Positions 1 to 30,206 of a DNA stretch of 30,206 nt are shown in pieces. Within the stretch, counting starts at the first letter, position 1, and every line of letters begins with the position of its first letter. Where the stretch lies: positions 1-30,206 of the IMG/VR virus record IMGVR_UViG_3300047562_003274, one strand, 5' to 3'. Both the position numbers and the translations under genes were made by a program. Origin of the DNA: a virus. Under the pieces are notes generated by a model that saw nothing but the letters and a program-made list of their open reading frames with translations, was not told the origin of the DNA and did not search any database.

Positions 1-182
1 TAATTAGATAGCTCTAGTATTTCTGGTTGCTCTAATAAAGCTTGATATATTTCGGTCTTTATGTGAGTTAAAACCTTTGGCAAATTAGACGAAAATGATT
101 TATTGATTTCTTTTGACAACGCTAAAAATCCTTGTTGCGTTATCTCTTGAGTAGGATTTAATAAATCTATACTGATGCTCAT
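1..182 (-). CDS. Hypothetical protein, partial (C-terminus beyond window)
   Basis: Only the first 60 codons are inside the window. The protein begins MSISIDLLNPTQEITQQG and continues with a mixed helical, charged sequence containing no motif I recognise. The ATG overlaps the stop of the upstream gene as ATGA (stop 179-181, start 180-182), so translation is probably coupled. A GGAAAAG stretch about 8 bases before the ATG can serve as ribosome binding site. Its place at the distal end of the appendage operon suggests a virion or assembly protein, but that is inference from position only. Confidence 0.75.
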   Translation of the reverse strand, partial: MSISIDLLNPTQEITQQGFLALSKEINKSFSSNLPKVLTHIKTEIYQALLEQPEILELSN

Positions 183-667
183 GAAGTTCTTTTCCAAAAA
201 CAAGTAAAATATCTATTCTGTTTAATTCCCATGGGGGTGTAATCTCCCCACCTAATAAATCTCTTATTGTTAAAAAATGGCAAATCTACATTGACTATCA
301 ATGATTTTGAATTAAGGATTGTTTGTATGTCGGACATTTTTGCAATGGTTTGTATAGATCCATCTGGGACTTGCATATTTTCTGAAATATTAATCCATTG
401 CTTAGGGTCATGATACACCTTTAGTGTAATATCTGTAAAAGTTTCGACTTCTTTTATGGTTTTGGTTCCAATGTTATAACCACCACCGCCACCACCATCA
501 TTTCTTCTTATGGTATTTACATTAGGAAGATTATTGTTGGGATTTTGGATAATTATTTCTTTTTTTTCTATAGAAACTAATTGGCATGGTACGCCAAAAA
601 TATCAAATGTATCATCAATTAGTTCGTAATATTTATCGAATACAGATTGTGATATATTAAGAGTCAT
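179..667 (-). CDS. Hypothetical virion-region protein with glycine run (162 aa)
   Basis: A 162-residue protein that I do not recognise firmly. The N-terminal third (residues 1-45) reads like a small beta-rich domain (DTFDIFGVPCQLVSIEKKEI). It is followed by a run of six glycines near residue 60, coded by a CCACCGCCACCACC tract on the plus strand, and then a second mixed domain ending in an aromatic, basic tail. It overlaps the upstream fibre gene by 11 bases and the next gene by 4, so all three are probably co-translated. A head-tail connector or neck role is possible, because FGVPCQLV-type openings are familiar from that class, but this is weak. No signal peptide or membrane segment is seen. 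Confidence 0.7.
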   Translation of the reverse strand: MTLNISQSVFDKYYELIDDTFDIFGVPCQLVSIEKKEIIIQNPNNNLPNVNTIRRNDGGGGGGYNIGTKTIKEVETFTDITLKVYHDPKQWINISENMQVPDGSIQTIAKMSDIQTILNSKSLIVNVDLPFFNNKRFIRWGDYTPMGIKQNRYFTCFWKRTS

Positions 668-2075
668 TTTGGTATATTGCCTTTAAATGAATATGAAAAC
701 CCATTTCTTCTTGCTCTGATGATTGTGTTGGCATTGGATTATAAAATACTCCAGACACATAATTATCAACAGTGTCAGAAACAAAGGAATAAGAAAGCAA
801 CAATTTATCGGCTAAAGGTTTAGCTGGAGAAATATTAACACTATAAGGTGCGCCACTTGAAACTCCGCTAACATAAAAACCATGATAATAAACATCCTGG
901 CCCGATACTGGTGGTATAATGCCAGAGACAGTAGAAGTAATACTGCAACCACTTGGACCACAAGCAATTCCGCTAGCAATTCCGCTCATTAATGGGCCTG
1001 ATTCTTGTAGAACAATATCTCGCGTCTTTGTTGCAATCAGGTCTCTAAAAAGATCTAATTCATCCTCTATTGTTTGTAGGTGTTCTACGTGTTCTAGTTG
1101 CAGATTGTCGATGTCTGTATTAACTTCTGTCTTAAAAGAATTTACATCTTGCTGTATAGAGACAACAACAGAATCTGCATAATCTTCTGCCGCGCTGCGA
1201 AGATCTCCTGATGTAATAGATAACTGTGTAATTGTAGTATATAAGCTTGATAAATCTGGTATATCATCTATATGAAGCAATCTAAATCTTGGGTAGTCAT
1301 CTGGACATCCACCTTGGCAGTTTTCTATTGGTCCAGCAAAAAATGTTCTTGAAGATTGTGGTATAAGCTTGATATTTTGATCGACATCTCCATCAAAATC
1401 TAAAATAAGAGATGCATAACTATCTACATCAGAAGTATTAGGCATGAAATGTTTATACTGTGTACCTCCGGGGTATGAGGAATCATCGCCATTGTTTGCC
1501 TGAAAGTAAACACCAACATCCCCAACATAGTAACCTGAAGCTCTAATTCTTGAGTGATACTCGGCAGAATCACCGCCAACATCAACCCCATAAACACCAA
1601 GACTTTTCTGTATAGATAGAGACTTGAAATCATTATCCCATTTTAAATCTGGATAATAATTGATAATATTTTCAGATTCCCAAACAGCTATACCTTTATT
1701 TTGTGGAATAGGAAAATTTGCATTATAACCAGAAGCGTGAAATACGCAGTGAGTTGCTGGATAGGTTACAAAAACTTCTTTCGGGCCAGAATTAAAATTA
1801 ATATTGGAGTTATCGGCATTGCTGCTTTTAATAGACCTTCTATTTAGGGCGTACTGTTCAGTATTGTCTAAATCGTTATTAAGAACGACAAAAGTACCTG
1901 AACCAACTTCATAATTATTGCCATCAGTAATGGCATAAAATACAATATCTCCGTGAGAATATTCTGAGGAAAAGGGGCTGAACCCATTGGTTGCGCCAGC
2001 TAGGCCAATAGTACCGCTTCCAGTTGAAAATGTTAGCTCTTTTATTCGATCATTTGGTTTTATAATATTAGTCAC
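657..2075 (-). CDS. Tail fibre-like structural protein (472 aa)
   Basis: This 472-residue protein has the look of a phage fibre: a beta-rich, Ser/Gly/Asn-rich first half, then RFRLLHIDDIPDLSSLY near residue 265, a motif common in phage fibre stalks. A likely trimeric coiled coil follows (roughly residues 285-345, with heptad-like EHVEHLQTIEDELDLF). The C-terminal region is rich in SG repeats (SGIASGIACGPSGC) and ends in a beta-rich domain. ACGPSGC recalls GCGPSG in the 912-residue protein encoded at 10194-12932. Inferred role: extended virion appendage for host contact. The start ATG at 2075 lies 22 bases after the preceding gene, and the 3' end overlaps the next gene by 11 bases. No enzyme motif is visible. 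Confidence 0.8.
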   Translation of the reverse strand: MTNIIKPNDRIKELTFSTGSGTIGLAGATNGFSPFSSEYSHGDIVFYAITDGNNYEVGSGTFVVLNNDLDNTEQYALNRRSIKSSNADNSNINFNSGPKEVFVTYPATHCVFHASGYNANFPIPQNKGIAVWESENIINYYPDLKWDNDFKSLSIQKSLGVYGVDVGGDSAEYHSRIRASGYYVGDVGVYFQANNGDDSSYPGGTQYKHFMPNTSDVDSYASLILDFDGDVDQNIKLIPQSSRTFFAGPIENCQGGCPDDYPRFRLLHIDDIPDLSSLYTTITQLSITSGDLRSAAEDYADSVVVSIQQDVNSFKTEVNTDIDNLQLEHVEHLQTIEDELDLFRDLIATKTRDIVLQESGPLMSGIASGIACGPSGCSITSTVSGIIPPVSGQDVYYHGFYVSGVSSGAPYSVNISPAKPLADKLLLSYSFVSDTVDNYVSGVFYNPMPTQSSEQEEMGFHIHLKAIYQNDS

Positions 2076-2097
2076 TGGCTATCTCCATGCTGTTATA

Positions 2098-3147
2098 TTA
2101 ATCGTGATTAGATACCACAGTTACGCTGTCGCTATAGGTTGCTCCAGATTCTATACCAAAGATAACAAGATCATTAATTTCTGCGTCTCTGGGAGCATTT
2201 TGGTCATCTAGCACAAAAAATGTGCAATAGTCGGCAGTTCTTTCAACGCAACAAACAGTATTTAGTTCAAAATCAGCGCCACTACTTTGGCTACTTCTTG
2301 CGTTGCTTGTACCAATAGCTAAATAATCATTACCACTATCGAAGAGTCCATCGTTAAACCAAATTTTAAACTTTCCAGCCTGTGGAACATATGTTACGCC
2401 ATCACCATTTTCATTTACTTCTATTCTCTGTAGCTTTTTTACCCCATAAGAAGAATAAACTTCAGCTACGGGATTTCCTAAAGCCCCAGAAACAGAACTA
2501 AAACTAATCCAAGCTTTTGCTGTGCTTCTAGCTGAAGACATTTCAGAACTATCTTTATCGAAATACAATTTTGTTCCAGAGCCAACGTGTACTGTTTCTG
2601 TTGTTAGTCCGGTATGTTCAAATCTAAAGCCTTTAGCTCTATCTCCAGCGGTGTTTTTTACAGATACTCCTCTTTCTCTAATCCAATTATTAGCACCTAA
2701 CCCTAGAGAGTTTGTTGCTGAACTTCCACCAGCGGTAGAAACAATATCCCTAGTACTAGTTACACTAAGATATTGGGTGTGTGGGTCTCCAGTGCCAAGA
2801 CCGGCCAAATCGTTATGCTCAATACCTTCTACTCCGGGGTATGGAATAGTTTGCCTTTCGCCGTTTCCGTCTGGAGTTTGGAAAACAATGCCGCTGTGGA
2901 CAACTAGTGTCCCGCCCTGTTGGTTGCCTTGAACGGTATGTATAATTAACTCTACGTCATCTATGAATTGCTTACCGGGAACATCCCAAGCTCCACTGGC
3001 TATAATGTATGGAATAGAGGCTGCAACATTTCTAAGAGGTTCTCTTACATCAGAAGCCCCAATTTCTCCAGAATTATTGTCAGCTAATCTCGTATTGATC
3101 TCTGCGACTAACTGAGCAACTGTTTTAATGATAGGTTCGGTTGCCAT
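2098..3147 (-). CDS. Tail fibre protein with HNDL/GDPHTQYL motif (349 aa)
   Basis: The protein has a short helical N-terminus (residues 1-45, VAQLVAEINTRLADNNSGEI), which is probably the virion-anchoring part. The motif HNDLAGLGTGDPHTQYL follows at about residues 110-126. This motif (H-N/G-x-L-x-G-L...D-x-H-x-Q-Y-L) is widespread in tail-fibre and tail-spike proteins of tailed phages. After it comes a beta-rich C-terminal domain with two adjacent cysteines (NTVCCVERT), likely the receptor-binding head. No chaperone-of-endosialidase domain is present. It begins 11 bases downstream of the 173-residue gene, with the purine-rich AAAGGAGAAAT just before the ATG as ribosome binding site. Confidence 0.85.
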   Translation of the reverse strand: MATEPIIKTVAQLVAEINTRLADNNSGEIGASDVREPLRNVAASIPYIIASGAWDVPGKQFIDDVELIIHTVQGNQQGGTLVVHSGIVFQTPDGNGERQTIPYPGVEGIEHNDLAGLGTGDPHTQYLSVTSTRDIVSTAGGSSATNSLGLGANNWIRERGVSVKNTAGDRAKGFRFEHTGLTTETVHVGSGTKLYFDKDSSEMSSARSTAKAWISFSSVSGALGNPVAEVYSSYGVKKLQRIEVNENGDGVTYVPQAGKFKIWFNDGLFDSGNDYLAIGTSNARSSQSSGADFELNTVCCVERTADYCTFFVLDDQNAPRDAEINDLVIFGIESGATYSDSVTVVSNHD

Positions 3148-3158
3148 GTATTTCTCCT

Positions 3159-3680
3159 TTAATATCTAAAATAACCACCTCTAAGGTCGTAATCTGAGTA
3201 TGTTCGTCTGACAAAGTCGCTGGCTGGCGCATATGGGCTAAGAATAGCATGTCCAGCAAGACTATTTCCAGCGCGATAATCTATTAACATTTGTTCATAT
3301 TTAGAGCAAAGATCTTTATACAGAATATTTAATGTTCCAGAAACACCCCTTAGATCTATTGATGATGGACCATCCTTAATAGATATAGCGTTGCCAGACT
3401 CAGCCCTAACCTCTCCACCAATAATTATGCAAGAGCATTTTAAACTAACCAATGCGATAAAATCATCATCTTTAGTCTCAGTGTCGGTTGGATCTGGACT
3501 TAATTCACACTGTTCTACATTTATATTGTAAGCTTGCTTTAGGTCGGTTTCGGTTGTTAATAACTGTGCGGCTACTAAAATTGTTGTCTCTAGACGTTTA
3601 GCTGAGTATTTGTAATTTGCGGGATCGACATCGCTAATTAAATGTCTAACCATTGTAGAAATTTGGCCTTGCCAAGACAT
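3159..3680 (-). CDS. Putative head-tail adaptor/neck protein (173 aa)
   Basis: A mostly helical 173-residue protein starting MSWQGQISTMVRHLISDVDP, with RLETTILVAAQLL and a late segment LCSKYEQMLIDYRAG. Helix-rich proteins of this size, with paired N-terminal helices for a short nucleic-acid- or portal-contacting bundle, are typical head-tail adaptors (the gp6/gp15-like connector class). The YSDYDLRGGYFRY tail is tyrosine-rich. Assignment rests on size and fold impression only. It lies 7 bases after the 101-residue Ig-like gene. Its place among fibre genes rather than beside the portal is unusual for an adaptor, so it could instead be a tail component. Confidence 0.6.
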   Translation of the reverse strand: MSWQGQISTMVRHLISDVDPANYKYSAKRLETTILVAAQLLTTETDLKQAYNINVEQCELSPDPTDTETKDDDFIALVSLKCSCIIIGGEVRAESGNAISIKDGPSSIDLRGVSGTLNILYKDLCSKYEQMLIDYRAGNSLAGHAILSPYAPASDFVRRTYSDYDLRGGYFRY

Positions 3681-3687
3681 ACATCAC

Positions 3688-3993
3688 CTATAGGTTGCAG
3701 TGTACTTGAAAACTGTAAATATCAGTATAGTAAGTGCCTGCTGGTAAGGCGACTTTTGCCTGAAGCTTGTAATGTCCGGCCTCATCCAAATCTCCAGCTA
3801 GTGTATTGTAGTAAACTTTACCGTCTGTGCCATTAGTGTATAGAGTGCCAACCTTATTGACAACTTCATCATCTGGCTTTTTAAACATCATCGTAATACT
3901 GGAGGCGGTTGAAATATCAACAACAACTCCATCATCTTTAATAGTAACGAGAAATTTAGTGCCAACATCATTTACGTGTATTTCGCTAGCCAT
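3688..3993 (-). CDS. Ig-like BppU-N-type small virion protein (101 aa)
   Basis: The 101-residue beta-rich protein matches the pattern of the baseplate upper protein N-terminal (BppU-N-like) fold: a short strand (IHVNDVGTKFLVTI), then D-G-x-x-V-D-I-S-T-A-S-S-I-T, a lysine-rich strand MMFKKPDDEVV, and a final G-x-Y-x-L-x-A strand with YYTDIYSFQVH. The protein at 17120-17527 shows the same overall layout with little residue identity, so the two may be distant paralogues. In known phages such domains are part of baseplate or tail-tip complexes. The fold call is by eye. A 60-base spacer with no hairpin precedes the next gene. Confidence 0.7.
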   Translation of the reverse strand: MASEIHVNDVGTKFLVTIKDDGVVVDISTASSITMMFKKPDDEVVNKVGTLYTNGTDGKVYYNTLAGDLDEAGHYKLQAKVALPAGTYYTDIYSFQVHCNL

Positions 3994-4053
3994 GTTACCT
4001 CTTTAATATTATGTCCGAAGTTTGTTTGATGGAAAGCGTAATTTCTAAGATTT

Positions 4054-4227
4054 TCATAGTATAACTATTGGATCTTTCTCTATAGTCATGTCTATTGTAA
4101 TTATACTACATATGTTTTGTGTTTCTGGGCTTTGCTGTTGAATATATAAAATAAGCTCCTCGTCGCGTCCGTTATAAAAAACAGACTGCGATGTAGAGAG
4201 CGGAAGAAAGCTCCAGAAATTGAACAT
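4054..4227 (-). CDS. Small hypothetical protein (57 aa)
   Basis: A 57-residue protein, MFNFWSFLPLSTSQSVFYNG onward, with an aromatic N-terminus, a beta-strand-like middle (EELILYIQQQ) and a hydrophobic end. A longer reading from a GTG at 4239 is possible, but the ATG at 4227 is preceded by GTGAGG about 6 bases upstream, a proper ribosome binding site, while the GTG has none. I recognise no family. It sits in the operon between the 107-residue gene (28-base gap) and the Ig-like gene. Confidence 0.6.
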   Translation of the reverse strand: MFNFWSFLPLSTSQSVFYNGRDEELILYIQQQSPETQNICSIITIDMTIEKDPIVIL

Positions 4228-4255
4228 ATATTGCCTCACTTAGTTATACACTAAT

Positions 4256-4579
4256 TTATTCACCCAAAGGTGGAGTGATGATATTATTTTCAATACCAAC
4301 CTTTGTAATATAACTAATCAGTGATATCATTGCAGATTGTAGATCTGAGTCTATTTGTGATTTTTCTAGCATATTCTCAACCCTGACCCACTGGCCATTT
4401 CCGGGTTCTAGTTCTGCTACACCGTCAAGCATCCCATATTTGTGGAGTTTGACTTCGCCCGTAACGTCGCCATTAGGATCAGGAGCGCGAATAACAATCT
4501 CCTCAATCCACACTCTATCATAAGTTTTAGCGGGAATGACCGCTGGATCAACTGCATTTAAAATTGGTAAATCTGCCAT
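4256..4579 (-). CDS. Hypothetical protein (107 aa)
   Basis: A 107-residue protein with a beta-rich first part (DRVWIEEIVIRAPDPNGDVT, then GEVKLHKYGMLDG) and a helical C-terminal part (KSQIDSDLQSAMISLISYI). The pattern of strands around DPNG-x-V-x-G-E-V-K-L is one I associate with small tail or fibre accessory proteins of marine and freshwater phages, but I cannot name a family. ATG at 4579 follows the previous stop by 10 bases with AAGGAGAAT just before it. No cysteines, signal peptide or membrane segment. Confidence 0.7.
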   Translation of the reverse strand: MADLPILNAVDPAVIPAKTYDRVWIEEIVIRAPDPNGDVTGEVKLHKYGMLDGVAELEPGNGQWVRVENMLEKSQIDSDLQSAMISLISYITKVGIENNIITPPLGE

Positions 4580-4589
4580 AATATTCTCC

Positions 4590-5132
4590 TTATAGGTTAT
4601 TAATACTTTGAGTATATTCTATACTTAATCTACTTCTATAGTTTCCATAAGCCAACATAAGTGGTGTCATTTGCTCCAAACTAAGACAATAAACTTGGCC
4701 ACTTTTATCAGTTATATATGTTGAATTTGCAATATTGTTTTCTACACTTTCTTTTAAAAGTATGTAAGCGCCAGTTAATAGTGTAACGTCTTGATCAGAA
4801 AGTCCAAGAATAGCACCAGCCGGATAAAGATTTTTAGGAACAACAAAACCAGCATTTATTTTTTGCTGTAGTTCTTGTTCAATTTTTTGCAATTTTTTTT
4901 GTTTGTTTGTTTCTCGTTTGTGTTTTGTGGCAATCTCTATATCTTTGTCTGTTAATGTTGTAGGCTCAATGTCTAATTCTTCCATAACCAATGGGTCAAG
5001 AACATATTTTGAAGGGTCTGTTCTTGTGCTGCCATCTTTTAGTCTAATTCTTGGAGGCAATTTAACTATATTACCACTAGATTTATTTCTGTAATAAGGT
5101 GGTTCGCCGTAGTATTCTTTTATTTTATTCAT
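4590..5132 (-). CDS. Hypothetical fibre-accessory protein (180 aa)
   Basis: The reading frame is open back to 5180, but I place the start at ATG 5132 (MNKIKEYYGEPPYYRN). This gives only an 8-base overlap with the LamG gene and an AAGAG about 10 bases upstream, whereas the longer start would overlap by 56 bases. The protein has a basic, lysine/glutamine-rich helix near residues 65-95 (KQKKLQKIEQELQQKI) and a C-terminal helical region with LEQMTPLMLAYGNYRSRL. Its position directly after a large adhesin and its two-part layout recall DUF4376-type fibre-assembly proteins, but the match is loose. An assembly chaperone for the adjacent adhesin is a reasonable guess only. Confidence 0.65.
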   Translation of the reverse strand: MNKIKEYYGEPPYYRNKSSGNIVKLPPRIRLKDGSTRTDPSKYVLDPLVMEELDIEPTTLTDKDIEIATKHKRETNKQKKLQKIEQELQQKINAGFVVPKNLYPAGAILGLSDQDVTLLTGAYILLKESVENNIANSTYITDKSGQVYCLSLEQMTPLMLAYGNYRSRLSIEYTQSINNL

Positions 5133-7224
5133 TAAGTAAAGCTCTTGTTGGTGGATTGAAGCTTGCGGTATAGCGGGCAACGCCCTTTGTTATACGGAAA
5201 TCATCGATGTAACCCTCTATCGGAAACGAGGCACCGTTTCCGGCTCCGATTCCTGCGTTGCTTCCGTCGTCATAAATACTATTGGAATTCGTGGCAGAAA
5301 TTCCGCTGACGCCGTTTATGTACAAGTTCCATTGACTACCATTTCGCACCAACGCAACATGATTCCATCCATTCAGCGTAAGAGCAACAGAGGAAGTCGC
5401 ACCAATCTCCCAGCCAAAATTTCCACCGCCCAATTCCACATAGAGCGCTGGATACAAATTGCTAACCCCAGCGTATAAATTCAGTCCCGCATATGTGCTG
5501 GTGTTTGCCCGCTTGGAGTAAATGGTTCCCCCAGACGATGAAGTGGGCCTCACCCAGCATTCAAGGGTAAAGCTATCACTACCAAAGACGATGGCGGCAT
5601 CGTGAGCAATAGTAAGGAAATCACCAGTGCCGTCAAAATAAGCCGACGCCCCACCAAATTTGCTCTCGCTTGTGCTAATCTGAGCGTTGCCGTTGGCGGT
5701 CACGGTTAGCCCATTGTTGCTCTCGTCGGTAAATGTAGTCGAGCCGTTCGTGCCGTCCATCGGCAGTAACAGTGAAACATTGTCAAAATAAAGATCATTT
5801 GTTAATAATGTATCTGGGAAAGCTTTAGTTGGTGGAGTGAAATTTTCTGAATAACGACAAATCCCTTTTGTGATTCTGATCTCGTCTAAATAGCCCTGAA
5901 AGGTTTGTCTACCAGAAGTTTGCTCCCAACCGATATACATTCTATTAGGTAAATAAAACGCTAGGGTAACGCTTGATACGGCTGTGCCGGAAACACCATT
6001 TAAGAAAGCTCTCATTGTATTATTAGAGTCTCTTGTAATAGCAATGTGCTGCCACTCATTAGCAGTTATGGTTGGGGTATATGCAAATGAATAACCGTTA
6101 TTAGTAAACATAAAATAAGACGGTGGGCTATTCCTCATATAAATAGCCCATTGATTGTTCACTAATTGATGGTTGCCCAAAACACCCATATAAGAAGACG
6201 CAGCTGTGGTACCATCCCAGTATGCCCAAAATTCTACTGTAAATGGCCCGTCAAAATAAAATGGACTAGTGTTATTTTCAAGCTGTAAATATTGACCGTT
6301 GGGAAAATCTGCACTTTGTTCAAATTTTGCTGGAGATGACGCTATAACAACTGCCGTATCTTCTACAACCGACAGAGATAATGGCCCGTCATCTATAAAA
6401 TTCTGACTCCCAGCCGTTCCGTCCATATGCATCAACAATGAAACATAGTTTTCAAAATAAGGATCTAGTTGTACTGGCGCAGCGGTTCCAAAGGGTAGTG
6501 TTGGAGGAGTAAAGTCTGCTGTATATCTAGCAAAACCTTTAGTTATGCGGAAATCATCGATGTAACCGTTCCATGTGTCCGATAAAGAGTGCGCAGAAGT
6601 TCCAATAAATAAGTTATTAGTCTGAACCAAATTTGAGGTGTTCGTAGCTACAAGCCTCTGAACACCATTAAGCCACAGAATGACTTGCCCAGACTTTCGT
6701 GTTAATGCCACATGCACCCACTCGCCTGTGGGCAGGTAGCTTTGATCGTAAGCATAGGAGCTACCTGCTATATACAAATTATCAGACGTATTCTGCCTTC
6801 GCAAAAGAATTCCTTCCGTGTACCAACCTATGCTGAATAATGTCATGAAGTTTTTATCTTGCGAAGACGCATAAAACCATCCTTCAACAGTAAAATCACC
6901 TGTTCCAAACTGAAAAGCGACATTATTGGCAATTGAAAGATAGTCCCCCGTCCCGTCAAACGCCGCCGACGCTCCGCCAAACTTGCTTTCGCTGGTGCTG
7001 ATCTGAGCATCGCCTACCGCAGTAATGGAAAAATTGTTATTGCTACTATCCGTAAAAGTAGTAGAAGCATCATCACCATCCATGCTCAAAAGAAGACTAA
7101 CGTAATCAAAAAATGGATCAAGATTAGGAGCCAAGGCACTTGGCCAAATGTTACCTTTTCTAGCAAGAAACGTGTCTCTTAATGTCCAGATACCATTGGC
7201 GTTTGAGGTGCTGGGGTAAGTCAT
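5125..7224 (-). CDS. Triple LamG/concanavalin-like adhesin (699 aa)
   Basis: Three consecutive LamG-type (concanavalin A-like lectin/glucanase) domains are visible, at about residues 40-240, 257-465 and 480-692. Each opens with an SLL-x-MDG strand, has F-T-V/L-E-x-W and W-x-H-x-A-x-x-R strands and an LNG turn, and closes with a Y-x-D-D/E-x-R-I-T-K-G...P-P-T hinge. Such domains bind glycans, so the protein is probably a receptor-binding or surface-adhesion fibre. The N-terminus (YPSTSNANGIWTLRD...WP) resembles that of the 912-residue protein at 10194-12932, suggesting a common virion anchor. Domains 1 and 3 are clearly alike also in DNA; domain 2 is more diverged, and domain 3 is noticeably more G+C-rich. 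The start forms TAATG with the upstream stop. Confidence 0.92.
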   Translation of the reverse strand: MTYPSTSNANGIWTLRDTFLARKGNIWPSALAPNLDPFFDYVSLLLSMDGDDASTTFTDSSNNNFSITAVGDAQISTSESKFGGASAAFDGTGDYLSIANNVAFQFGTGDFTVEGWFYASSQDKNFMTLFSIGWYTEGILLRRQNTSDNLYIAGSSYAYDQSYLPTGEWVHVALTRKSGQVILWLNGVQRLVATNTSNLVQTNNLFIGTSAHSLSDTWNGYIDDFRITKGFARYTADFTPPTLPFGTAAPVQLDPYFENYVSLLMHMDGTAGSQNFIDDGPLSLSVVEDTAVVIASSPAKFEQSADFPNGQYLQLENNTSPFYFDGPFTVEFWAYWDGTTAASSYMGVLGNHQLVNNQWAIYMRNSPPSYFMFTNNGYSFAYTPTITANEWQHIAITRDSNNTMRAFLNGVSGTAVSSVTLAFYLPNRMYIGWEQTSGRQTFQGYLDEIRITKGICRYSENFTPPTKAFPDTLLTNDLYFDNVSLLLPMDGTNGSTTFTDESNNGLTVTANGNAQISTSESKFGGASAYFDGTGDFLTIAHDAAIVFGSDSFTLECWVRPTSSSGGTIYSKRANTSTYAGLNLYAGVSNLYPALYVELGGGNFGWEIGATSSVALTLNGWNHVALVRNGSQWNLYINGVSGISATNSNSIYDDGSNAGIGAGNGASFPIEGYIDDFRITKGVARYTASFNPPTRALLNE

Positions 7225-7601
7225 TAGTTCAATTCCTCATAACTAAGTATAAAATTAATAGTCCCACTGGCACTGATATTAACATCTATTCTACGATCTT
7301 CTTCTATCCATATTGGTGAGTTTTTATCTAGCAGAGCAACGGTGCTATCAAAGGGTATAGTAACAGTACTAATGATAGGATGCCCCGTTCCAGATCCAGC
7401 CGTGGCGCTATCATATAATGTAACAGAACAGTCGGCATTATTATCTCCGTCAATATTGCAGGCAATAAGGGTGGTTGTTTTTAATATCTTATTGCTACCA
7501 CTACTGTTTGTTAACAGATTTTCTGCGGCTGTTCCACTAGGAGTAATATATGTGGTTTTGCCATAAATAGAAGTGGGGTTTTTAATATCTGGATTAGCCA
7601 T
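7224..7601 (-). CDS. Small beta-rich virion protein, paralogue of the gene at 12944 (125 aa)
   Basis: A 125-residue beta-rich protein. Its second half (TLIACNIDGDNNADCSVTLY, then IPFDSTVALLDKNSPIWIEE) aligns by eye with the 120-residue protein encoded at 12944-13306 (VPYQTSIILIDKDTPVYLQE). Both end with an acidic-aromatic I-x-x-Y-x-x-x-N-E/N tail. This resembles small tail or fibre-tip proteins that carry a single beta-sandwich in cyanophages and related phages. It precedes the LamG adhesin with a one-base TAATG overlap, and GAGGAA upstream serves the downstream start. Function unknown; perhaps a cap or adaptor between fibre and virion. Confidence 0.75.
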   Translation of the reverse strand: MANPDIKNPTSIYGKTTYITPSGTAAENLLTNSSGSNKILKTTTLIACNIDGDNNADCSVTLYDSATAGSGTGHPIISTVTIPFDSTVALLDKNSPIWIEEDRRIDVNISASGTINFILSYEELN

Positions 7602-7613
7602 TGTTTGTATCCT

Positions 7614-10187
7614 TTATCCGAAAACGTGAATCATTGCATAAGACGAAGACGAAGACGAAGACGATGTTGGGTTTTGCCAAGATAATACACCGTTACCATT
7701 GGTTACTAATATTTGATTAGCAGAACCATCTGTTGTGGGGAAAGTAAACTGGTCGTTAACGTTGATGCTATTGGCGCTGAATGTTCCGTTAACATCTAGT
7801 TTGTAGGATGGAGTAGCCGTCCCTATACCAACCCTGTCTGTACTCGCATCTACAACTAATAACTCAGGATCACCATCGCCCTTGACCGTAAAATCGTAAT
7901 TATCCTCAGTTGTATTGAAAATAACATTACCACTTGTAGTAACTATTGGTATGTTGTATGTTCTTAAACCAAAAGTACCATCATTTGCTTCATTGTCTAT
8001 AGTTAATACTTCCCTAGAAACACCAGCAGTATCGCTAATGTTAAAACCAAGCATACCACCGAATCGATTAGCCTCACGCCCCCAAGAGATCAACTTTACG
8101 TGATCAACCGTCTGATTGTAATTAGGAAAAATGATGTGACCTCTATCAGCCTTTGAAGCAATGGAACCTGCACCAGCATATGCGTGTATTCTTAAAGATG
8201 GACTAGTAGCCTGACGTATGTGAACGGTTCCGCTTGGTGTACTGGTTCCTATTCCGATAGCATCAGATGAAGCATCAACATAAAGCATAGCGGGATTACC
8301 TGTGCTTTCTACTCTAAAATCATAATCGCCACCAGCCTCATTAAATACCGAACCACCCACTACGCTGAATTGATTATTGTAAGTGTGAGACGAGTGCGTT
8401 CCTCCTATACCGACGCTTCCAGCAAAATAATTATTGTCACTACTTCCCTTTTGATAAATACCTTGGTCAAAATGGCCACTACCAGCAACATCGAGTTTGT
8501 AGGATGGCAAAGGCTTCCCTATGCCAAGATCTCCATCAACATAATACAATCCAGAACTTGGTTGCCAGTAATCAGTAACGCTATCATAAACCAGAAATTG
8601 ATTGTTAAGCAAACCGCTAACGTCAACGTCATGATTATCGTTCAAGTGTCCATAACTAGTAGGACGCACAAACATTCGACCGTTACCATTACCGTTACCA
8701 GGATCGAGCACAATCGCCACACTAATACTATGTTTAGGCTCAACTTTGGTCAGCTTACCAGCAACCGTTGGATGAACATAAAGAATATCTCCAGCAACCC
8801 AAGACTCGTCGCCTACTGCATAGTTAGAAGCAGAACCGTCGAGGTCCATGTCCTCTAAATGGCCAAAATCTATAGCGTATCCGTTACTATTATTGCTGAT
8901 ATTTTCTAAGATCAACCCCATGAATCTAATTTCACGGATATCTCCGTTGGCCACATATAAAGCTGGTTCAATTATACCGTTGGCATGAACACCACTTGCA
9001 TATACCACTTGACCTTTGTACAGAACAGAACCCGTTTCGTTCCGCACTCTATAGTATCTATGTTCGCCAATATGAATAGTGGTATTGTCAGTAAGGCCAA
9101 TATCCATTGTACCTTGGGTATCATCCCAACTTATTTGTCCTTTGGTTAAAATAGATTCATCATCTATATTAAAAGAGATAACATCAAAATATCCAGATTG
9201 TGCAATAATATCTCCACTAATAAAGATATTGCCTGTACCAACTATATCATAGTTGTTAAGATTAATCACTCCTGACAAGTAACCGGATAATGGAATTAAA
9301 TCTCCAGAGGTAATATATCCAGCGTCATTGATTAAAAGACTAATATTATCACCACTAAATAATACGTTGCCACTATTTTCTGAAACCCAAGAATATACAG
9401 TGTTCCAGTTGTTGATATCTCCACCAGTAATAGAATATGCAGGCGAACCTGTAAAAACTGGATCTGTTTCTGACTGTAAATATCTACCATCAAGATTACC
9501 AGTAACAGACGTGTTGTCATTAAGAGTAAGAATTAAGTCTCCGTCGCCAGTATTAAAAACAGCACCTGTCACATAAGTGTCAGTATTTATTACCGTTTCT
9601 GAAGCAGTAGTCAATCCTGTAACGTGTCCGTTACTATCTAGTAAAATATCTTGGATATAAGTTCTACCAGTATTATCAGATGATGTTGCGCTAGAAATGT
9701 TAGGATGATAAGACGTGCCAGAGATTAGATAATTTTGATCATTAACAAAAATACTAATATTGTCTCCAGATATTGCTACGGCACTCAAATCTCCGGTAAC
9801 TGAACCGCCATCTCTTGTAAGTACTAAAGATTTATCGACCGTATTAAATACTACTCCGGTAGTAAATGTATCTATATCGGTAATATTGTCTATTTGGTTT
9901 TGTAAATAACCAGAGACAGAAGATAATTGTCCTGTAGTGGCGTATCCCGCTACTGCATGATTGCCCCAAGAGTATGCTGATGTCCAATTACCGGTATCAT
10001 TAATGGTAATGTTATATGCTACTGAGCTAGAAAATACTGGGTCTGTCTCATTTGCAGTTCCTGTGAAAGCAGTAAGTTGCTGGCTACCATCAAAGAATAT
10101 GATGCCACTCTGGTTCACATAAAAAGCAGGATGCTCGGTTCTTACAGTATTGCCAAGTTTGGCATTATTAAACGCTGGTGTTGTCAT
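7614..10187 (-). CDS. Large modular tail fibre (857 aa)
   Basis: A long fibre built of repeated modules. ETDPVF...NW...YSW occurs twice (near residues 47-75 and 240-270). An SSDNTGRTYIQDILLD unit near 169-184 recurs in the 406-residue fibre at 13315-14535. Two copies of a DYDF...VDAS-x-D-x-x-G-I-G-T-x-T-P-S unit lie in the C-terminal third; GIGT-x-T/S-P repeats are typical of fibre shafts. Near the end is a TDGSANQILVTNGNGVLSW motif, then a run of eight serines and YAMIHVFG. Fibres with GIGT repeats often end in a self-cleaving endosialidase chaperone, but none is visible here. Inferred role: host-receptor contact. The start follows the 912-residue gene by 6 bases. Confidence 0.9.
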   Translation of the reverse strand: MTTPAFNNAKLGNTVRTEHPAFYVNQSGIIFFDGSQQLTAFTGTANETDPVFSSSVAYNITINDTGNWTSAYSWGNHAVAGYATTGQLSSVSGYLQNQIDNITDIDTFTTGVVFNTVDKSLVLTRDGGSVTGDLSAVAISGDNISIFVNDQNYLISGTSYHPNISSATSSDNTGRTYIQDILLDSNGHVTGLTTASETVINTDTYVTGAVFNTGDGDLILTLNDNTSVTGNLDGRYLQSETDPVFTGSPAYSITGGDINNWNTVYSWVSENSGNVLFSGDNISLLINDAGYITSGDLIPLSGYLSGVINLNNYDIVGTGNIFISGDIIAQSGYFDVISFNIDDESILTKGQISWDDTQGTMDIGLTDNTTIHIGEHRYYRVRNETGSVLYKGQVVYASGVHANGIIEPALYVANGDIREIRFMGLILENISNNSNGYAIDFGHLEDMDLDGSASNYAVGDESWVAGDILYVHPTVAGKLTKVEPKHSISVAIVLDPGNGNGNGRMFVRPTSYGHLNDNHDVDVSGLLNNQFLVYDSVTDYWQPSSGLYYVDGDLGIGKPLPSYKLDVAGSGHFDQGIYQKGSSDNNYFAGSVGIGGTHSSHTYNNQFSVVGGSVFNEAGGDYDFRVESTGNPAMLYVDASSDAIGIGTSTPSGTVHIRQATSPSLRIHAYAGAGSIASKADRGHIIFPNYNQTVDHVKLISWGREANRFGGMLGFNISDTAGVSREVLTIDNEANDGTFGLRTYNIPIVTTSGNVIFNTTEDNYDFTVKGDGDPELLVVDASTDRVGIGTATPSYKLDVNGTFSANSINVNDQFTFPTTDGSANQILVTNGNGVLSWQNPTSSSSSSSSYAMIHVFG
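7642..7664. repeat. In-frame hexanucleotide repeat coding the poly-serine tail
   Basis: GACGAA is repeated three times, followed by GACGA. On the minus strand it encodes TCG/TCT serine codons just before the C-terminus of the 857-residue fibre. A gain or loss of one unit changes the protein by two serines without a frameshift. Confidence 0.8.
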
Positions 10188-10193
10188 ATATTT

Positions 10194-12932
10194 TTAACAT
10201 GGAACTAAATTAATAGGAACATCTGTACTCGCGCTACAATAGCTCCAATATAAGTCATTGTATGGCCAATTATATGTTAAGACGGCTGAGCCACCGCTTC
10301 CATTTTTACTTGCAAACCTTAGATTAGCGCAAACCCATTGCCTCATCTCTTCTGGACTATTTTGTGTAGTAATCTTAAAAATATCCTGAGAGCCATAAAC
10401 GCTAGTGTCATACCATACACCGCTAATAATAGGCACAGCGCTGTTGCCGTATCTTGCAGGGAACCATAGTGTAAAAGTATCTTTGGTAAGATATTCATTG
10501 TTGCAAGGTCTGTCTATATCTATAGGTACTCCCCACTCTGAAATTCTTAGATTAGTATCGTAGGAATTGGCGTCAGTAATATCGTATATATTAAGTCCAG
10601 CAAAGGTGCATTGTCCGCAATCTGCTAAAGACACATATTCTATCTCTCCCACATTCAAACTATATAACGATGGATCTGGCTCTCTGCAAAGATCAAGCAT
10701 GTAAAGGGTTAATGTACCACTAAATATTGTATCTTCTGTGCATATAGGGCACTCTTTTGAGTAGTCAATACAGATAGGTCCGAATGTATCTATAAGATTG
10801 GTATTAGGCAGGATCTGGAAAAATTTTGTACCGCAGCAAGATCCAGGCTGCCACACTATTGTATAATCATTATATGTAGAGTTTAGTAGTTCGCAAGTTG
10901 TTTTATTGTCAGCTGCGGCAACTTGTTCTATGATTCCACTAGGACCACAACCCTCACCACCACCACCACCACCAATATTGTTTGAACTCCACATTATTGG
11001 GTAACCTAATTCTACATATGGTTCACCATAATAATCCATAACTCGTCTAATTTCACATTCTAGTTCGTTACAGCTGTCGTAACTAGCCATCGGAAAACCA
11101 TCAACTAGGTAAGCCCCTGAACTAACGCTATAAGAGCCTGGATCAGCTGCATATTCTTCAATAGTAGCGATATAGTAACCGTAGTCATAAATAAACCATC
11201 CCGCACTCAAACTTCCTGGTAGTATGCCAGAATTATAAAGCCCAACAGCATAGTCCAATGGATATCTTATTGTTGCCCCACCTATTAGATCTACAACAAT
11301 ATTCGTTAATATGCAATATCCACAATATTCCTCACAACCGCTAGATGTTATCGTTAGAGTATCAGAAGAACAACTAAAAACCTCTTCATTTAAAGTTTGA
11401 TATTCACAAAGAGCACCACCCCCTCCCAAGAAATCATAATCATTGTTTACCAACATATCATTATCCCAAAATCCTTTTTTAATCAAGCAAGCTTCTATGC
11501 CTTCAACATAACATCCTGTGGTACCATCTATAAAATATGATGTGTATACATTATCAGCGTAGTCAAAAGAGCATGCGCCATCGCCAATATACTTGGCATT
11601 AAGTATCTTTTTTGAACAATCACAATATGTATCAGGATCTAGTGTTGTACACTGTCTATTACCTTTACTATCATAAGAACATTGGGTTTTTCTGTTCTCA
11701 AACACATAATCAACATATGTACCAACATTCACACCAGAATAAAGATAACTATTGCTGCCAGAAATAGCCACATCTGTTTCATCTGTTAAGAGACATCCAT
11801 TAGGACAATATTTTAAAATATGAATTTTTTGTCGTTCTGCATAGGCTTTTGTAGGAACCTTGTCGCTGAAAGTAATGTTTCCACCGCTATCAACACCGTA
11901 AAAATCATCGGTATTATTTAAGAGTGTCCAATCATATCCAGAATTATAATTTTCTGATTTAACGCTCGCTGTTTCTTTATGTAGTACAGCAAACCAGTAA
12001 CATCCAGAGTTGGTAACACCAGATTCAAAAGAACTATATAGTGTGAAATTATTCCATGCTGGATCATCAGTTGGTAAAACACCTAAGTACTTTGTGCGAC
12101 TAATAGGTGTAAATGAATTCGCTGGTTCAATTAGGTTGTAAGAAAAATTCTCAATTAATTTTTCCCAAAGAATATTGCCAGCAGATCCATCTGCTATGCC
12201 ACTATCGCCTATACCTGAAACCATGATTGAATAATTACCAATCTGCACCTGTTCATCCAGTGTCCAGTCTTCATATAATCTGCGCCATCTCACGGTCCAT
12301 GGTAAATGTCCAGTTACAGATACATCAAAAGCGTAATTATCGTCGCCTAGACATTTATCAGCCATACCTAGTCGACCACATGAAGTTGTTACGGACGATC
12401 GAAATACTCCTCCTTGATCTGGTGGAAAAGTAGGTGTTAGGGTTATACCAGAACTATCAGGAATTACCTCAATCTCCATGAAACCTAAATGTTCTAAGTT
12501 AGCACAGGCGATTCCTGTTGCCCATCTAATATTAGTAATACCTGTACCACAAAAAGTATCAAAATCCCATAATTTAAAAGACTCTGAAACAGGATAAGCT
12601 GGACAAGCTAAAGGTAAAGTTTCAATGAAACCACCTATAGTTGCGTGTCGCCCTACCTTAACCTCTAATGGATTAGGAGGTAGTGCGCCAGTAGGATTAC
12701 TCACACTTCCAACAGCAACATCGTATAACGTGCCACTCAAGCAGACCAAGGGATCTTCTGAACCATCTGTTGTTACTAACCCAGCACTAGTGCATATTCC
12801 GCATTTATCATAATTAGCAAAATTCAGTGTTTCATCGAGAGGCCAGGAGCCGTTTTTAATATGAAAATTTATTTCCGATAGCTTCCATCTACCACTATAA
12901 TTTCCAGTAGATGTTGGATAAGATAAAGCCAT
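10194..12932 (-). CDS. Cysteine-rich large structural protein (912 aa)
   Basis: A 912-residue protein with about 40 cysteines, far more than any neighbour, many in pairs or close clusters such as CEEYCGYC, CIDYSKECPIC and YCDCS. I find no family name. The N-terminus (YPTSTGNYSGRWKLSE...WP) resembles that of the LamG adhesin at 5125-7224. There are two glycine runs (LGGGGALCE and NNIGGGGGGEGCGPSG). The remainder is rich in Tyr, Asp, Ser and Gly and looks beta-rich. There is no signal peptide or transmembrane helix. Cysteines may form disulphides in the extracellular virion or bind metal. Probable role: a long appendage. The start ATG at 12932 follows the 120-residue gene by 11 bases. Confidence 0.8.
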   Translation of the reverse strand: MALSYPTSTGNYSGRWKLSEINFHIKNGSWPLDETLNFANYDKCGICTSAGLVTTDGSEDPLVCLSGTLYDVAVGSVSNPTGALPPNPLEVKVGRHATIGGFIETLPLACPAYPVSESFKLWDFDTFCGTGITNIRWATGIACANLEHLGFMEIEVIPDSSGITLTPTFPPDQGGVFRSSVTTSCGRLGMADKCLGDDNYAFDVSVTGHLPWTVRWRRLYEDWTLDEQVQIGNYSIMVSGIGDSGIADGSAGNILWEKLIENFSYNLIEPANSFTPISRTKYLGVLPTDDPAWNNFTLYSSFESGVTNSGCYWFAVLHKETASVKSENYNSGYDWTLLNNTDDFYGVDSGGNITFSDKVPTKAYAERQKIHILKYCPNGCLLTDETDVAISGSNSYLYSGVNVGTYVDYVFENRKTQCSYDSKGNRQCTTLDPDTYCDCSKKILNAKYIGDGACSFDYADNVYTSYFIDGTTGCYVEGIEACLIKKGFWDNDMLVNNDYDFLGGGGALCEYQTLNEEVFSCSSDTLTITSSGCEEYCGYCILTNIVVDLIGGATIRYPLDYAVGLYNSGILPGSLSAGWFIYDYGYYIATIEEYAADPGSYSVSSGAYLVDGFPMASYDSCNELECEIRRVMDYYGEPYVELGYPIMWSSNNIGGGGGGEGCGPSGIIEQVAAADNKTTCELLNSTYNDYTIVWQPGSCCGTKFFQILPNTNLIDTFGPICIDYSKECPICTEDTIFSGTLTLYMLDLCREPDPSLYSLNVGEIEYVSLADCGQCTFAGLNIYDITDANSYDTNLRISEWGVPIDIDRPCNNEYLTKDTFTLWFPARYGNSAVPIISGVWYDTSVYGSQDIFKITTQNSPEEMRQWVCANLRFASKNGSGGSAVLTYNWPYNDLYWSYCSASTDVPINLVPC

Positions 12933-12943
12933 ACTATATTTCC

Positions 12944-13306
12944 TTATTCATTCATCAGGTCATAATTAATTATTGCGTCTAAAGCTAAATCCAAGCTAGA
13001 TAATAAAGATATGCTGTCATACTCTTGCAAATAAACCGGTGTGTCTTTGTCTATTAAGATGATAGAAGTTTGATACGGCACAACGATATCCTTAGCTATA
13101 TAAATAGAATCCTCAAGGTTAAAAACTTTACAGGTAATAGCAGACGACTGGGTACAGAGATTATTATTGGTAACGTATAAGCTATTAATTTTAACTGTAG
13201 AGCCACTGGGGCAGGTTAAAATAGTAAGGTCTTCATCTGGTAACCCTGGATATTTTGCATTTTTGGCTAATAAAGAATTTAGCTTTGCTATATTTTGGTC
13301 TGCCAT
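12944..13306 (-). CDS. Small beta-rich virion protein, paralogue of the gene at 7224 (120 aa)
   Basis: A 120-residue protein with a helical start (IAKLNSLLAKNAKYPG) and a beta-rich remainder. The VPYQTSIILIDKDTPVYLQE block lines up with IPFDSTVALLDKNSPIWIEE in the protein encoded at 7224-7601. Both genes lie next to a very large fibre-like gene (this one just before the cysteine-rich protein, the other just before the LamG adhesin), so they may play parallel roles for two appendages. Probably not an enzyme; no catalytic motif is visible. It starts 8 bases after the preceding stop. Confidence 0.75.
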   Translation of the reverse strand: MADQNIAKLNSLLAKNAKYPGLPDEDLTILTCPSGSTVKINSLYVTNNNLCTQSSAITCKVFNLEDSIYIAKDIVVPYQTSIILIDKDTPVYLQEYDSISLLSSLDLALDAIINYDLMNE

Positions 13307-13314
13307 AAAACTTC

Positions 13315-14535
13315 CTAGTGTAAAAAGTAAGAAAAAGATGTCTGATTGATTTGGGTTCCTACAACCACAACATCTGTTCCTGTATTATAGATAATCTGTA
13401 TTCCGGTACTCGCAACCAATTTATCGTAAAGTCCGCTACCCGTTAATACACCAGCATTAGCCTCTCCAGATACTGGAATATTTACAGATAAGTCCGATAT
13501 ACCACTATTCCAGCTAAAGGTTAAGTTTCTGGTGGTATTATTAAAAGATACATTATCAAGATAAATATCTGAACCATTGGAAATAGTTCCTGTTTCAGTA
13601 GCAGTAGCTAATCCTGTAACATGACCATATTCATCTAATAAAATATCTTGTATATATGTTCTGCCAGAATTATCGCTGCTAGAAGCAGCATCTATGGCGG
13701 GATGGGACGTAGAGCCAGAAGAAGGAATGTTAACAGACAAATTGGATAACTGTCTATTCCAGCTAAAGGTAAGATCTCTGGTTGAGGTATTAAAAGCAAC
13801 ACCAGTCAGATGTATGTCGGGTGTTAATCCTGTAACATTAATGGTTAAAGTGCCTGTAGGATCAACACCTGTGCCAGAATCATAAACTAATTGTATATAA
13901 TCTCCAGCAAGTAGCTCGGTGTTAAACCCACTGATATTGATACCACCGTCAGTACTAACTCCTGCGTAGGGTTGGGAGGGATAGAAACTCAGATATTCTA
14001 TAACGGAGCCGCTTCCTGGGGCGCTAGCTAAAATTATACCAGAGCCATCTGTGGCGGTAAAGTCATCACCGTTAATTAGTTTGACACCATTAAGAAAAAT
14101 ATCTAAACTGCCTATAGAATATCCACCACTGATTGCTAAGTCTGTGATAGTATCATTGTCGATATTTATAAACCCCTTATTGGAGTTAAATGTGACAATA
14201 TTAAAAATGCCCTTGTCACCATATACATTTCTAAATCTCAGGCCACTAGCTCCCAAATCCTGCTGAATATCTGTGAACGGTAGGGTGTGTCCTGAGCTAG
14301 TAATCCTGATATGTGGGGTAAGATCATTAAGCCCGCTAGAGGAAGTAGAAAATACCAGCGACGTTTTATTACTGTTGGCAGTAAATTCGCTTTCTGCTTC
14401 GGCGTGTATAGTGGCCGCTATGGTTATAGCATCGGCGCCGCTAGTGTCATTAGACGCAGCGTAAGCTAATATGCCTAAACGATCTCCAGGAGCAATTCCT
14501 GAATCGCTACTTTGTAAGGTTATAGCGTATGCCAT
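13315..14535 (-). CDS. Modular tail fibre (406 aa)
   Basis: A fibre protein with recognisable stock modules. QQDLGASGLRFRNVYGDKG at about residues 91-109 is a common fibre-shaft motif. DIFLNGVKLINGDDFTATDG near 145-164, followed by a strand rich in A/S/G and IEYLSFYP, is a widespread phage-tail module. AASSSDNSGRTYIQDILLD follows further on and is closely related in protein and DNA to a stretch of the 857-residue fibre. Two LTFSWN...LSVNIP repeats frame it. It ends in the unusual aromatic SFSYFLH tail. Inferred function: host-contact fibre. The preceding gene ends 29 bases upstream. Confidence 0.88.
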   Translation of the reverse strand: MAYAITLQSSDSGIAPGDRLGILAYAASNDTSGADAITIAATIHAEAESEFTANSNKTSLVFSTSSSGLNDLTPHIRITSSGHTLPFTDIQQDLGASGLRFRNVYGDKGIFNIVTFNSNKGFINIDNDTITDLAISGGYSIGSLDIFLNGVKLINGDDFTATDGSGIILASAPGSGSVIEYLSFYPSQPYAGVSTDGGINISGFNTELLAGDYIQLVYDSGTGVDPTGTLTINVTGLTPDIHLTGVAFNTSTRDLTFSWNRQLSNLSVNIPSSGSTSHPAIDAASSSDNSGRTYIQDILLDEYGHVTGLATATETGTISNGSDIYLDNVSFNNTTRNLTFSWNSGISDLSVNIPVSGEANAGVLTGSGLYDKLVASTGIQIIYNTGTDVVVVGTQINQTSFSYFLH

Positions 14536-14564
14536 GTATCCTTCAGGTTATCCTTTATTGTTCA

Positions 14565-15005
14565 CTAAATAATATACCAGCTACTATCTCCAGAATTGCC
14601 AACAAAAGTCATACTTTCGTATTCATAATATAAAGATTTGCTAGTCGCTCCGTCTATAGTACCGCTAACAACAACAACACCTTCTGCATCATCAACTTTT
14701 TTCACAGTCACTGTTGCCCCGTGTATTAGTGCTGGCAAATTTAATCCGATGCCTCCTGCACCAGCGGTAGCTAATGCAATATCGTGGTTAATGGTGGCAT
14801 CTGTATTATATACTCCAACCGTTTTAGAGCCTGCCGTGATACCAACAATAGAACCAGCGACATTTAAATTGTTAACGTATAAAGTCTCTGTGCCGCTATC
14901 GAATACCAATGAACTGTTAGACTCAAAGGTTTGGTCAGCTGCGGTGGGTCCAAAAAACACAATTCCTGATGGTACTCTATTTTCATCAATTGTGCGATAT
15001 GACAT
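14565..15005 (-). CDS. Short fibre-like protein ending in WYII (146 aa)
   Basis: A 146-residue protein beginning MSYRTIDENRVPSGIVFFG and containing LVFDSGTETLYVNNLNVAGS, a typical fibre-shaft strand pattern. The C-terminal half is a compact beta-rich domain (NHDIALATAGAGGIGLNLP, then VTVKKVDDAEGVVVVSG). It ends SSWYII, and the upstream neighbour at 15057-15500 ends SNWYII. In both, the last 80 or so residues look like the same capping domain (I-x-L-P-x-A, V-x-K-K-x-D/N, I-D...Y-x-S...N...S-x-WYII), so the two proteins probably share a trimerisation or receptor-binding head. The start is supported by AAAGGTAATAAA before the ATG. Confidence 0.82.
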   Translation of the reverse strand: MSYRTIDENRVPSGIVFFGPTAADQTFESNSSLVFDSGTETLYVNNLNVAGSIVGITAGSKTVGVYNTDATINHDIALATAGAGGIGLNLPALIHGATVTVKKVDDAEGVVVVSGTIDGATSKSLYYEYESMTFVGNSGDSSWYII

Positions 15006-15018
15006 TTTATTACCTTTC

Positions 15019-15040
15019 AGTAGTAGTAGTAGTAGTAGTG
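15019..15040. repeat. AGT trinucleotide microsatellite between fibre genes
   Basis: Seven perfect AGT units plus a G. It lies in the 51-base spacer between the two WYII-ending fibre genes, on the leader side of the downstream ribosome binding site (AAAGG). Length change by slipped-strand pairing would alter the distance from the upstream stop to the ribosome binding site. Confidence 0.85.
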
Positions 15041-15056
15041 TGTAATAATATATACA

Positions 15057-15500
15057 CTAAATAATGTACCAATTGCTATTATCTGAAACTACGCTTATTG
15101 AATTTTTGTTGTAATATATTTGATAGTTATTTTTATTGTCTATAGTTTCTGATCCGGAAGGAAAAATATTAACTGCAAAGTTACCATTCTTTTTTTTGAA
15201 TACGAAACATTTGCCACCAAAACCAGAAGCTAAAGGGAGTTGTATTTCTATATCTTGCAAAGAAGAGTCTAGAAAAAGTAAATGATCAGAATAATTTAAT
15301 GAGGTATTATTATTGATGTTTTTATAAGCTAGAATACTGTTGCTTGTAGCGAGATTTTGCCAATCAGTATTACCGTCGCCAATTTTGATAGTTTTATAAG
15401 TACTATCAAAGCCTGGTTCTCCACTACTTAATACTGGATTAGCATTATCCCATTCCTGACCAGTTCCTCTACGGAACTGTATTTCATTATTCCTTGGCAT
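15057..15500 (-). CDS. Mtd-N-like short fibre protein (147 aa)
   Basis: The N-terminal 50 residues show IQFRRGTGQEWDNANPVLSS and GEPGFDSTYKTIKIGDGNTDW, the pattern of the phage fibre N-terminal domain of the major tropism determinant type (Mtd-N, hyaluronidase-like). It anchors fibres to the virion. The C-terminal part carries the same kind of capping domain as the 146-residue protein downstream, ending SNWYII. The next gene upstream (411 aa) carries the same N-terminal domain. This is a compact fibre of two domains with almost no shaft. Start ATG at 15500, with GGAAAGAT just upstream. No reverse transcriptase or template repeat of a diversity-generating system is seen nearby. Confidence 0.88.
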   Translation of the reverse strand: MPRNNEIQFRRGTGQEWDNANPVLSSGEPGFDSTYKTIKIGDGNTDWQNLATSNSILAYKNINNNTSLNYSDHLLFLDSSLQDIEIQLPLASGFGGKCFVFKKKNGNFAVNIFPSGSETIDNKNNYQIYYNKNSISVVSDNSNWYII

Positions 15501-15510
15501 CTATCTTTCC

Positions 15511-16746
15511 TTATGGAGTGCCTCCGTCAATTTTTGAATTACTAATACGATAATTAGATATCACATAAGAATTAATTCCTATGTTTTCAGGTCCAACATT
15601 AGCACCAGAAATAAAAGGAACATGAAGCAAATGGGTGCTGGGATTGTAATAAATACCGCTAATGTCAGAAAACAAATACGCACCAGAGCCAACAGGATCA
15701 ACTAATACAACATTATAATTATTATTAACATTAGTTTCAAGAACATCTACTCTATAGCTATTATTTGTATAACCAATAAATTCTCCACTAAAATATGGAG
15801 CATATAATACTTGTTCATTAGCGTCATAAGACAAAGCAGACTCTACAACAACAGATTGACAGCCACTATCTGAAACAGGAGTTAGGAGTAGCCCGTTGTT
15901 GGTATGGCCGGTGTCCAAACCTGTAACAAAAATATTGTTTGCACACGCAGCTCTACCATCTAGAAAACCGTGTATAGTATCAGCATAAATATTTGGCGAA
16001 TAAACAGCACTACTTAATTCCCATCTATCTCTGTTCTCCTGCCATAAAAGACTAGCATATCCTGTAGGTAAAATACCTGATCTTACAACCAGAATACCAC
16101 CACTAGGAACAACATCAACAATATTTAAAGTAATAATGTTATCGCCAATATTAACGGTAGTGCTATTGAATATGGTGCTAGAACCTTGTACATTAAGATT
16201 ACCAGCTACATCTAGATCACCGTCAATATAAACATTACCACTATTATCTATTGTAACAACATCTATAGCATTAATATACAGATCGTCATCAACAGCGTCG
16301 TATGTAAAAGATATATTGTTACCAGCTTTAAGATCGGTAAGTATAACACCAGTTAGTGCAGAATTAAAGTCTGATATATCACTACTAGTAAGTCCGCTAA
16401 CAGCAAAGGTTATCGAGTTAGTACCAGAACTAGAAGATATATCGATACCATGACCGGCAAGAAAATTTAAGGTATCTTCACCATTAGCGACTATAAGATC
16501 TTGACCGCTAACATTGATAAACTTAAATGTATCGTTAACTGTGCCTCCACCACCGCCACCATCAGATTGGCCTATAATGCATCCACTAGAAGCATACAGT
16601 CCGCTGAAATCGGTTAGTCCATCACCTATGACTAACTCACAAGTGTCTTTCAGGAAACCTAGCTCACCGTCAGCAAGTGTCGGATTAGCAAGCTGCCATT
16701 CGCTTAAGTCTCCTCTTCTAACCTGTATTAATGTATCACGGGGCAT
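15511..16746 (-). CDS. Mtd-N-like tail fibre (411 aa)
   Basis: The N-terminus carries the domain pattern I-Q-V-R-R-G-x-L-S-E-W, ANPTLADGELGF, I-G-D-G-x-T-D (residues 6-47), matching the Mtd-N-like anchor also present in the 147-residue protein. It is followed by a run of six glycines near residues 63-68. The shaft includes DLDVAGNLNVQGSSTIFNST then NIGDNIITLN and a WQENRDRWELSS strand, a module seen in many phage fibres. The C-terminal end is SKIDGGTP, similar to the FDCGTP end of the next upstream protein (118 aa). AGGAG lies 8 bases before the ATG. Inferred function: long receptor-binding fibre. Confidence 0.88.
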   Translation of the reverse strand: MPRDTLIQVRRGDLSEWQLANPTLADGELGFLKDTCELVIGDGLTDFSGLYASSGCIIGQSDGGGGGGTVNDTFKFINVSGQDLIVANGEDTLNFLAGHGIDISSSSGTNSITFAVSGLTSSDISDFNSALTGVILTDLKAGNNISFTYDAVDDDLYINAIDVVTIDNSGNVYIDGDLDVAGNLNVQGSSTIFNSTTVNIGDNIITLNIVDVVPSGGILVVRSGILPTGYASLLWQENRDRWELSSAVYSPNIYADTIHGFLDGRAACANNIFVTGLDTGHTNNGLLLTPVSDSGCQSVVVESALSYDANEQVLYAPYFSGEFIGYTNNSYRVDVLETNVNNNYNVVLVDPVGSGAYLFSDISGIYYNPSTHLLHVPFISGANVGPENIGINSYVISNYRISNSKIDGGTP

Positions 16747-16761
16747 AGTTCAAACTCCTAC

Positions 16762-17118
16762 TTATGGTGTTCCGCAATCAAATGCGTTGGGAATACGAGA
16801 ATCTATAAAATCTGCCAATCCTTCTACCTTGCTATAATGTATTTTGTCTATCATTACTGTTTGTGTGCTAATTTCCAGATTATATGTTTGAAATAGTTCT
16901 ATATCAACATAATTAGCGTATGTAGATATATTTTCTGTTTTTATATCAACAATGTTTTTAGTGTATTCTATATCTTGGCTATAATTATTATTGATAATTT
17001 CTAATACAGCAGAATCTGACGTTACTTCCTCTCTGTCTATTGTTAATTCTTCGAAAAAACTTGTATCAATCGAAACTATATTTGTAAGTTCCTCTAATAC
17101 TTCTACTGTGAATCCCAT
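16762..17118 (-). CDS. Hypothetical virion protein ending in GTP (118 aa)
   Basis: A 118-residue acidic protein (MGFTVEVLEELTNIVSIDTS) with beta-strand and turn pattern. Its C-terminal part reads HYSKVEGLADFIDSRIP followed by NAFDCGTP. The KVEGLADFIDSRI segment resembles fibre-linking motifs of the V-x-x-L-x-x-x-I type, and the terminal GTP is shared with the 411-residue fibre next to it. It follows the Ig-like protein gene by one base with no clear ribosome binding site, so it is probably translationally coupled. Function not recognised; a fibre connector is an inference. Confidence 0.75.
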   Translation of the reverse strand: MGFTVEVLEELTNIVSIDTSFFEELTIDREEVTSDSAVLEIINNNYSQDIEYTKNIVDIKTENISTYANYVDIELFQTYNLEISTQTVMIDKIHYSKVEGLADFIDSRIPNAFDCGTP

Positions 17119-17119
17119 A

Positions 17120-17527
17120 TTAACAATCCAGAAGTTCTGTTGATTTACTATATCTCTTTAATATTGCTATATTGCCATATAAAATTCTGAATGTCTCATG
17201 ACCGCCACCGGTATATAATTCAGATGATTTATCTTGAAGCTCAAGATCATACTTAGCAGAAGAAAAATCAAAACTATTAGTAGTGGCCGCAGGAAACAGC
17301 AGAGTAATTTTACCGTCAGAAGCTGGTGTCTCTATGTAAAAGTTGTAAAGAGACAGGTCTCCATTATCTGTAGCAAAAGTCTGGGTTTTGTTTGTGTTGG
17401 TTTTCCAAGTAATTCTAGCACAATAATTGGTGAGATCAATAGGTTGCCCATTAGAATCTTTATATATCAAGGACATTCTGAAAGAAGACCCTTGCTCAAT
17501 TTTAAAATCATATTGACTAGCAGCCAT
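17120..17527 (-). CDS. Ig-like (BppU-N-like) tail protein (135 aa)
   Basis: A 135-residue beta-rich protein. YDFKIEQGSSFRMSLIYKD then G-x-x-I-D-L-T-N-Y is the opening of a frequent small phage protein with an Ig/BppU-N-like fold (I-E-Q-G-x-S/T-F...D-x-x-G-x-P-I-D-L-T-x-Y). It continues with LLFPAATTNSFDFSSAKYDL and a closing R-I-L-Y-G-x-I-x-I strand, matching that class. Such proteins lie in baseplate or tail-tip complexes. This is the first gene after the intrinsic terminator at 17571-17598; GAGGTG 5 bases before the ATG gives a strong ribosome binding site. TATATAAG in the 45-base leader could hold a promoter, but I find no convincing -35. Confidence 0.82.
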   Translation of the reverse strand: MAASQYDFKIEQGSSFRMSLIYKDSNGQPIDLTNYCARITWKTNTNKTQTFATDNGDLSLYNFYIETPASDGKITLLFPAATTNSFDFSSAKYDLELQDKSSELYTGGGHETFRILYGNIAILKRYSKSTELLDC

Positions 17528-17570
17528 TTAACACCTCTTATGTTCTTATATATTGATACACCTGAGCAAT

Positions 17571-17598
17571 AAAAAAGGGCTGGTTTTTACGCCAGCCC
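17571..17598 (-). terminator. Strong rho-independent terminator downstream of the capsid gene
   Basis: On the minus strand GGGCTGG (17598-17592) pairs perfectly with CCAGCCC (17583-17577) across an 8-base loop, followed directly by six T (17576-17571). It lies 36 bases beyond the capsid stop. It separates the head genes from the tail-fibre genes and is the only textbook terminator found in the leftward operon. Confidence 0.93.
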
Positions 17599-17633
17599 AA
17601 TTTCTTCAATTAACACTATAAGAACTAGAGATA

Positions 17634-18650
17634 CTATAGTGAGCCAAGAATAACTCTGCGGTTATCAAGAACAGCAAATCCCTGTTCTGCCCATCCATAG
17701 AAGCCTGCTCTCTTCTGGCGGTGAAGAGTGTCATCTTCGAAGATTTGAACACCTTCTCTGACTGGCATGATAAAGCTGTCTCTTCTGCGAAGATCAAGCC
17801 CAACTACCAGCTCGGCGTCAGCGTCGAGGGTACCACCAAGAACATCGCTATAGAAGAGTTGATATTCTTGACCTTCACCTAGCTCATCTAGGTCGTGAAG
17901 ATTTACGCCGAACACTCTGTTAACAACACCACTGCCATCATCAGCGACGTAAATTTCTCTACGAGTAACTTCGTCAACCTGATCAATTCCCCAGTTGCGA
18001 AGATCTTCCATCGCTTCTGGAGAAACATAGAGGTCAGTTAACATACCTCTATTGTTGCTGGCACTGTTACCGCCACCATTACGACGCATGACGGTCTTCA
18101 TGAGGCTTACTAAACGCTTGGTGAACTGACCTATAGCAGCATCGCTGTCATAAACAACAATGTTGCGATCAACACCAGCAGCAAGCAAAGTGTGCCAGCC
18201 GTCATCATTCATCTTTTTGACGAATGAACCTTCGAGAACCTCCATAGCTCTGCCCACAACATCCCAACGAGCATCACGAGCATATTTTAGTAGATAGTCG
18301 ATGCTGGAGCCGATATCATAGGTTGGAACCATGACATAATCGCCTTCGACATGACGCTCTGGAATATATCCATGATTAGGAATGGTGTAAGCAACGAAAT
18401 CTTTTTCGGTGCCTGGAGCAAGAAAATCTAGTGGAAATTCTGGAGTTGCACCCTGACTAAGCTGGATTGGCTCGAAAATACCATCTAGAACATTACCACT
18501 AAGAATACCTTGACGCAGAGGCTGCTCAAGAGCTTTTGCAAATTCTGCATTAGCAGCAAGAGAAGTCTCTTTGTGCTGTGAACCAGACTTTACCAAAAGA
18601 TCAGTAAGTTCTGGTGTTGGTTGAAAGGCTTTGGTTTTCATTTCTGACAT
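17634..18650 (-). CDS. Major capsid protein, HK97-fold (338 aa)
   Basis: A 338-residue protein in the place of the major capsid gene: after portal, protease/scaffold and decoration genes, and with a near-perfect ribosome binding site and a terminator just downstream, as expected for the most abundant virion protein. The sequence has a helical N-arm (residues 1-60), an E-loop-like GYIPERHVEGDYVMVP segment near 95-110, a long helix region (LLKYARDARWDVVGRAMEVL), and a C-terminal beta-rich axial domain ending AEQGFAVLDNRRVILGSL. The start is ATG 18650 because AAGGGAG sits 8 bases before it; a 10-codon longer reading starts from a TTG. Family subgroup not determined. HK97-fold assignment is by position and layout. 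Confidence 0.9.
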   Translation of the reverse strand: MSEMKTKAFQPTPELTDLLVKSGSQHKETSLAANAEFAKALEQPLRQGILSGNVLDGIFEPIQLSQGATPEFPLDFLAPGTEKDFVAYTIPNHGYIPERHVEGDYVMVPTYDIGSSIDYLLKYARDARWDVVGRAMEVLEGSFVKKMNDDGWHTLLAAGVDRNIVVYDSDAAIGQFTKRLVSLMKTVMRRNGGGNSASNNRGMLTDLYVSPEAMEDLRNWGIDQVDEVTRREIYVADDGSGVVNRVFGVNLHDLDELGEGQEYQLFYSDVLGGTLDADAELVVGLDLRRRDSFIMPVREGVQIFEDDTLHRQKRAGFYGWAEQGFAVLDNRRVILGSL

Positions 18651-18658
18651 AATTTTTT

Positions 18659-18665
18659 CTCCCTT
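18659..18665 (-). promoter_or_regulatory. Strong ribosome binding site of the capsid gene
   Basis: AAGGGAG followed by an A-rich spacer, 8 bases before ATG 18650. The same AAGGGAGAAAAAAT core precedes the decoration gene (19167-19173). It decides the start against the TTG at 18680. Confidence 0.85.
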
Positions 18666-18676
18666 GTTTTCTAAAC

Positions 18677-19159
18677 TCAAGTAATGTTAATTGAAACTTT
18701 GGCATAACCATCAGCATCTAAACCGCTTAGGAACTGACCAACTTTAGGACAGCCTGCGCACTGGTCAGCACTGATATTACCATTATTTGCAAGATAGGCA
18801 TGTGCGCCTGCTCTCGTTGTGTTGACAGTTCCGGTAACAACAACATTAGTTGTAACCTGACCAACTCTAAGAACAGCCACCTTGCTATCAACCTGTACCT
18901 CGTCTTTATGCCAGTTAATATGCTGACGAGTAAGGTCATAATTTACAACATCATTGAGTAGTACGCCGATTGGAAGAGCACCACTAGCAGCGGCTGCATA
19001 TGCTACAACAGCATTGCCGTCATCCATTGATACGCCACTACCACTACTACCTTCTGCGGTATTGTAATTAACACTAACGACACCGCCTCTTTCACCGGTA
19101 GTATTCATGAAAAAAGAGATGTCAGTTTGAGTTTCGATTCGATCTGGTTTAAGAGCCAT
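18677..19159 (-). CDS. Putative capsid decoration protein (160 aa)
   Basis: A 160-residue beta-rich protein immediately before the major capsid gene, in the place of a head-decoration or capsid-stabilising protein. The pattern VAVLRVGQVTTNVVVTG, then A-x-A-Y-L-A-x-N-G-x-I, then G-C-P-K-V-G-Q-F-L-S-G-L-D-A-D-G-Y-A-K-V is what I expect of lambda gpD-like or related decorators, which have a parallel set of beta-strands and a Val-Gly rich core. The gap to the capsid start is 26 bases. AAGGGAG before the ATG is shared with the capsid gene and suggests high expression. Could be another head-associated protein, but head location is likely. Confidence 0.8.
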   Translation of the reverse strand: MALKPDRIETQTDISFFMNTTGERGGVVSVNYNTAEGSSGSGVSMDDGNAVVAYAAAASGALPIGVLLNDVVNYDLTRQHINWHKDEVQVDSKVAVLRVGQVTTNVVVTGTVNTTRAGAHAYLANNGNISADQCAGCPKVGQFLSGLDADGYAKVSINIT

Positions 19160-19166
19160 ATTTTTT

Positions 19167-19173
19167 CTCCCTT
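19167..19173 (-). promoter_or_regulatory. Strong ribosome binding site of the decoration gene
   Basis: AAGGGAG 7 bases before ATG 19159, with the same A-rich spacer as the capsid gene. Near-identical initiation regions for the two most abundant head proteins suggest matched output. Confidence 0.8.
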
Positions 19174-19178
19174 AATAT

Positions 19179-20657
19179 TTACTTAGTTTGAAGTCTAGAC
19201 TTAACAAAATCAACTAAAGCTGCACGAGTTTGTTCAACAGAGGAAGTTTCTTCTTCGTCGCTAACCGCTAGGCTAACTTCAGGTTCTACTTCTACTGTTT
19301 CAAGATCTGAAGCGTCTGCTTCTGATTCTTCTTCTGATGCAGCTTTTACCTCTTCTTCTTTTTCTTCTTTCTTTTCATCCTTCTTGGCTGGTTTCATGGC
19401 AGCTAGAAGAGTGGTGAAAGCGTTAAAAGAATCATCGTCTACACCATCAAACTTTTCGATGGCAGCAGATGCAGCATCATTATCAAGGCCTGCTTCAATC
19501 AGAGAAGCCATTCTTTTCATCTTCTTCTCTTTTTTCAGCATTTCTTCTTCTTTGTCCTTATATGCGGCAAGAACTTCATTAGCAGCTTCTAAAGCTTGCT
19601 CCAATGCAGTTTTTTCTTCCTGAGCCTTGGTTAGCAACTCATCTTTTTCTGAGATGGCAGCTTCTAAGGTTACAATTTTTTCTTCAGCAGTTTTTTGGTT
19701 TTCTGCTGTAACAGTTTCTAGTTCAGAAACCTTGGCTTCTAACTCACTAGCTTTAGTGAAAGTTGAAGCAAAAGTGTCTGAAGTCAAAACTGTGTCTAGT
19801 TTTTTATTGATTTCGACAATAGTATCTTCTAAATTCATATTATTAATCTCCGACTTGGAAAACGGCTTATTTTCTATTACACCCTTTTTTTGAAAATCTT
19901 CATTTTTATTTTCGAAATTATCCAACATAGTTTTGCTAAAAATTATACTATCTTCATTTGCTGGTTTGTCAACAAAACCTTTACCACTAAATGTGATGTT
20001 TCTCAAGACCCTACCGATGGTATAGCCGTCATGTTGGCCGGTGCCACCATAAGCTCTTAAATGCTTGGTTAAGTATGCTGTATCTTCTGCCCTTGCTAAG
20101 ACTTTAAACTCTCCTGTATTTTCGTCTCTGAGGCCATAGTCGAAATTATTAAAATAGCATTCCATGCTAACATACTTAGTGCCTTCTTCTATTTCAGCAA
20201 TAAGCTTGGATGCTCTTTCTTGTAGTTCTGGATTAGAAAACCCTTTATATATTACGGATCCAGTTAAGATATGATATTTTTCTGGTAAATCCTCTATCTG
20301 GGTATCAATAGGAATAAGTTGTCCATTATCGTCAATAGGATAATTTGATGTAATATGCCCGATAATTAGGCTCTCATCATGTTCTAGATTGGTAGGCTTA
20401 TCTTCTGGTGTATTTTTAGCTTTCCATATTTCTGCTTTATCAAAAATGTCATCATTTTTATTCCAGCTAGAGCTAACTAGTATAGACTGCACATAGTATA
20501 AATCTTTATCTTCTAACGATGCTACACTTTTGATTTTATCAAAACCTAATTCGGATTTATCAGAACAAGGCTCTGCTAAGGTAGCATAAGCAACGGTAGC
20601 TTGACTGCTAATCAAAGCCTCAATACCGTCCGAAATTTCTTGTTTATATATTTTCAT
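19179..20657 (-). CDS. Prohead protease fused to scaffold (492 aa)
   Basis: The first 240 residues read like a phage prohead maturation protease: SSSWNKNDDIFD, then NLEHDESLIIGHI (His93 a candidate catalytic residue), KYVSMECYF (Ser164 a candidate nucleophile) and GRVLRNITFSGKGFVDKPAN near 215-234, the closing motif of this class. From about 255 on the protein becomes a long Glu/Lys/Ala-rich helix and coiled coil (residues 275-375) and then a highly acidic tail ending VEQTRAALVDFVKSRLQTK, the composition of a scaffold or core protein. In many phages these are separate genes, or the scaffold is an internal start within the protease gene; here MNLEDTIVEINKKLD near residue 275 could be such an internal start. 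AAGGTG precedes ATG 20657. Catalytic residue assignment is inference. Confidence 0.85.
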   Translation of the reverse strand: MKIYKQEISDGIEALISSQATVAYATLAEPCSDKSELGFDKIKSVASLEDKDLYYVQSILVSSSWNKNDDIFDKAEIWKAKNTPEDKPTNLEHDESLIIGHITSNYPIDDNGQLIPIDTQIEDLPEKYHILTGSVIYKGFSNPELQERASKLIAEIEEGTKYVSMECYFNNFDYGLRDENTGEFKVLARAEDTAYLTKHLRAYGGTGQHDGYTIGRVLRNITFSGKGFVDKPANEDSIIFSKTMLDNFENKNEDFQKKGVIENKPFSKSEINNMNLEDTIVEINKKLDTVLTSDTFASTFTKASELEAKVSELETVTAENQKTAEEKIVTLEAAISEKDELLTKAQEEKTALEQALEAANEVLAAYKDKEEEMLKKEKKMKRMASLIEAGLDNDAASAAIEKFDGVDDDSFNAFTTLLAAMKPAKKDEKKEEKEEEVKAASEEESEADASDLETVEVEPEVSLAVSDEEETSSVEQTRAALVDFVKSRLQTK

Positions 20658-20667
20658 AATTCACCTT

Positions 20668-22851
20668 TTATGTGTGTAGGACTGTATACACCATAGAATA
20701 GAAAGATGCCTTAGCTTGTTTTTGTTCATCTAATGACATTGTGTAGGAAAGATCTTGCTGTATAGAACCTTGCCACTGTTTATAGTAAGACATAAGTTGA
20801 GAATTAGCTTTAGTATTAATATTAACTAGTATGTTCTCTATATAGTCTTGGTCTATGTTAGCAAAAGGTTTTACGTTAAAAAGAATTTTGGTTTTTGTCT
20901 CTTCTAGTTCTTTAGCTTCTAGATTTGATAGGCTTCTCAGGTTTTTCTTTTGATAAAAATCAAGCATAATTGGGTTGATGATATCGGAAATAGTTTCTTG
21001 TGCTTTAGTAGCCCATATAGATAAACTAGCTCCTGTCTGAGGTGCAAATTGCTTGTCTTTGCGTTTCTCTTCGTCTTTTTTGTTTAATGGTCTACCTTGA
21101 CCTGGTTGCCCTGGAGTATTGGATGACTGTGGCGGACCTTTTGGTTTTTCATATTGACTCTTAAGCTGTAGTAGGTTTTTTTGTTTAGGGTCTTTATCTA
21201 GTAATGGTACTCCAATCTCGCTAGGTGTTAACATACCAAGCTGTAAACCGATTTTTTTGACATTATTTTCAAAATTGGCATCATGGAAAGGACTAACCTT
21301 TGATGGCTTCTTGGGGTCATTATGATCTTTAAATTCGCTATTAACTCTTAGTTTTTCCATATCTGGATCAAAGCCGAATCTTGCTCTAACCATTTCATCG
21401 CTCACAATGTTTCGATCAGCTAATTGTATTAGTAAGGACTTTTCAGCCTCTTCATTGCTTAGGTCCATTCTATCAAATTCTATTTTAGCTGGATATTTAA
21501 AACCCATTGCTTTTTGTACTAATTCAATTTCTTTTTCCCAAAAGCTAACTAATACATCTCGCCCGTATTGTAGTCTCTGTGTTAGTGTCTTGAGACTGAT
21601 GAAATTATTTGTTGTTCCAGCTGCTCCGAAAGTACCTGTTAATGTAGGAGGAATACCTAGTCCAGCATAAACACTATTGAGATGGGGAGTGTATTTGCCT
21701 TCTCCAAGAAACTGATGCACATTGGTTCTACTTTCTATAAGCTCTATATCAGGACCCCAAACTAGATCCATTGTGCCACCACCAACATTATTACCTAAAA
21801 TTTGTGCTAGTTTAGACGTAGCAGCTCTTGTGGGAGCAATCTTATGTTCAAGATTACCAAGCTTAAAAATTCTAATATTTGAAATAGCGCCGTCTAGTGC
21901 AGCCATATCTGCTAACTTGAGTTTCTCGATAACTGTGATATCATCCATTATAGCATAGATCATGGGATATGCCCAGCTTTGCCAATCATCTTTCTTGTAA
22001 TGGAAAACTAAAGTTTTATTAGGATCAAGCGGATATTTTTTCTTGCTTTTTGCCGCTTCAATAATAGAATCAGGAAGCTGCGCAACAATTTGAGCTTCAG
22101 CTTCATTCTTGGGTGCGTTAATCATTTTGCGAAGATTGGCTGGCAATACCAACTCATACTGTTTTGATGTCACAAAAGAAGACAAAGCACCAGCTGCTAC
22201 ATCAACGTAAATAGGATTAATAAATGTATATTTCCAGGGAATTTCTCGTTTAGGTACCGCTTTTTCTGTGGTAATATTTATGTCTGCTTCAGCAGTTGCT
22301 TTAAACATATTCTGTGTAGCTTTTAGCGTCAGTTTACCTGTCTGACGATTAACTATCACATTACCGGTTTTATACAGATTATTAACGAATCTTTCACTTC
22401 TATCTTTACCTTCGATTTTTTGAAACCATCTGCGATAAAATCTTTCGATTCTTTTATTACGATGAACAATCCTAATTCCTTGAGTGGCAAAATCGCCCAT
22501 TAAATCTATGACATTTTTAACCAAACCCACCCTCTGATAAATATCATCAGCCTTAAACATGATGTTTTTAAGGTGCTTTGGTATAGCTTCGTCTGGTCTA
22601 AAATAGTCATAATCTGATCTGGTTAGTCCTGGTCGGCCAGATGTATTAGTGTCTAGATTAGAATAATCTGTTCTGTATCTACCGTGGGCTGTAGATTTGT
22701 TTACTAGTGTGTATTCGTCTAGGGCGCCAGCAGAAGCTTTTTGTGCTTCTATTTTTGTATTTGGATTATCATCCCAGAAAACGTATGCTTCTTCTGGCAT
22801 AATAGGGCTTGCATCTTTGATAACTTCGCTTTTAGGATATTTTTTTGTCAT
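20668..22851 (-). CDS. Portal protein (727 aa)
   Basis: A 727-residue protein between the large terminase and the protease, the normal place of the portal, through which DNA is pumped. Supporting features are QRVGLVKNVIDLMGDFATQG near the N-terminus, RIERFYRRWFQKI and TGNVIVNRQTGKLTLK (portal clip and stem style). The middle has FHYKKDDWQSWAYPMIYAIM and then EKLKLADMAALDGAISNIR, typical of the portal wing/stem transition. A Pro/Gln/Lys-rich stretch near 565-600 and a helical C-terminal crown follow. The length is on the long side for portals. A weak point is the start: ATG 22851 has no ribosome binding site and sits directly behind a sigma70-type -10 (see promoter entry). Confidence 0.9.
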   Translation of the reverse strand: MTKKYPKSEVIKDASPIMPEEAYVFWDDNPNTKIEAQKASAGALDEYTLVNKSTAHGRYRTDYSNLDTNTSGRPGLTRSDYDYFRPDEAIPKHLKNIMFKADDIYQRVGLVKNVIDLMGDFATQGIRIVHRNKRIERFYRRWFQKIEGKDRSERFVNNLYKTGNVIVNRQTGKLTLKATQNMFKATAEADINITTEKAVPKREIPWKYTFINPIYVDVAAGALSSFVTSKQYELVLPANLRKMINAPKNEAEAQIVAQLPDSIIEAAKSKKKYPLDPNKTLVFHYKKDDWQSWAYPMIYAIMDDITVIEKLKLADMAALDGAISNIRIFKLGNLEHKIAPTRAATSKLAQILGNNVGGGTMDLVWGPDIELIESRTNVHQFLGEGKYTPHLNSVYAGLGIPPTLTGTFGAAGTTNNFISLKTLTQRLQYGRDVLVSFWEKEIELVQKAMGFKYPAKIEFDRMDLSNEEAEKSLLIQLADRNIVSDEMVRARFGFDPDMEKLRVNSEFKDHNDPKKPSKVSPFHDANFENNVKKIGLQLGMLTPSEIGVPLLDKDPKQKNLLQLKSQYEKPKGPPQSSNTPGQPGQGRPLNKKDEEKRKDKQFAPQTGASLSIWATKAQETISDIINPIMLDFYQKKNLRSLSNLEAKELEETKTKILFNVKPFANIDQDYIENILVNINTKANSQLMSYYKQWQGSIQQDLSYTMSLDEQKQAKASFYSMVYTVLHT

Positions 22852-22856
22852 ATGTA

Positions 22857-22885
22857 ATTATAATTGTATTGCAATACCATTACAA
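22857..22885 (-). promoter_or_regulatory. Candidate sigma70 promoter before the portal gene
   Basis: On the minus strand TTGTAA (22885-22880), a 17-base spacer and TATAAT (22862-22857). The spacer contains a perfect 12-base palindrome GTATTGCAATAC (22866-22877). The predicted transcription start falls on or within a base or two of the portal ATG, so the message would be leaderless; chance occurrence in A/T-rich DNA cannot be excluded. Confidence 0.5.
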
Positions 22886-22897
22886 GTTATATACACA

Positions 22898-24916
22898 CTA
22901 TCTGTAAATTCCTGTATAAATATCTTCATTAGCTGCTGAGGTGAACCAATCTGGACCCTTATACATATCGCCTTTGACCTTGCCTACGTCGCTAGCGTTA
23001 CCTCCGATAACCTCGTAGTGTATAGGAGCAATAATGTTGGTCATCTGTCTAGCAATCATGTTTGCTATAACTAAAGAGCTATATCTATCTTTTCTTAATC
23101 TACCCTTTTTGCCACCGCTAAGTTTAACTTCTGGAGTATCCCATCGATCTCTTGCTCCAGCTCCTGTGCTAGTTTGAGTCATCACAATAGTGGTTAGTTC
23201 GCTTTTAAGTTCTTCTATCTCTAAAATACATTCGCTTAAACTATCGTATAAGGGATTAAGATCAGACTCCATAATATTTTGGCTTTCTTTCTCCATGGCT
23301 AGACCAAGAGAAAAATTATCGAATCTAGGAAATAGTAATTTTTTATCTTCCATATCTTTTCTAAGACCGTGATTTGCTTGAGCTGTCCAATCTGCCTTAG
23401 CAAACTGCACTAATTCTAATATGTGTAAGCCAGGCTGTGCATCTGTATCTTTACTTTTTTTCTTATCAAAATCTACAATAGGCCATATCAAATGTTCTCC
23501 TTTTTCTAGTCTTTTAGGATCATGCAAAGCTTCCTCGATAGCTATACCTCCACCTTGAGCATCTAACCCTATACGTTCGCAAGGAAATATTTTCATCAAA
23601 TTTCTTATTTTTCTAGCACAGAATCCATAAAAATCGTGCTCAGATACCAAACCGATCTTTTGTCGTTCTTTGAAATTTTTTCTATTAGTGGTCCAAACAT
23701 AGACTACTCTGTTGTGTGTAGGATGTAATTCAAGCACAACTATACTAAAATTATCTTGCTCTGAAGCAGGATCGATTCCATAGACGTATTTGGCGTTAGG
23801 GTTACCTTTGGTCATTGCGTCAAATAAGACTGTCGATTGGTCATGTATTATAGGTTTATTGTCGTTAACTACACAACTTTCTATTAGGCTACGTCTAAAA
23901 AATCCTTCACTATCGTCAATGAAACACGCGGCGTATTCCATATTGTATATACCAGTGTGTATTGTGGCTTTTGCTCTAGCAACTTGTTTATCATCCATGA
24001 AACCTTTTGGAATAAGCTCATAAGGAACTCTAATAACGCTATAGTCTTTCCAGTTAAAGTTTTCTGGTATTTCACTACCAAAAATATCTTCGAGTTTATT
24101 TTTATCCCCACCACTTTCTATAATCGCTTTGTATCGTTTCCAGTATTGAGCAAAGTGTCTGAATCCATAGTCCGCAGTACCACTAATAATAGCTTGGTTA
24201 CCCATCTTTTTGGCAAGAGATTCCAATTCTTCATTCCATATCCCAAGATCTTTCATGGCTTGTTTTTTAGCTTCTGCTTTAACATTTTCAATAGGAGTAG
24301 CACTGACTGCTGCGAAACCTGCAACAACAGTTTCATATATGTCTGGTGATATAGAAGCAAATTCATCTGCAATAATAATATGTGCTCTAAGACCTCTAAT
24401 TTTTGAGCCATCACCCATAGGAATGGCAATAGCCCAGCTGTCGCCTAGTCTAAGAGTACATCGGTCAACATCTCTTCTGGGGCCATCGTCATTGCCACTA
24501 AATATACTGCGTAATATTGGGCTATTTCTCCAGATGTTTTCCATGTATTCAAAGATAATTTTACTCTGTCTGAAAGCGGCACCAACTACAACTATTTTTG
24601 TGCCAGGAACTAGAATACACTTCAGGATACAATATAAACTCATGAGAAAAGATTTACCGAATCCTCGGCTCGCAATAAACATTGGGAATGGTCGTATCCA
24701 GAATTCTTGTAATATAGCGACTTGTATAGGGTGCAATTCAATACCAAACAATAGCTTGCATGTAGAACCTAAATAGTGTGGATCTTTAATAATTTTTAAA
24801 AGATGATAGTCAGGATGTTCTATGCTATACCTATTCCTTTTTATCATCGGGTTGGAGGTGATAGTGAGTTTAGATAAATCACCAAGACCTAACCAGGCAT
24901 CATCAAGATTGCTCAT
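22898..24916 (-). CDS. terL: Terminase large subunit (672 aa)
   Basis: The ATPase-nuclease motor that packages DNA into proheads. The Walker A-type motif ASRGFGKS lies at residues 82-89 and the Walker B-type strand IIIADE at 180-185 (acidic pair 184-185). The C-terminal RNase H-like nuclease part shows YVYGIDPASEQDNFSIVVLE (Asp382) and RIGLDAQGGG (Asp452), the first two acidic positions of the metal site. A coupling motif region GTADYGFRHF (about 246-255) fits motif III. The start at 24916 has AAGG 9 bases upstream and overlaps the ERCC4-like gene by 14 bases. Length is within the usual range for TerL of larger phages. Confidence 0.95.
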   Translation of the reverse strand: MSNLDDAWLGLGDLSKLTITSNPMIKRNRYSIEHPDYHLLKIIKDPHYLGSTCKLLFGIELHPIQVAILQEFWIRPFPMFIASRGFGKSFLMSLYCILKCILVPGTKIVVVGAAFRQSKIIFEYMENIWRNSPILRSIFSGNDDGPRRDVDRCTLRLGDSWAIAIPMGDGSKIRGLRAHIIIADEFASISPDIYETVVAGFAAVSATPIENVKAEAKKQAMKDLGIWNEELESLAKKMGNQAIISGTADYGFRHFAQYWKRYKAIIESGGDKNKLEDIFGSEIPENFNWKDYSVIRVPYELIPKGFMDDKQVARAKATIHTGIYNMEYAACFIDDSEGFFRRSLIESCVVNDNKPIIHDQSTVLFDAMTKGNPNAKYVYGIDPASEQDNFSIVVLELHPTHNRVVYVWTTNRKNFKERQKIGLVSEHDFYGFCARKIRNLMKIFPCERIGLDAQGGGIAIEEALHDPKRLEKGEHLIWPIVDFDKKKSKDTDAQPGLHILELVQFAKADWTAQANHGLRKDMEDKKLLFPRFDNFSLGLAMEKESQNIMESDLNPLYDSLSECILEIEELKSELTTIVMTQTSTGAGARDRWDTPEVKLSGGKKGRLRKDRYSSLVIANMIARQMTNIIAPIHYEVIGGNASDVGKVKGDMYKGPDWFTSAANEDIYTGIYR

Positions 24917-25364
24917 GTGAATATACCTTATACATTAGTGACTCAGCAAACTTTGCTGCTGTAGTAGAGGAATCACAAAACAAAACATGGATACCATAAA
25001 TAACCTCTAGTTCAGTTAGTTTCTTAAGTAAAAACTTAGGGCTAATCTTTGTTTTGTTCCACAAATATTTTGGTATTCCAGAGTTTCTTGGGAAACTATA
25101 AACATCAGACAGCGAAAACTCTAACAATAGAAACTTGTATTGATACTCTGACATTCTAGTGACCCAATCGTTATAACGTTTTTCAATAATATTATTGGCA
25201 AATTCCCCCACGGTCTTTTTTCTTTCTATACACAATTTTTCTTCTAGCCCAGACAGGGAGTAATCACCTGTATCTAGCTTTGCTACAGAAATGGTGTGTG
25301 TAGGAAATTCCCATGGTTGCTGTTCTCTGGTATCTACAATAATATTAGGAAAAGTATCTGTCAT
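24903..25364 (-). CDS. ERCC4-type nuclease (153 aa)
   Basis: The XPF/ERCC4 nuclease core is visible: IIVDTREQ (residues 8-15), DTGDYSL (31-37) and CIERKK (45-50), giving Asp11, Asp34 and the ERK triad Glu47-Arg48-Lys49. Members of this family cut branched or flapped DNA next to a junction. The protein is short, with no visible helix-hairpin-helix, so it is the bare nuclease domain with a helical C-terminus. It overlaps the upstream gene by 4 bases (ATGA) and terminase by 14. A role in clearing junctions from replicated DNA before packaging, like a phage resolvase, is an attractive inference from this placement. Confidence 0.88.
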   Translation of the reverse strand: MTDTFPNIIVDTREQQPWEFPTHTISVAKLDTGDYSLSGLEEKLCIERKKTVGEFANNIIEKRYNDWVTRMSEYQYKFLLLEFSLSDVYSFPRNSGIPKYLWNKTKISPKFLLKKLTELEVIYGIHVLFCDSSTTAAKFAESLMYKVYSHEQS

Positions 25365-25945
25365 GCTTTTTGCTGCTGTTTAGCCAACAACCTTTTAGAT
25401 TTGCTAATAGCTTTTTTTACTATCATTTTAGCTACAGATTGCACAAAAGGTAGTTTCCTTCTGCCAGCTTCTTCTCTTAGCCATTCTAGTATAGTGCCTA
25501 GATTTTCTTCACACCATTCTGGACCATTAGCATTCATAGCAATGGCTCTGCGTCTGCAACTGCAATTGGGTGTACTTTTGATACCAACAGCACTCAGCAT
25601 ACCTGACAATATTGTGCCAGGACCATTAGGATCACTATCTAGAGTGCGTGGCATGAAGCTTTGTAGAACCTCTTGATGTTTGTCTCCTAGTATTTTTGTC
25701 ATCATTTCTTCTAGGATTTGCTGCTGTTTTTCTGGAGGTTCTTTTTTGAACGTATCAAATTGAGCGCCCACAATCATAGGGATAGCTCTAGGTATGTTTT
25801 TAATAACCGCAAAGGCTCCTGACTGCTCAGAGATTCTAAACTCTATCTCTATTTTATCCATCTCTATAGTAGCCTCAGGAATTTCGTTACCTTTGGGATC
25901 TAATAATCTGTATCTGGTCAAGGTGACTGGTTTTTCAATAATCAT
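25361..25945 (-). CDS. Conserved-type phage protein with CxC motif (194 aa)
   Basis: A 194-residue protein with two parts. The first (1-115) is mixed, with IEMDKIEIEFRISEQSG. The second (124-185) has PNCSCRRRAIAMNANGPEWC, then ENLGTILEWLREEAGRRKLP, a helical continuation and a lysine-rich end. Cys128, Cys130 and Cys145 may bind metal. I recognise this C-x-C-x-x-R-A-x-x-M-N-x-x-G-P-x-x-C...I-x-x-W-L-x-E-x-A pattern as one that recurs beside phage terminase genes, without a known function to give it. Four-base overlaps with the HNH and ERCC4-type genes indicate coupled translation. A packaging or DNA-processing role is inferred from position. Confidence 0.8.
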   Translation of the reverse strand: MIIEKPVTLTRYRLLDPKGNEIPEATIEMDKIEIEFRISEQSGAFAVIKNIPRAIPMIVGAQFDTFKKEPPEKQQQILEEMMTKILGDKHQEVLQSFMPRTLDSDPNGPGTILSGMLSAVGIKSTPNCSCRRRAIAMNANGPEWCEENLGTILEWLREEAGRRKLPFVQSVAKMIVKKAISKSKRLLAKQQQKA

Positions 25946-26214
25946 GTTTTGCTCCTATTATGACTAATGATTTTAAAAAAGGTTTCGGCGTAAGAGTCCT
26001 CGTTGTGTTGAATAAACCCGTGATGTTCACGACATAAAGTAATACCGTTATTAATGTGATATCTTAACCCTGGAAATTCGCTCCATTTCTTAATGTGGTG
26101 AACTTGCAATTTCTTTTTGGCCTGACATCCTGGCCATTGACAGGTATATTTGTCTAATGCCTTTATTTTCTGTCTCCATTGCTTGTATTGCGCGTCTTGA
26201 TAATTTCTAAACAT
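25942..26214 (-). CDS. HNH endonuclease (90 aa)
   Basis: A 90-residue HNH nuclease. Cys25 and Cys30 (TCQWPGC), then LQVHHIKKW (His39, His40), INNGITLC (Asn55/56, Cys61) and REHHGF (His64, His65) give the HNH beta-beta-alpha metal fold, with two Cys-x-x-Cys/His zinc knuckles. HNH proteins of this size next to terminase in HK97-like phages activate the terminase at the packaging site. Start ATG 26214, overlapping the upstream gene by 8 bases; the downstream gene overlaps by 4. It could also be a homing nuclease, but the tight operon position favours packaging. Confidence 0.92.
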   Translation of the reverse strand: MFRNYQDAQYKQWRQKIKALDKYTCQWPGCQAKKKLQVHHIKKWSEFPGLRYHINNGITLCREHHGFIQHNEDSYAETFFKIISHNRSKT

Positions 26215-27013
26215 CTTCTGGTAGTAAAAAAGGTTTATCTACTTTATTATCTTCATAAGTATGATACTCTGTCAAGTTTTCTCTAGACTTATCTGTGGCC
26301 ATACGTAAAATTTCCATTTCTCGCCCTTGTTTTTCTCTTATCTCTTCGTCCTCGAGCATTCGTATAAGCCCCACCCAACTACTTTTCCCGTCCTCTATTC
26401 TTTTGATTCTTTGTTCTCTAGTGGCTTTTAGATCCTTGCTGATCTTTTGTTGTTCATTAAGCAGTTTAGTGTACTCGTTTGTGTAGTTAGCAATACTATT
26501 TCGGGCGAAACTTAATTGGGTTTCTAGGTTAGCTAATTTGGGGATATCCCGGTCTTCTTCATTTTTTGCATATTCTTTATCTACTTGGGATTGTAGTTTT
26601 TCGGTATCTGTAATGTGGCGTTTGCGCTCTTTCATAGATCGATTAATAAGAATGTCTATGGTGATAAATTGTTTGATTTGTAGTTCTTCAGCAGGTAAAA
26701 CGTCTTCTCTAAATTGTTTGACCAGATTGATCCAGGTATTTTCAAAATATTCTAGTTCGCCGCTGGCTTCATCAAATTGTCGTTTGATTTCTGTCCAAAA
26801 GTTTTTGCTGTGTAGTTTTATTCTTAGGGATTCGTAACCTTCGGGATCTGCTAGATATTCTAGGCGGGCATCTTCTATATATCTTTTAATTGGGGCAGGA
26901 GTACGGTTTAAATTGCGGGATATATCTGCTATACTTAAAGTTTTAAAATTTTCCTGGATATATTTTTGCTCTTCTAAAGATAGCTGGCCACGCTTTTTGT
27001 TGATTTTAGTCAT
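26207..27013 (-). CDS. terS: Candidate terminase small subunit (268 aa)
   Basis: The N-terminal 50 residues (QLSLEEQKYIQENFKTLSIA, then DISRNLNRTPAPIKRYI) form a helix-turn-helix of homeodomain/resolvase type, suited to DNA recognition. The middle (115-210) is a long Glu/Lys/Gln-rich coiled coil (DTEKLQSQVDKEY, YTKLLNEQQKISKDL). This HTH plus oligomerisation helix plus tail, directly before HNH and TerL, is the expected layout of a small terminase that recognises the packaging site. No ATPase motif. It overlaps the sigma-like gene by 8 bases and the HNH gene by 8. A transcription regulator is an alternative. Confidence 0.7.
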   Translation of the reverse strand: MTKINKKRGQLSLEEQKYIQENFKTLSIADISRNLNRTPAPIKRYIEDARLEYLADPEGYESLRIKLHSKNFWTEIKRQFDEASGELEYFENTWINLVKQFREDVLPAEELQIKQFITIDILINRSMKERKRHITDTEKLQSQVDKEYAKNEEDRDIPKLANLETQLSFARNSIANYTNEYTKLLNEQQKISKDLKATREQRIKRIEDGKSSWVGLIRMLEDEEIREKQGREMEILRMATDKSRENLTEYHTYEDNKVDKPFLLPEDV

Positions 27014-27644
27014 CTTCTTTGATGCCCTTTAGTATTTGTTGTATAGCTTGTACTAGATTTTCTTGTTGTTGCTTGGGGATTTTTTCTCCATGCTTGAATC
27101 TTAAATACGTTTCACGAAATTTTGTGGGCAATTTTTGCTCTATAAGTTCAAATATTTGTTTTTTAAGAGCTTGATGTTCTGTGGGGCTTTTGCTGTCTGT
27201 AATATTAAAGTCTAGGTCGTTAATACTTACAGGTTTCATAATATTCTTTTTGGCTATATTTCTAGAGGCCCAGCTAGTATATAAACTACATTCTTCAATA
27301 TTGCTAAACTCTGTACATTGATTGTTAGATTTAGAATAATGCTTATCATAAAACGGGCATGTTAGGCAAGGTTTGTCGGGCCTTTGATAATTATCTCGTT
27401 TATAATTAAAAAGTCTATTTCTTACGTGGGTCCATAGGAAATTTTCTAAAGGTCTGCTACTGTCGTATTTGTCTAATCCTTCTATAGCAAAGATGGCGGC
27501 TTGTTGTTTCATATCCTCATAGGTATGATAACCAAATTTAAATTTGTTACCTAGTCTTTTTGTTATATTATCTAGAGCAGAAAGGAAGGCTTCCTCGTCT
27601 ACTCCGTTAATCAGTTTCTTTTTGTTCTTCTTTTTTTTGCTCAT
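27006..27644 (-). CDS. Sigma-factor-like protein with cysteine cluster (212 aa)
   Basis: Residues 38-85 (GYHTYEDMKQQAAIFAIEGL, DKYDSSRPLENFLWTHVRN, RLFNYKRD) match sigma70 region 2 style: D-x-x-Q-x-A-x-x-A-I-E-G-L-D-K-Y-D followed by F-x-W-T-x-V-R-N-R, the core-binding and -10 recognition part. A cysteine cluster follows (C93, C96, C110, C119), probably a zinc-binding insert. The C-terminal helices (residues 155-205, LIEQKLPTKFRETYL, then LVQAIQQILKGI) could be a reduced region 4. Regions 1 and 3 are missing. Known phage analogues are gp55-like late sigma factors. The N-terminus is lysine-rich. It is near the head of the late operon, overlapping the 47-residue gene by 38 bases; a late transcription factor is the likely role. 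Confidence 0.78.
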   Translation of the reverse strand: MSKKKKNKKKLINGVDEEAFLSALDNITKRLGNKFKFGYHTYEDMKQQAAIFAIEGLDKYDSSRPLENFLWTHVRNRLFNYKRDNYQRPDKPCLTCPFYDKHYSKSNNQCTEFSNIEECSLYTSWASRNIAKKNIMKPVSINDLDFNITDSKSPTEHQALKKQIFELIEQKLPTKFRETYLRFKHGEKIPKQQQENLVQAIQQILKGIKEDD

Positions 27645-27750
27645 CTAATAGTTCTGCTACGGATTTTCCTTCTGGTTTTTCTAGGTCTTTTGAAACATCC
27701 AAACTAGCACACGCTTTGACGGATAGTTGGGAATTAACCGATTTAGTCAT
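27607..27750 (-). CDS. Small charged protein, first gene of the late operon (47 aa)
   Basis: A 47-codon gene: MTKSVNSQLSVKACASLDVS at the start, then KDLEKPEGKSVAELLDEQKK and a Lys/Glu-rich tail to a TAA at 27609-27607. The ATG at 27750 is preceded by AAGGAGAAACC, the strongest Shine-Dalgarno in this region, which makes it a real gene. It overlaps the sigma-like gene by 38 bases in another frame, and that gene has no good ribosome binding site of its own, so it is probably translated by coupling. No family recognised. It may simply serve as the leader that lets ribosomes load, or modulate the sigma-like protein. Confidence 0.75.
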   Translation of the reverse strand: MTKSVNSQLSVKACASLDVSKDLEKPEGKSVAELLDEQKKEEQKETD

Positions 27751-27759
27751 GGTTTCTCC

Positions 27760-27790
27760 TTGCAAAAATATGTTACTTTAGTACTATACT
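27760..27790 (+). promoter_or_regulatory. Rightward promoter of the divergent region
   Basis: TTGCAA (27760-27765) and TATACT (27785-27790) with a 19-base spacer, which is longer than ideal. The -10 lies inside the palindrome 27775-27795. A start near 27797 would give a leader of about 33 bases to ATG 27830, with AAAGGG as ribosome binding site. Confidence 0.5.
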
Positions 27791-27795
27791 AAAGT
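27775..27795. promoter_or_regulatory. Perfect 21-bp operator-like palindrome
   Basis: Arms ACTTTAGTA (27775-27783) and TACTAAAGT (27787-27795) around a 3-base centre (CTA). It sits in the divergent intergenic region, overlapping the -10 elements of both promoters. Symmetry and place fit a repressor or activator site. Confidence 0.75.
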
Positions 27796-27813
27796 TAATA
27801 CACTGTATGTCAA
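27783..27813 (-). promoter_or_regulatory. Leftward promoter of the late operon
   Basis: On the minus strand TTGACA (27813-27808), perfect to consensus, and TATAGT (27788-27783) with a 19-base spacer. A start near 27776 would leave about 26 bases to ATG 27750. The long spacer suggests it is weak without an activator. Confidence 0.6.
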
Positions 27814-27829
27814 AAAAAGGGTCATTAAA

Positions 27830-28030
27830 ATGGCTAATTATAAAAAGTGGAGTAGGGCAGAGAAGCAATTTATCCTGGATCATTTTGAATCTTTCAGTGA
27901 CAAATATATAGCAGCAAGAATGAGCGCCCTAAGCGGAGAAAATATAACAGACAACATGATTCGACAGCAACGTAGAGCCATGAAAACGGTTAAAAAAAGA
28001 GGCAGGCCCAAGAAAAAACAGGATTCGTAA
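27830..28030 (+). CDS. Small DNA-binding-like protein with AT-hook tail (66 aa)
   Basis: A 66-residue basic protein. WSRAEKQFILDHFESFSDKY, then IAARMSAL and GENITDNMIRQQRRAMK reads like a small homeodomain-type helix-turn-helix, and the C-terminal KKRGRPKKK is an AT-hook-like element for the minor groove of A/T-rich DNA. The helix pattern (W/L-S-x-x-E-x-x-F/Y-I-x-x-x-F) is shared with the start of the candidate small terminase at 26207-27013. Start ATG 27830 is supported by AAAGGG 8 bases upstream. As the first rightward gene beside the palindrome, it is the natural candidate to bind it. Role inferred. Confidence 0.75.
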   Translation: MANYKKWSRAEKQFILDHFESFSDKYIAARMSALSGENITDNMIRQQRRAMKTVKKRGRPKKKQDS

Positions 28031-28080
28031 TATTAGAAAAACGGTTAAATTGTTTTGATGGTGCTTGTTGTGTTTGCATG

Positions 28081-28099
28081 CCCCCCCGCTTTTGGGGGG
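28081..28099. repeat. Dispersed palindrome, C6-loop-G6
   Basis: CCCCCC and GGGGGG arms around a short loop containing GCTTTT. It is the first of the dispersed C/G-arm palindromes of the right arm. Confidence 0.75.
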
Positions 28100-28133
28100 T
28101 TATCCCCCCTAGCGAGGGAGAACAAAAAAACCC

Positions 28134-28151
28134 ACCCCCTATTGTGGGGGT
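28134..28151. repeat. Dispersed palindrome ACCCCC-N6-GGGGGT
   Basis: Perfect 6-base arms with loop TATTGT. Same design as the elements at 28212, 28247, 28566 and 28783. Confidence 0.8.
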
Positions 28152-28211
28152 AAGCTCGGGCTCACCCTTCCGATGGGGGGTGTGTTCCATCTAATCTACT
28201 ACGGTCGAACC

Positions 28212-28230
28212 ACCCCCTCTTTTTGGGGGT
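28212..28230. repeat. Dispersed palindrome ACCCCC-N7-GGGGGT
   Basis: Perfect 6-base arms with loop TCTTTTT, 60 bases from the previous copy. Confidence 0.8.
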
Positions 28231-28246
28231 AAGCGTGTTCGATTCT

Positions 28247-28264
28247 ACCCCTACTCTGAGGGGT
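28247..28264. repeat. Dispersed palindrome ACCCCT-N6-AGGGGT
   Basis: Perfect arms with loop ACTCTG. The inner base pair differs from the other copies (T/A instead of C/G) in both arms, a compensated change that points to selection on pairing. Confidence 0.8.
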
Positions 28265-28267
28265 GCA

Positions 28268-28307
28268 GCAAAATGCATTGCAAAATGCAAAAAACGACGC
28301 AAAATGC
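28268..28307 (+). repeat. Three direct copies of GCAAAATGC
   Basis: Copies at 28268-28276, 28280-28288 and 28299-28307, with starts 12 and 19 bases apart. They precede the sigma54-like element by about 70-110 bases, a usual distance for activator sites. Not seen elsewhere in the window on reading. Confidence 0.6.
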
Positions 28308-28375
28308 TACACCTACCAATGGGGGATACGATACGAAAAACCCTATTTTTATAGGCTCAAAAATTTTTTTCCGAA

Positions 28376-28391
28376 TGGCACGCCGATTGCA
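28376..28391 (+). promoter_or_regulatory. Sigma54 (RpoN)-type -24/-12 element
   Basis: TGGCACG-CCGA-TTGCA matches the sigma54 consensus TGGCACG-N4-TTGCW at every fixed base, with GG (28377-28378) and GC (28389-28390) in the required 12-base register. A start near 28402 would leave about 38 bases to ATG 28440. An overlapping TATACT (28395-28400) is the -10 word of neighbouring promoters but lacks a -35. Confidence 0.5.
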
Positions 28392-28439
28392 TTATATACT
28401 GGCATGGAAAACGAAACCTTTACTTTGGAGATTGAAAAA

Positions 28440-28586
28440 ATGGAAATGCAAATTCTCTACATTTCAGATTGCTGTGGTGCATATCTTGACGATTGCCATA
28501 TCGAATATGGTATCTGCAACGATTGCGGTGAGCATTGCGAAGTGCTGACCGAAGAATATCCTGCCACCCCCGTTTGTGGGGGGTAG
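28440..28586 (+). CDS. Zinc-ribbon mini-protein (48 aa)
   Basis: MEMQILYISDCCGAYLDDCH at the start, then IEYGICNDCGEHCEVLTEEY, 48 residues to a TAG at 28584-28586. The Cys pairs (SDCCG and ICNDCGEHC) form a small zinc-ribbon as in many tiny phage proteins. I choose ATG 28440 because GGAG lies 9 bases before it; the in-frame ATG 28404 sits at the predicted transcription start, and a GTG at 28263 would read through the promoter and the repeats. The stop codon overlaps a C/G-arm palindrome (28566-28584), so the last residues (TPVCGG) come from that element. Function unknown. Confidence 0.75.
   Translation: MEMQILYISDCCGAYLDDCHIEYGICNDCGEHCEVLTEEYPATPVCGG
28566..28584. repeat. Dispersed palindrome ACCCCC-N7-GGGGGT in a gene end
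   Basis: Perfect arms with loop GTTTGTG, spanning the last codons and the first base of the stop of the zinc-ribbon gene. It may add a terminator-like stem, though no T run follows. Confidence 0.8.
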
Positions 28587-28607
28587 GAAAAAATCTGAAA
28601 AAAACTC

Positions 28608-28636
28608 TTGACAATCCCAAAAACTGCCGATATACT
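28608..28636 (+). promoter_or_regulatory. Sigma70-type early promoter
   Basis: TTGACA (28608-28613), 17-base spacer, TATACT (28631-28636). Near-consensus; a start near 28643 leaves about 30 bases to ATG 28674 with AGGA 8 bases before it. Confidence 0.85.
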
Positions 28637-28673
28637 AGAATAGTTCACCACAAGTACCACTAGGACACGAAAA

Positions 28674-29183
28674 ATGTTCAACACTCAACAGATTGCCAAC
28701 GCTATCGCCACGATCGACGCAAAGAGTGGGCCTACGCTCTACACCCCCCAAAAGAACCACGAAGCCTATATGCTCTACCACTACCCCAAAAGTGGGGTTG
28801 CTTGTGAGAGTCTGGTATTTCAGACAATGCTGCAGCATGGTCTGCAGGCTGAATGGGTCGGTGACGATAACAGTCACGACATATCCCTCTACGTGGGGGG
28901 TCGCCTAGTCCGTGTTGAAGTCAAGTCTAGTGTCATGCACGGCACGCCCGCACGATTCAAGTTTCACGGTGTCAAGTCCGAAAAATTCGATCTGCTGGTT
29001 CTGGTTTTCATCCACCCAACAGAGGGGACAGTCGTCAAGACTTGTCGCAAGTCGGACGTTGAAAACTGGATCCAGTCCAGCGGGGCTAAGATTCAGCGGG
29101 ACGGCTACAATATCAATTTTCACCGCAGCATGACCCACAAAGACATCCCCACCACAGAGTGGCACCCGGAGGAGGGGTGCTAG
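28674..29183 (+). CDS. PD-(D/E)XK nuclease-like protein (169 aa)
   Basis: A 169-residue protein with the core of the restriction-endonuclease-like nucleases: Glu45 in an early helix (ACESLVFQTMLQHGL), SHDISLYVGG (Asp69), RVEVKSS (Glu82-x-Lys84) and a following KFDLLVLVFI strand. The D-x12-E-x-K spacing fits a PD-(D/E)XK metal site. These enzymes cut or process DNA. The family within the superfamily is not clear; Holliday-junction or restriction-type nucleases are options. AGGA precedes the ATG and a near-perfect sigma70 promoter lies at 28608-28636. The gene uses many G/C-ending codons, unlike the leftward genes, and a C/G-arm palindrome (28783-28798) is read as codons YPKSGV. Confidence 0.78.
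   Translation: MFNTQQIANAIATIDAKSGPTLYTPQKNHEAYMLYHYPKSGVACESLVFQTMLQHGLQAEWVGDDNSHDISLYVGGRLVRVEVKSSVMHGTPARFKFHGVKSEKFDLLVLVFIHPTEGTVVKTCRKSDVENWIQSSGAKIQRDGYNINFHRSMTHKDIPTTEWHPEEGC
28783..28798. repeat. Dispersed palindrome ACCCC-N6-GGGGT inside a gene
   Basis: Five-base arms with loop AAAAGT, within the nuclease-like gene and in frame. A variant of the family found in the intergenic stretch. Confidence 0.75.
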
Positions 29184-29224
29184 TCTCACCCCAACCACCG
29201 GGCTAGGGCCACCTATTAGGGGGG

Positions 29225-29253
29225 TTGACAAACACAAAAACTTTTGGTAGACT
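29225..29253 (+). promoter_or_regulatory. Sigma70-type early promoter
   Basis: TTGACA (29225-29230), 17-base spacer, TAGACT (29248-29253). Start near 29260 leaves about 20 bases to ATG 29280. Confidence 0.8.
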
Positions 29254-29279
29254 TTGGAAATAAGAAAGAGAGAAAGAAA

Positions 29280-29489
29280 ATGAAAAGTGATTTTGGCTTG
29301 ACGATTGCTCCGAGTGTAAACAGTTGGCAAGATAGGTTTCACTCGCTGAATACTTTCACGATTCAGACTTGGCTAAGAACTGCCCAAAAACATCTCCCCA
29401 CTATGGAGGGGGTGGATCGTGAAGCGTTTGAGAATGGCATTCGTGCCGCTGCTGGTGTTCTGAAACTTCGTTGGAGGAATTGGGAATGA
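29280..29489 (+). CDS. Small hypothetical protein (69 aa)
   Basis: A 69-residue protein, MKSDFGLTIAPSVNSWQDRF onward, helical with WLRTAQKHLP and a C-terminal AAAGVLKLRWRNWE. I do not recognise it. The start is ATG 29280, since an earlier TTG lies inside the promoter -10 region; the ribosome binding site is a purine-rich AAGAGAGAAAG. Its stop overlaps the start of the membrane peptide (ATGATG at 29486). Probably an early-region accessory protein. Confidence 0.65.
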   Translation: MKSDFGLTIAPSVNSWQDRFHSLNTFTIQTWLRTAQKHLPTMEGVDREAFENGIRAAAGVLKLRWRNWE

Positions 29490-29560
29490 TGCTCTTGACC
29501 GTTGCAGTCTCGTTTGCTATACTGTTCTGCGGGTTCGCCGCCCTCTATCTAACCCTATAA
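29486..29560 (+). CDS. 24-residue membrane peptide
   Basis: MMLLTVAVSFAILFCGFAAL and four more residues to a TAA at 29558-29560: a single hydrophobic helix. GGAGG at 29473-29477, 8 bases before the ATG, is one of the best ribosome binding sites of the right arm, and the ATG overlaps the previous stop (ATGA). A promoter for the next gene lies inside this frame, so the sequence serves two purposes. Small phage membrane peptides can be toxins, exclusion factors or lysis aids; none can be chosen here. Confidence 0.55.
   Translation: MMLLTVAVSFAILFCGFAALYLTL
29495..29523 (+). promoter_or_regulatory. Sigma70-type early promoter within the membrane peptide frame
   Basis: TTGACC (29495-29500), 17-base spacer, TATACT (29518-29523). 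Start near 29530, about 40 bases before ATG 29572. Confidence 0.75.
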
Positions 29561-29571
29561 GGAAAACCACA

Positions 29572-29862
29572 ATGAATACGGAAAAACTCATGCAACAATA
29601 CCCGATTCTCACCGATGCTTGGAATCAGTGTACCCTAGTCTGGAAAGGTATCGAGCAGAATGGAACGGTTCACAAGTTCAACCGAAAAGAGTTGAGAAAA
29701 ATTGTAAAGGCTAACCGTCGATCGGTCGATAAAAGGCTAGTCGGTGGGAATGACCACATGATTGAAAAGGTAGGAAAGCCTGGCTCCCCCGAAAGGGTGG
29801 CTGCATTGGCTGCTCAATATGCTAGGATGAGTGAAGATGAATCGTCCCCCTTTGGAGAGTGA
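29572..29862 (+). CDS. Hypothetical protein (96 aa)
   Basis: A 96-residue protein with no recognised family. A tryptophan-containing helix (LTDAWNQCTLVWKG) is followed by a basic middle (FNRKELRKIVKANRRSVDKR) that could contact nucleic acid, and an Ala-rich helix near the end (ERVAALAAQYARMSEDE). AAGGA 10 bases before the ATG supports the start. The stop at 29860-29862 overlaps the ribosome binding region of the next gene. Confidence 0.7.
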   Translation: MNTEKLMQQYPILTDAWNQCTLVWKGIEQNGTVHKFNRKELRKIVKANRRSVDKRLVGGNDHMIEKVGKPGSPERVAALAAQYARMSEDESSPFGE

Positions 29863-29866
29863 AAGC

Positions 29867-30028
29867 ATGAACAGTATCAAGCTAACCTATGTGCAAGTGA
29901 ACAGCACCGGCGAGAAGCAGTGGGTAAAGGATACGTATGTTCAGGCCTACCCTAAGTTGTATACGCCTGTTCAGTTCAAGGGTATCAAAATCCAGGCCGA
30001 GGTGAAGGATATCTATTCCCCCCGATAG
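29867..30028 (+). CDS. Small hypothetical protein (53 aa)
   Basis: A 53-residue protein, MNSIKLTYVQVNSTGEKQWV onward, of four or five short beta-strands (TYVQAYPKLY, GIKIQAEVKD). The start at 29867 has GGAG 9 bases before it; a longer reading from a GTG would overlap the previous gene. It follows by 4 bases and probably shares its message. The final codons and stop (TAG 30026-30028) fall in a C-run/G-run sequence. Not recognised. Confidence 0.65.
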   Translation: MNSIKLTYVQVNSTGEKQWVKDTYVQAYPKLYTPVQFKGIKIQAEVKDIYSPR

Positions 30029-30206
30029 AGGGGATGGGCGCGCGCTCACCCCGCAAGGGAGGGGGTTACCCCTTGTATTACCTAACCCTTCGGGTTAACT
30101 ATGCAGACAGCCAGCAAACGCCGTGCCAAACGAGAGAAAAGTTTTGTCAAAATTTCTTGACATAAAAATACTTGGAAAACCTATTGACTTCTAAAGAATA
30201 TCTGCT
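30029..30206 (+). other. Gene-free stretch with stems and promoter elements
   Basis: About 180 bases. It has imperfect C-run/G-run pairs (30017-30072), a perfect hairpin TAACCC-TTC-GGGTTA (30083-30097) that may end the upstream transcripts although no T run follows, and two -35-like words: TTGACA (30157-30162) and TTGACT (30184-30189). The second, with the 17-base spacer of this arm, places its -10 exactly beyond the window edge. Confidence 0.5.

Follow-up and report, generated by a model that had tools for sequence, protein, structure and literature searches.

A conserved putative divergent promoter module at the predicted early/late boundary of a family of uncultured phages

Genes at the locus

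Within the window, the complete 30,206-nucleotide stretch of viral DNA analyzed here (IMG/VR record IMGVR_UViG_3300047562_003274), two divergent genes are separated by an 80-bp gap, with the leftward ATG at 27750 and the rightward ATG at 27830 (Table 1). No relatives of the window DNA were found among phage isolates, and its terminase has only distant relatives in isolates (22-35% identity among the records listed).

The rightward gene encodes a 66-aa protein that was confidently modeled as a three-helix helix-turn-helix (HTH) domain, in line with the small AT-hook-like neighbor named in the original prediction: the predicted protein is basic and carries an AT-hook-like tail. The AT-hook profile PF02178 scored 17.1 bits against it (cut-off, 17.4) and was matched at E ≤ 0.1 by 6 of 11 family members. 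The nearest fold is the DNA-binding domain of GcrA (VIA-align Z-score = 7.4, rmsd 2.2 over 48 residues), a Z-score that does not prove kinship; a Foldseek search with the model gave no match at E ≤ 0.001. A first scan of IMG/VR yielded 26 relatives of this protein; a second one, based on a profile, yielded 330, and the best 80 of these were retained. None was detected among phage isolates or in 84,980 bacterial and archaeal species genomes, the latter result giving no sign of a prophage state.

The second leftward gene, downstream of one for a small acidic protein, encodes a predicted phage sigma factor. Its match to Sigma70_r2 (20.4 bits) lies below the Pfam cut-off of 24 and is accompanied by a weak sigma70-ECF match; both Sigma70_r2 and phrog_1740 were matched by all 11 family members. 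The structural model, of moderate confidence (pLDDT 69), retrieves mostly sigma factors, with weak E-values, and the searches yielded neither relatives among phage isolates nor, by sequence, solved relatives. A third leftward gene (26207-27013, minus strand) encodes a 268-aa protein with an N-terminal HTH-like stretch beginning KKRGQLSLEEQKYIQENF, conserved in relatives and possibly a further regulator. To the left of the module in these relatives, the small protein, the sigma factor and the HTH-like protein keep their positions; beyond them lie HNH and ERCC4-like nucleases, recognized by sequence inspection, and then the terminase. Two relatives, L228 (17824-18816) and L230 (17316-18293), encode a nucleotide-sugar epimerase/dehydratase-like protein (ALITGVTGQDGSYLAELL) near the HNH gene; unlike in these, no such gene was seen near the HNH gene of the window.

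Table 1. Features at the divergent locus and one right-arm promoter, in window coordinates
Feature	Position	Strand	Basis or remark
Composite bidirectional promoter module (predicted), rightward -35 to leftward -35	27760..27813	.	Kept in 46/49 non-redundant upstream regions
Rightward -35, TTGCAA	27760..27765	+	TTGC/TTGA conserved
Rightward -10, TACTAT, 16-nt spacer	27782..27787	+	TAnTAT at 16 nt in 42/46 relatives
Leftward -10, TAGTAT, 16-nt spacer	27786..27791	-	Promoter scan; 16 nt in 41/46 relatives
Leftward -35, TTGACA	27808..27813	-	Conserved in relatives
Shared core, TACTATACTA, TAnTATAnTA class	27782..27791	.	Sequence comparison
Palindrome, ACTTTAGTA-CTA-TACTAAAGT	27775..27795	.	Lineage-specific arms, possible operator
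Embedded late-promoter-like motif, GTGTATTA	27796..27803	-	53 nt upstream of leftward start codon
66-aa HTH protein, AT-hook-like tail RGRPKK	27830..28030	+	Structure model and profile matches
47-aa acidic protein, first leftward gene	27607..27750	-	Position conserved in relatives
Predicted phage sigma factor, 212 aa, sigma-70 region 2	27006..27644	-	Profile match; second leftward gene
Right-arm early promoter of the ordinary consensus type, TTGACA-17-TATACT	28608..28636	+	Promoter scan

Conservation and register of the promoter module

Comparison of the regions upstream of relatives of the 66-aa gene revealed the pattern TTGC-[16]-TAnTAT(AT)AnTA-[16]-TGTCAA in 46 of 49 non-redundant regions, that is, those left at <85% identity among the distinct regions. 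Because the loci were chosen by protein only, the promoter was not selected for in this count. The layout comprises TTG(C/A), a 16-nt spacer, a core of either TAnTATAnTA or TAnTATATAnTA, a second 16-nt spacer and TGTCAA, and spans 54 bases in the window and 54-57 bp across relatives; the remaining three regions lack it. Ten records of 100-244 kb gave 11 module matches, one each in nine and two in the tenth, and their reversed controls gave none. In a pattern scan of the viral collection, 98 of the 120 matches listed were flagged as lying beside the 66-aa gene family and 2 more were found to do so by inspection; the invariance of core letters in such a pattern-selected set is partly by construction, and the unbiased figures are those of the protein-selected 46/49 set.

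One relative of 237,915 bases (L232, G009:C1:174000-180000) has a further module-like match (record position 176723-176778), which recurs in L160 and L191 and adjoins a small Cys-rich, zinc-finger-like gene; it may be a second bidirectional promoter or a chance match. Upstream of the match in L037 and L041, only the rightward TTGACC-16-TACTAT is kept and the leftward half is seemingly missing, which would make these loci natural controls for a switch.

The original prediction described two opposed promoters with 19-nt spacers that overlap on a palindrome. Promoter-like elements indeed run in both directions there, and the 19-nt pairs exist (TTGCAA at 27760-27765 with TATACT at 27785-27790 rightward; TTGACA at 27813-27808 with TATAGT at 27789-27784 leftward), but the conserved register is the 16-nt one. 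The same sequence also holds TTGCAA-16-TACTAT rightward and TTGACA-16-TAGTAT leftward, the latter picked by the promoter scan as well. The 16-nt register is probably the one used because both core lengths, 10 and 12 bp, leave 16 nt to each -35 and because 16-17 nt, and almost never 19, separate the two elements of ordinary early promoters in these phages (0-1 of 111 TTGACA sites in right arms fit at 19 nt). Given the conservation of the 16-nt register across relatives (Table 1), and given that in the 12-bp core the hexamer read at 19 nt ends in A rather than in the important -7 T, the 19-nt spacers were set aside.

The two -10 hexamers of the window share 2 bp of the 10-bp core, whereas in the 12-bp core they abut without overlap; this -10 region is near-symmetric and readable on both strands, as in bidirectional promoters with shared or overlapping -10 elements. 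All near-invariant positions of the module fall within the -35 and -10 elements. The rightward -35 overlaps the leftward ribosome-binding site GCAAGGAG (27763-27756), and TTGC/TTGA is kept even where that site has been lost, for example, in L006 and L038. The fourth position of the hexamer is T in 86 of 92 cases and A in 2, and TAnTAT at spacers of 16-17 nt was absent from the 111 TTGACA sites in right arms. The core thus seems to be under constraint beyond ordinary promoter use: with T at position 4, both -10 elements may be weak, which would fit the low basal activity reported for bidirectional promoters (PMC12825309), or another protein may read the core.

The palindrome is present as originally described, with perfect 9-bp arms around a 3-nt center, and it is, as claimed, the only one of its kind, occurring once in the record with up to three mismatches allowed. 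It is also the sole inverted repeat in the window with arms of at least 9 bp and a loop of at most 6. A first-order Markov model of the window predicts about 1.25 comparable inverted repeats per 30 kb, so that the palindrome is notable only through its position between the divergent genes. Its center (27785) lies 1.5 bp away from that of the conserved core. The perfect 9-bp arms are absent in most relatives. On account of this absence and of the chance expectation, the palindrome was rejected as a conserved feature, and the long arms of the window are a lineage-specific extension with a possible operator role.

Such an operator is the basis of a doubtful but serious alternative, in which a dimer of the 66-aa protein would bind the palindrome, cover both -10 boxes and repress or switch both promoters. 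The palindrome adjoins the gene for a predicted HTH protein with a basic tail, and in the class with the 10-bp core, the complementarity of the flanks is 91, against 74 ± 6 for flanks re-paired between phages (p = 0.005; p = 0.001 in an earlier test on a smaller sequence set). Read from their respective -35 elements, the two spacers are also modestly alike at zero shift (0.359 versus 0.301; p = 0.011 against re-paired spacers, uncorrected for the five shifts), and an operator could account for the conserved T at position 4 of both hexamers. However, the arm signal is carried by 5 of 27 sequences, the dyad centers of which differ between phages, and arm complementarity in the 12-bp-core class does not exceed that of re-paired controls (p = 0.58). 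The arms are missing in most relatives, including the entire 12-bp-core class, although the HTH protein is always present, and chance alone would supply about one such repeat in a window of this size. Elsewhere in the genome, the TCAACCTT dyad is no commoner than its reversed control, with zero mismatches found only at the module, and no iterated repeats or repeated-operator array were found beside the element. Binding of the 66-aa protein at the locus is plausible. Across its family, the tail reads GRR in 18 of the 22 proteins associated with a 12-bp core and GRP in the other four, a strong co-variation of tail (GRP/GRR) with core length that is confounded by descent.

Predicted early and late arms and the embedded motif

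The module marks a sharp border between two promoter regimes. Rightward TTGAC-17..19-TAnnnT reaches a density of 10.69 per 10 kb in the right arm, compared to 0.75 for the leftward orientation there and 0.45 and 0.78 per 10 kb in the left arm, which amounts to a 14-24-fold higher density of sigma70-like promoters than in the other three combinations of arm and direction. Two relatives, 223 and 230 kb long, have a structural left arm, and small, mostly rightward genes make up their right arm. A different motif, GTGTAT, precedes 78 of 439 non-redundant left-arm genes, mostly at 40-55 nt from the start codon (5 in the reverse-complement strand control), and occurs in 1 of 168 right-arm upstream regions. 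From this left-arm enrichment over both the strand control and the right arm, GTGTAT is a probable phage late promoter; like the motifs of late-sigma systems, it is found before late but not early genes. Among the papers searched, none was found to describe GTGTAT as a phage late promoter. The border between late leftward and early rightward arms that the original prediction had placed here is supported by promoter densities, the distribution of GTGTAT and the gene content of the arms.

Candidate late promoters of the GTGTAT form in the window lie on the minus strand at 22896, 20691, 17561, 15057 and 4251, each 24-52 nt ahead of a left-arm gene; the one near 22896 precedes the portal gene. The end of the right arm, between 28081 and 30065, holds about a dozen G+C-rich hairpins, in which a run of C and a run of G, in either order, enclose 3-8 nt. 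Some of them lie inside predicted genes; the 27 kb of the left arm contain a single such match, at 233.

The same kind of motif is embedded in the module itself. Of the 49 non-redundant modules, 23, that of the window included, have a left-facing GTGTA within the leftward spacer (0.24 expected) and 26 do not; 2 modules have it in the rightward spacer. Where the core is 12 bp long, the embedded motif is mostly GTGTAC, a form rare at other late sites. Judging from the co-occurrence of motif and gene, the phage sigma factor would be the protein that reads GTGTAT.

The embedded motif bears on another, rather unlikely, alternative, namely, that the element is a compact divergent sigma70 pair without a dedicated regulator or a functional late promoter, conserved through the promoter and ribosome-binding constraints that are packed into the 80-bp gap. 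The confinement of near-invariant positions to the -35 and -10 elements fits this explanation, and known bidirectional promoters function without a regulator (PMC12825309). It leaves unexplained, however, the set offset of GTGTA in nearly half of the modules, the T instead of A at position 4 and the constant presence of the HTH gene as a neighbor.

A replication origin or other structural DNA element at the arm boundary is very improbable: an A+T-rich dyad between diverging arms, present about once per genome, would suit that role, but what is conserved is a set of promoter elements, spaced as in promoters, and no iterated repeats lie alongside. Also very improbable is a MerR-type switch, in which a spacer-bound dimer twists 19-nt spacers into register, as SoxR does at a bidirectional promoter (PMC12825309). 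Pairs at 19 nt do exist in the window, but the operator dyad of MerR-type promoters lies inside a conserved spacer of 19-20 bp. Here, the conserved register is 16 nt, the dyad is centered on the -10 region, the 12-bp core gives A as the last base of the hexamer read at 19 nt, and the 66-aa protein shows three helices without a match to MerR.

A predicted early-to-late switch and its relation to known systems

The reading that we favor, with a probability of about 0.62, is that the element combines, at the early/late boundary, a bidirectional early promoter with a late promoter that is embedded in it and reinforces itself. It starts from what was read in the sequence, namely, geometry, conservation, the two promoter regimes, the embedded motif and the sigma-factor domain. 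From these, we infer which polymerase would act on which element, as well as mutual exclusion, feedback and binding of the 66-aa protein. Two sigma70-type promoters would face outward over one A+T core (TTGC-16-TAnTAT to the right, TTGACA-16-TAnTAT to the left), and host polymerase would occupy the module in one orientation at a time; the coupling geometry foreseen in the original prediction holds, in that a single protein or polymerase bound there would extend over both -10 elements. Rightward initiation would yield the 66-aa HTH/AT-hook protein, and leftward initiation the 47-aa protein and the phage sigma factor. Acting on the embedded left-facing GTGTAT, the sigma factor would make leftward initiation reinforce itself and occlude the rightward promoter, so that the passage from early to late transcription would work as a latch. 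Binding of the 66-aa protein, most likely to the A+T core or the spacers, would bias the choice of direction. The embedded late motif, the position of the sigma gene as the second leftward gene and the conservation of the whole module had not figured in the original prediction.

This reading is weakened by the 26 of 49 modules without GTGTA in the leftward spacer, by the three upstream regions without a module and by the T at hexamer position 4, a difference from the ordinary early promoters of these phages; the part played by the sigma factor is weakened by its score under the curated cut-off and the moderate pLDDT of its model. Since dozens of uncultured phages have a close copy at the corresponding place, the module seems to serve a large phage family as its early/late switch. 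More tentatively, it could represent a new type of switch, in which the overlap of two exclusive host-sigma promoters, together with an autoregulated phage-sigma promoter, times the early-to-late change and, across a large family of uncultured phages, the small HTH/AT-hook protein tunes a de-tuned TAnTATA core; we consider this possible rather than likely. Bidirectional promoters are a recently recognized class, known chiefly as an outcome of -10 symmetry. In the present module, selection appears to have kept the overlapping arrangement as such in many phages, at the one place where the choice of direction would decide between early and late development, and one short fragment brings together predicted promoters of both kinds, an early pair and a late one, and a sigma factor of a widespread uncultured phage family.

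Compared to the DNA-binding domain of Caulobacter GcrA, the 66-aa protein has a similar three-helix fold, at a Z-score in the range of common helical matches; unlike GcrA, it ends in an AT-hook-like tail, and 66 residues leave no room for the second domain of GcrA. In lambda-type divergent control regions, a small DNA-binding protein is encoded beside opposed promoters, as it is here; the module differs from these in lacking both an array of repeated operators and any sign of a prophage state.

The Grainger laboratory described bidirectional promoters in which both directions use one -10 element and stimulation of one direction can repress the opposite one (PMC12825309, PMC10268837). Opposing polymerases cannot bind these promoters together and compete when one side is activated, and their start sites are commonly 18, 10 or 23 bp apart, with small variations noted (PMC12825309). 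The module resembles them in its near-symmetric -10 region and in the divergent transcription expected from it, a membership assigned by sequence. It differs in keeping both -35 elements at a fixed 16-nt spacing, in a register that predicts starts 15 or 13 bp apart (in the window, near 27794 rightward and 27779 leftward), and in its location between phage arms with a late-promoter motif inside.

With phage late-sigma systems, the locus has in common a predicted phage sigma factor, host sigma70 early promoters and a short late element, which in the case of T4 gp55 is TATAAATA. The sigma factor gp36 of phiEco32 recognizes a single-element promoter, tAATGTAtA, and for the sigma gene of phage 7-11 (gp47), positive feedback from a late promoter has been proposed (PMC8948821). 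TGTAT(A) is common to the GTGTAT motif and the phiEco32 promoter. Unlike in phiEco32, 7-11 and T4, the sigma gene here would be driven from a bidirectional module that also bears the late motif, and its product has no close sequence relative among isolated phages. By analogy with both groups, the module would combine a bidirectional promoter with a phage late-sigma circuit.
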